64,000 nt of DNA from Panopea generosa. Its lineage: Eukaryota; Mollusca; Bivalvia; Adapedonta; Hiatellidae. Positions 1 to 64,000 of the stretch are shown in pieces; position 1 is the first letter of the stretch, and the number at the start of each line of letters is the position of its first letter. Made by a program: the position numbers and the translations under genes. The DNA is taken from assembly GCA_029582155.1 (NCBI GenBank), contig CM055906.1, positions 13,595,388 through 13,659,387 of the forward strand, given 5' to 3'. The notes beneath the pieces are model-generated. The model searched no databases. It was not told the DNA's origin and saw only the letters and a program-made list of their open reading frames with translations.

Positions 1-2329
1 TGATCATTAAGGGAAATAGAGAGTGTTGCTATTAGAAATAATGTTAACTTATATTAGTCATTGGTCATTTAAAACGATTGTAACTTCTTGAATTGGAAAT
101 AATATATACGAGAAATATACAGTTGATCACAAATATATGAATTTCACGATTATATGATAGTTGATGTTGACGAGGTTGTGGTGATAGAAACGAATCGGAT
201 ATTTCAAGTACTTCTTTGATGCTGTCTCCTTTCTGCGTTCAGTTCGACTAGGTTAAAAGAGTTGATACTCCATTTATAACCAATACAAAGTATGCAACAC
301 ATCCTAGAAATGCTACTAAAAACTCCTTACTTGTAAATGTTTTGTCTAGTCATGATACACTTATATACGTTTTCTCATTCCTATCTAATTTCACAAAAGT
401 CGTACTGATTATCATTTATCATTGTTATATAAAGGAATTGGTGCTATACGTATTTGCGTTATGTCTAAATTGTTCGTACGAAATAACCTTATGTGCGAAG
501 GTTTGGGTTTGGGAGAGAGGCCATTGACTCTTGTCTTCATAAGCAATGAAATAATACAATTATAAAGAATTCATTTCATATGTGAAAATCCTCGAGATAT
601 TAACTTAACTGCAAAGTGCAACATTTTGGATTCACTTACTTTGCACGTATTACATTTAAACGTTCAAGTATATTTTAGATTAATTCATTAAAAACGTGAT
701 AGTGATTTATTTGTAACTTGTATCATAGCTCCTTATTTCTATGCTGTTATACAAGTTTGCAAATTAATATGTCTGTTTGACGTTCAATGTATAGATCTGA
801 ATACAGTACTATGTTCAGTTATTGTCGTCATAATTGTGTTAAAAGTGTACTTTGGAATTTATATATACATACTGAAATATATATACTGATATATAAATAC
901 TGAGAGAGAATTTCTAAAAGAAAATATGTATGCTATAAATAGAAAAATAATCATTTTAATAATGCATTTCAATACGGACGATACCTGGAGTGTATTTTCG
1001 AAGTCTTACGCGTTTTGCATTATCAGGCTTAAAAGACATTTACTCTTTATTTTTATTACATTTTGTGAGTTTAACATTTTTTGTTAATATTTCGTCTTTC
1101 ACATGTTTTGGTCACAGATACTTATTACAAAGAAAGAAATACTGAAGCTTGTACTGTGACCGGTAGATTAACCCTCTTTACATTAAACTTAGAAAGTATT
1201 ACGAAGTCACATGTTTGGTAGAATCAAACTTGTGTCAATTAATTTTAATAACTTACGGTATCTTTGAAGTCAATTCAAATTAAGTTTAAAGCATAACATT
1301 TATAATTTACATGACTTAATAGGTGCATATGCCTTTGCTGATCCTTAAATGTTCTTTCATGCCAAAATAATTTAATTCAGTGTAAATATATTTATATATA
1401 CTAACTGATAAAAATGTTAATATTGAAAATATTGTATGGTAACGTGGTGTTGGTATTCTGAATAATTATCTATAACATTTCATTGTATAATTTATGTTGG
1501 ACTCTGAGCAATCTCAATCACGATCCTCCAATAATAACCTCATTTAATTCCTGAAATTGCACCTGCCCTAGGCACAATATGTCATCTGACGTAAAATTAT
1601 ATCTCAAATATAGGTCTTAAGCCGTTAGTGCGCAAGAATTATGCTTAGAACTAGTTGGATACGTTAAATACGGTAGAAGCGATATGTGCTAAGAATCACA
1701 GTTGAATAATTAAGTAACGGTTATTGGAGTTTAAGAATATGTACAGCTGTAAGTAATAGTCTAAAATGAAATATTTAAATATTGCCATCAATATATTGTC
1801 GTTACCAGTTCTGATCATATTGATGCTCTTTTGATAACTACTGTCTACAAAAATAAAACTTAACTTTGAAATATCTAAATACACGATTTATATCCAAGGT
1901 ACATAAAATTGAACTGATTGTCCTTGTAGATCATGAAATATGTTCATCAGTGATCATCATTACAGATTGTTTCGAACATGCGATAAATCCTACTAAATGT
2001 CTTTTTAATTTTGGTAATATAATACTACCAAGGGGAAAACAAATTTGAATCAATTTCTTAAAACGAGACTGTGTAAATAATAGCGTGACCATAATTTAAT
2101 AAATGAGGAATCTCCTTATGTGAATGCTAGAAGTTACAGCACTGTCTGTGCGAATACAGGAAACAAAATTAATGTTGATTTACAAATGTGTACTAGATGA
2201 TATTACAGAAACCATGGTAAACAATGGCTTTATTGCTTCAAAAGTTTACATGTTTGACATAGTATAATCCAAGAGCAAACTGATAAAACACCATCTCACG
2301 TAGCACCCCTTGGACCGAAAGGTCTGTCA
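1..2329. other. AT-rich intergenic DNA, no gene seen
   Basis: I see only short reading frames of about 60 codons, which AT-rich random sequence gives readily, and none has a recognisable domain. There is no clear tandem repeat or RNA gene. The stretch ends where the ~165-bp diverged tandem repeat begins. Confidence 0.6.
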
Positions 2330-3090
2330 CTTAAAAATGTTTGGTTGATAAATATAGATCATTATCTGAACTACAGTACTAAATAATTGTGGTATCACTT
2401 TCAAGATATTTTGGGTTAAACTACGAAAAAATAGAAAAAATCGCCATTTACTGGAACGATTAAAAATAATACATTTTTATATATACTGGGTTATACAAGC
2501 TTTGCAATTCATTGATATATATACATATATGCTATACAAGTCAATGTCTACTGAGTCACTGACACTGTGTTGGATCTTTAGGGAAAAATAGGAAAATTCG
2601 GGGAAAAAAATCGCCATTTTCCGGAATATCTAAAATTGAGATATATTTGTGTCTGCTGGGTTAATTGAAGCTCTATAATACATTGATATATATACATATA
2701 TGCTATACAAGTAATTTTCCACAGAGTCATTGTCACTGTGTGACATTTTTGGGCTAAAAATGGGAAAAATCGGGAAAAATCGCCATTTTCTGGAGAAAAA
2801 AAAAATGATATATTTTATGTATGCTGGGTTTATTGAAGCTCTGCACTACATTAATATAAATAAAAATATGCTTGACAAGTCAATTTATACCGAGTTATTG
2901 CCACTGTGTGACACATTTGGGTGAAAAAAGGAATAAATTGACAGTTTCTAGAATAAATGAAAATAAGATATGTGTATGTATGCATGGTTTATTGAAGCTC
3001 TGGCATACGTTGATATATATACGTATATGCTTTTAGTAAATTTCTACCGAGTTATTGTCACTGTATGACACTTTAAGGTATAGATGTAGA
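2330..3090. repeat. Diverged tandem repeat, ~165-bp unit, about 4 copies
   Basis: A block with the words TTGATATATATACATATATG, GCTATACAAGT and a run like AAAATCGCCATTT recurs. The first word starts near 2511, 2682, 2850 (mutated) and 3009, giving intervals of 171, 168 and 159 bp. Each unit also carries a CACTGTGTGACA-like word and a CTGGGTT(T)ATTGAAGCTCT-like word. The copies differ by many substitutions and small indels, so the array is old. No coding capacity is evident. It lies directly upstream of a decayed coding remnant and may be a tandemly repeated part of the same mobile element, but this is inference. Confidence 0.8.
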
Positions 3091-3093
3091 TGT

Positions 3094-4206
3094 AGAATGA
3101 GATAGATCTTGAAGAGTATGCAAAAGAAACCACACTGTTTGTCGATTAAATCACCCGTTAAATACAGTTTCGACAGACATTGCTCTTAAACAGGCAGTGA
3201 ATCCAGATCCTAAGAAAAGTGTTAGAATCATTGGATTAACCAAACGACCAGGAACTTAAAAAAGATAGCTTCTGACCAGCCCCGAAAGAACATCTAAACC
3301 TTTAGCCACAAAATGTTGGAAAGTGACACGTAAAGACACACAAATAATCTGGAAAAAATGATGAAGAATATTTTCGAAAGTTATTATTAGGACTGATGAC
3401 AAACCCATTTCTTCTCAGACGGCAAAACATACGGACATGCTACATATAAGTCAATAAAGCAACTGGATACGTTGTGCTGTCATATATATTTAAACATCTT
3501 GTGACCAGTGATAAAATTGGAAAATACAACATGGAAAAGTTTTTTGATGAAAGACTGAACACAAATACAAATGTTTTTTGGAGCCACTGCCACGTGTGAA
3601 ATTGAAAACAGTTTTCATTCTATCAGACTAGTGAGAAGTTTGTCAAATCGAAACATGAACAGATTACAACCATAAGTGTTATAGAGAAACGGTTGGTTGA
3701 TTGAAAATTGCATCCACTTTCAGAGAAGTATTTCTTAAGACGTTCTGATCTATGACATATGAACTGTTCCATTCTCTCTTGCACACACAGATGGAACTTA
3801 AAGAAAGCCAATTTAAAGTTTATTACCGGTGGTGTAAAGTCGACCTGAAAACTGCTTTCTGGGAAAGCAGTTGTCTCTAGGTTGTGGGTTCAAGAGTGTT
3901 TTAGATACATCGACTATCCTGTCAACAAAATGTACAATACCTCAAGTCGATACTGAGGAAGTAGACGTACATATGATGCTGAAGTTGAACCCCATTCCTA
4001 CTCATGATGTCGTAGAAGGCTTTGGCCAATCCATCTGCTTTGTCTTACCTGAAGTTCAATGTATCACTGGATTTATTAATTCTTTAGTTGAAATAGTCAA
4101 GAAAATAGCATTTAATCTACGATTCTGTTTGTTGACTTGCTATACAATGTTTTATGTTTGTTTTACGGTACGAATCACTTATATTAATGCCGTAGTATCT
4201 CTCTGA
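3094..4206 (+). pseudogene. Decayed coding remnant, probably from a multicopy element-associated gene
   Basis: No single long frame survives, but protein-like segments follow one another on the + strand in shifting frames. Examples are NEIDLEEYAKETTLFVD near 3096-3155, TDDKPISSQTAKHTDMLHIS at 3392-3451, DKIGKYNMEKFFDERLNTNT at 3510-3569, EKFVKSKHEQITTISVIEKR near 3630-3690, and a 111-codon open frame at 3871-4206. Base composition is less AT-rich than in the flanks. The order and style of the segments resemble the large uncharacterised proteins, often repeated in mollusc and cnidarian genomes, that carry a TGCDTVS-type motif. The segment LPEVQCITGF near 4045-4075 could be that motif after decay. 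I cannot name the family with certainty. Stops and frameshifts make it non-functional. Confidence 0.45.
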
Positions 4207-4589
4207 ACCGAAATTAAAAAATAGTGAACAATTTATTTGACTACCTCTATACATCCTCTATGTGTGGTTGTCATCATGAACCCACAGCATAAGTTGTATG
4301 CAACAATGTAGTTTATGACCTCAATACGAAACCAATTCCCAAGCGCAATATTATTTTGAACATGTTATTAAACTTAGTTGTTTATAATGATTGTGTTAGT
4401 TTTAGTTTGATATGATCTTATTTATATTATATAATATCAAATTAACGTTTTTTGTCTACAACCAACAACATTTATGTTGGTATGTTTTGTTTACATCGTA
4501 TAATGCTATACTTACGTGTTGCTTATATAACAAACATGGTTTATCATTCCAAGTACACACCAGCCAAAGCAGATAGAAAACAGATGTAT
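4207..4589. other. AT-rich DNA, nothing recognised
   Basis: No open frame with a recognisable product, no repeat and no RNA gene is apparent between the coding remnant and the trinucleotide tract. Confidence 0.5.
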
Positions 4590-4770
4590 ACTGCCGCTAC
4601 TACTTCTACTAGTACAACTACTATTATTACTACTACTATTACTAGCACTGCTATTACCACGTATATACAAAGTACTTATTCTTCTTCTTCTATTTCATCA
4701 ATAGCTTCTACAAATAATACATCTGCTTGTATTAATGCTACTTTAATACTACTAAACTTCACTATAATCA
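4590..4770 (+). repeat. Imperfect trinucleotide tract (TAC/TAT/TTC-type)
   Basis: The sequence is an irregular run of ACT, ATT, TCT and similar triplets. One reading frame through it gives a Thr/Ser/Ile-rich translation inside a 109-codon open frame (4452-4781), which I regard as an artefact of the microsatellite. The triplets are interrupted often, so the tract is degenerate. Confidence 0.7.
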
Positions 4771-6450
4771 AAATCCTCTAATGTATAGCATTTATTTTCG
4801 CTTCGCTATTGAACTGTAGCTTTAATTCACATTAAATGTCTGTAAAACAATATATCAGGTATTGTCAGTATCGTGAGGCACCGCTATAAAATAATAAAAC
4901 CCATAAAATAAATTGGCAAACAGTTTATCAGTAAAATGTCTCGTAGCTTGATTTGATTCTAGATTTATAAATTAGAAGTTGTATGACATGGGTTTTATTA
5001 AAACAATTGAACTTTTTTTTTAATTTATATAAATTTATATTTGGTAATGGTCATATTAAATAATACCAGATGTAAAAATATTCTCGAATATATCATAAAA
5101 TAGGAGCATAATAAGTATTATGCCATTAAATATTCCATAAGGATGTAATTCTTAAGTACTCGAGCAATATCTACTTGTAAAGTTTTAAATTAATTAATAG
5201 ATGGAATCAATACTTAAGTTGGTTTTAGAACATGAAATAAGCTCGCAAATATTGAGTGAAAAGTAAGGAAACGTAAACGTTGATCCATTACACTGGCATT
5301 AAATCGGTATCATTAATGCATCACTTTTATGCAAACCTACTCCATGTTTCAATAACATAGCCTCGAACGTTTTTCAAAGTAACGATTTCACTTGTTGTTG
5401 TTGAATTACAAATGATTGAGTTTACATTATAGTCCGGTATGTGATTTCTGTGATAAAATAATTTGCATATGTTATTACAGCTGGCGCTTATGTTTTCGTT
5501 GATTTAAAAATCGATGTATTCATATTTCAAAAGATTATTTAATTAAAAGGACATTGCGTTTGAAACCTGTGTCACACAATGTCGCATTACACGTTAACTA
5601 TGTTTCTATTCACCAATACGTTGAAATAGGATCGGTTAGATAAACATTAATTATGTATTGTTTGGTATGGAGAAATTGTAATAAATTCTACTTGATTAAC
5701 ATAACACTGTATGCCAAAAAGGCATAAAATATATTGTCTGCAACATTCATTGTAAGACTTCACTCGGAGATATGATGTGTAGAAATGAGATATATTTCGG
5801 CATGTACTTAACAATACAATGCGTGAATGCTATCCAAGTTGATGAATTTTAAAACAACACTAGTAATAAGCTCAAGAACTAGGATCAGTATTTCATAATG
5901 AATTAATAAACGTCATTGGCAAATTGATAAAATATGAAAATGTCACAATTCCCTATTGGTTAAAACTTGTAATGCCATAACATTATATAACCTAAAATGT
6001 GTTGAAACCGGCATTAAATTAAATTTTAAAGAATACCAAAGCGATGATTTTCAATAGTTTTAAATGTTGTTAAATTTAAAAGTTTTAAACAATTAGTGAT
6101 CATTACGTTACCCTATGGCATCATAAAAATATTAGTTTAGCGTGAGTCATTGCTCAGAATAGTATTAGTCATGTGTGTGTGTCTTGTGTTGTTTTGTCTA
6201 TACAATAAAATCGCATTAAAACGAATCAACGAGTGTACGTGTTTGGTGTAATAAAAAGCTTCACTAAATGATTTTATTCAATGAAATCAGGTATCGGATC
6301 ATCTTAATAGCATGCATTTTTTATTAATTTATTTAAAGATTGAATAACTTTATGTTCCGTTTAGATGTGTATAGAACTTACCTAGAAAAAAAAATTAAAT
6401 TAAAATGTTGCAATTTAGTACCGATTTTTAGATTTTCTGTTCCACATACT
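4771..6450. other. AT-rich intergenic DNA, no gene seen
   Basis: I find no long open frame, clear repeat or RNA gene. Several poly-A/T runs occur. Confidence 0.5.
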
Positions 6451-6520
6451 GCAACATAGTTTAGCGGTAGAACGTCTGACTTGCATTTAGAAGGTCGTGG
6501 GTTCGATTCCCGTACGGGTC
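6451..6520 (+). mobile_element. tRNA-like sequence, Ala(TGC)-like SINE head or tRNA pseudogene
   Basis: A box A-like word (TAGTTTAGCGGTAGAAC, from 6457) and a perfect box B (GGTTCGATTCC, near 6500) are spaced as in a tRNA. Between them TCTGA-CTTGCAT-TTAGA forms a 5-bp anticodon stem with one G-T pair and a 7-base loop holding TGC, as in tRNA-Ala. A T arm of 5 bp follows. The 3' acceptor half ACGGGTC has no partner at the 5' side, where TGCAACA stands. A functional tRNA is therefore unlikely. A tRNA-derived SINE head fits best, but no second copy with the same body was seen here. Confidence 0.55.
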
Positions 6521-7379
6521 ATATCAAAGACTTGAAAATTGACGTGTTGCAAACATTTAGGTAAGCAAATAACTTTAGCAGTTCAACTATCGGACCACCA
6601 AAGATGTAAGAATTATAGCAGCAGCACTAAAAGACACCTGAGTAATTGGTTGTGATAATTTCATTTGTAATATAGATATAAGCATTATTTATCTTGATTA
6701 GAACATAAATAAAATATTTTTGATGTTACGCCTTGTCAGGTATTTGTTTGAACGATATGCGTTCTATATATTGCAAAGTCATTTGTTTACGGCATTCAGT
6801 GATGATATCACATTCTTCTCAGAGGAAGATGCGTTATTGAGTGAAGTTCTTGCCCAATTTGAGGCCCATAATACTGAAATGTCGTAAAAATCCATACAAT
6901 AGAGAGGTACCCTGTAATGACAGAGATCGAAATAGACGAACGTATGCAGTCTAAACAGGCGGAAGGCAACAAAAAATGACAACATGGGCTGTATATCAGA
7001 TCATACGTAAGTTTCATAATTAAAATTCATCGGCGTGGATTAATTGACTCATGCACAGGGACACTGTGAAATGAAATTTTTTTTTTAAAATTTAATTATT
7101 TTTAATTGCAACAAATGAACAGCATCCTGTATCTATAATTGTAACAGTATTGATACAAATCCAATTATTTAAAAATCACAGTAGATCTACATCATAATAT
7201 ATATACTTAAAACCCTTTTACTTCAATCCTAGCATTACAATTGTTTGTTTAAGTGAAGTATCAATTAAATTTCACCCATGAGCACTAAATTTTGTAACGC
7301 TTTAATAAATTAATAATTATGCTTAGCACTATAGCTGTTCTGTAAGTACTGTTATTTTGATTTTATGACTTATATGAGT
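6521..7379. other. AT-rich DNA with one short coding-like segment
   Basis: On the + strand near 6780-6885 a short open segment reads like protein (it contains SDDITFFSEEDALLSEVLAQ) but ends at a stop after about 35 codons. No start codon or splice context was established. The rest holds poly-T runs and nothing recognisable. Confidence 0.35.
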
Positions 7380-7680
7380 TTTGAATTGTCGCAATTTTTT
7401 GTTTTGGTCGTCGTTAAAGAAATTGCGTCCAATAAAATTCTCATATACGGTTGTAAAGTTTAATTAGTATAACTAAACGTATTTAAACATATGTTATACA
7501 TGTTATCTTCAAAATTATTTTTTTTCCATTTCAAACGGTCGCAAATAATTGTTCTGGTCGCCGTTAAAGAAATTGCGACCAGTTAAAATGTCATATACAG
7601 TTGTAAATATTAATATAACGGTATCATTAAACGAATTCTAACATATTTAGACATGCTATCTTTCAAATTATTTTTTTTTT
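7380..7680. repeat. Two-copy tandem duplication, ~150-bp unit, with internal inverted repeat
   Basis: The word GTCGCAA starts at 7388 and again at 7538, 150 bp apart. Both are followed by TGGTCG(T/C)CGTTAAAGAAATT, then ATATAC(G/A)GTTGTAAA and a poly-T run. In the second copy GGTCGCAA and TTGCGACC form an 8-bp inverted repeat about 40 bp wide; in the first copy this is mutated. A shorter relative lies near 8845-8900 (TTTTTAATTGTCGCATTTTT and GTGTCGCCGTTATAAT). The whole may be a remnant of a dispersed element. Confidence 0.65.
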
Positions 7681-9041
7681 CATTTAGGGAGTTTGAAGGC
7701 CTCAATCGAAAAAAACAACAAAGTAGCCTGACTTCACTCTTAACTTTGCATGCCGCGGTTGTGAAAACATACAAACCCTGCAAAAACATGCGTACATATT
7801 TAAAACAGATGATACCAATAGAAAGCGTGTAGAAATAAAATACAATGAAAAAATGAAAAACTATCAAGGAAAAGAACAAATTGAGAATCTCGACTCAAAG
7901 CCTAGAATGTACGATTCAGCAAACGATTCCGATATTTGTCAAATAAAATCTCTATAATTATATTTATCTAAATTAAATTCTGACAACATTCTGCTCTCCC
8001 AACAGCCAAAACAGAAAATTACTGATGAGGCCACTATCTAGTACACTTCCAGATCAGTGAGTGTAAAAATATTTGGTTCATTAATGTCTAAACAGTCTGA
8101 ATAGGACAAATTTAGTTCCCACTTCACAAATCGCTGTGTCAGAGCAACCACAATTACTATGCTGTCTCACGCAGGGGTTAGAAAAAGGGCAATCACAAGA
8201 ATTTCCATACATAAATTGTTCACAAACTCCCGTCAGAGGTCCTGTGTTTCCTCAAATCACGGTGACGACCTAAACACGTCTTTTATGCATAATAATGCTA
8301 ATGAATCATGGCCCTTGGCCCTTGTAGTACCACAGTAACATGACCTTCAGCTCAAACAATGTTCCGAATTGTGTCATACAGCGCTGTTTTGAGTCGCAAT
8401 ACATGTCCTCATACTAGTCCAAATTTTGAATTGCAACATGTTTACACAAGACAGCTAGGTCGTTGATGAGCTCTTTACACATTGTAATTTTCGACTATTT
8501 ATAGTCGCGACTTTTTCTTAGTTGGTAAACATATTTAATTGTTTTTAATAGGTAACACAACCTGTTTTCGATTTAAGTTTGCTATCTATTTGTTAAATGT
8601 TACATATATTAAAGATGTATTAAATATTTTGAAGATTTTGATGCTTAAGTTTGGTAATTACAAGGAACTACTTTTATAGTACATAATTCAATTGCTTATA
8701 TGCGTAATTTGGTTAAACGGTTAAGTTCAATTTGAACGCTAGTCGCTCGAGTAACTTAGTTCAGCGAGCAAATTTTAAAGATAAAACGTATACGTGCGTT
8801 AGAATATAAATATACAGTAATTTTGAAACTGGCGACTGTATATGAGGTTTTTAATTGTCGCATTTTTTTAAACGACTCCACCTCCAGTGTCGCCGTTATA
8901 ATCAATATACTTAACCCTATATTTGACGACCGGTCCAAGAGGGTTTTATGCAGACCTATAGTGGTCAGTTCAATTTTAATTCCACATATTAGCCTTAATA
9001 TTTGTTTTTGGTGGTGTGATTCAACCCATTATGGATAAATA
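7681..9041. other. AT-rich DNA, no gene seen
   Basis: Open frames here are under 90 codons and unrecognised. Near 8845-8900 there is a degenerate relative of the 150-bp unit at 7380-7680. Otherwise nothing can be supported. Confidence 0.45.
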
Positions 9042-9066
9042 CCCCCCCCCCCTCCCCCCCCCCCCC
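9042..9066 (+). repeat. Poly-C tract (11 C, T, 13 C)
   Basis: An almost pure C run of 25 bases is interrupted by one T at 9053. On the minus strand it is a G run able to form stacked G-quartets, and the C strand could form an i-motif. It stands out in an AT-rich setting. Confidence 0.95.
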
Positions 9067-10092
9067 ATTATTTGTCCATACTTCAATTACACACTTAGGT
9101 ATTTGCTGTGAGCAAAAAATGCTTTAGATTTTGTTAGTTTTATTGTACCGGTGGATTCCAAAATAAGCATGATATTTATTTGTAAAAGTAAAAAGTCAAC
9201 TTAAAGTGCCTCTAATCATATCAGTCACTTAATGTACAGAATTTTCTATCACGTGCTATTGAAAAAATAATTTATATCATGAAAACAACAAGTTTGACAG
9301 AAAAAATATTGAGGAGTACATTTAAAATTTTACAATTTGAGCCCTTTAGTATTTTTTAGTTGAGCCCTCTCATTTTAATCCGATTTGAAGCTAGTTTATT
9401 CTTCCTATAGCACTATATTACAAGTTTATGGTACCATTTCGTGAACTTATTTAACTGTGTTTGAGAATGTTTTGCCAGAAACTTTGTAAATGTCGATGTG
9501 GGTGAAGAAATTCTGAATCAATCCGCATGCTATAAACGGTAAAAGAAAAACACGTATAAGAAAAACACAGTGTTGTGCGAAACAAATCATCATTTTAAAT
9601 AATGACACATGATATCTGTTTTATGTTAATATATAAACATATCCATAATAGGGTATTATATTTAGATACTGATATTTCAACCTGATGTTTAATTTTTGAT
9701 TGGTACCGGGATTATATCGCGGTTTCTATCAAAACAAAACACTGAAGTTTGAAGTAACAGTGTCCCAATCGTGTACGTATTGCTTAGTACTATTCCTGTA
9801 TAGCAATAAGATGATTGAATTTTGTCTTAACACATTAAGTTACTGTCTTGTGAACTCGTGATTTATCTCAACCTTAAAGTTATATTGGACATTTATTGCA
9901 TACAGGATAAAATATATTTTCGCATGAGCGACCGAACTCTATATAAGGACTACTTTAAAAATTGGCTCTGGGCGCTGCCATATTGAAACGTAACGACCAC
10001 GTGTTAAATACGTTTGCATTCGCCATAAGAAGGTTGCCATTGCTCTAGAAAAGAGTGCCTTATGGGATTATTACTACTAAAACAAGGCCAGG
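9067..10092. other. AT-rich DNA, no gene seen
   Basis: No long open frame or repeat was recognised. The part from about 9900 to 10080 is less AT-rich but holds no identifiable domain. Confidence 0.45.
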
Positions 10093-10158
10093 TCACACTG
10101 TCTTAAAATACACACACTAGAATCATACCATCACATGATTTTAAAATACATGCGCTAC
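10093..10158 (+). repeat. Two partial units of the 38-bp satellite, left of the composite element
   Basis: The words CACTGTCTTAAAATACAC, ACTAGAATCATACCATCAC and TTTTAAAATACATGCGCTAC match the 38-bp satellite unit that forms the large array at 13075-14193. The second unit stops at GCGCTACA, exactly where the ~430-bp element copy begins. Confidence 0.85.
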
Positions 10159-10588
10159 AGGTCTCACTGAAGAATTCTTACGCCAAAGAAATTAGAGCTG
10201 TGTAAAGCGGTTGGGCATTTTTTTTGGAAAAAAAATCATAAAATGTCATATTTCTTTATGCATATAGGAACATTAGACCATTTTCATGATTTCCGCATAG
10301 TTTTGATGACATTGAGAACTGTTTGATGATGCTATAACAGTTTAAAGATGCGTAGTGATAAACAGCGCAACAAATGGGTAGAATTGCCAAACATGAAGGG
10401 GTGCCATCAAACCATCGAAATTGTGAAAAAGCAACCTGGTCAACCCCATGTTTTTTCTGCATAATTATACCAACAGAGAACTATCTATGGGAATAAGGCA
10501 GTTTAAGAATCATTGGTTATGTATCCAATGTTCCAGAAGTGCATATCTACATATGTAGAACAGTACAAAATTAAATGGTGTGTGAGAC
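10159..10588 (+). mobile_element. ~430-bp dispersed element, copy 1 (left direct repeat)
   Basis: This copy runs from GGTCTCACTGA to GTGTGAGAC, so the ends carry the inverted words GTCTCAC/GTGAGAC. It aligns along its whole length with the copies at 12626-13074 and 60249-60678. Shared words include AAAGAAATTAGAGCTGTGTA, GATGCTATAACAG and ATGAAGGGGTGCCAT. The element is non-coding. Satellite sequence abuts its left end; ordinary DNA follows its right end. The terminal inverted words suggest a MITE. The pairing with copy 2 in direct orientation also allows an LTR-like reading. Confidence 0.85.
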
Positions 10589-12625
10589 GTTCAAGAACCA
10601 GATTATTTTCAGTAGACGCTTGGAGGAAACTGCATCTTTGTGATTGAGATTTACTTTCTTTTTTAAAATATGATATTTTCAATAAGCAAATAGGGCAATG
10701 AGACTAAACAGCTGAAAATTTGTCATTGAAATATTAGAATCAGGATTTATTGAATTCAATGGCAGGAACACAAAGTTAGATCATTTATTTAACTGAAAGA
10801 GAAATGATCATGTATGCAAATATGCTTTGCTGCATCTAATGATAAAACTTGATTTTAGCCATCTGTCTCAAATTCATGGCTAAAATAAATAGACATTTGC
10901 ACTCGAAAACACTTGAAATTCACACAGAGAGACAGTACTGCTGATATATCACAACAAGTGCATGTCTAGAGCATTCACTGTATCCAGATGTCATGATTCA
11001 TGTTAATTAAACCTTTTCTTTTATGTTAGAAACTCATTATATATGTGAAATTCATACCCCACCAACATAAAAATGGTAACATTTGTCGCAATACTGTTAC
11101 CACTCTTTAGCGCTTGCTTTTTGACAATACGGTTGGTCGCTTATGAGCAATATTGTTTTTATGTCGCTGTTTATCAATTAATATAATGTTGATCATGGAT
11201 TACGGAGAAATTTCCTGTTCCATTGTTTTGTCATTGATATTTGTTATCAACAGCTCTGTATCCAGCTTTCGATAAACCGACTGTCAAACTGTCGTGTTTC
11301 ATTTTATTGGTATGGCGTATGACTGGCATTTTTGTTTTACGGTCTCATTTTTTCGTCATTGTTGATATTTATGCAGCTGGGTCTGGCTAATGCACTACTC
11401 TTGGACATTCTGGTAAATGGTAAAATGCAACATTTCTGAAATGACGTGAAACAATTTTGCGTAATAATTTCTCAGCATTTAGTTAACCGGTTCTTGAAAC
11501 TTGTGTACCATCATCTGATTTCTTTCAGTTGTTCTTCTGACTTCTTTTCAAATAAAAATACATGATGCTTGCTATGGAACATAGATTTTTCTCATTGAAA
11601 TTGATGTTATTTCACCATATGTTATTAAGTGTGTACAATTTTTTTCTCCACATTCAGCAATATAGTATTATCCAATATGATAACTTCTTATTTTATATAA
11701 TTATTGCAACAACTCTGTTCTAATGGCACATTTTTTGCTGACAGTTTTGGAAAATTTGTAAAGTAACGATTCATCTCGCAATAAGTATTTCTTTTTGCGA
11801 TATTCTTCGATATACTTATTTCAAACTAATTTGTCGTAAAGAGAAGCGCTTTAGCAAACCGTCTTTTCGCAATGTGCTTATCGGTCCAGCCAAATTTACC
11901 GTATCCATATTATGTCTCATTTTCATTCATTGATTGATTTTCTTGCTTTATAGTGACTTTCATGCAGACTTTACTTTCATTTGCTATTTAGATTGTTAAA
12001 AAGAACCAAATAGTATTGGATTTCAATATATGCCTAATAGATACCTCAATTGGTAAGGGATCTATTCATAGTTAATAATGAATCTAATGCATGCATACAA
12101 GTTTGTTATTCATTCAAGTATTGCAAAAGGGGGCATGGTAAGTGTCAGTGATATGCAAATTATTGCTTAGTACCTATAAACATTAATATTTGTTTGTTAT
12201 ATATATACAAAAGTCAAATTCATAGTCTTGCAACAAAACAGAGCATTATTTGTAGCAAAAACAACTATTTATTCATATATTGTCATGTATTTTGACACTT
12301 AAGTTATGTAATGTTGCATATACAATAAAATGAATATGCAGTCAGATAGACAAACTATAGGAGACAATGCAAGGACATTTTCAATGTTTTTCTTTTTCTA
12401 GAAATATTTTTATTAAGGTACAATAGCTTATATTTTTGGGCAGTTGTTTGTGTTTCAGAGTCATCCGAAACTGATTTATGCATGTCCAACTGCCATCTTA
12501 TTTTGGTGCATGAATTTGAAAACGTTTTCGCGATAAATTCAAAAGGCATACTTTTAAATTTAAAAATGGTAAAGGTTTGTTCGACAAAAATTTCATTCAC
12601 ATGTCATGACAATTTCAACTCTTCA
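10589..12625. other. 2-kb spacer between the two direct copies of the ~430-bp element
   Basis: The spacer is AT-rich with poly-T runs. Its longest frame is an 81-codon open frame on the minus strand (12355-12600) that ends close to copy 2 and has no recognisable domain. No purine-rich tract precedes the right copy, and I see no clear primer-binding site after the left copy. If the whole is one mobile unit, this is its internal region and it is non-coding. Confidence 0.45.
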
Positions 12626-13074
12626 AGGTCTCACTGATAAATCACCTCACTTACATGACGGTAGCAAGATTCTTATGCCTAAGAAATTAAAGCTGTGTAA
12701 AGCGGTTAGGCAATTTTTTTGCTAAAATGCATAAAATGTCAGATTTCTTTATGCATATGGGATAGTTGGAACATTTTCATGTTTCTGCAAAGTTTGGGTG
12801 ACATTGGAAACTGTTTGATGATGCTATAACAGGTTAAAGATGCGTAGAGATACACTGCAACAAATGGATCGAATTGTCAAAAATGAAGGGGTGCCATTAA
12901 ACCATAGAAATTGTGAAAAAGCATCCTTGTCAACCCCATGTGTTTGGGTTTTTTTTTTTGCATAATTGGACCAACAGAGGACTAGTTATGGGAATAAGGC
13001 ACTTTTAGAACCAGTGTTCCTGAAGTGCATGTCTCTATATATAGAACAGTTCAAAATAAATTGGTGTGTGAGAC
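12626..13074 (+). mobile_element. ~430-bp dispersed element, copy 2 (right direct repeat)
   Basis: It has the same start (GGTCTCACTGA) and end (GTGTGAGAC) as copy 1, in the same orientation. Small indels include an insertion after the start, a longer poly-T run near 12950 and a deletion near 13010. The 38-bp satellite begins at once on its right side with CACAATCATATCG, the continuation of the unit broken off at copy 1. Confidence 0.85.
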
Positions 13075-14193
13075 GCACAATCATATCGTTACACGCTCTC
13101 TAGATACACGTGCTAGAATCATATCGTCACACCCTCTTAACAATACAAGCACTAGAATCATTTTGTCACACGCTCCTAAAATACCATCGTTAGAATCATA
13201 TCGTCACACTATATAAAAATACACGCACTAGAATCATATCGTCGCACACTCTTAAAATACACATGCTAGAATCATATTGCCCCACGCTCGTTAAATACAT
13301 GCGCTACAATCATATCGGCCCACGCTCTTAAAATACACGTGCTACAATCATATTGTCATACACTCTTAAAATACACGCGCTACAATCATATCGTCACACG
13401 CTCTCAAAATACACGCGCTACAATCATATCGAGACACACTCTTAAAATACATGCGCAACAATCATATCGTCACACCTTCTTATAATACATGCACTAAAAT
13501 CATATCATCAAATGCTCATAGAATACACACGCTGGAATTATATAATTTAATTCTCTTAAAATACACGCGATACTATCATATCCTCACACGCTCTTAATAT
13601 ACATGCGTTAGAATCATATCATCACACCCCTCTTAAATGCATGAACTAGAATCTTATCATCCCACGCTCTAAAGTCACGCGCTAGAATCATATCATCACG
13701 CACTCTTAAAATACACGCGCTAGAACAATAATGTCATATGCTCTTAGAATACACATGCTAGAATCATATCATCACACGCTCTTAAAAACACGTGCTTCAA
13801 TCATATCGTAATAACTTCTTAAAATACACGCGAACGAATAAAATCGTCACACCCTCTTAAAATACACGCACTAATATCATATCGTCGCACCCTCTTAAAA
13901 TACAAGTGCTAGAATAATATCGTTACACGCTCTTAAAACACACGCGCTAGAATCATATCATCACAGACTCTTAAAATACACGTGCCAGAATCTTATCGTC
14001 ACACGCTCTTAAAATACACGCGCTAGAATCATATCGTCACACGCTCTTAAAATACACGTGCTAGAATCATATCGTCACGCGCTCATAAAATACACACCCT
14101 AGAATCATATCGTCACACGCTCTTAAAATACACGTGCTCGAATCGGATCGTCAGGGGCTCATTAAATACACGCACTATATCCATATCGTCACG
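13075..14193 (+). repeat. 38-bp satellite array, about 29 units
   Basis: The unit contains ACACGCTCTTAAAATACACG followed by CGCTAGAATCATATCGTC, 38 bp in all. Units vary mostly at CpG positions (for example ACACGCGC, ACATGCGC, ACACGTGC, ACACATGC; ATCGTC, ATCATC, ATTGTC), the pattern expected from deamination of methylated CpG. There is no open frame of note. Two detached units stand at 10093-10158 on the far side of the composite element. Confidence 0.95.
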
Positions 14194-14477
14194 CAGTGTG
14201 AATTAACAAATTAAACAAATAATATGCATTTTTTTATATTTTACCAACGTTTATACTTAGATACTTAAAAACTTATATCTAAGAAACATAGCCAAGTGAT
14301 CAGATCTCAGTCAATTGCAAATGGTTTCATTTTTATTGATATTAATATAAACAAACAAAACCAGACAATACTGAGTCAGGTTTTGAAGCAGGTTAGTAGA
14401 AAAGAGGAAAATATTGATGAAACAAGTTTTTGGTTTATTTAATCATCAATCTGTAAATAATTTACGAGTGTTTATTA
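14194..14477. other. Short AT-rich spacer between two satellite arrays
   Basis: About 280 bp of AT-rich DNA without repeat or coding signal separate the 38-bp and 29-bp arrays. Confidence 0.6.
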
Positions 14478-16788
14478 TGCTACATAAATACTGTGTATCA
14501 TACAAATACTACATAAATACTGTGTATCATGTAAATACTACATAAATATTGTGCAACATACAAATGCTACATAAATACTGTGTATCATACAAATGCAACA
14601 TAAATACTGTGTATCATATATATACTACATAAATACTGTGTAGAATGCAAATACTACATAAATAATGTGTATCATACAAATACTACATAAATACTGTGTA
14701 TCATACAAATGCAACATAAATACTGTGTATCATATATATACTACATAAATACTGTGTAGAATGCAAATACTACATAAATAATGTGTATCATACAAATATT
14801 ACATAAATACTTTGTATCATGCAAATACTACTTAAATACTGTGGTATCATACAAATATTACATAAATACTATGTATCATGCAAATACTACTTAAATACTG
14901 TGTTTCATGCAAATACCACATACATACTGTGTATCATACACACACTACATATATACTGTGTATCATGCAAATACTACTTAAATTCTGTGTATCATACAAA
15001 TACCACATACATACTGTGTATCATACAAATACTACATATATACTGTATATCATGCAAATACTACTTAAATACTGTGTATCATACAAATACCACATACATA
15101 ATGTGTATCATAAAAATACTACATATATACTGTGTATCAAGCAATACTACTTAAATTCTGTGTATCATGCAAATACTACATAAATATTGTTTATCTTACA
15201 AATACTACATGAATATATACTACATAAATACTGTCTATCATACAAATACTACATAAATACTGTGTATCATGCAAATACTACATAAATACTGTGTTTCATA
15301 CAAATACTACATAAATACTGTGTATTATATAAATACTACATAAGTACTGTGTATTATTCAAATACTACTTAAATACTGTGTATCATGCAAATACTACATA
15401 AATACTGTGTTTCATACAAATACTACATCAATATACTACATAAATACTGTGTACCATGCAAATACGACATAAATACTGTGTATCATACACATACTGCATA
15501 TAAACTGTCTATCATACAAATACTACATAAATATACTACATATATACTGTCTATCATACAAATACTACATAAATATACTACATATATACTGTGTTTCATG
15601 CAAATACTACTTAAGTACTGTGTTTCATGCAAATACTACATAAATATTGTGTATCATACAAATACTACATAAATACTGTGTATTATACAAATTCTATATC
15701 AATACTGTGTGTCATGCAAATACTATATAAATACTGTGTACCATACAAATTCTACATAAATACTTTGTATCATACAAATACTACATAAATACTATGTATC
15801 ATACAAATACTACATAAATACTGTGTATCATACAAATACTACATAAATACTGTGTATCATACAAATACTACATATTTTACTGTGTATCATACAAATACTA
15901 TATATATACTATGTATCATACAAATACTACATATATACTGTGTATCATAAAAATACTACATAAATACTGTGTATCATACAAATACTACATAAATACTGTG
16001 TATAATACAAAAACTACATAAATACTGTGTATCATACAAATACTACATAAATACTGTGTATCATACAAATACGACATAAATACTGTGTACAAAACAAATA
16101 CTACATATATGCTGTGTATCATAGAAATATTACATAAATTTACTACATAAATACTGTTTATCATGCAAATACTACATTACTACTGTGTATCATACAAATA
16201 CTATATAAATACTATGTACCATGCACATACTACATAAATACCGTGTATCATAGAAATATTACTTAAATTTACTACATAAATACTGTTTATCATGCAAATA
16301 CTACATAATTACTGTGTACCATACAAATGCTACATAAATACTGTGTATCATACAAATACTACATAAATACTGTGTATCATACAAATACTACATAAATACT
16401 GTGTATCATACAAATACGACATAAATACTGTGTACCATACAAATACTTCATATATGCTGTGTATCATAGAAATATTACATAAATTTACTACATAAATACT
16501 GTTTATCATGCAAATACTACATAACTACTGTGTACCATACAAATGCTACATAAATACTGTGTATCATACAAATGCTACATAACTACTGTGTACCATACAA
16601 ATGCTACATAAATACTGTGTACCATGCATATACTACATAAATACTGTGTATCATACAAATACTACATAAATACTGTGTATCATGCAAATACTACATAAAT
16701 ATTGTGTATCATAGAAATGCTACATAAATACTGGGTATCATGCAAATACTACATAAATACTGTGTACCATGCAAATACTACATAAATA
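14478..16788 (+). repeat. 29-bp satellite array, about 80 units, with higher-order repeats
   Basis: The unit is CATAAATACTGTGTATCATA plus CAAATACTA. Positions 14586-14701 repeat at 14702-14817 as a 116-bp tetramer: the variants GCAACATAAATAC, CATATATATAC and GTAGAATGC recur in order. A second block, marked by CATAGAAATATTAC, recurs at 16120, 16249 and 16465. The consensus contains a TAA in frame, so the 95- to 111-codon open frames within (for example 14819-15154) are artefacts of mutated units. Half-unit duplications (AAATATACTACATAAATAC) occur near 15200, 15425 and 15530. Confidence 0.95.
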
Positions 16789-19700
16789 GTTTAAATTTAA
16801 GAAAATATAACGCATAGTTTTATATAGAGATGCTATAGATTGGAACTATCCCTGGGGCAAATTTCCAAATAGTCTGAAAATCGTATCTCCTATCCAAGGA
16901 GTTTACAACAGATATCGACTTGAACTATGTAACGTACATCAACTGAAACACGTTTCCAATATAAGCATATTTAATCCAGGATGTTTACCTGTAAATACAA
17001 ACACGTCTTTCTCAATTTAAACTTTCGTTTAGGTTATAAAGTATAGCTATGTACTATTTTCTAGAGAATTGGCGTACAGCATTTACTGTTTTGCACAACC
17101 TGTTCCTGCAATTGATATAAATAAATTTATATTTAAAGTATAGTGGTTTGTATTTTACATGTTTATCTATTCTATGTATTGTACTTATTGTAAGTATGCG
17201 ATATGTTGATAATGATTATGCTGTTGTTGTGGTTGTGACATATAATGATACGTCTGTACTTGGCATATATTTTTTCATTCTTTGTACTAATAGGTAAATA
17301 ACATATATACCTATATATTATATATGGTAATTGTTTATGGGTTATTCCGTATCGGAGTGGCGTCGTCCAAATATCTTTAACTTCTCATCGTTCGAGACTT
17401 AAGCTCAATTTGATCGGCGCAGTTGCTTTATTTAAAAATATGTCACATTCAGAAGCACGGTAGTCCTATCTAGATTGATTGAGAGTACTGTTTTCTTAAA
17501 TAAAACGTTATACATTATCCGCAATGTGATTTAGGTAAATGGCTTTAAACCCTTTTAAAAACTATAGGTTCTCATATATATGTAAAGTAACAAAGCCTCA
17601 CTCTCTGCAGCTTATTTGGAACGTTGTGACAGCAAAAAATAATTGTTAAAACATTGCAATTCCTTTTTTCTTTACTACAACTTAATCTTTGAAGATCTAT
17701 TAATGTTTAAGTAAATTGTACTTCATGTATATACAGAAGTTAGTGAGCGGTATTTGATAAAATAATACGCTAACTATTGTAAATCTACCATTGACTGGAA
17801 GCTGTAGAATAAATTGGTAAGCAGCACATGAAAATAAGTATAAGTAAGTATTTTATCTAAAAGTATGATATCCCTGATCAAGAAATTATATACAAATCCT
17901 TGCCCAAATTGTGTTGTACGACTTCCTTCACAAGAATTTACATTATCAATTAAAAAGAAATGCGTAATCAATTCATTAGAACGTCACAACCTTTTAAATT
18001 GAAATATATTTCATTGTTTGAAGGTATAAGCCAATATCTGGCAATTCATTCCAAGTTGTGTGGATATAAGAAACGCCATGCATAGCGAGCACGTTATGAG
18101 GCAAATTTCAGTTACAATTGGATTTTAGACAGTGATACATCTGGATGTTGGTTTCAGGATTGGATTTATCAATATTGCCGGCGAACTGTACGGGGCACAT
18201 CTGTGTGGTTAAAACGGCTGGAATAATTAAAACGTGGGTTGGATAAGTGTTAAACTAGTATTGAAACTAAGTGAAGCAGTGTTGTTGTTTTTTCATGATA
18301 ACAATTGTGTGCATATTATGATAGAATTTGTGAAGCGGGAGCAAAATGAATTTATATCGATTATTCAAATCAAGCATAGTCATGCTTTGAATTAAACTTT
18401 TTTAATAAGGACATAATTCATTATAAATTGGCGGTATTGTTTTGAAATAGTATATGTCTATAAAACTGTTCATAATACCGTTTTGTGGATTTAATTAGAA
18501 AAATATTCGGATAACCCTAACCAGATAAGGTACCTAAAGGTTAATTTGTCAGGACTGAACACAACTGTAGCATACGCGTGCGTCAAGTTTAAGTTTTATT
18601 TCTATAAATCATTAGTAATACAATTGTCTAAATAAATCAATCACAACACTTTTGGTAAACGTGTAATTTTCAAATGGTCTATTTTGGTCAGTAAATGTGC
18701 ACAATGCTTTGTTTTTGTCTCTATTAGAAGTTATTAGAGTAATTGAAGTTATTGGTCTCCGTCAATATATTTTATATCATGTCTAGTTCTGCTGGGCATA
18801 CAAATGCAATATAAATATTGGCGTGAACATTTTAAGCACATACGTGTTAATCATATCATTCAATTTATTACAAAATAATAATGCTTAATCACTGTATTGA
18901 TTATAAACATCCAGAATAAATGCCAAACCCTGTCAAATAGTTCATATATAAATGAAACAACCATGATTTATTTAAAAGAAATCTTGCTTCTTATTTTGCT
19001 ATTTCCAACTTTAAATTTGGTATAAACGAGGTCAAAGAGAAAGCAAGAATTTAGTTATATAAATGATTTGATAAAGCCATTACGGGAACGGCAGTTACCT
19101 TTTTTGCTGCCGATTCGGCACGGTTAACTGCAACCACACAGTTACAAACGTCTGCTTAAAAATCATTTACGATCTAGACATCACAATGTTTTTCTTCTTT
19201 AATTGTTTTGTTCATCATTTTTTTTCCCTAGTAAATCTGTTATCGCCATTATGTACTTAATTTGAAAAGCTCTTCTGGCAATTCAGTTAATTTTGCTGTC
19301 TTATTTGTTATATTCTGTTTTTAAAAATACCTGTATAACGTCAAGAAATTATGACACAATGTTTCTATAAGTTAACTGGCTATCGTTGTTACAAATTTAG
19401 CAATTACTTTTAATTTGGTATTTTTTTGGAAAGACGTGTCTAAAATGAAAAAAAATGATATGTCAATATATTACAGTATTCTGTTTGTTTTAATTATGTG
19501 GCAGCAACTATACACTGATAACATATTATAGCAGAACATACAAATTGTGAAAATTGTACAAACTATTAACAGTGTAGTGGCGTTAGCAGTGTGTATAATA
19601 GCGTATTAATCGAAAATGTTTTGGACATATCAAATTGCGAACGTGGTAAATGGCGTGCTATAGATACTAAGTGAAATGAAGGTCGTTATAGGATGTGAAA

Positions 19701-20738
19701 ACGGATATTTTTTTAAAGGAATTATGGATTTCGAGCACGAACAGATTTGTTCGGAATAAATTAAAGATATTTAAACGCGCATACTTTATAAAGGAATAAA
19801 CACGATATTAATCAAACACGAAGAAATAGCGCACACTTATGTGCTATACCTGACATTTAAGCACGTGCTAGTTTAATAGATACATATGATATATTAACAC
19901 GGATATTTCAGTGATAAATATGAAACTCTCCAAAGGATATACCAGACATTTCTGGAGAAATTTGACATTATATACTGTGGAATACACCTTGATATTGATA
20001 CAGATATTGCTGACAGGCAAGATAACTGGTGAGTTACCTTTATTCTTACTAAAAACTTAATGTATGTTTGTCTGAAAGAAGGTAACAATAGTACAATTTA
20101 TAAATAATTGCCCTGATTTCCGTTTTTTTTCTTATTTTGCCTAATTTTACCTTTGATATGTTATTTGATATGAACCTATGGTAAATTGAAAGAGACCGAT
20201 CATTCAGAGAACAGAATTGTAAATACATCATCAGAAATACAGATCAAATAACAGCTAAAGAACGCTGGAGAGTTTTGGTTAAATTCGATTTTGCAGGAGA
20301 ATCTCATTAGTTTTGAAGCTAATATTGCATTTATGTTTTTCTTTTGTGGTTTAAAATATGTTGTGTTAATAGAGTTGTCACTATTTACGTTATTAACATG
20401 CATTGTTCAAATTAGCATACAACTTGAAAAAAGACAGAATTAAATATAGAATTTAAAAGTCATATAAGATTTACTTATATAATAGCTATTATAGTTTAAT
20501 ACAATCACATAAGATTTTTTTTTTTAAATTAAATTTCATTCCTATTTGGTCAAGACGTTTGAACTGTTTGAAATTATTAAAATGCATCATGTTTCATGCA
20601 TTCGTTGTAGTAAACAAATGAAACAACTTTTTTATTTCCATAAATCGTAATTAATATGATAAATACAATTCTAATAAAAATCAATGACTGTGTATTTTAA
20701 TCATTCTAATCATTTATCGTGAATTCAGTAGTTAGTGA
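16789..20738. other. AT-rich intergenic DNA, no gene seen
   Basis: About 4 kb hold no frame above 67 codons with a recognisable product, no tandem array and no tRNA-like element. Confidence 0.5.
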
Positions 20739-21015
20739 TATTATTTTTAAAATATAAAGTTCCAGTAATACTTGATATGGTTATATGTTCATTAGTATAA
20801 AGATTGATATTATGTTTAAATATTAAGTTCCAGTAATACTTGATATGGTTAAATGTTCATTGTATAATGATTGATATTTTGTTTAAATATAAAGTACCAG
20901 TGATACTTAATATGGTTATATGTTCATTGTATAGATATTGATATTTTGTTAAAATATAAAGTTCCAGTAATACTTGATATGGTTATATGTACATTGGTAC
21001 AAAAATTGATATGAC
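20739..21015 (+). repeat. 67-bp tandem repeat, about 4 copies
   Basis: AGTTCCAGTAATACTTGATA begins at 20759, 20826, 20893 (AGTACCAGTGATACTTAATA) and 20960, with a constant 67-bp interval. The units end in GATTGATATTTTGTTTAAATA-like words and differ by a few substitutions. Confidence 0.9.
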
Positions 21016-24000
21016 GTATGAACAAGAGCAAAAAACGTAAAGAAATGTGAACATTGTCATGTGTTCCTGGACTACAGTAAAAGTCTTTGAATCCCACACC
21101 CGATCCTTAACAAAATAAATTAATGACGCTTGTATTTCAATTGACATGCGCCTTTCGTATTTTACATGTACTTTAAAGCATGGGATAGAGGAGATGAAGA
21201 ATGATTAACACAGACAGGTTTAATGTATTAAAATCGTAAAGTCCACCAATTTCAATAAAACTGACAGGTCAGTGTAATGTATTGAATAAAGATTTCGTCT
21301 TTGAAATGACTATGAAAACGGATATGACAACCATTGCTGTACAGTTTCTTCATTTATCATATACCATGCAATCATACAATTGATTATAATATATACACGC
21401 ACTAATAGATGTGAAACTGTGTCTTCCACACGCCAGCTGTATGATCTAAGTTACGATGTATGACTAGGCAAACCCAGCATACATTATCCCCAATACGCTA
21501 CTCAAGACGTTCAAGCAACGTCTTCAAAACATTTCCAACATTATAAATTAGGAAACAAAAATGATGCGATGACACTAACAGAGTATATTTGCAAGTGTAT
21601 GGGGTATTTTGATTAAAGTTGCAATTGACTCGAGCACTCTGGTAATACGAATGGAACGACCGAGTTGGGTGCTTTTGGAGGAAAATACTGCAACTGTTTA
21701 TGTATAACAGAGCAATTACCACGGTGCTACATGTACTGCTATAAGACAGAACTAATAGAATATAAAACCTGCACCACTACCATGCAAGGTGTTTGTTTCA
21801 TAATATCCACGAAACAGTTACTGGTAAGAAGGCGGAGTGTATAACGACTTAAAATTACAATTCATGCAAAGTTTAATGATATCACAATTTACATAATATG
21901 GGGTTATTTCAAAGGCGGTTTGCAGAATTAAACAATGATTTAATCACAGAGATCTATAGGGTAGTATCAATTCGGTATACACAACTGAACTATTGAACGG
22001 CACATTTAGAGTTCCTTTAATCTCTGTTTGAACCACTGTCTTCAATGAAAACTTTTAATAACGAGTATACTGATAAAATTATTGCCATTCGTTTAGAAAT
22101 ATATTTATGTATTGGCGAAATCAAAGAAGGTTATCATAATCATAACAAACTACTTCAACTGTAAAATGTTTTCATTTTATAAAATCTAAAACACACTCAA
22201 AGTAGGATCAAGCCCATTCGTTTAATACCAACGTCACACTAGTATATATGGTAGTTCAAGAGGATTTAAGTTTGTAAATGTTGCTAAACGCCAAATGTGA
22301 CAAATTTTAAATAGGCGCCAACAGTACTTATGTCTGTGTATATGTTCTGGCTTAGCTAATTGAATATGTCAAATACTATTGTTGCACAAATTTTATAGCG
22401 GCACCATTTATGCCTCCAAGGGTTTGAAGAAGCATCCAATTTATCATTTTATATTCTCTTAAAATATAGTAATAAGTGCTTTAAAAATCGACCAATACTA
22501 AATTTTAACACTGATGAATATTTCAAATATTTTATATACTTAAATGATGAAGAAATCCTATTTACGAGCCCTAGCACTTAAACACACTTACTTACGACGT
22601 ACAATATGACATTTGTGAAAACAGAAATGAAGAGTTGTTGATGTAAACTTTATCGCACCACGTTTTAAAGTCTACAACAATAAAATAATACGAATCAATT
22701 ATATCATTTTCAACAGTGTACGATTATGCAAAGTGGTGTTGTAGTGGAGAGAGGGGCAAGATATTGTGAGTAAGATCCATTGGTCGACCTGATGGCCTCT
22801 CAAAAACACCACTTAATGATGGTTCTATCCAGGTACCGAACTCCAGAATGGTTTATTGAAGCTCAAAGCTTTTTCGTTATCGAGCTCAAATACAGTTTTG
22901 TCAATCAAACCGATTACATAGGGACATTAGCAACCAATCAGAACAACAGTTGGTTATTTTCGACAGCATTTAATTTTAAGTATATGTGGGTCATCTCGTA
23001 GATATGTACTTACATGTAATGTTTCTTTAAAACTAAAAAACCTGCATTCAATGTATCGCGTGTCCGTCCCATATGGTCAGCTGATAAAATAATGCAAATA
23101 CTAGGAATTATCTTTGAGACGGTCATTAGGTATTTTTTTAAATAATTATTATTTTTACTGTGGTGTTGATATAAGTTGGTTTGTTTCTAAAGACGAAGAA
23201 ATAATGTATCAATATAAATCATTAACAATGTAACAACAGTTACTAAGAGTGACTGGATTAAATGATTGTCACGGTTGGAACTTAATGTATAGAACTGTTA
23301 AACCAAACAACTGCAGCGTAATGAATTATAGATGATACATGTAGGGAGATTCCTTGAAGGTATAAAACGGAACTTAATAAACAGCGTATTAAACTCAGTT
23401 TCAATGATTCGGTTTATGTTATAGAAAAGCCACAAACCTATTCCCCCTGGAGCACTAGATACGCTCTATGATTTCAATATCTGGTACATAATAACAAACT
23501 AAGAGCGACTTATTTAGGCGCTTACAAAAAACGTTAGGAAACTAGTAAAACATTAACATTATATTGCAATTTTATGGGAAAATAGTGATATTGCTTGCAA
23601 AACTTTGCTATATATTCATGTTTCCTATATGGGAATGGCACATAGGTGATACATATAACACGGATAACTCAACTTTATATATTTTATTACAGCTGTAAAT
23701 AAGATAATCATAAAAGTAGAGTCAAAGTATATTCCGTATTGGTATATACAATTAGAATACCGATAAACGAATTTTAGTTTAATTACTGAACTAATGATAT
23801 TTATTGTTCGAGCATATATATCAAAGACATATAAATGACCAGGGAAAGATAAAAGTTGGGTGCGTTTGGCACAGACACAGCCCTGCTTATGTTAGCGTGA
23901 TCAAGCTTTAGATTAAACAATAACATTTATTTTGGACAATTAATATGTCATTTAAAACAAATTGCATAAAATAAAACAAACTCTTCATCAATAGCAATAC

Positions 24001-24366
24001 TATTAGAACGCCGTATGAATATTTATTAAAGATTATTAAAATGTTTCGTTATACTTAGTACTTTGTTTTTCTTCATTGTTACATATTTGTCACTAGTCAT
24101 ATTAGGACAGAATCCTCCTTCTGTCATTATCCGTGTAATGCATGTATGATTTGTATTTGTATTTATGTCGTAATGGTAGTTCTTACTATTTTGTCATGAC
24201 AAAAACATTGTAATTTACTAAATAGTATATGAGGTGGGCTTTATCAAAATTAAATCCATTACTGAATGTATCGAACAAATCAATCACTTATACATAGTAT
24301 TTTTATTTTATAAGATATTTCTTACGGTTACCACTTTTATTGGCATGCTACTTTGTTCATATTGCT
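21016..24366. other. AT-rich intergenic DNA, no gene seen
   Basis: The longest frames are about 74 codons (for example 21498-21722 minus, 22780-23001 plus) with no recognised domain. There are no clear tandem repeats. Confidence 0.45.
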
Positions 24367-24600
24367 TTTGCCATTGAACTGATAGGGTTTGTAATTTAAA
24401 CCGGTGTCGAGCATATGTTCGGTCATCAAGACGGATGAAACCTACTTGACAACCCGAGGTTTACGATCAGTTTATAACTCGTATGTTTTAAGGACCCTCC
24501 AAGATGCAAACACATTCACTTAGAGCAAACACGTCAATTATATCTTTACGACATATAAATCAGTTTTCAAATAACTTTTATAAATTGAACAAGTTATAAG
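24367..24600. repeat. Dispersed repeat, copy A (partner at 31080-31290)
   Basis: TTGCCATT, GAGCATATGTTCGGTCATCA, AGACGGATGAAACCTACTTGA and, about 180 bp on, GAACAAGTTATAA match in order and spacing with the segment at 31080-31290. The two are strongly diverged, with conserved words at both ends of the element. No coding potential is visible. Confidence 0.55.
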
Positions 24601-26442
24601 AACGTCTTGTTCTACACAGTACAAAGCAGCATTAGAATATTATAAGGAATACTTAAAGTAAGTACAACCTATGCATACATAAATAAGAGACGGCAATAGC
24701 TGCCACATTGGAAGAAAAAAGCCACTTGAAAGTTTAAGCCTGATTTACATGAGAATCAAACCTCACTCTTTCCTTGTCGTCACATCATAAAACAATATAG
24801 TACAAATAAAAGTTATCACGACAGACTATCCTCTAGCAGAAAGGGCACGGTAGCACGCACATGTGTATATTGTAAATGCTCAGGTCAATATATATGTAAT
24901 ATATATATATAAAGAATAAACCAGTAATGCTATGCGCAGGTGTGCTCGATGACGGCAAATTCAAAATTATCTAAAAGATATCTAATAGTGTACGCATGGT
25001 AGACATATCAATCGATAAAACTTTCATTACAAACAAAGCATAGTTGATATGGTATTTATATTCCACTTAAAACATATTTGAATCTGAAACTTTATCTCCG
25101 TTTATAATAAAAAAAAAATATGTTAATCGAAAGAAAGTTGCATGTATATGAAAGTATATATAAAACATGATATATATTAAAGTAAGGAGATAGTGTAAAA
25201 GCATAGAACTCCGCCAATATAGGAAAAGTGCAAATTATGTTTTGACGATTGTGTTAATGAGGGTATATGACCTATTGAGCATCATAAGTCCTGATAAGGC
25301 GATTGTTCATTTCCAAGTAACGTCTTATAATGATTTCCTTTAGTATAGGATCATGTCGATTTTACAGCTATTACATGTACATTGTAAATGATTATGCTTA
25401 GATATCCCGACACTTTTCAGAAATAGTAAGATATATATGTTCATTTTAACTAGATATCCATTTCAGATATCTTTGTCTCACAATATGTGTAACAAAAACG
25501 AAAACACAAATATTTAATATCTTATTCTGTTTCTCTTTAAAGTGAAGATAGATGGGAATTCAATCTTAAATGATCAGGTTTTGCAATAATGTCTGAGTTT
25601 GTGTGTGTGTTTTTCTTGAAGGAATGCAAATCTAAGATATACATGGGAAAGTTAGTGTAAGCAATGATTTACGATTTAATCTACGATAAAGAAAAAAAAA
25701 TCAATGCAGTGTATTAAAATGTCAGTTTATATTAATTTTTCTGTGTGTTTTTTATGTGGGTGTGTTTGTTGTTCTTTTAATTGGTTTATTGTGTGTCCAT
25801 TGTTTTATACCAACGTATAGAACTATCACTATCAGTTCATTGGTCAGTGTTTATGTCTAGACTGTTCCTGAACAATCTCGTTTATTTAAGACATGACCTG
25901 AAAATTAAATGGTTTTTGTACCGTTTTCCTTCTTTATGTGACAATTGTGTTTTTTTATATTCAATGTATCAAACTCGTTGGCGGAAAGGCTTACATGTTC
26001 CGAAATAACATCGCATACTATATTGTTGCCAATCCGTTTGATAAATAATTATTACAGAGCATTGTGTGGCATCATTTTAGAACTTTAATTGAAAGTACGA
26101 GGCGGAAACCACTAGAACTAATTCAACAGTGACCGTACCTGTTTGTATCATACGTAAAATAACAACAGTATTGTATCATCAAACCTATAGATAGCATTTT
26201 ATATATAAAATATTATCGAGTTTTTTATGCGAGACTGCGTAAATGACGTTTAATACTTTAAAGCACCAATGCAGAAGTTTCACTTCGAAGTTTTATATAA
26301 ATTTAAAAGCTTAAAGCCACAACTAGACGATATAATGAACGATATGGTCAGTGCTGAACGAATTAATACAGAGAGTTGCAAGTGTACAACTTTGTAAACA
26401 GTATTGAGTTAGAGTATTTTAATAAAAGGAGAACAAACTGTA
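24601..26442. other. AT-rich intergenic DNA, no gene seen
   Basis: There is a short (AT)n tract near 24895-24912. Frames are 75 codons or less and unrecognised. Just before the 11-bp array the sequence passes through GTAGTTGTAT words that look like its first units. Confidence 0.5.
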
Positions 26443-29400
26443 AACCATGTAGTTGTATGTAGTTGTATGTAGTTGTATGGTAGTTGTATGGTATATGTAT
26501 GGTATTTGTATGGTATTAATATGTGTTTGTATGGTAGTTGTATGGTATGTGTATGGTATTTATATGTGTTTGTATGGTAGTTGTATGTTAGTGTATGGTA
26601 TTTGTATGGCATTTGTATGTTTTTTATATTGTAGTTGTATGGTAATTGTATGGTAGTTATATGGTATTTGTATGTGTTTGTATGGTATTTTGTATGGTAT
26701 TTGTATGGTATTTGTATGGTATCTGTATGGTATTTGTATGATAGGTGTATGGTATTTGTGTGGTATTTGTATGTGTTTGTATGGTATTTCTATGTGTTTG
26801 TATGGTATTTGTATGGTATGTATATGTATATGTATGTATTTGTTTGGTATTTGTATGTGTGTGTGTATGGTATTTGTATGGTATTTGTATGTGTTTGTAT
26901 GTTATTTGTATGTGTTTGTATGGAGTTTGATAGTATTTGTATGGTATCTGTATGGTATTTGTATGATATTTGTATGATATTTGTATGGTATTTGTGTGGT
27001 ATTTGTATGTGTTTGTATGTGTTTGTATGGTAATTCTATGTGTTTGTATGATATTTGTATGTATTTGTTTGGTATTTGTATGTGTGTGTATGTTATTTGT
27101 ATGTATTTGTATGGAGTTTGATGATATTTGTATGGTGTTTGTATTGTATTCATATGGTAGTTGTATGGTATTTGTATTCATTTTTATGTGTTTTTATCGT
27201 ATTTGTATGGTATTTGTATGTGTTTGTATGGTATTTGTACGGTATTTTTATGTTTTTGTGTGGTATTTCTATGAATTTTTTATGGTATTGGTATGATGTT
27301 TGTAAGGAGTTTGTATGGCATTTGTATGGTAGTTTTATGGTATTTGTATGGTAGTTATATGGTAATTGTTTGATATTTGTACAATATATCTATGGTGTTT
27401 GTATGATATTTGTATTGTAGTTGTATGGTATTTGTATGGTATGTGTATGGTAGTTGTATGGTATTTGTATGGTTTTTGTATCTATATTGTATGGTGTTTG
27501 TGTGGTATTTGTATGGTATTTGTGTGGTATTTGTATATGTTTGTATGGTATTTGTATGTGTTTGTATGGTATTTGTGTGGTAGTTGTATGGTATTTGTAT
27601 GGTAGTTGTATGGTATTTGTATGGTGTTTGTATGGTAGTTGTACGGTGTTTGTATGGTATTTGCATGTGTTTGTATGGAATTTGTATGGTGTTTGTATGG
27701 TGTTTGTATGGTATTTGTATGGTAGTTGTATGGTGTTTGTATGGTATTTGTGTGGTGGTTGTATGGTATTTTTATGGTAGTTGTATGGTATTTGTATGGT
27801 GTTTGTATGGTAGTTGTACGGTGTTTGTATGGTATTTGCATGTGTTTGTATGGAATTTGTATGGTGTTTGTATGGTGTTTGTATGGTATTTGTATGGTAG
27901 TTGTATGGTGTTTGTATGGTATTTGTGTGGTAGTTGTATCGTATTTGTATGGTAGTTGTATTGTGTTTGTATGGTGTTTGTATGGTAGTTGTTTGGTGTT
28001 TGTATGGTGTTTGTATGGTATTTGCATGTGTTTGTATGGAATTTGTATGGTATTTGTATGGTAGTTGTATAGTGTTTGTATCGTATTTGTATGTGTTTGT
28101 ATGGTATTTGTATGATATTTGCATGTGTTTGAATGGTGTTTGTTTGATATTTGTATGTATTTGTATGGTATTTGTGTGGTAGTTGTATGGTAGTTGTACG
28201 GTGTTTGTATGGTATTTGCATGTGTTTGTATGGTGTTTGTATGTTATTTGTATGGTGTTTGTATGGTATTTGTGTTGTAGTTGTATGGTATTTGTATGGT
28301 TGTTGTATGTTTTTTGTATGGTAGTTGTATGGTAGTTGTATGGTGTTTGCATGGTATCTGTATGGTAGTTGTATCTGTTTGTATGGTAGTTGTATGGTGT
28401 TTGTATGGTATATGTATGGTAGTTGTATGTGTTTGTATGCTATTTGTATGTGTTTGTATGGTATTTGTATGTGTTTGTATGGTGTTTGTATCGTTATTGT
28501 ATGGTTGTTGTATGGTAGTTGTATGGTGTTTGTATGGTATGTGTATAGTAGTTGTATGGTATATGTATAGTAGTTGTATGGTAGCTGTATGGTAGTTGTA
28601 TTGTTGTTGTATGGTAGTTTTATGGTATTTATATGGTATTTGTATGTGTTTGTATGGTATTTGTACGTGTTTGTATGGTATTTGTGTGGTAGTTGTATGG
28701 TGTTTGTATGGTATATGTATGGTAGTTGAATGGTAGATGTATGGTAGTTGTATGGTATTTGAATGGTGTTTGTATAGTATTTGTATGGTATCTGTATGTA
28801 TTTGTATAATATTTGTATGGTATGTGTATTGTATTTGTATTGTATTTGTATGTGTTTGTATGGTATTTGTATGGTGTTTTTATCGTATTTGTATGTGTTT
28901 GTATAGTATTTATATGGTATTTGTATGTGTTTGTTTGGTATTTGTACGTGTTTGTATGGTATTTGTGTGGTAGTTATATGGTGTTTGTATGGTATATGTA
29001 TGGTAGTTGAATGGTAGATGTATGGTAGTTGTATGGTATTTGAATGGTGTTTGTATAGTATTTGTATGGTATCTGTATGTATTTGTATAATATTTGTATG
29101 GTATGTGTATGGTATTTGTATTGTATTTGTATGTGTTTGTATGGTATTTGTATGGGGTTTGTATCGTATTTGTATGTGTTTGTATAGTATTTGTACGGTA
29201 GTTGTACGGTAGTTGACCGGTGTTTGTATTGGGTTTGTATAGTATTCGTATGTGTTTGTATGGTATTTGTATGGTGTTTGTATCTTATTTATATGTGTTT
29301 GTATGGTATTTGTATGTGAGTTGTATGGTAGTTGTATGGTGTTTGTATGTTTTTTGTATGGTTTTTGCATGTGTTTGTATGGTATTTGTATTATATTTGT

Positions 29401-30727
29401 ATGGTTTTTGTATGGTATTAGTATGGTATATGTATGGTGTTGTATGATGTTTGTATGGTGTTTGTATCGTATTTGTATGTGTTTGTATTGTAGTTGTATG
29501 GTATTTGTATTTTACTTGTATGTTATTTGTTTTTTATTTGTATAGTATTGGTATGGTAGTTGTATGGTAGTTAAATGTTATTTGTATGGTAGTTTTATGG
29601 TGTTTGTATGGTATTCGTATGTGTTTGTATGGTAGTTGTATGGTATTTGTATGGTGTTTGTATCTTATTTATATGTGTTTGTATGGTAATTGTATGTTAG
29701 TTGTATGGTAGTTGTACGGTGTTTGTATGGTGTTTGTATGGTTTTTGCATGTGTTTGTATGGTATTTGTATTATATTTGAATGGTATTTGTATGGTATTA
29801 GTATGGTATTTTTAGTCATTGTATTGGGATTGTATGGTATTTAAATGGTGATTGTATGGTATGTGTTTGGTATTTGTATGGTGTTTGTATGGTATTTGTG
29901 GGGAATTTGTTTTTGTTTGTATGGTATTTGTATGGTATTTGTTTGTGTTTGTATGGTAGTTGTATGATATTGGTATGTTATTTGTATGTGTTTGGATGAT
30001 ATTTGTATGTGTTTGTATGGTATTTGTATGGTATTTGTATGGTATTTGTATGGTATTTGTATGTGTTTTTATATCATTTTTATGATATTTGTATATGTTT
30101 GTATGGTATTTTTATGTGTTTGTATGATATTTGTATGATATTTGTATGTGTCTGTATTACATTTGTATGGTAATTGTATGATATTTGTATGTATTTGTAT
30201 GGTATTTGTGTGGTATTTGTACGGTATTTGTATGTGTTTGTATGGTATTTGTATGTGTTTGTATGGTATTTGTTTGGTATTTGTACGGTATTTGTATGTG
30301 TTTGTATGGTATTTGTATGGAATTTTCTTTGTGTGTGCATGTGTTTGTATGGTATTTGTATGGCATTGTATGTGTTTTTATGTCATTTTTATTATATTTG
30401 TATATGTTTGTATGGTATTTGTATGTATTTGTATGGTATTTGTATGATATTTGTATGTGTCTGTATGACATTTTTATGGTATTTGTATGATATTTGTATT
30501 TGTTTGTATGGTATTTTTGTGATATTTGTAATTGTTTGTATGGCATTTGTATGTCATTTGTATGATATTTGTATGATATTTGTACAGTATGTGTTTGTTT
30601 GGTATTTGTGTGGTATTTGTACGGAATTTGTATGTGTTTGTATGGAATTTGTATGGTATTTGTATGTCACTTTTATGGTATTTGTATGTGTTTGTTTGGT
30701 ATTTGTATGGTATTTGTATATGTTTGT
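26443..30727 (+). repeat. 11-bp minisatellite array, ~4.3 kb, close to 390 units
   Basis: The unit is TTGTATGGTAT with common variants TTGTATGGTAG, TTGTATGGTGT and TTGTATGTGTT. The + strand is almost devoid of C over the whole array. Eleven is not a multiple of three, so each frame passes through all phases, and the consensus has no stop in any of six frames. This yields spurious open frames up to 532 codons (27772-29370 minus; 11-residue period built on IPYKYHTNTIQ). Blocks are duplicated: about 175 bp (from 27643 and again 27818) and about 281 bp (28726 and 29007). I do not regard any of these frames as a gene. Confidence 0.95.
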
Positions 30728-31079
30728 CAGAAGGGGTACGAACTTTATGTCTGATGAATTTCTGTACAGAAACCTAAATAGGGATATTCTTAAATACAGG
30801 AATCGTAGTAGTACATAAACACTCACACAGCAAACATGTAACCCTGGCTTATACGCAGCAATATTACTAGCTGGGCACTATGTTCAACAAATCTAAAAAA
30901 TATTAGTATGAACCCCTTTTACAATTAACCTTTTTATATAATATGGACATTATTCTATAGCAAGTCAAACATATTTGTTTTTAATTATTTCCGGGTATGC
31001 GCATCAGCAAATGATGAAATTTTCATTTGGCAAAATTAATGTCAATTAGTAAATTTCTAAACTGATATTGAACAACAAG
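30728..31079. other. AT-rich spacer, nothing recognised
   Basis: About 350 bp after the 11-bp array without repeat or coding signal. Confidence 0.5.
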
Positions 31080-31290
31080 CTTGCCATTAACATCGATCTC
31101 AGCATATGTTCCGCCATCAAGACGAAGAATGCCTACTTGAGACATTCATTTTAAGTATTCTTTCAATATTCATATAGTTGTGTTTAACGCCCTTAGATGT
31201 AGACGCACATGCAAATTATCACCATAATCTTTATAACGGATCATTCAGTCTGTCTTTGAAAAAAACTTCGAAACTGTGAACAAGTTATAA
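31080..31290. repeat. Dispersed repeat, copy B (partner at 24367-24600)
   Basis: TTGCCATTAA, CAGCATATGTTCCGCCATCA, AGACGAAGAATGCCTACTTGA and GAACAAGTTATAA (near 31278) repeat those of copy A with nearly the same spacing (178 against 180 bp). The two copies flank the 11-bp array in the same orientation. Confidence 0.55.
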
Positions 31291-32304
31291 AACACCCACT
31301 GCGTCCATTTACAAGAGTTTCGCAAACGCTTTAGGGCCGCCACACAGCCCATAAAATGGCTGCTGTATTTGTATTATAGTTGTTGGAAACACTACTGCTA
31401 GCAAATATATGCAAAACTAGTTAATGATGGATCTGTTCATGACAGATTATGTGAGTCGACATGAATATGCCTGCGGGTCTCATTCTTTGGTTTGAACTGT
31501 TCAGGCATTGACGAGATTCTGATGAGTCCCAACATGCAACCCCTACATGTAATTCTGATTCAGAGGCTGCGATATTTTTATCCCACATAAGTTACATTTT
31601 TCTCTTATTCATCTCTGTCAAATGATCAATACTCGATAATGGATATCATCTTAATTATACCCTTTAAATAAGTGTTTAGCGCATAAAATGCGACATATAC
31701 ATTAATCAACAAATTAAACAAAATGTTTTGGAACGGGAGAAACGCCATTTTCAAAACATTTCACATAGCGTATGGCATATCCATTTTTATAGGCGGATGC
31801 CGATCTGAGAATTCATCGGAATACGATCTCTGATTTTACAGTTTGTTTGTAAGGATATGATTTATTCCTAATTCAGTGATTTTATTGATTTGTTTCATTT
31901 ATAACAAAGCACTTAATTACTGTTAAAATGTTTAAAAATGACATCAAATAATGTCAAATGACGTAGATTTTTCATATTTAAGCCGTTTGAAAATGTAATA
32001 CAATGGATACCAGAATATAAATGTACAAACGAGATGACATCTGCATATTTAGAAGAAAAGTATACTTTATAAAATATAATCATGAAGTTTTATAAGTCGT
32101 AATGACACATCGTAAACAGTATGTTTTAGTTTTGTGTGTGTTTGAAATGTTACCAATTAAAACGCACCTTTGCTTCAGACGGCAATGCTAGTTTCAAACA
32201 CTTATTTCATGTTGTATATGATAGACAGTGTTAAAACCAATCCATCGCAAAATAATCTATAATTACATATTATTGAACGGAATAATTTATATTACCCAGA
32301 TAAT
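31291..32304. other. AT-rich DNA, no gene seen
   Basis: No open frame of interest, tandem repeat or RNA gene was seen. Confidence 0.5.
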
Positions 32305-32410
32305 GAGACACAATGTCATATATCAATCATCACGGAGACTGTTGTCAGGCGGGGATTCGAACTCAGGACCCCTGGATTGATAGTCAGACAAATAAAATTA
32401 AACACCGTGG
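32305..32410 (-). mobile_element. tRNA-derived SINE, copy 1
   Basis: On the minus strand a box B (GAGTTCGAATCCCC) follows an anticodon-like arm (GTCTGACTATCAATCC). Then comes a tail containing CCGTGATGATTGATATATGA and CATTGTG. The tail matches the second copy at 33905-34030 base for base over most of its length. The box A region is degenerate, so internal promoter activity is doubtful. The element is 5'-truncated or decayed at the tRNA end. Confidence 0.7.
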
Positions 32411-33412
32411 TTTGGATTATATTACACAGTTAAGGTAGTTATTTTTACACACTTCTTGGTTTGTGAATATCAAGATTATCTCAACATATCCACAGATACG
32501 TGGGTTAATGTTCAACTGTCGATATAATTAGTTAATATCATGAACATGGCACGATTATTTAACATCATCTCAAAGAATTATATCTAGATACGCCCATGTA
32601 AATGTAAAATTCACATTCATTAAGGTATTTTGGCTACACAAGTATAGAGTTATTTTAATGGGTTTGGTTTCATCGCTAATAAATAACGGTTTAGCTAGAC
32701 AAGTAGGATTAATTATTGATACTATATTATGTTAGGCAAACGTCAGATGTGCAACTCTGGATATCAGTACCTATGAACCAATGCTGTGTGGATTATTGTT
32801 TTATCTACAACTGAAGATAAGTTTGTTAACTTCAATTACTGAATCAGATGTGATATGAATGGCGGTAACTATGGGTTGCGAATAATGGATTTGTTGCGAA
32901 AAACGTGTACCGGTATATGTTTCTACCCGTATAATGAACCAATAAGCAGCTACACATTGTTTCCATGTTATATAATATTATATTTATATTATTTGAAACA
33001 GTTCAATTAAGGCTAACAGGATCTTTTCCTGTACACTGGGTTAGGTTTATGCACATACAAATCTGTTTGTATATATCAATAAAATAAATAAATTTATTGT
33101 TTGTTATAATTTATATTTACATGTATATGGATGTGAAAATGTGTTTTTGTAATAATATACACATAATGTAATGTTATGCTCACTGATTGTAGACCGGCTC
33201 AATACATTATTTTCGTTTTTTATTTGAATTATTCAAATCGTGTGGAAGACGAAAATGTATTATAAGCAAATTCTCTGAGAAAACTGTAAGGCTTCAGGGT
33301 AAACTAGACTTCTGCCTAGTTTGTACCAATTTCTATATTTGATTTTGTTTTTTCGAATATAAAGAATCATCTGCATGTAATAAAGGTATAACATACGATA
33401 ACCTTATTTCTC
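32411..33412. other. AT-rich DNA, no gene seen
   Basis: Nothing recognisable lies between the first SINE copy and the 28-bp array. Confidence 0.5.
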
Positions 33413-33819
33413 TGATTGACTAGTGAATGGTTCACCTCTCTAGTTGGCTAGTTAATAGTTTACATCTCTTGTCAATTAGTTAAAAGTTCACCTCTCTAGT
33501 TCACTACTTAATAGACTACCTCTCTAGTTGACTAGGTAATAGTTCACCTCTCTAGTCGGTTAATTAAAAGCTCATCTGACTAGTCGTCTAGTTACTAGTT
33601 CTCCTCTCTGGTTGACTAGTTAAAAGTTCATATCTCTAGTAGACTAGTTAATCGTTCACCTCTCTAGTTGACTAGTTAATTGTTCACCTCACTAGTCGGC
33701 TAGTTTATAGTTTACCTCACTAGTCGACTAGTTAATACCTGTCTACTTGACTAGTTAATAGTTCATCAGTCTACTTGACTAGTTAATAGTTCATCAGTCT
33801 AGTTGACTAGTTAATAGTG
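33413..33819 (+). repeat. 28-bp satellite array, about 14 units
   Basis: The unit contains TAGTTCACCTCTCTAGTTGA then CTAGTTAA. Most units hold ACTAGT or CTAGTTGACTAGTTAA, which is partly self-complementary. The last units are shortened (TAGTTCATCAGTCTA-type). The array lies between the two related SINE copies. Confidence 0.9.
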
Positions 33820-33904
33820 AACTTGTTCTTCCTGTGATCCTTACACTTGGGCTCACCCATCTGTACACGTACTTATAATGTTAAATCAGCAGTGAAATAC
33901 GAAT
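33820..33904. other. Short spacer
   Basis: Unique sequence between the 28-bp array and the second SINE copy. Confidence 0.5.
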
Positions 33905-34030
33905 TTTATTCAGACGTAATGTCGTATATTAATCATCACGGCGATTCGGAGACTGCGGTCGGGTAGATTCGAATTCACGATCCTTTGATTGATAGCCATA
34001 CGCGTTACCGGCTGAGCTAATCGTGTCCGA
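33905..34030 (-). mobile_element. tRNA-derived SINE, copy 2 (best preserved)
   Basis: Read on the minus strand, GATTAGCTCAGCCGGTAACG is a good box A and GAATTCGAATCTACC a slightly mutated box B, spaced as in a tRNA. The anticodon arm is TATGGCTATCAATCAAAGG. A tail follows with CCGTGATGATTAATATACGA and CATTACGTCTGAATAAA. Compared with copy 1 it has an 8-base insertion (CGAATCGC-type) before the shared tail. The shared non-tRNA tail in two copies is what identifies a SINE and argues against a chance tRNA match. Confidence 0.8.
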
Positions 34031-35869
34031 ACTAGTTAAAGCATAAGTTTATGCGCATTTTACCTAAAAAAGGAACAACATGCTACAGTTAATACAATGC
34101 GCTGTATACACACAAACACAATAACGCTCACACACACATGGTTGAACAATGCCTTCTTAGACGATGCACACATTATTGGAGCCAATGTGACCTGTACAGC
34201 TATATTGTTTTTACAGTCTAGTGTCATACGGTACTGTAGACCAAGACATGCACAGCGAAAATACGTTAACACAAATTTGATACATTGAAGTTGTCAATGT
34301 CATTTACGTATGAACGTCTTTGATTTAAATGAAATCCAGATACTAAAGAAACAACACGTAGTGTACTTTTTTAAACTACACACTTGAGTCATGTGATTAC
34401 AAAACCACCCATATCACATACAAAATACTTTGTAAACAACATTTTAAAGCTCTACGAATACTATCGCGGTTTAAGCTTCATCTGAGTAACTAAACTGCTA
34501 TCATAATCTTTTGGTTTAAACAGATTTCATTTCTATACATGTGTACAGAAATGGGGCCGGGCAACAGTTCTTCCAACATTAGATTCGGCCCTCCCCCTGC
34601 AGTTTAACAAAATTCATATAGAGTACGGCAGTTACAAACTAGCAAAATAAATATGAAGGAGAAAACAGACATAACTGTAAGAGAATAAGAGCAGAAAAAA
34701 AAGAGTAATAACAAACTTTAAAATACTAAAATGTGTATTAATTAAACCCGTTTTTTATAAGAAGACGACAGTGTGATCTCGTTTTCAAATTTATAGACAT
34801 TCGGCATTTAATCAGTTTATTTGGGTATTTGTCACATTATACATGTACCTTTGTCATATTTGGAAAAAAGTATCATAATCTTTTGTCAACCTTTCAGTAT
34901 GTTGTATTATGTGCCAATTGAGATATTGTTATACTCCTGTTGCATACTGTAGTGTATTACAATAACTGTTATAATGAAGTCTAACAATAACTTGTAGAGA
35001 TGTGTATTATGTCAGATGTTCGAAACAGCAATATGATGTTAAAATCATCCTATAAACGTTTATCTTTGCCATGTATCCAACTATCTTGATAACAGACGCT
35101 TCATCTAACGAGGCAATCCGGCATGTAAACAACTTTATTAATAAATATGGATAGGTGCTTTTTGGGTTTGTATGATAAAAGCCTGTTACGTCGAAGGCTA
35201 GAGAAATGCCGCATCGTTCAACATCTGATACTGTTTTATTTCAACGATGATATCAATTTTATGTTTCAAGGCAAATGAACCTTCTGTAAGTGAAACTATG
35301 TGTATTTGTTGAAGGAAACGGCGTTATTGTTACCGGAACACATAGCCACACGGCAATATCCACACAAATAGCGGAAACAAATGTAATACAACACGACTGC
35401 CCTGTTTCCAATGCTCGGCTCTATTCTATTTGTGTACACAATTAACACATCTCGTGATTGTATTTTGCTGTATTGTTTAATTAATTGTATTAAAAATATT
35501 ACTAGACATAAAGGTTCTAATAAAGTCATATTAAACTGTATTCTTAAGAAAATTATACCCAATCATTTAATAAAATTACCGATAGCACACACATTACCTT
35601 GTGTTGCAGGATATACGTCTTCAATCTCTATTACTGGCATATAGCATCAGCATCATCTCCGTAAAATACACATAATCGTCTGAAAGTATTTCTTTTGTCA
35701 AGTTATATTGTATAATTATACCTATTCAGTACGTTATTTCACATACACTTGGAGAGACGTTGATATAAGTGACACTTAACTGTGATAATACAGTTTTACA
35801 ATTCTTTTGAAAGGATTTTACGCCATTTTCAACACATGACAGGTTATATCTTGCGTGTTCAGTTTAATT
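34031..35869. other. AT-rich DNA, no gene seen
   Basis: Frames up to 88 codons (35296-35562 minus) show no recognisable domain. No repeats stand out. Confidence 0.45.
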
Positions 35870-36010
35870 TGGGACGACAGAGCCACAATCATTCCCAAAG
35901 TAAATGGAAAACAATCACACATTAGATTTCGGGCACGCACTGGGTTCGAACCAACGACCTCAGCAATGAGAGCGAAATGATCACTAAACAATGTTCAACG
36001 CCCTAGATCA
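35870..36010 (-). mobile_element. tRNA-derived SINE of a second family
   Basis: On the minus strand GGTCGTTGGTTCGAACCCAG holds an intact box B. Upstream, TGATCTAGGGCGTTGAACA is a degenerate box A region, and GCTCTCATTGCTGAGG could be an anticodon arm. The tail (TGCGTGCCCGAAATCTAATG and onwards) differs from the 32.3/33.9-kb family. Only one copy is in the window, so its boundaries are uncertain. Confidence 0.6.
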
Positions 36011-36979
36011 CACAGACAATGTGACAAATGAATATTACAGCTCAGTTATATCTTATACCATCATTTATCATTTATTTTTGTTCTTTATCCAAAAGTCTGG
36101 ATACCAGGGATTTTATCTAAAAAGGCAATTTCGCCAAATGAACTAATTTATAAATAAATCTATCTTTATGCGTGTATGCATGTTGGATTGATATCAGATA
36201 AAAGTGAACAGACAATGTTTCATTTAAGGCTATAGAGACGTCCTATCAGTGCACCATCTGATTGTGATTTATTAATCCGAGGATATCGGGTTAATATTTC
36301 AAGACATAACGACTATTTGGAATACGTAGATATGTCTGTCTGTTATTTTTGGAAACTATTTTTATTACATTTAGGGTCATTGCTTTTCGAATACGCAATA
36401 TTAGACAATATAACAAAAATCAATTATCATAGAAATCGTGCTGCATATAGCTGGTATATATCATATAAACAATGAACTGTGCAGCTGTTCTATGTAATAT
36501 ATGCACTATAAAATTGAATAATGAAACGTGGGGACAAAATGCTGTCGTGTGCCTATCACATTATACTCAACATCAAACTGTCAACAGATGAGAAGAATAT
36601 ATTTGTTTTATTATATAATCAGCCAATAATAGATACATGTATATGTGGCACAATGATAAAAAACTGATATGTATTTTCGTTCATATCACAATAAGTTGTT
36701 TCGCTAATATAACTTATCACATGACTTGTGCAAGATGTATTACAAGCGCACGTATTTACTCCAAAAAAATCAAATTTAGAAAACGAAAACAAAAGAAATC
36801 GTGTAAGTACATTGTTTTACAATACACATTTCTAAATGACTGTGGGGTTCACGTGTGGTTGGTTTATATTCTATATAGCAATATTCTTGTTAAGAAACTA
36901 TATATAAGATAGCTAAAGTTACATGGCCGTGAATTGATACCAACCAACCACTTTGGTCGTATGTAGTGTTGTTAATGTA
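36011..36979. other. AT-rich DNA, no gene seen
   Basis: An open frame of 91 codons (36637-36912 plus) has no recognised domain and a composition typical of chance AT-rich frames. Confidence 0.45.
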
Positions 36980-37235
36980 AACAATATTTATTTATTATCA
37001 GTATATAACATATAATACATATATTTGATACACAGCAGAAAGCTATTTCTAGCTTGTACAAAGTCTCTCTTCTAGATATCTTGCAAGGACTATACAATGG
37101 TGTTACAAATGCAAATAAAACAAATTAATAACTGTGAAGAGAACAAAGTGGAAAGGGGAAGGTAAAGTGGATAGATAGGATAAGGAAAGGAGAGGTGTGA
37201 TCACATGATGCCAGCTGAGGTGTTGTGGGTCACTG

Positions 37236-37870
37236 TTATGGCAATAAAGGATAGTTCAACTCAATGAATAAAACGTGTTGTCTTCGAGATGATACTATGG
37301 GCATAATGAAATTTTTGACTATTGACATCATCAGAGAGAGGGAGTCATTGCCGAACAGCAGTGTATCTAGGTCAGAACTAGTAAAAGGACGAATGACGTT
37401 ATGGAGTAGAGTTAGTTGACGGTGATACAAAGGGCATGTGAAGAGATAATGATGCATATCCTCAGTTTCATCACAATCACAGGTAGGGCTTTCTACAATG
37501 GTTTTGGAGAACATATGCTCTTTCAAGGAACTGCAGTGCATCCGTAACCGCGCATGCTGAATTGTCGATTCTCTTCTAGTATCATAGTACAATTTTGGAA
37601 CTGTCTTCTTGTTCGAATTCAGAGCGTGCTTAAAAGACAAGACGGAAGCAGCAGACCGGGTGGCAGGAGGTAGTTTATTCCATTTAGATATACAAATGTA
37701 GTGGAGGGCGGGAAAGATGCAGGGAAGTGATAGGAATTAAAGGAAACGTTCCTAATGTGGTCATAATTTCGTAGACCGTCGGTTGCAACATATCCTACTG
37801 TTTCAGGAATCATATTGGATAAGTAGGAAAGGGTACAGGGACAATTGAGCATTTTATAGAAGTGGACCAA
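37236..37870 (-). pseudogene. LINE C-terminal region with Cys/His motif
   Basis: Two overlapping frames (37619-37870, 83 codons; 37236-37640, 134 codons) carry the end of the LINE protein. The longer one contains ARLRMHCSSLKEHMF and SPTCDCDETEDMHHYLFTCP, the CxC...H...C arrangement found after the reverse transcriptase in Jockey-group LINEs. The stop before 37236 may be the natural end of the protein. A frameshift joins the two frames near 37620-37640. Confidence 0.85.
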
Positions 37871-38950
37871 TTTATGTTAACGTCTGCGCGACTTCAAGGG
37901 TTCAAGAGCGGATTCTTTGTATAAGTTATTAAGTGATACCAGGCACGTTGCTCCCGGCTTCCATTTGGATTCCTTCTAAGTCTTCTTCTTCAGCTTTGGC
38001 TTTATTATCTCAAACGACGTAATAGTATTCAAGTGAAGGCCTTATGAAAGATGTGTAAATAGTTTTGAGTGATCAACGATCCAGAGTGAATCTGAGAGAG
38101 CGTAGAGTGTTTACTCGAGTTTTTAGTGATGTCTTCAATGTGTTTGTGCCAAGTGCCATCATTAGAAAATGAGTGATTCCAAGATGTGTGAGTGTCAACT
38201 TCCTATATTTGAATATTGTTCATGAATATGGACGGGTGCTGGGGTTTGACGTGTTTGCGAGAAATAAGTAAAGATTCCGTTTTGGCATCATTGAAAGTTA
38301 CTTGCCAGGTTGAAGCCTAGTCATTTATCTTTTGTATGTCAGAATTAAGACGGAGAGCAGCATGTTGAGGGTTATCGACAATGATATAGATGGTTGTGTC
38401 GTCAGCAAAGAGATGAATCACAGCCAATTTCAGAAACAATATTGTTGATGTAGACAAGAAACAATAATGGACCAAGAATTGAGCCCTGAGGAAGAACAGC
38501 CGATATCAGAAATATGTCAGATGAGGATCCGGAAAGAACTACACATTTTGACCTGCCTTCTAGACAATCCTTGAACCAAAGAGAAGAGAAGCAAAGATAC
38601 CACTGCGTTTAAGTTTGAATAAATGTCTTCTATGCCATACGCCGTCGAAAGCTTTAGATAGGTCACAAAAGACAGCTCGAACCTCTTTACCGTCATCTAG
38701 AGCCTTGCCAAAGATATGATAAATATATATAGCTGATTGACAGTAGAGTACTTGGGGACGAAGTCAGACTGAAAAGAAGAGATGAAGTATATCGTCGAGG
38801 ACTTTACCGATTGCACTTAGTAGGGATATTTGCCTGCAGTTGCTAACATCAGAGGATCATGCTTCTTGTAGATTGCAAAAACGTGGGCTAGTTTCCAATG
38901 ACGGGAGACTTTTGATAGGCGTAGGGAGTAGTTGAAAAAATCACAGGGAG
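37871..38950 (-). pseudogene. LINE reverse transcriptase region, frameshifted
   Basis: Three catalytic blocks are visible in different frames on the minus strand. FCDLSKAFDGVWH (38632-38670) carries the first catalytic Asp. LPQGSILGPLLFLVYINNIV (38435-38494) is the PQG block. FADDTTIYI (FADD at 38398-38409) holds the second catalytic pair. WFKDCLEGRS lies between the first two. All key residues are kept; the losses are frameshifts and stops, for example between the PQG and FADD blocks. No single long frame crosses the domain. Confidence 0.9.
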
Positions 38951-39386
38951 GTCGGGATGGTTCATTTAAAAGTTCTTTGTAGATGTTGTGATAGATGGTA
39001 CTTTAGTTTGTCAGTCATTTTAGTGTGGTGTACGTGTTTGGCATTACTCACGAGCGAATGTGTTTTGTTGCGTATGGTGTTATATGTATTCCAATTGTTT
39101 GGATTGTTTGTTTTGCGTGCTCTGATGCAGATCGTCTTCTTCGTCGAATATGGTTTCTGATTGTGTTGTGCATCCACGACGGGTCGTTGGGTCGTACTGT
39201 TATAGTTTTATTAGGAATTCACTCATCACACAAAGAAAGTAATGCCGCAGTGAGACTAGAAAAATAAACATCAATATCAGTATCAAAGCAAGATTGCCAA
39301 TCGAACTCAGATACATTGGTACGCAACTGATCAAATTTGGCTTCCGAAAATTTCCAGACTTTTCACTTGAAGGTGTGTGTTGGGGT

Positions 39387-40067
39387 TTAAAGTATCTGAT
39401 ACAACAAAAAAACTGGACAATGGAAGCGAATATTCTGCTCACGGAAAGGTTCACCTACACCACAGATGGATACTAGATTGGGGGAGAATACAAAGAATAG
39501 GTCAATAATGCACTGGGAAGACTCGGTAAAATTGGTCGGGTCTGAAATTAGTTGAGAGAGGCCGAATTGCATACACATGTTGGCAATGTTCAATTGAGAT
39601 GCAGGTTTGAGACAGTCGAAATTAAAATCACCACTTACCACTATGTCTTTAATCTGAGTATCGACAGCCAGGGCTATGGAATCCTGAATATACGAAAAGA
39701 CAGCAGCATTGGAATTTGGCGGAAGATAGAAAACGCCGAACAAAATATGTTTATGTTTCAACTTCAATTCTTACCATATACATTCAATGTCGTTTACCTC
39801 TAAGTCACTTTCGGCGAGAAGTTATCGTAAACTTAACACAGACTAGAACACCGCCATATATGTCAGTCGGGCGATCTTTACGGAAGGGTGTTTGGTAGTT
39901 GGAAAAGGCAAGATCCAATGTAGATGTGTTGTTATTCTACAAGGTTTCCTTCCGTGAAAGTCAAAAACATCAAATGAGCACAAATCAGCATACAGATGGT
40001 GTATCTTTGGGACAAAGCTTTGGACATTATAATGAGCAAATGAAAGATGGCTAGAAATAAGTTCCAA
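39387..40067 (-). pseudogene. LINE apurinic-type endonuclease domain, broken
   Basis: One frame (39843-40067) begins the domain with LSFAHYNVQSFVPKIHHLYA. A middle part in another frame includes DIYGGVLVCVK near 39850-39880. A second frame (39387-39767, 126 codons) holds ILFGVFYLPPNSN, the GDFN motif at residues 46-49, IDLFFVFSP and a decayed HCPV. In this family the domain nicks target DNA. The order fits an EEP/APE fold. The catalytic glutamate of the TET-type motif is not visible, since KPCR stands in its expected place. Confidence 0.88.
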
Positions 40068-40112
40068 GAGGCCAACTGATCCGGAAGACCAGGTAGATGA
40101 CGAGCCGGAACT

Positions 40113-40319
40113 CTAGTCAGATGTACTAGATGAAGCTGGACCAGGATTCATGTGGACTTCACCGGACTCTATAAGCAAAATGGAAAGCCAAATAATCAAA
40201 TCAATACCTTTTTGACGGAGATGATATTGGCTAAACAGACCCACTCTCGCTCTGTAAGCAGATATATATATACACGTTATGTAATACCAGGGTGATAAGT
40301 CAGAGTGAGCGAGTATCAT
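40113..40319 (-). pseudogene. LINE N terminus with 2A-like NPGP motif
   Basis: A 68-codon open frame has a hydrophobic run (LIIWLSILLI) followed by ESGEVHMNPGP. The NPGP codons are 40137-40148. A hydrophobic stretch ending in D(V/I)ExNPGP is the 2A-like ribosome-skipping signal known from several APE-type LINEs. Here the Asp is Glu and the ExN position is HMN, so activity is uncertain. The frame is open to a stop just after SSSTSD, before the endonuclease. Confidence 0.7.
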
Positions 40320-40330
40320 CCGAGGGACAT

Positions 40331-40559
40331 GTGATCATGCGAGAAGAAAGGAAGTAAGAGAGCATAGGATGTGAAGGAGTAGGGCAATAGAAAATAGATA
40401 TACAGTTCCGGCGCAAGCCATATCAATTTCCCTAAAATTGACCGGTTTTATTTGAGAGATCAAATACATTATATTTTTGGTATTATCATTTCAGCTAGTT
40501 ACAAGAATAGTGGGATTCTATCTTCCTTTACATAAATATTCAATATATATTCATTTTAT
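40331..40559. other. Flank of the LINE 5' end
   Basis: About 230 bp may include the LINE 5' untranslated part. The boundary is unclear. Confidence 0.4.
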
Positions 40560-40830
40560 ATATTTGTATTATGTACACTAGCAAATACTTTTATACAAGT
40601 TCGTCTGTACATACATATACACATAGCTTTAAAAAAGCAAACAACATCAAACATACACAGACACTTTCGTATGCACGCACGCTCACTACATACATACGGA
40701 AACACATGCACGCATTTCACGTGTACACATACACACATGCAAATATACATACACACAACAAATATACGTGCATACATACGTATACACACAAAAGACACAT
40801 ATGTACTAAAACCTATACCTAATACAAACA
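40560..40830. repeat. (CA/TA)-rich degenerate microsatellite
   Basis: Words such as CATACATACACACA and ACACATGCAAATATACATAC recur irregularly. Frames of 83-91 codons on both strands are produced by this repetitive composition. Confidence 0.8.
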
Positions 40831-40956
40831 TAAGTGCATTATTGTTTAAGAATATTGTAGAAAAAAAACAACAAAAAAACTAAGACTAAGTATATTAATA
40901 ACAATATACAGCATGACATTGAACAGCTTTTGCTCCCTCATTGTTATTATCATTGA
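40831..40956. other. Short spacer between simple repeats
   Basis: AT-rich sequence with poly-A runs near 40861-40880. Confidence 0.5.
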
Positions 40957-41060
40957 CATTATCATCATCATCATCATCATCACTATCATCATCATCATCA
41001 TCATCACAACCACCACCATCATAAGTATCATCATCATATTCATATTCATCAATATTAACA
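40957..41060 (+). repeat. (ATC)n trinucleotide microsatellite
   Basis: Runs of ATC are interrupted by ACT, ACA and ACC variants. The 97- and 87-codon open frames crossing it are rich in Met or Ile and are artefacts. Confidence 0.95.
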
Positions 41061-41071
41061 ATAACAACAAG

Positions 41072-43590
41072 GTTGTGTTGCTCTTAAAAAAGACACTGTA
41101 TTTGCATATGCGGAGTAACATTAAGTACACTAAAGACACGGTATCCGCATATACGGAGTATCGTTGTATACACTAAAAACACTGTATCCGCATATATGGA
41201 GTATAGTTGTGTACTCTAAAGACACTGTATCTGCATATATGGAGTATAGTTGTGTTCTCTAAAGACACTCTATCCTCAAATACGGAGTAACGATATGTAC
41301 ACTAAAGACACTGTATCCGCACATTCGGAGCAACGTTTCGTACACTAAAGACACTGTATCCGCACATACGGAGTAAAGTTGAGTGCACTTAAGACACTGT
41401 ATTCGCACATATGGAGTTACGTTGTGTACATTAATGACACTGTATCTGCACATACGGAGTAACGTTGTGTGCACTAAAGACAATGTATCCGCACATACGG
41501 AGTAACGTTGTGTACACTAAGACAATGTATCCGTACATACGGAGTAACGTTGTGTACACTAAAGACAATGTATCCGCACATAAGGAGAAACGTTGTATAC
41601 ACTAAAGACACTGTGTCCGCACATACGGAGTAACGTTGTGTACACTTAAAACAATGTATCCACACATACAGAGTAACGTGGTGTACACTTCAGACAATGT
41701 ATCCGCACATACGGAGTGACGTTTTGTACACTTAAGACAACGATCCGCACAAACGGAGTTACGTTGTGTGCACTAAAAACCCTGTATCCGAACATACGGA
41801 CTAACGTTGTGTACGCCTAAGACACTCTATCCGAACAAACGTAGAATCGTTGTGTGCACTAAAGACAATGTATCCGCACATACGGAGTGACGTTTTGTAC
41901 ACTTAAGACACTGTATCCGCACAAACGGAGTAACGATGTGTTCACTAAAGACACTGTATCTGCACATACGGAGCAACATTGTGTACACTAAAGACACTGT
42001 ATTTGCACATAGGGAATAACGTAGTGTACACTAAAGACACTGTATTTGCACATACGGAATAACGTTGGTGTACCCTTAAATCACTGTATCCGCTCATACA
42101 GAGTATCGTTGTGTACACTTATGACCCTGTATCTGAACATACGGAGTAACGTTGTGTACACTAAAGACACTGTATTTGCATATACGGAATAGCGTTGTGT
42201 ACACTAAAGACACTGTATTTGCACATACGGAATAACGTTGTGTACCATTAAATCACTGTATCCGCTCATACAGAGTATCGTTGTGTGCACTAAAGACAAT
42301 GTATCCGCACATACGGAGTAACGTGGTGTACTCATAATACACTGTATCCGCACATAAGGAGAAACGTTGTGTACACTAAAAACACTGTATTTGCACATAC
42401 GGAATAACGTTGTGTACACCAAAGACCCTCTATCCGAACAAACGGAGTAACGTTGTGTACACTTAAGACACTGTATCCGCTCATACAGAGTATCGTTGTG
42501 TACACCAAAGACATTCTTTCCGAACAAACGGAGTAACGTTGTGTACACTTAAGACACTGTATCCGCACATACGGAATATCTTTGTGAACACTAAAGACAC
42601 TGTATCCGCTAATACGGAGTAACGTTGTGTACATTAAAGACACTGTATTTGCACATACGGAATAACGTTGTGTACACCTTAGACACTGTATTCGCACATA
42701 TGATGTTACGTTGTGTACACCAAAGACACTCTATCCGAACAAACGGAGCAACGTTGTGTACACTTAAGACACTGTATCCGCACATACGGAATATCTTTAT
42801 GAACACTAAAGACACTGTATCCGCACATACGGAGTAACGTTGTGTACACTAAAGACACTGTATTTGCATATACGGAATAACCTTGTGTACACCTTAGACA
42901 CTGTATTCGCACATATGGAGTTACGTTGTGTACACCAAAGACACTCTATCCGAACAAACGGAGTAACGTTGTGTACACTTAAGACACTGTATCCGCTCAT
43001 ACAGAGTATCGTTGTGTACACCAAAGACACTCTTTCCGAACAAACGGATTAACGTTGTGTACACTTAAGAAACTGTATCTGCACACACGGAGTAACGTTG
43101 AGTACACTAAAGACAATGTATCCGCATATACGGAGTAACGTTATGTACACTTAAGACACTGTATCCGCACATACGGAATAACGTGGTGTACACTAAAGAC
43201 AATGTATCCGCATATATGGAGTGACGAAGTCTACACTAAAGACACTGTTTCCGCACATCCGGAGTAACGTGGTGTACACTAAAGACAATGTATCCGCATA
43301 TACGGAGTGACGAGGTATACACTAAAGACAATGTATCCGCACATACGGAGTGACGTGGTGTACACTAAAGACAATGTATCCGCACATACGGAGTGACGAG
43401 GTGTACACTAAAGACAATGTATACGCACATACGGAGTGACATTTTGTACACTTAAGACACTGTGTCCGCACATACGGAGTGACGAGGTCTTCACTAAAGA
43501 CAATGTATCCGCACATACGGAGTGACATTGTGTACACTTAAGGCATTGTATCCGCACAAACGGAGTAACGTTGTGTACACTAGAGACAAT
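41072..43590 (+). repeat. 43-bp satellite array, about 58 units
   Basis: The unit includes TACACTAAAGACACTGTATC and CGCACATACGGAGTAACGTT, with GTG completing 43 bp. TCCG and CGGA flank CACATA as a small inverted repeat, and AACGTT is a palindrome. Substitutions cluster at CpG (CGCACATACGG becomes TGCACATACGG, CGCATATATGG and others). On the minus strand the consensus has no stop in any frame, which explains the many 60- to 121-codon frames with a Cys-rich 43-residue period. A tract at 42600-43060 shows block duplication of neighbouring variants. Confidence 0.95.
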
Positions 43591-44539
43591 CAATATCATT
43601 TTGTTTAAGACTGAAGGACATATTTCTACATCTATGCAAATTGAAAATTATAATCAAAGCTTAACTTATCAGCGATGACAATGGATACTTAAGGAATAAA
43701 TTACATGTTTTTAAAATTCTTATATTTACCAGGTTGAAAATAAGTGAAATGGTTCACTCATACCTTGATCGTTACATGTAAATTCACAGATTGCACAGAT
43801 GTTAAGCAAATAAAATCATTATATTTATATCATTAATCCACTAGAGTAAGACTTCATGTCTTTTTTCTCATTTATCTAGTTGATGACGTGACAATTAATC
43901 GCAAATCTCGGCAAGTCTGATTTTATCAAAAAAAGTATGCAAAAGCTGTGAATGGTTCATAACTGTTCATCGGTATGCGTTCATGGGAAATAACGACACA
44001 ATTAAACTAACTAGATTAACTAAGCGTTAACGCCACAAATATAAACATGTTTATGTGTTCTGTCAGTTTAGCTTGAATCCCTTAATTCGTTTCCTCTGAA
44101 TTATGCAATGTACCAACTGTATAAAGGATTGGTCTGATTAAATTATTTCAGATACTTTTGCATGTCAATCCACAATCACTCTGCTAATTGGGCCAACTTT
44201 AGATCCGTTTCTTGGAAATGTTCATTTCTGTTTGACTGATATAGAATCATTACGTTCCAACTTACATTTGCAGATTGGTTTTTCCAGATGTGATAGAAAT
44301 AATTATATACCGAGGAGGACAATTATCCCTTCCTAGATTAAGTTTTCCGTCTCCGAGTGTGTACGTGGTAGTTGTTACCGTTCTTATATGTATGTTTTTC
44401 CACAGGGTCATGTTTAACAAATACTAAGATATATATGGCGTGCCGGTTTCTTTCGTGGAGGCTATATGAGTATGAAAATGAGTATATATGATTGTTTTCT
44501 GGTAAATTACTGGTCAACATTTTCACCTCTCATGTTAAG
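43591..44539. other. AT-rich DNA, no gene seen
   Basis: No repeat or coding signal was recognised. Confidence 0.5.
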
Positions 44540-44625
44540 CACGAGCGGGACTCAAACACACACACGGATTGACGGTTAAAAGGCAATGCTTTTGAAACAG
44601 CACAGCAGACCACTCGATCGCATAT
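44540..44625 (-). mobile_element. Possible degenerate tRNA-derived SINE head
   Basis: On the minus strand GATCGAGTGGTCTGCTG resembles a Ser/Leu-type box A and TGTTTGAGTCCCGCTCG a box B in which the TTCG has become TTTG. Spacing is that of a class II tRNA with a longer variable arm. No second copy was found, so this remains weak. Confidence 0.4.
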
Positions 44626-47600
44626 AAACGACATACGTAGTGAATCTTAAATAATAATGACGGTGACTATTATCTATACAGTCATGTTTTAACAAACATA
44701 AATAAGAAACAGTGTATCTACAAGAAGATGTTACATAAAGCACTTACCTACGAAATTAAAACATGCAACATATGTACTATTTGAATAAGGACGATTTACT
44801 GAAACTATGCTGCATGTACATCATTCAACTATGACAACTGACGTGACAAATACAAATTTTGAAACATTTCCATCATTGGAAAGCATCCCGAATTATACTT
44901 ATTGACAATTCAATAGTTTGGTATAACCTGTTTCAATGTATTATGATTGACGATGTGCTTATAAACTTGACACTCTTATTTGAATATGATTTTTTTGTAT
45001 TTTAAATATTTCGTATGGAAGTGCTCAAAAATACTTTTAAAGGGAAACAATTACATAAAATCGAAATTGGAACAATTTAGGCATAGACAATTTTATTTAA
45101 ATTAATATCCAAGAAATCAAAAGCATGTTTGTTTTTTGTTTTATTTAATAATGTTGGAAAGCCAACATTGTTAGTTTCATATTACCGTACATGTTCTAAA
45201 TGATTGTAAAATTAAACTGAATTCAGTTGAGTTACAGAGAAAATATCTCAAATTACGTTCTTTAAAGAAAATCCAACATATTTTTAAACAGATTCAAGTA
45301 TTTCGGTCGAGTTATGAATATTTTTCAAACCTCTTACAATAGTAGTACTACGACCACTAGGTTATATATCAGATACGACGGTTACCATATACATTGTACA
45401 CTACGAAAAGTCTGTAGAGTGATTATACGTCTATGGGTCAGATAATTATAATTCACACTCCTAATAACAAATTAACGTCTAGATAATATACGAAATGTAA
45501 TCACAACTCTTACTTGCTATCGATCCTTGGTACTTATGTCTACATTAGATCATGCACCATCGTACCATTATAGCTCGGGCTGTGTATTATGATAAGTGAT
45601 ATACAGACGTACTCGTATGTCCAGAAATACACTTAGAATAAGTAGAATTAGCATATGAATAGAATATTTGTTTAATATTATTACAATATATCAGCAGGTT
45701 ATTTCGTAATATGACATGACATATAATGTAAATCCTTGGTGAAAATGAGAAGGTAAAATTGTACTGACATTTGATATATCGTAAATCGTTGTTACATGTG
45801 ATGAACATTTTTATTCAATAAAAAATACTTATTGTGTTTACTAGGAGCACATAAAAGTCAAATTTGTTCGTTACAACTGAAAAAAGCAGTTACAAAAAAT
45901 AGGTCTTAAGAAGTGATCAAATGTAAAATGAAACATTAAAACATTCAAAATAAGCAACAACTATTTCCGAAACGAAAGCCAAACAATAAATTATATAAAC
46001 TGTCAGTGTTTCAACGGTAAGTATATTTTGATAAAATCCCTTGCAGAACGCAATAATTGTAAATCCATGTACAATAAAGTAAGCAACAACTAATATATTT
46101 TGTAGGAAATTCGAAAATATAATTGTTTAATTAAAAAACTTTATGAAAATTAAAAAATATACCATATGAAGCACTCATGTTGTTGCAGTTCGCTTACAGT
46201 ATAATTCTACATGAATTAAATGTTGATACTTTTATATTATCTGTATTAAATGTCCTTTTCTTTAATACTTTGGATGTCATACTTTCTATGATACAATTGG
46301 TTCTGTAGTTTTAATCGCGTTGAAAAGAAGTGGAGTGGCAGGATTCCTCCGAGGTATAATATATGTATACACCGAGGCAAGCATTACAACAGAGACCACT
46401 GTCAATAATGTCACCAATACGGGGACAAATTAACTTCCATTAGACTTCCATTACAAATTCATTATTTATTTTTTTTGGTATAAATTACTTACGTACTTCA
46501 CCATATTGTAACTTATATCGCCTTCCTGTCCTCGTGGGATTATTTTGTATATAAAATCAAATTATTTTGTTTTTGATCGAGCAAAACTGGTTGCTTTTAT
46601 AAGATCATTGAAGATTGTTACGAACGTGTTTTTGAAAGTTATCTTATTAAAAAGAAGTATTCAGGGTGTGTTCTTGTATTTTAACTCCCTGGTGCCCTGA
46701 TACCATTATATGTAAGTCGTTTCAACTTGTACATCTTTCTCCTTTATACTCCAAAGATTGCATGAAATATAAGTTTTTGTCTATAAAATAAATCCACCTG
46801 AATAAAAAAGGATTTAAATTGTTTGATTGTTTTAGCGTATTGTGGATCAAGTGAGTTGAAAATATATTAACAAATTGTTTTAATTTTATTATTTCGAATT
46901 CACTATTGGCCCAAATATAAGTCGTACTTACTCTTAAGTTTTATGTTGAGAAAATGACAAAACTGTTCAGTTTCTTTCACTGAGCGATGTATACCATTAT
47001 AGTCTTCAATATATAAGCGTGTTAGTCAAGCACTATTATAAACATTAATACGCATTGAGAGAATATCAAGTACATTATATCTATGCATACTGAATTTGCA
47101 TATACATTTCCACTGAAGGCCAGTTTCCAATATTCTTACCCATTCCTATGTTAATACTAAACAAACTAGCATTCCAAACGCGTAAAGTTTGAAGAGTTAT
47201 AATTATAAAAGAGTTACGATTAGGATGTTCAGATGAAGACAATCTACGAAGCACGGACACTTTAACAAGACTGATTCTCTAACATAGGTTTACATGTCAC
47301 TTTTGCTCATTTGTCTAACTGACTGACCTGGCGCAACTATCGCTTTGCCCACTAACCACGTTTGTCCAAGTAAATGCAATGTAATACATTGCACTGTTTA
47401 ATTAGATATCGTTAGCTTGTCTTATAAAAATGGCGGCCGTGGAAACAATAGCGAACGCTGATTGGATAATTGACTTGTTTGACAATTAGCATTAGGTTAA
47501 TTAATCTAGAGTATTCGTTTTGTTAATGTTGTAACTATTCTTGAGAAACAAACTATTATTAGTTTAAGGTACCGTTTCTCTATTCAGTTTTGTTATATAT

Positions 47601-47944
47601 TGAAAAGAAAATGTAATGTATACATATTTGTGAATAACCAGACATAAATGTATAGACAAAACTACAGCAAGCATGCCTAGATACAATGAAGACAAAATAC
47701 ACAGTATTAAGGTATCTAACAAACCAATATATTTGTTGTCAACTTGTATACTATGGTTTTTCATGCAACACACCTTGACTGGACGGACACTTTACATACA
47801 TGAACTGCTAGCTTTATATGGGTAGGATCCAGTTAAGGATTCATGACTGCTCATATGCTATATAAAGGACAGATTTAGAAACCCGTTGAATCATGAACAT
47901 CGTGAAATCATATATTTTTATCTGATAAAGGGAGATCCTAAAAT
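44626..47944. other. AT-rich intergenic DNA, no gene seen
   Basis: About 3.3 kb with frames under 75 codons and no recognised repeat or RNA gene. Confidence 0.5.
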
Positions 47945-48012
47945 TCTTAAATATATGTGTGTGTTTGTGCGTGCATGTGTGCGTGCGTGCGCGCGTGCGT
48001 GCGTGTGCAGGC
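47945..48012 (+). repeat. Alternating GT/GC/AT tract (possible Z-DNA)
   Basis: The tract moves from TATATGTGTGTGT to GTGCGTGCGTGCGCGCGTGC with purine and pyrimidine alternating almost throughout. It is the most CpG-dense short stretch in the middle of the window. Confidence 0.85.
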
Positions 48013-48440
48013 GCGTAGCGTGGTTAACTCAGATACTCTGCCGAGTAATATTTGTAACCAAAGACTAAATATTGAAATAACTAAATAGTCGAGAAAAGCA
48101 ATAGAAATGTAACAGGATGGGGTTACACATAGGTACATTAACGTTTCGGTATAAACTGCCTCATGCACCAAGTAACACTGTTCACCGTGTCCTTTATGTA
48201 AAATTACGACCTTAGTTATAGTGTGCAATCCGGGCCGACATTTCCCGATGTAGGTAGATATTTTCTAAAGTAATGTGTTTTAGCCAAATGAAGCAATAAA
48301 ATGTTAACATATGGAGTCATCACTTCTACTTCTGTTTCTACAAATTGTCGCGGTGAAAGTTCCCTATGACTCTTGCAGGCGGTAGTGGAACCATACTCGT
48401 ATACCCTGCCCTGAGTAACTTGCAAAGTTGTCACGCTACG
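48013..48440. repeat. GC-richer segment bounded by a 10-bp inverted repeat
   Basis: GCGTAGCGTG near 48014 recurs inverted as CACGCTACGC near 48433. Between them the sequence is less AT-rich than its flanks and holds a 72-codon open frame on the minus strand (48216-48434) without a recognisable domain. It may be a small inverted-repeat element, but a single case does not prove this. Confidence 0.35.
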
Positions 48441-51400
48441 CTCCTGGTGTGTGTATGTAATGAAATACTAGTATATTTAAAATAACAAATAACTCGTTGG
48501 TCATATTCGTGTATTTTTTATTTTTCAAATATTTTTTCTTTTGTTGCCGCATAAAATAATTCAAGTACAACCAAATCATTTTATATTTACCCTTAAAGTA
48601 TATTGGAAAGGAAAGTAAAAAACAACAACAGCACTTTCACAACAAAAATCTCGCTAAACGGCCGATATTCAAGATGTCTGAAAACCATGAAAAAGCTTCT
48701 ACTCTAGAACAATATTTAACGTATTAATCATTGTTTTTGCTAAATATAACTTGTGATATCTAGGTGATGAACACGTTAAAGGTATTTGTTAACTAGATAC
48801 TTTGACATTTTACTACAGCATCTCGTATATAAAGCTGTGAAAATAGACTAGTCTTATATGTAATCTGATCTAACATAAATTATTATAACAATTGTACATT
48901 GTCCTTTGTGCGTTTCATTTCATATAAACTAAACACTTCCCATGTTCATATAACATTTAAGCCTTGCTTAGGTATGCAACTCCAAAATGGCCGATGTTCA
49001 AGACCATTATTCTACAATTATTCTTTGACAAAAAACGGTCAAATATAAAATTATAAACATGCTAATTTTACTATTTTATACCAATTGTAATCTTATAATA
49101 CCATTCAAAACCATAATTTAATTTAGTATATACTATTCCGGTAAAGCTTGTATGCAAACAAGTAGCTGATTGTCTTAGACACGTGTAGCCAGTTTCGCAT
49201 TGCAAACCAAATTAGAAGCAAGGTCAGTATCAAACACTAACGTTAAGAATAATTATCAATGCTCACATTAGCATGTTTATGTTAATTTTCATGAGATTAG
49301 ATCTACTTTTTATATCTGCTTTTTATCTCCGGAATATATATATATTATATATATAATAAATTTATTAGTTGAAAGAGGTTTATATTTAGAAACGAAACTC
49401 GTACCTCATTTTATTACTAAGCATTTAATTACTACTCTTTCAAGGAACTCATCATTTCCCCTACACATTTTACATTTTCTTACTTGTACAATTGGGTCGT
49501 TCCATTCCAATTACATCAATGAATGCATTCGTGGCTTCAGCTTCTTATCTGTTCAATCTTCCATTGTTGCTGTCTAAATAGGTAATTTGATTAATCGTTT
49601 CCTCATTCAGTGTTTCAACGATTGATTGCCTAATTGCAACATCTTGTTTACAAACAGCTAATGAGATAAACAGCCCTCGTCTCTCCCAATATTACAAAAC
49701 CCTTCTCGAGTGTCAAGGTTTTCATTGTTTTACCTATAAAATCTGCTTGATTGACTGACAGGCTCTGCTAATATTTTAGAGCCAAAATACATATACATCC
49801 TTCCATATGAGATTTAAGATCAGATCTTTTCTCCCAAATATAAGGATTGTATAGGTGGGACTCATCATCGTGTTCAGTGACTGTTTTAATAAACTGGTGT
49901 TTAATGTTCAATATAAACCTCCACGTTCACGTATGGATCCATAGTGACATACAACATTGATATTAAAATGTACGTAAATAGTATGAGTGTTGTTATCTGA
50001 ACAGGTCTGGTTAAATAATTTTATTGTTTGTTTCTATTGGGTCAAACAGTTGCATATTTGCAACAAAAATTCTAAGTTTTTATCTAAGTTTTGATTTTTA
50101 AATTAAACAAAAACAGATCACCCGAATACTATAAAGATGTCATAAAACCTAGAAAGATAATATATATCCTGATTCGGGTGTTATGTGACTGCATAAGTAC
50201 TCTTTGTCAGAAACCGATCCTGCAGGTGCATAGTAATGATATATTGGACTTGGACGTGAGTTTTGACACATCGATATCCACTAAGTGCTTTCTGGCAGGT
50301 CTTCATTACTTCAAATTCCCCGAAAACCTGCTCTCAGACTTCTAATAGTACATATAAACTGAACGATTATTTTGATGTTATCTTTCATGAGCTGACTTTA
50401 TTTGTTAATCATTACGTAGGCTCAAACTGTATCTAAACATCAATGCAGATTATCATATGCACTGAAGTTCAATATGACAGTTTTTTGCGCGTTATTTTTA
50501 AAGAGTGGAACTTTTGTCGTATATACATGTAGCTTGCACTTTTGTAATAATAACTTGCTGTAAACTCGCACATTCATATTTTCTAGGCTGTTTACATCAA
50601 CATTTGTTGGTGGACTTTGATAAGAACTTTTTTTCTTGTTTTGGATATGCATCTAAGGTTAGGACAACTGTACTTTGTTTGATACTCGTTTAGGAACTTT
50701 TCACATGTTCCTATATGCTATCCGTATTGCTTTAAAAGAAATGATCATTAATAAGTCACTGAGGTTTAAGTTATAAGATATTTGTCAAAACACGTAAATA
50801 TATATTTAATTTTCTAGCTTACAGAACAAATGCTATCCTGTATGGTAAACTAATACATAGGTTTAGTGGACATCTTGCAATTCAACCACTTCAACAATGT
50901 CATTGCATTCCTCCGTATTTTAACACATTTAATAGTAATTAACACAATAATATAAATTATCACCATTTTTTTCTGGTTCTAAGAAAACTATATTCCGTAA
51001 AAGAGATATATTATATATGTTTTGAAAATCAACAATATTCTCAAGTTTGCATCTGGAAATTTAATACTGAAAGCTAAAAATATATGTTTTTGATGGTAGT
51101 CTTGAATTCAGCAATGTTTATGTACTTTAATTGATTTATAGATATATCAATGTCTTCTGTTTAAGCGTAAAACATTAAAAAAAAAGTTAATATTGTCCTT
51201 GATTTATTTATTAAGTTGTTCCCAATACTGAATTCTAAATCATGTTCTATACTGGTGCTTTTTTACATTTTTAATTAGACTATATTTTTATTTTATCATT
51301 ATATGATTCTTTGTATATACAAAACATGTAAAACGTTATTTACATTTTATTTCAAAGATAACTGAACTGTTGGCGGTCATTTTAAATTTCGGCAATTTTG

Positions 51401-51931
51401 TCACGTCATTTTTTAATTTCATTTTTTAATTCGTATTTAAATACAGTATGGATGTTTGATATGATTTTATGATAAACACGGTTATGTACCGTACATACAT
51501 ATATATATGTGTGGTGCTGAATACAAATATACTAGGTGATTTTGAAAATACCTCTTACATGTGTGACAACGTCTGCATGTACACGTTGTCCTTGAGTAAA
51601 TTACTATACAAAAGAAAACGAAGATCATTTTATGCCTTCACAAAACCAAAGTTACAAACATGCATAAGCATACACTAAATGGGACGACAATACAGGTATA
51701 AAAAATACCTCCGTTTAACGCTTAAGCAGATTCTCGTAACAGTTGTGTCTTTATGCCCTTCAAGCTCAAATGGATAAATTACGTTCACAACGTTAAGTTA
51801 TAATCAAGTTTACTCCGCAATCGGCAAATTTTGCCTTTGGCCATTTACATAGTTTTACAAAGAAAATACATTTGATAAACATTACAAAGCATATATAACT
51901 CATTACACCACACATTACATGAATATTATTC
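48441..51931. other. AT-rich intergenic DNA, no gene seen
   Basis: An AT palindrome lies at 49335-49365. Frames of up to 84 codons (50091-50345 plus) are unrecognised. Confidence 0.45.
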
Positions 51932-52985
51932 TTACGAAATAAATATATTTTCAAGGGGACTGTTTCTTATTACAAGAGCTTCTTTCCATTTAGAGACGAC
52001 ATGATATATGTATGTGTACTTTATTTGAGTGTTGGCCAAGATATACGGCCAATTATTTGGTTCGAATATCTTTGTTTTTAGTACAACACAGCAAGAAATG
52101 CTATTTGACTCAGTGACATTCTGGCTACAAAGTAAGCACGATCTCAATTTCCAGGGAATGCGACCTTAATCTCAAGCATATAAAATGCTTATGTAGTGAA
52201 TCATTTTTCAGTTTGTTAAGGTACTCTTCATACCCAAACTGACGTTTAAATTTAACATAATAGTCCAGTTTTGACGCATTATTTATGGATTCATTCCATT
52301 CTTGGATAAATTGATCACGTAAACGTCTTTTGAATAGGGACCTAAAGTAGTATTAACCAACAAATCATATAATATATTCGCGTATCCAAGATGATAAATG
52401 ATACGCAATAAACGGTTTGCCCATCAACTACCGTTGATAGTATTACGTTGACCAATGAATATGTCATAAATAGACGAGTTAACGGGCTTCATAAGTTTTA
52501 ACCAAACTTTATAACATCTTTCTTTACAGATAAATGATTGAGTAAATATTCCTAATTCGCCATAAACAGCATAATTAGGTGTTTGTTGGTGCACTCCAAA
52601 TATGCTATTACAAAATTGTATATGTAATTTGTCACCTTTTTATGATTGTATACACCCCATACCTCCGATCCGATCTGTGTAACAAAATAGGAACGACCAT
52701 TAAGTCGAATAATGAAAGTTTTGTTTGTATATCTAGGTGTACTCTATATAACACAGTTTACAGATTATTACAATCCCAAGGGCTTGATCCCTTAATGTTT
52801 GTACAGCATTAGTAAAACTACCTGTAAAGGTTAAATTGATCCCTAAGTATGGGAAAGTATCAACAACTTCTATCTTTTCGCCATTGATAAAAAGGTCAAT
52901 ATAACAATGTTGTTTCTTTTTCGTATACGCAAACTTTTCTTTTTAATATTTATTTTCAATCCCCATTTATTTGAGTATAGAATAA
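51932..52985 (-). pseudogene. Decayed LINE fragment: end of reverse transcriptase and C-terminal region
   Basis: Reading the minus strand from 52985 down gives YSNKWGLKINIKK, the block that follows FADD in LINE reverse transcriptases. Next come LFDLMVVPILLHRSDRRYGV near 52660-52720, NYAVYGELGIFTQSFICKER at 52517-52576, KLKNDSLHKHFICLRLRSHS at 52155-52214 and CLLCSQNVTES near 52115-52140. These are in order but in shifting frames. The FADD block itself and all upstream domains are missing, so the copy is 5'-truncated near 52985, which is usual for LINEs. The motifs differ from those of the LINE at 37-40 kb, so this is a different lineage. Confidence 0.8.
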
Positions 52986-55900
52986 AATAATATAAAAGTA
53001 TATATTAAAGTATTGCTGAGCCACCTTTCGTTCATACCCATTGAAAACTGTCATACTCAAAATAATTGTATTTTTATTTTTTAATTCTATAAACAAATTT
53101 AAATAATAAATTCTAACCTTTTTTTATAATGGAAACACTTCCCAAATCCTCGGCTGGGAGACCGTAAACGATAATTATGTAAGGATGATCTGGTACCAAA
53201 ATTCATATAATAATGTTACACCACTTCTACATATATATAGCTATCTCGGTACGGCTAAAATATAACAATTTGTAAAATAAAACGCATTAATTATACTTGT
53301 AATCGTATCTCTTGAACACAGGCTTGTTTCATCAGATAAACCAATGGTAACTACAAGCAAACAATTCTGCTAGAGATGAATAATTATCTTATTCGCCAAC
53401 TAAATGTTCTCTCTGTACAGTCGTGTGGCAATTTTAAAATGTCAATAATGTCTTAAGCTAAAATAAGAAGAGACAGCTTTGATACTACGGATGACATTTT
53501 AAATCCCACTGAACCATTGTCGAATACAATTTAAAGAGCACCGTCTACTTTTAAAAGATGTATCATGACAATTTCTAGACAAAAATATTTGCTAAGAAAC
53601 TCCGGTATATGCGTTAGATTTAATACAAAATAAGCATCAGTGATATTGCTTGTTTCTTTCCAGTAGTCTGTTTTATAAGTAACTCCAGTACTGAGGTTCA
53701 TTAGAGACCACCACAACTAACATGGTGTCGAACCCTTGAACTCTTAATACGTGGATGGACAACATGATATCCACCATACCTTTGTCCTGCTTCGAACCGT
53801 TGTTTTTGCAATAATGGTATATTTCAGTTTTGAAATTTTATTGTTGAACAAGTTGTAATTTGAACTCCTACTTGTATTTAGTAAAACACTGTTTGCTCAA
53901 AACAGCAGATGTAATACTCATATGGAGTATGGCCTACTCCACATTCGCTTGTGGGGTCGATTGTAGTTAGTATTATATCAATTATTTTAAAGCATCTATT
54001 ACATATAGGTAAATATATACATTTAAGAACAATCAACTCGGTACCATTGTATATTCACTAAATGTGTGGGTGTGAAAGTCCTATTTTGTAATACATTAGT
54101 ACATATACTGTTAGCATTGGCTCTTTAAAACCTAAACAAGTTTATCTATTTCTCGTCTTTTTAAACTAAATGTAAATATTGAACTATTAATTATGTTTCA
54201 AACCATTTTCAACACAGCACGTTATTTATGGTATTTACAACTTTATTATACAAACGAATGTTTTACCGATAAATTTTAATAGAAACGTAATCCTTTCGCA
54301 AAGATCTTGCAAACTTTCACATATAAATTTTTTCACCAAAATGGACCGATATGGCGTCACCAAGTAATCGTTTGGAGACAGCGCCTTAGACTTCCAATTC
54401 ACAGAAGACAGTTTTTAACTAGATATACTGTTTTAAAAAATACGTAAACATGTACTATCACATAATTTATAGTGCAGGAGTGTGACATGACATGACATGG
54501 CATGTTTTTTTATATTAACCTAGTGTAATATCACTCCCGATTCATCGTTCCGTGAATAACGTTATTTTGAGACGTTATGTCATATGATTACTCACTAAAA
54601 CTAATATGCTCTTTTTTCTCGTTCTTTATTGAAGTGATATTTTAAACAATCTTTCCTGAGTTATGTAATTAAACGACCCATACATTCTTGATTATTCATT
54701 ATTTAATTTATTAAACTCGTCGGGAAAAAAATGATCCTCTATTTATGTAGGTTTTAAAGCCCTCACCAGTACACAAATAATTGCAATATTTGATAAACTC
54801 ATTGTGATTTACTTCTGTTATGAAACATCCTTGAGAACAGAGTTAAACTAGTTCATAGTAAAGCTGTAACTATTTTTAACATGAAAACATTGTCTTGCGG
54901 TACACTTGAATAGTAAAGTGTCTTGTTACGTTCGCTACTACCAATTCACCGAATACATCTGCGTTTAACATCACTTGTTTCTTTTTATATACGTACTTAC
55001 CCACTACACTTGTATTTCTGTATTTCTAATCATCTTAGGGGGTGCGCAAAATAAGCAATCACCTTAATTCTTATAAAAAAATGTTTTGCATATGACTAAT
55101 AATGGATTCATCTTGAATACAAATTTCCACATTCCTGTGATATTGGTGTCTCATTATAGACTGAAATGGATGCCCATCCCCACTTTCCGAGATGATAAAT
55201 TGCCACAATAATACATTGAAATTCGTGAAGAGATGAGCAAATTCGTGAAGTAAAGCAATTACGTCTCAAAACTATAAATCTGTCAAAGTAAATAGTATAA
55301 AATAATATACTAGATATATAGACTATTTTACAGTGTTGTGTACAATAAGCGAATTTATTGTATGCGTACAATTTCATATTCCCGTAATGTTGTACGAGTA
55401 CAATATATATACAAAACATTGTAAACTGATAATTTATTTTATACCTTAATCTGAAAGAAGTTATCAAAAGAGTATTGAAAACTCAGGATATTTTTATATA
55501 AATAAGCTGCGAGATCAAACACTCAGACTAAAGGAGTTGCAGTGACAGGATGCGGATTAACTGAACGTCGTGGTCATCATGCAGAACATTTTGTCGGTTG
55601 TTAGTTTTTATCGTAAAATTTCTTCTTAATTTATTTCGTTTTATTTCAATCGCAATTTTAAATTTTGAACTGCACAATATAGAATATTTTATAACATCAA
55701 ATAAACGTCTCCATATCGTACGGTCACGCGGTAACATCAGGAGAAGGCGTTTTGCTCTATATATGTATGTATAGAATAATATTATATTCTTTAAGACATG
55801 CGCATTGTATCAGATATTGTTTCCCACTAAGATTTAATCCCAAAATCTAGAGACTGTTGTTTCCATATATGATCTGTGTTAATATCATATTAACTAACAT

Positions 55901-56814
55901 TTTAATGCATTACGTTGTATGGAATAAATTCAGAAAGTGTAACAATAAGGGTGTGCAAACGAAGGTAATTAACAGAGTATAAATACTGTTATAGGAATGT
56001 TTCCTAAGTAATTCCCTTGTTACACTCACTCATTTATCGATATAATTAATGCATAATGTTGTTCATTGTGTTCGTTGTTTCTATTTCTGTATATATATTT
56101 TACTTTATCTTTCTCTGATTTGATTTGAAACGCCAACGATTGGTTTTGGTATTTAGTTTAAATGTAGCTTACATCTGTGTTAAAAAAACTAAATTGGCAC
56201 ACTTGAATTTAAATGGATAATTGGTACAGCAAAATGTTGATGAATTATTAGTTTTACAAATATATTTCCTTAAAAATGTTTAAATAGAAAGTATGAACTC
56301 TTTCAGCTGTTATAAAATATATTGTAAAAATCAGTTACATCAAATTAATTACACCAGCATATTCATGACATGTTCTTCTTTTCAACGTTGATAAATAAGA
56401 CTGTAAACAAAATATCGCATTTCATTGGCAACTTTCCTACTTCTTTAAACAAAATGAGTGTACATATTTCGGCTACATTGATACAACATCAGCATCGATT
56501 TGTATCAACTTCGTTATCAAGTAATCATTATCGGTGTATCTTATAATAACAAATTTCACCCTGAATCTAAAAAACCGCTACAAAACACTACATATTAGAT
56601 ACTATCTAATATTGCTACATATTGTTAATGGCATGTGTATCATCGCCTGCAAGGCGTATAACCAAACTTGTGAAAGACAATAAACAATGCTGCAGAAATA
56701 AAGAACATCTGGTCAATACAATTCTATTCGATATGTTGATAGGGCCCGTGAATTGCGCTGTAAATTAATTTAGATATAAAAATAGCATTTATATGATGCT
56801 TGTTGAGGCAGCAA
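52986..56814. other. AT-rich intergenic DNA, no gene seen
   Basis: The longest frame is 119 codons (55108-55467 minus), unrecognised and of AT-rich composition. No tandem repeat was noted. Confidence 0.45.
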
Positions 56815-56816
56815 TA

Positions 56817-58330
56817 CTAGTGCATCGGTACCTTTCAAATATATATTGTTCTCCTTGTTCACAAAATGAGGTGTGCGTACACTATAACATAACTACTAGT
56901 GCATCGGTACCTGTCAAATATATATTGCTCTCCTTGTTCACAAAATGAGGTGTGCGTACACTATAGCATAACTTCTAGTGCATCGGTACCTGTCAAATCT
57001 TTATTGCTCTCCTAGTTAACAAAATGTGGTGTGAGTATATTATAACATAAATACTAGTGCATCGGTACCAGTCAAGTCTATATTGCTCTCCTAGTTCCAA
57101 AATGAGGTGTGAGTACATTATAACATAAATACTAGTGCATCGGTACCTGTCAAATCTTTATTGCTCTCCTAGTTAACAAAATGTGGTGTGAGTACATTAT
57201 AACATAAATACTAGTGCATCGGTACCAGTCAAGTCTATATTGCTCTCCTAGTTCCAAAATGAGGTGTGAGTAAATTATAACATAAATACTAGTGCATCGG
57301 TACCCGTCAAATCTATATTGTTCTCCTTGTTCACAAAATGAGGTGTGAGTACATTATAACATAAATACTAGTGCATCGGTACCTGTCAAATCTTTATTGC
57401 TCTCCTAGTTAACAAAATGTGGTGTGAGTACATTATAACATAAATACTAGTGCATCGGTACCTGTCAAGTCTATATTGCTCTCCTAGTTCCAAAATGAGG
57501 TGTGAGTACATTATAACATAAATACTAGTGCATCGGTACCTGTCAAATATATATTGCTCTCCTAGTTAACAAAATGTGGTGTGAGTACATTATAACATAA
57601 ATACTAGTGCATCGGTACCTGTCAAGTCTATATTGCTCTCCTAGTTCCAAAATGAGGTGTGTGTACATTAAAACATAATACTAGTGCATCGGTACCTGTC
57701 AAATCTTTATTGCTCTCCTAGTTAACAAAATGTGGTGTGAGTACATTACAACATAAATACTAGTGCATCGGTACCTGTCAAGTCTATATTGCTCTCCTAG
57801 TTCCAAAATGAGGTGTGAGTATATTATAACATAAATACTAGTGCATCGGTACCTGTCAAATATATATTGCTCTCCTTGCTCACAAAATGAGGTGTGCGTA
57901 CACTATTACATAAATACTAGTGCATCGGTACTTGTCAAATATATATTGCTCTCCTTGCTCACAAAATGAGGTGTGCGTACACTATAACATAAATACTAGT
58001 GCACCGGTACCTGTCAAATATATATTGCTCTCCTAGTTCACAAATTGAGGTTTGCGTACACTATAACATAAATTCTAGTGTATGGGTACAAGTCAGATAT
58101 ATATTGCTCTCCTATCTCACAAAATGAGGTGTGAGTACACTATAACATAACTACAAGTGCATCGGTACCAGTCAAATTGATATTGCTCTCCTAGTTCACA
58201 AAATGAGGTGTTAGTACACTATTACATTAATACTAGTGTATCGGTACTTGGCTAATTCATATTGTTCCCTTAGTTCACAAAATGAAGTGTAAGTACCCTA
58301 TAACATTAATACTCGTTTATTGGTACCAGT
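56817..58330 (+). repeat. 79-bp satellite array, about 19 units, with AB dimer higher-order repeat
   Basis: Each unit begins CTAGTGCATCGGTACC and includes TTGCTCTCCTAGTT and GGTGTGAGTACATTATAAC. Three variants can be told apart at one site: GTTCACAAAATGAGG, GTTAACAAAATGTGG (B) and GTTCCAAAATGAGG (C, 2 bp shorter). From 56975 to 57837 units run mainly as alternating B and C, a dimer of about 157 bp, with one GTTCAC unit inserted. The outer units are all of the first type and more diverged, as expected when unequal exchange homogenises the centre. Confidence 0.95.
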
Positions 58331-59150
58331 GCATTAATAACTATACAGTCATGTTGAAACAATAAAAATAGATTAGCGGTACCAGTCTTGATTTTCCTAA
58401 TATTTTAGTAGACAGTTTTCATTTTAAACGTAACCAACTTCTACTGTTGTGAGTGTTGGGACCCATATAACAGTTTTACAGTCTGAAACCGTTTTTATTC
58501 TAGGTCTACAAAACGCATTGTAAACTTAGTTGACATCATTTTAACACAAAATCATCTCATAAAGTAACTGCCTCATAATATGATTGTTGAGAAGTAACCA
58601 TTGTTTGAAACCATTTTTACTCTCTGTTTACGAAATAGATTCTGTTTCAATTTATCAAGCAATATAGTACGATTGTTCAGACACAAATATTACTTTATCG
58701 GTACAGGTCTAAAATCTCTTTATACCTTAGATTATTATCAAATGAATAGTAAACGTAACTACGTACAAAGCGACACTTTTCAAATTTATAAAGTAATTTC
58801 TTTACACTTTTTTATATAACACACCAGCTTGCAATATTTCCGTGTTAATTTGCCCTGCTATTGCTTGTTAGTTTTTCTTTTCCACTGAGATTGTTAGTTT
58901 TTCTAAGCAATCATGTTGATAAAGTGTCCTTTGATAAGAACATGACGACTTACCAAAGATTGATTGTTATGAACGCGGGAGATATTCCACAGCTCTATTA
59001 TGCGATACACACAAATGAGAAAACATGCAACATATAACGTATCATTAAAAATCAAGGTCATCCCCAAATTGAAATTCTTTGAACATTGCATGCGCTGATA
59101 ATATAAGAAAAATGCAGATAAACGGAGAGATTGTCACTTCGGAGCTTAAA
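58331..59150. other. AT-rich DNA, no gene seen
   Basis: No coding or repeat signal beyond a few GGTAC-containing remnants near 58320-58390 and 58700 that may be decayed 79-bp units. Confidence 0.45.
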
Positions 59151-59810
59151 AGTGATCTTCTACCGTAGCGACCCATGTTGTCACACGTGATCTACTACCG
59201 TAGCGACCCATGTTGTCAGACGTGATCTACTATCGTAGCAACCCATGTTATCACACGTGATCTTCTATCGTAGCGACCCATGTTGTCACGCGTGATCTAC
59301 TATCGTAGCGACCAAAGATGTCACACGTGATATACTATCGTAGCAACCCATGATATCACACGTGGTCTGCTACCGTAGCGACCAATGATGCCAAACGTGA
59401 TCTACTAGCGGAGCGGCCGATGTTACCACACGTGATCTACTATGTAACGAACCATGTTGTCACACGTGATCTACTGTCGTAGCGACCAATGTTGTCACAC
59501 GTGATTTACTATCTTATCGACCCACTATGTCATACGTGATCTACTATCGTAGCGACCAATGATGTCACACATGGTCTGCTACCGTAGCGACCCATGCTGT
59601 CACACGTGATCTACTATTGCAGGAAGCGATGTTGTCACACGTGATCTACTATCGTAGCGACTCATGTTGTCACACGTGATATACTATCTTAGCGACCCAT
59701 GATGTCACACGTGATCTAAAATCGTAGCTACCCATGACGTCACACGTGGTCTGCTACCGTAGCGACCCATGATGTCACACGTGATATATTATCGTAGCGA
59801 CCCATGATGT
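59151..59810 (+). repeat. 35-bp satellite array with CACGTG palindrome, about 19 units
   Basis: The unit contains TCACACGTGATCTACTATCG followed by TAGCGACCCATGTTG. Most units keep CACGTG, the canonical E-box core, so the site recurs about every 35 bp. The array is clearly less AT-rich than its flanks. Variation includes GATCTACTA/GGTCTGCTA and GTTGTC/GATGTC alternatives. Confidence 0.95.
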
Positions 59811-60248
59811 TTGATCAATTAAATGCGGTAATCCAAAACCTACTGAGGATTATCCTTCCGTCACATTCGGCATATGTTATTTGTCAGAATATTCTTTTAA
59901 ATATTTAAAGAATTATGTACTATTTAATTATATCAATTAAGAACTACATCATTAAAGAAACATATATTTTAATATATGAAAACAGTATTATCCTCGGTGT
60001 GTCAATGTTTGATGAGACACATCCACACTGCATATAATGTTCATCTGTAAAGAGCCTTGAAAAGTCCAATTTTTTTCCAAGATTTAAGATTATAAAATTA
60101 CAGCATTATCCGACAGCATGCTCATTTGAAGAACAATACAAAAACAAAACAGCAGGCAGTTGTTTTAATGTGTTCGTGACGATAATGGACATATCAAACA
60201 ATAGAAACTTTATGCCAACTCGCAGCGATTTGATATCTAATCTGTTTT
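59811..60248. other. AT-rich DNA, no gene seen
   Basis: Nothing recognisable between the 35-bp array and copy 3 of the dispersed element. Confidence 0.5.
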
Positions 60249-60678
60249 AGGTCTCACTAGGGAAATACCTCCCTTACAAGATTATTACGCCAAAGAAATT
60301 AGAGCTGTGTAAAGCGGTTGGGCAATTTTTTTGTTAAAAATGCATAAAGTATCATATTTCTTTGTGCATATGGGAACATTGGAACATTTTTATGATTTCT
60401 GCAAAGTTTGGGTGACACTGGGAATTGTTTCATGATGCTATAACAGTTTACAGATGCGTAGTGATACAATGCAACAAATGTGCAGAATTGTCAAAAATGA
60501 AGGGGTGCCATCAAACCATTGAAATTGTGAAAAAGCAACCTGGTCAACCCCATGCCTCCAACAGAAGACTATCTATGGGAATAAGGCACTTTTAGAATCA
60601 TTGGTAATGTAGCCAGTGTTCCAGAAGTGCATGTCTCTATATGTAGAACAGTACAAAATTAATTGGTGTGCGAGACGT
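60249..60678 (+). mobile_element. ~430-bp dispersed element, copy 3 (solo)
   Basis: It begins GGTCTCACTAG and ends GTGTGCGAGACG, and aligns with copies 1 and 2 over its full length in the same orientation. No satellite lies beside it. It lacks the short AT-rich insert (TTTTTGCATAATT-type) that precedes CCAACAGA in the other copies. No convincing target site duplication was found by eye. Confidence 0.85.
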
Positions 60679-61947
60679 TAAGCAAGGATGAGACAGCTTC
60701 AACGTGATATGCGTAACTTGAAATAAGATAAGTAAATATAATGTCCAATAACATTAGCCCTTTATACCTTATGCGCTCGAATTTAAAACCACACAAACAA
60801 ACGTCGATCATAACCATATTATACTAAATAGACAGGGACAACTAATATGTTCAGCTTTGCATTTGCATTCAATATGCTTTGATACTATTCAGTATTGTAT
60901 AAATATATTGACGGTGAAATAAAAAATAGGCACTACTGTAAATACCACTGAACTATTCTATGCAGTTCCTGTTTAGTGTGATTTGAAGGTAACATGCTCG
61001 ACCTTTACCGTAAGTCTAGACTGATTAATACTATGATAATGATTATTTTGTACTTTTATTATATATGTATTATTTCTTATTCTTTTTGAAAGTCGTGAAC
61101 TGAACACATAATTCGAATGTGTTGTATTTCTGTTGTAGCTGTAGTTCCGTTTTATAGCTCATGTTTGGCAAACATGTTCTGGACTATTTGTTATTTATCT
61201 TATTTAGTCATTGAGACTAGTATTCTTGTATTCTTTAAAGTTTATTGAAGCTCAGAAAGGTGTGTACGCTCAGTGTGTGTTACGTGTATTGAGCGAATAC
61301 CAGACGGCAACGCGTGGGGATCTAAAGCCAGCTTTACTCTAGATATAGAAATCACCACAATGTAAATGAGATCGTGACTGATGATAGACATGTTTATACT
61401 AATTGGACTACAGAGATGATAAATAAGTTTGAATCGGTGAAAATGACAAATAATGAATGCTATTAAATTTATTCGGAAGGAATATTGCCTCGTGCACCAA
61501 TACCAGATCACGCTTGTCAAGTACTTTTTGTTGCTATAAAGCACTATGCTACGTCTATACATAGACAGGTATGCACAGCACAAAGTGTTAATTTGATCAA
61601 CGATAGCGCACCTATCCTCAAGTCTGCAGATGTAAAATATTATTTGACACTGAATCATATTCAAACTTTACCACATGTACTACCTTTCCTCCTGTGACTT
61701 TTGATAGTTTAATCCGCGTTTATGAGAGCAAGCAGTGCACATGATGGATCAGAGCTGTTCTATTGTATCTATACATGCATTCAATCACGGTTTTACAGAA
61801 TGGCTACATCGACGTAAAAGTGTGTTCAAACTAATTATGAGGGATATTTCTATACAAGTCACTCGCAACAGGTGAGTCCCTAAATCTCTATCCACCGCAC
61901 TGTTTCGTACTTTTCAAAATATCATATTAATCTTTATGTTGGCCACT
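60679..61947. other. AT-rich DNA with an unrecognised 140-codon open frame
   Basis: The frame at 61242-61664 on the minus strand is the longest outside repeats and LINEs. Its translation is hydrophobic and Ile/Tyr-rich, with no domain I can name. A 70-codon frame overlaps on the other strand. I do not call either a gene. Confidence 0.35.
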
Positions 61948-62340
61948 TTGTTATCATCTTGGCTTTAACAAAAGAGCACTTTCCAGACATTTAAAGGTAT
62001 ATGTATATACATAATGGATTGTTTATTGCAAAGTGCTTCGTAACATTGGTATTCTATATACAAAATCTAAACTTAGTTCGAATCTGCTAAAAACCACAAT
62101 CGACATAGATGTAGTAACTGTTAAGAACAGACGGATATTAAAATACATTTACAATATAAAATCATAGATAAAATATAATAAAGTAGATAAAAGCATGTAA
62201 TAAAAAAATATACAAATCTGTTATGTGATGGTCAATTTGTTATCATCTTAAAGTACACCTCCTGAGACATTTAAGTAAGTTATTTATCTGTACATTATGT
62301 GTAATTTATTGCATTGATAACATTACACGCTCTCATATAA
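61948..62340. repeat. Possible two-copy diverged duplication, 289-bp offset
   Basis: TTGTTATCATCTT occurs at 61948 and 62237. Each is followed about 25-30 bp later by GACATTTAA and then by TTTATTGCA words. The similarity is patchy and could be chance in AT-rich DNA. Confidence 0.35.
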
Positions 62341-62640
62341 ATATTTGTGTTTTACAATCTGATAGAACGTTTCATCATTAGACACAAATCACGTGATAGC
62401 TGCCATTGGTTAGATGAATGATATAAGTCTAGACTTATTTCGATTCAGTTAGCATTATTACAATCAACAAAGATATAATATTTTATATGAACAGACGCAA
62501 TATAATAAAAATTGACAATAACGGCAATTTTATTAATTATTCAATATATGCGAATTGTAATTACGAAGTATTCTGTTTTGAAGGAATGAATTATGAACAC
62601 TTATTTCTAAAAAAATGTTCACATATCATCGCAAATGATT
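62341..62640. other. AT-rich spacer
   Basis: No feature was recognised before the 33-bp array begins. Confidence 0.5.
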
Positions 62641-64000
62641 TGTCCTAAGGCGGACGGGTCATCCGAGGCTGAGTGGTCATAGGCGGGCTCTGAGGCGGGC
62701 GGGTCCTTCGAGGCTGGGTTGTCTTAAGGCGGATGAGTTCTCCGAGGATGTGTAGTCTTAGGCAGACATGTCCTCCGAAGCTGATCTCCGAGGCTGAGTA
62801 ATCTAAGGCGGACGGGTCATCCGAGGCTGAGTGGTCTTAGGAAGAGGGGTTCTCTGAGGATAATTGGTCTTATGTTGACAAGATCTCCAAGTCTGAGTGG
62901 TCTTACACGGATGGGTCCTCCGAGACAGAGTGGTCTGATGCGGAAGGGTCCTCCGAGACTAATTGTCTAAGGCGGATGGGTCCTCCGAGACTGAGTGGAC
63001 TAAGGCGAATGGGTCCTCCGGAACTGAATGGACGAGCATTGATGGATCATCCGAGACTGAGTGTTCTAACGCGGATGTGTCCTCCGAGACTGACTGGTCT
63101 AACGTGGATGGGTCCTCCGAGACTGAGTGGTCTAACAGGGATGGGTCCTCCGAGTCTGAGTGGTCTTGCACGGATGGGTCCTCCGAGACTGAGTGATCTG
63201 AGGCAGAAGGGTCCTCCGAGACTAATTGTCTAAGGCGGATGGGTCCTCCGAGACTGAGTGGACTAACGCTGATGTTTCCTCCGAGCCTGAGTGGTTTAAC
63301 GTGGATGGGTCCTCCGAAACTGAATAGACTAACGCGGATGTGTCCTCCGAGACTGAGTGGTTTAACGTGGATGGTTCCTCCGAGACTGAGTGGTCTAAGG
63401 TTGATGGGTCCTCCGAGACTGAGTGGTATAACGCGGATGGGTTCTCTGAGACTGAGTGGTCTAACACGGATGGGTCCTCTGAGACTGAGTGGTCTAACAT
63501 GGATCGGTCCTCCGAGACTGAGTGGTCTAACGCGGATAATTCCTCCGAGACTAAGTGGTCTACATGGATTGGTCCTCCGAGACTGAGTGATATAACACAG
63601 ATGGGTCCTCCGAGACTGAGTGGTCTAACACGAATGGATCCTCCGAGACTGACAGGTCTAACATTGATGGGTCCTCCGAGACTGAGTGGTCTAAGGTGGA
63701 TGCGTTCTCCAAGACTAAGTGGTATAACGAGGATGGGTCCTCCGAGACTGAGTGGTCTAACATGGATGGGTCCTCCGAGACTGAGTGGTCTAACGCAGAT
63801 AAGTCCTCCGAGACTAAGTGGTCTACATGGATTGGTCCTCCGAGACTGAGTGATATAACACATATGGATCCTCCGAGACTGAGTGGTCTAACACGGATGG
63901 GTCCTCCGAGACTGAGTGGTCTAACATTGATGGGTCCTCTGAGACTGAGTGGTCTAAGGTGGATGCGTTCTCCAAGACTGAGTGGTATAACGCGGATGGG
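62641..64000 (+). repeat. 33-bp satellite array with 263-bp higher-order repeat, runs off the window
   Basis: The unit contains TCCTCCGAGACTGAGTGGTC followed by TAACGCGGATGGG. It is the most GC-rich long segment of the window. Because 33 is a multiple of three, frames persist and give 11-residue repeats (GSSETEWSNAD on +; SVSEDPSALDH or PLSLGGPIRVR on -), with a 213-codon open frame at 63222-63863 minus. Marker variants recur 262-263 bp apart: CTAATTGTC at 62959 and 63221, TCTACATGG at 63559 and 63822, AAGGTGGATGCG at 63693 and 63956. Each 263-bp block is eight units less one base, so the frame shifts every block. This argues against coding. The first units (62641-62900) are degenerate. Confidence 0.93.

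Follow-up and report, generated by a model that had tools for sequence, protein, structure and literature searches.

Does a composite repeat unit that interrupts a satellite array in the genome of the bivalve Panopea generosa belong to any known kind of mobile element? The unit lies at positions 10160-13075 of the stretch analysed here (the window: 64,000 nucleotides, C13:13595388-13659387) and consists of two direct repeats separated by a 2.04-kb non-coding spacer, which together form one insertion in a 38-bp satellite (Table 1). A first-pass annotation had proposed that a unit bounded by direct repeats inserted once, with a target duplication of 2-3 bp, and could match it to no element type that it knew well. 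We queried the genome (1.47 Gb, 39 contigs) for the repeat, the spacer and the joints between them.

Table 1. Features of the composite unit and related sequences, in window positions.
Feature	Position	Strand	Remarks
Left target duplication copy, TACA	10156..10159	+	Placed by the family rule for duplication boundaries
Left terminal direct repeat (LTDR), 430 bp, GGTCTCAC...GTGAGACG	10160..10589	+	Intact repeat is 456 bp; the window copy is shorter
Non-coding internal region, 2037 bp	10590..12626	+	Compared with intact copies, about 124 bp are missing after internal position 91
Inner TTCAA adjoining the left repeat	10590..10594	+	
Inner TTCAA adjoining the right repeat	12622..12626	+	
Right terminal direct repeat, 449 bp	12627..13075	+	
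Right target duplication copy, CACA	13076..13079	+	One substitution relative to TACA
38-bp satellite hosting the unit	13080..14192	+	A short satellite stretch also lies upstream of the unit
Solo terminal repeat	60250..60677	+	Flanked by TTTA (left) and TTAA (right)

Joining the flanks of the window unit with one copy of the duplication gives the satellite 16-mer CGCTACAATCATATCG, which is present three times inside the array (13302, 13378 and 13416), so the earlier proposal that the joined flanks restore an array variant holds. The duplication is longer than the 2-3 bp first suggested. It is best read as 4 bp (TACA/CACA) because of the family rule, as most pairable elements on contig C1 have exact 4-5 bp duplications at the same boundaries. 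The two window repeats share 80.8% identity across 427 aligned columns; the solo repeat shares 85.2% with repeat 1 and 80.4% with repeat 2. No tRNA genes were found in the window. Its remainder (13079-64000) holds unrelated tandem arrays with units of 38, 29, 67, 11, 28, 43, 79, 35 and 33 bp, and several of the long open frames at 26.6-30.8 kb and 62.9-63.9 kb fall within such arrays.

Both parts of the unit recur throughout the genome. The repeat query gave 3097 candidates, of which the best 40 were scored, and the spacer query gave 673, of which the best 40 were scored and were all 88-100% identical. A repeat of at least 400 bp flanks the spacer on both sides in 27 of 30 fetched loci, counting five units of one C1 array (L010, L012, L014, L015 and L017) and two loci that are copies of a single place (L026/L028); the exceptions have one repeat (L016, L027) or one repeat and a fragment (L037). 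Allowing at most one mismatch, we identified 475 repeat-spacer junctions genome-wide (control: 0). A spacer never shared between pairs had been named beforehand as the sign of separate insertions; what we found is a spacer that recurs. The repeat occurs as a solo, in pairs and in tandem multimers. The intact form, represented by L010, measures 456-2175-456 bp, about 3.09 kb in total. With 475 junctions, and no difference between the paired repeats in 8 of 21 elements, the family is large and partly young.

We found no coding element bearing a window-type repeat. None of the ten open frames of L010 reached the Pfam cut-off (best E-value of 0.04), in agreement with the earlier remark that no coding region is seen, and we set aside a coding remnant on this basis. 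A structured RNA or ribozyme element was likewise rejected, as L010 had no Rfam match at E ≤ 2 and the window only three chance-level snoRNA matches (E-values of 2.6-3.8). A second internal region behind the repeat was rejected as well: the common flanks in the fetched loci are dispersed repeats, copies of a single place and what by eye is a LINE, and the recurring flank of L008 has frames of 66-81 codons only.

The repeat has the tips GGTCTCAC...GTGAGACG, of which GTCTCAC/GTGAGAC form a perfect 7-bp inverted pair with the terminal base mismatched; the terminal bases are GG...CG. Exact 3' ends number 1649 in the genome (control: 17) and exact 5' ends 1420 (control: 85). End contexts were taken from the first 100 listed of each, the 3' ends being all from C1. 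Nine of the 100 listed 3' ends proved to be an unrelated 66-bp tandem repeat and were set aside; of the remaining 91, the internal region follows in 33, another repeat in 2 and other DNA in 56. The 100 listed 5' ends comprise 32 that follow the internal region, 2 that follow another repeat and 66 that follow other DNA, with 7 of these 66 probably lying outside the repeat family. Among the ends listed, TNNA starts the flank in 44 of the 56 outer 3' ends (C1) and ends it in 54 of the 66 outer 5' ends. The base before GG is C in four listed 5' ends, and one C1 element has the duplication TTCC.

An exact 4-5 bp duplication is present in 17 of the 23 C1 elements that could be paired among the ends listed, whereas 10,000 shuffled pairings averaged 2.6 and never exceeded 9. 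A narrower C1 sample, from which 25 listed 5' ends are omitted, gave 16 of 22. The analysis supports the proposal that the unit, with its direct terminal repeats, went in as one insertion. Non-composite loci (among L039-L068) also have exact duplications of 4 or 5 bp, in 14 of 27 cases: the repeat does move on its own, with its own 4-5 bp duplications as a solo. The solo at 60.25 kb in the window may accordingly have moved alone, or may be what recombination left of a larger unit. Together with the short inverted tips and the absence of the repeat between some tandem spacers (see below), this agrees with the MITE-like hint in the first-pass annotation. One solo (L083, G000:C1:25629250-25630050) lies within what by eye is an apparent LINE reverse transcriptase gene. 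Its left flank occurs in near-identical form at five C1 places, so the interrupted LINE copy has itself multiplied.

Divergence between repeats shows that both repeats of one element share a history or template. Leaving the window unit out, repeats are 0.51% apart within elements and 1.60% between elements (21 elements). With the window included (22 pairs), the mean of 1.08% lies below all 10,000 of 10,000 shuffles, whose minimum was 1.74%. The own partner is strictly the nearest repeat in 11 of 21 elements, tied in 5 and not nearest in 5. Between elements, left-left, left-right and right-right distances are alike (2.26%, 2.23% and 2.18%), so the left and right positions do not define two lineages of repeats. 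The two window repeats disagree at 51 of 396 sites, a greater distance than that between the left one and its best match among the other repeats (36), which marks the window unit as old. Gene conversion may have made pairs more alike as well. In L082 (G000:C1:47409150-47412250), the final ~18 internal bases ahead of the right repeat are not the usual tail but look like the genomic DNA flanking the left repeat, as though flank and repeat had been carried across by gene conversion; a similar flank is found at C1:30378636.

TTCAA borders the inner side of each repeat with few changes. A query that joins the internal tail and head at a single TTCAA matched contiguous genomic places: there are 27 internal-internal joints without a repeat, at 14 places (control: 0), as counted with an ungapped pattern with at most three mismatches, which joints with gained or lost bases would escape. 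Two of the 27 (on C13 and C14) are altered at or beside TTCAA. At C6:19.21-19.23 Mb, an array opens with a repeat followed by an internal region, closes with an internal region followed by a repeat and has eight joints in between; one interval measures 3.1 kb against the usual 2.17 kb, the contents having been read at the ends only. From the positions of its ends and joints, C1:14286660-14294172 comprises three internal regions with a repeat at either end, and TTTA flanks it on both sides. Of the further joint places looked at, those on C17 and C4 retain the right repeat but are truncated or scrambled on the left, the one on C18 has the right repeat (L075) and a repeat match left of the joint, the one on C14 has a truncated repeat on one side, and the one on C13 has no repeat within the stretches fetched. 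The left end of L081 (G000:C4:15693830-15695790) is a patchwork of repeat fragment 196-285, internal positions 1361-1436 and then 459 onward.

The earlier view that no well-known element type fits can be revised. KolobokP is a type of animal DNA transposon described by Kojima and Bao in 2022, above all in bivalves, with 228 families published. In these elements an internal region is enclosed by terminal direct repeats of ~450 or ~660 bp, each repeat having inverted tips of its own, target duplications are 3-4 or 4-5 bp and the termini follow the signature 5'-RR ... YY-3' (PMC9587614). The forms described there include solos, multimers of the type (repeat-internal)n-repeat, repeat excision and repeat-(internal)n-repeat, in which the joint keeps one duplication copy. 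Oyster non-autonomous families are 1.7-3.3 kb long. The enzyme is a DDD/E transposase, and an I-PpoI-like His-Me nuclease is an accessory gene of autonomous elements (PMC9587614).

Because architecture, sizes, solos, multimers, duplication lengths and internal-internal joints agree with this description at every point, we consider the window unit to be, very probably, an old member of a KolobokP-kind family of non-autonomous, composite-like DNA transposons. As in KolobokP, the family has an internal region between two direct repeats of ~450 bp (456-2175-456 bp), 4-5 bp duplications, solos, multimers and internal-internal joints at which a single copy of the duplication is retained. Set against the published description, it probably represents a new non-autonomous KolobokP-type family. 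This links a repeat that seemed unclassifiable with a kind of animal transposon that has been described only recently. The repeat tips would be acted on by a KolobokP-type DDD/E transposase that other elements provide. Any left tip could pair with any right tip, which would make solos, monomers and multimers all mobile. Excision of a repeat from between two internal regions would leave one TTCAA. Whole units could be gained or lost, and pairs kept alike, through exchange between repeats or through a circle containing one repeat and one internal region.

The accessory nuclease of KolobokP served as a separate check in this genome. In a profile search for the I-PpoI-type nuclease (PF05551), all of the best 150 of 502 candidates that were scored matched (150/150), compared to 0 of 14 control genomes, and the matches include arrays at ~4.17-kb spacing. 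Beside one match, a 463-bp stretch (L084, 991 bases read) has perfect 18-bp inverted tips and, like the window repeat, begins with AGGTC; in sequence it looks like a candidate KolobokP terminal repeat. This stretch and the window repeat are not significantly similar (best E-value of 0.036). The predicted nuclease genes show that the KolobokP kind is present in this genome, not that it drives the window family. Points against the assignment are this dissimilarity of the L084 repeat, the non-coding nature of the element, the 5 of 21 pairs that are not mutually nearest, and the 3' tip CG, which departs from the YY of the KolobokP signature, while the 5' GG fits RR. One head-to-tail array (G000:C13:7706595-7737151) contains 16 I-PpoI-type nuclease matches, with 12 of 15 steps of 1.70-1.72 kb and 3 of 15 of 3.24-3.26 kb, and open frames of 145-166 codons without stops. 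Its unit seems too short for a transposase and is perhaps a nuclease-only tandem unit, which bears on the idea of the nuclease driving multimers.

Elements of the KolobokP kind mimic LTR retrotransposons and bacterial composite transposons, and are easily annotated as an LTR element, MITE or satellite. We therefore weighed whether the family could be a non-autonomous LTR retrotransposon similar to LARDs or TRIMs, with the repeats as LTRs, the solos as solo LTRs and the multimers formed by recombination. Paired repeats that are near-identical with common changes, and that lack any difference in 8 of 21 pairs, would suit this origin, as would duplications of 4-5 bp; TRIMs, biv-TRIM of bivalves among them, are likewise known to form solos and (repeat-spacer)n-repeat arrays (PMC6934838). 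We nevertheless consider it improbable. The tips are GG...CG and not TG...CA, and by eye neither a TGG-type primer site nor a purine tract was seen adjoining the repeats on either strand, as the first-pass annotation had also observed. The internal ends are no better conserved than the remainder, although this is a weak test, and reverse transcription leaves the internal-internal joints with one TTCAA unexplained.

A MITE of another superfamily, unrelated to KolobokP, might instead have inserted in a 2.17-kb tandem satellite and now be moving pieces of it. Such an insertion would leave exactly the inner TTCAA duplication and the tandem units free of the insert that are observed here. Yet the repeat length, tips, duplication sizes and multimer types all match those of KolobokP (PMC9587614), KolobokP nuclease genes are abundant in the genome, and among the minority of joints read there is no large insert-free satellite outside repeat-bounded elements; we regard this origin as quite improbable. 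The insert-free units may be ancestral or may derive from repeated excision. Two independent MITE insertions that chanced to lie 2 kb apart can be dismissed: the repeat is mobile alone, but the spacer recurs between copies of the repeat at many places, and the outer flanks have one duplication in common whereas the inner flanks do not.

Returning to the KolobokP-kind family, some of its joints bear on how this kind of transposon moves. An element on C6 reads TATA-repeat...repeat-TTCAA-TATA and L058 reads ATAA-TTCAA-repeat-ATAA, while L022, L026/L028, L034 and L036 have a right-side TTCAA and no matching duplication. Among the ends listed, TTCAA adjoins 6 of the 56 outer 3' ends (C1; two of them duplicates of a single place) and 8 of the 66 outer 5' ends (C1), at least four of the latter resembling altered internal tails. 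The dominance of TTCAA among extra bases is partly a detection effect, as other extra bases would go unrecognised. The three pairable C1 elements with TTCAA on the right only have no duplication, and one C1 solo has TTCAA on both sides, which is a plain duplication. At C1:26975099-26976518, repeats abut twice with TTCAATTCAA between them, the only such joints found with at most three mismatches. Because of the extra TTCAA at one end, the TTCAATTCAA between abutted repeats and the pairs sharing one template, we tentatively suggest, at somewhat less than an even chance, that new insertions arise from a circular or excised intermediate carrying TTCAA beside the tips, and not by cut-and-paste of the chromosomal composite. 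The KolobokP authors leave the use of a circular intermediate open (PMC9587614). The TTCAA-bearing insertions and the repeat-repeat joints with extra TTCAA are possibly new.

How does the family compare to known systems? Like TRIMs and LARDs, including biv-TRIM, it has a non-coding internal region between direct repeats, solos and repeat-sharing tandem arrays. In biv-TRIM, repeats of 202-218 bp enclose an internal domain of 77-80 bp with a purine tract (PMC6934838); compared with these elements, the window family differs in its tips, in having no purine tract that we could see by eye and in its internal-internal joints. Like bacterial composite transposons and translocatable units, as they are presented in the KolobokP account, it carries cargo between direct copies of a self-mobile unit, and for translocatable units a circle of one unit and cargo has been proposed as the intermediate (PMC9587614). 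It differs from bacterial composite transposons in that its end unit is non-coding and its host eukaryotic. With respect to KolobokP itself, its 7-bp inverted tips are short compared to the 11-18 bp of oyster families, and its internal duplication is TTCAA; the extra TTCAA at insertions and the TTCAATTCAA between abutted repeats are absent from the parts of the KolobokP description consulted (PMC9587614).
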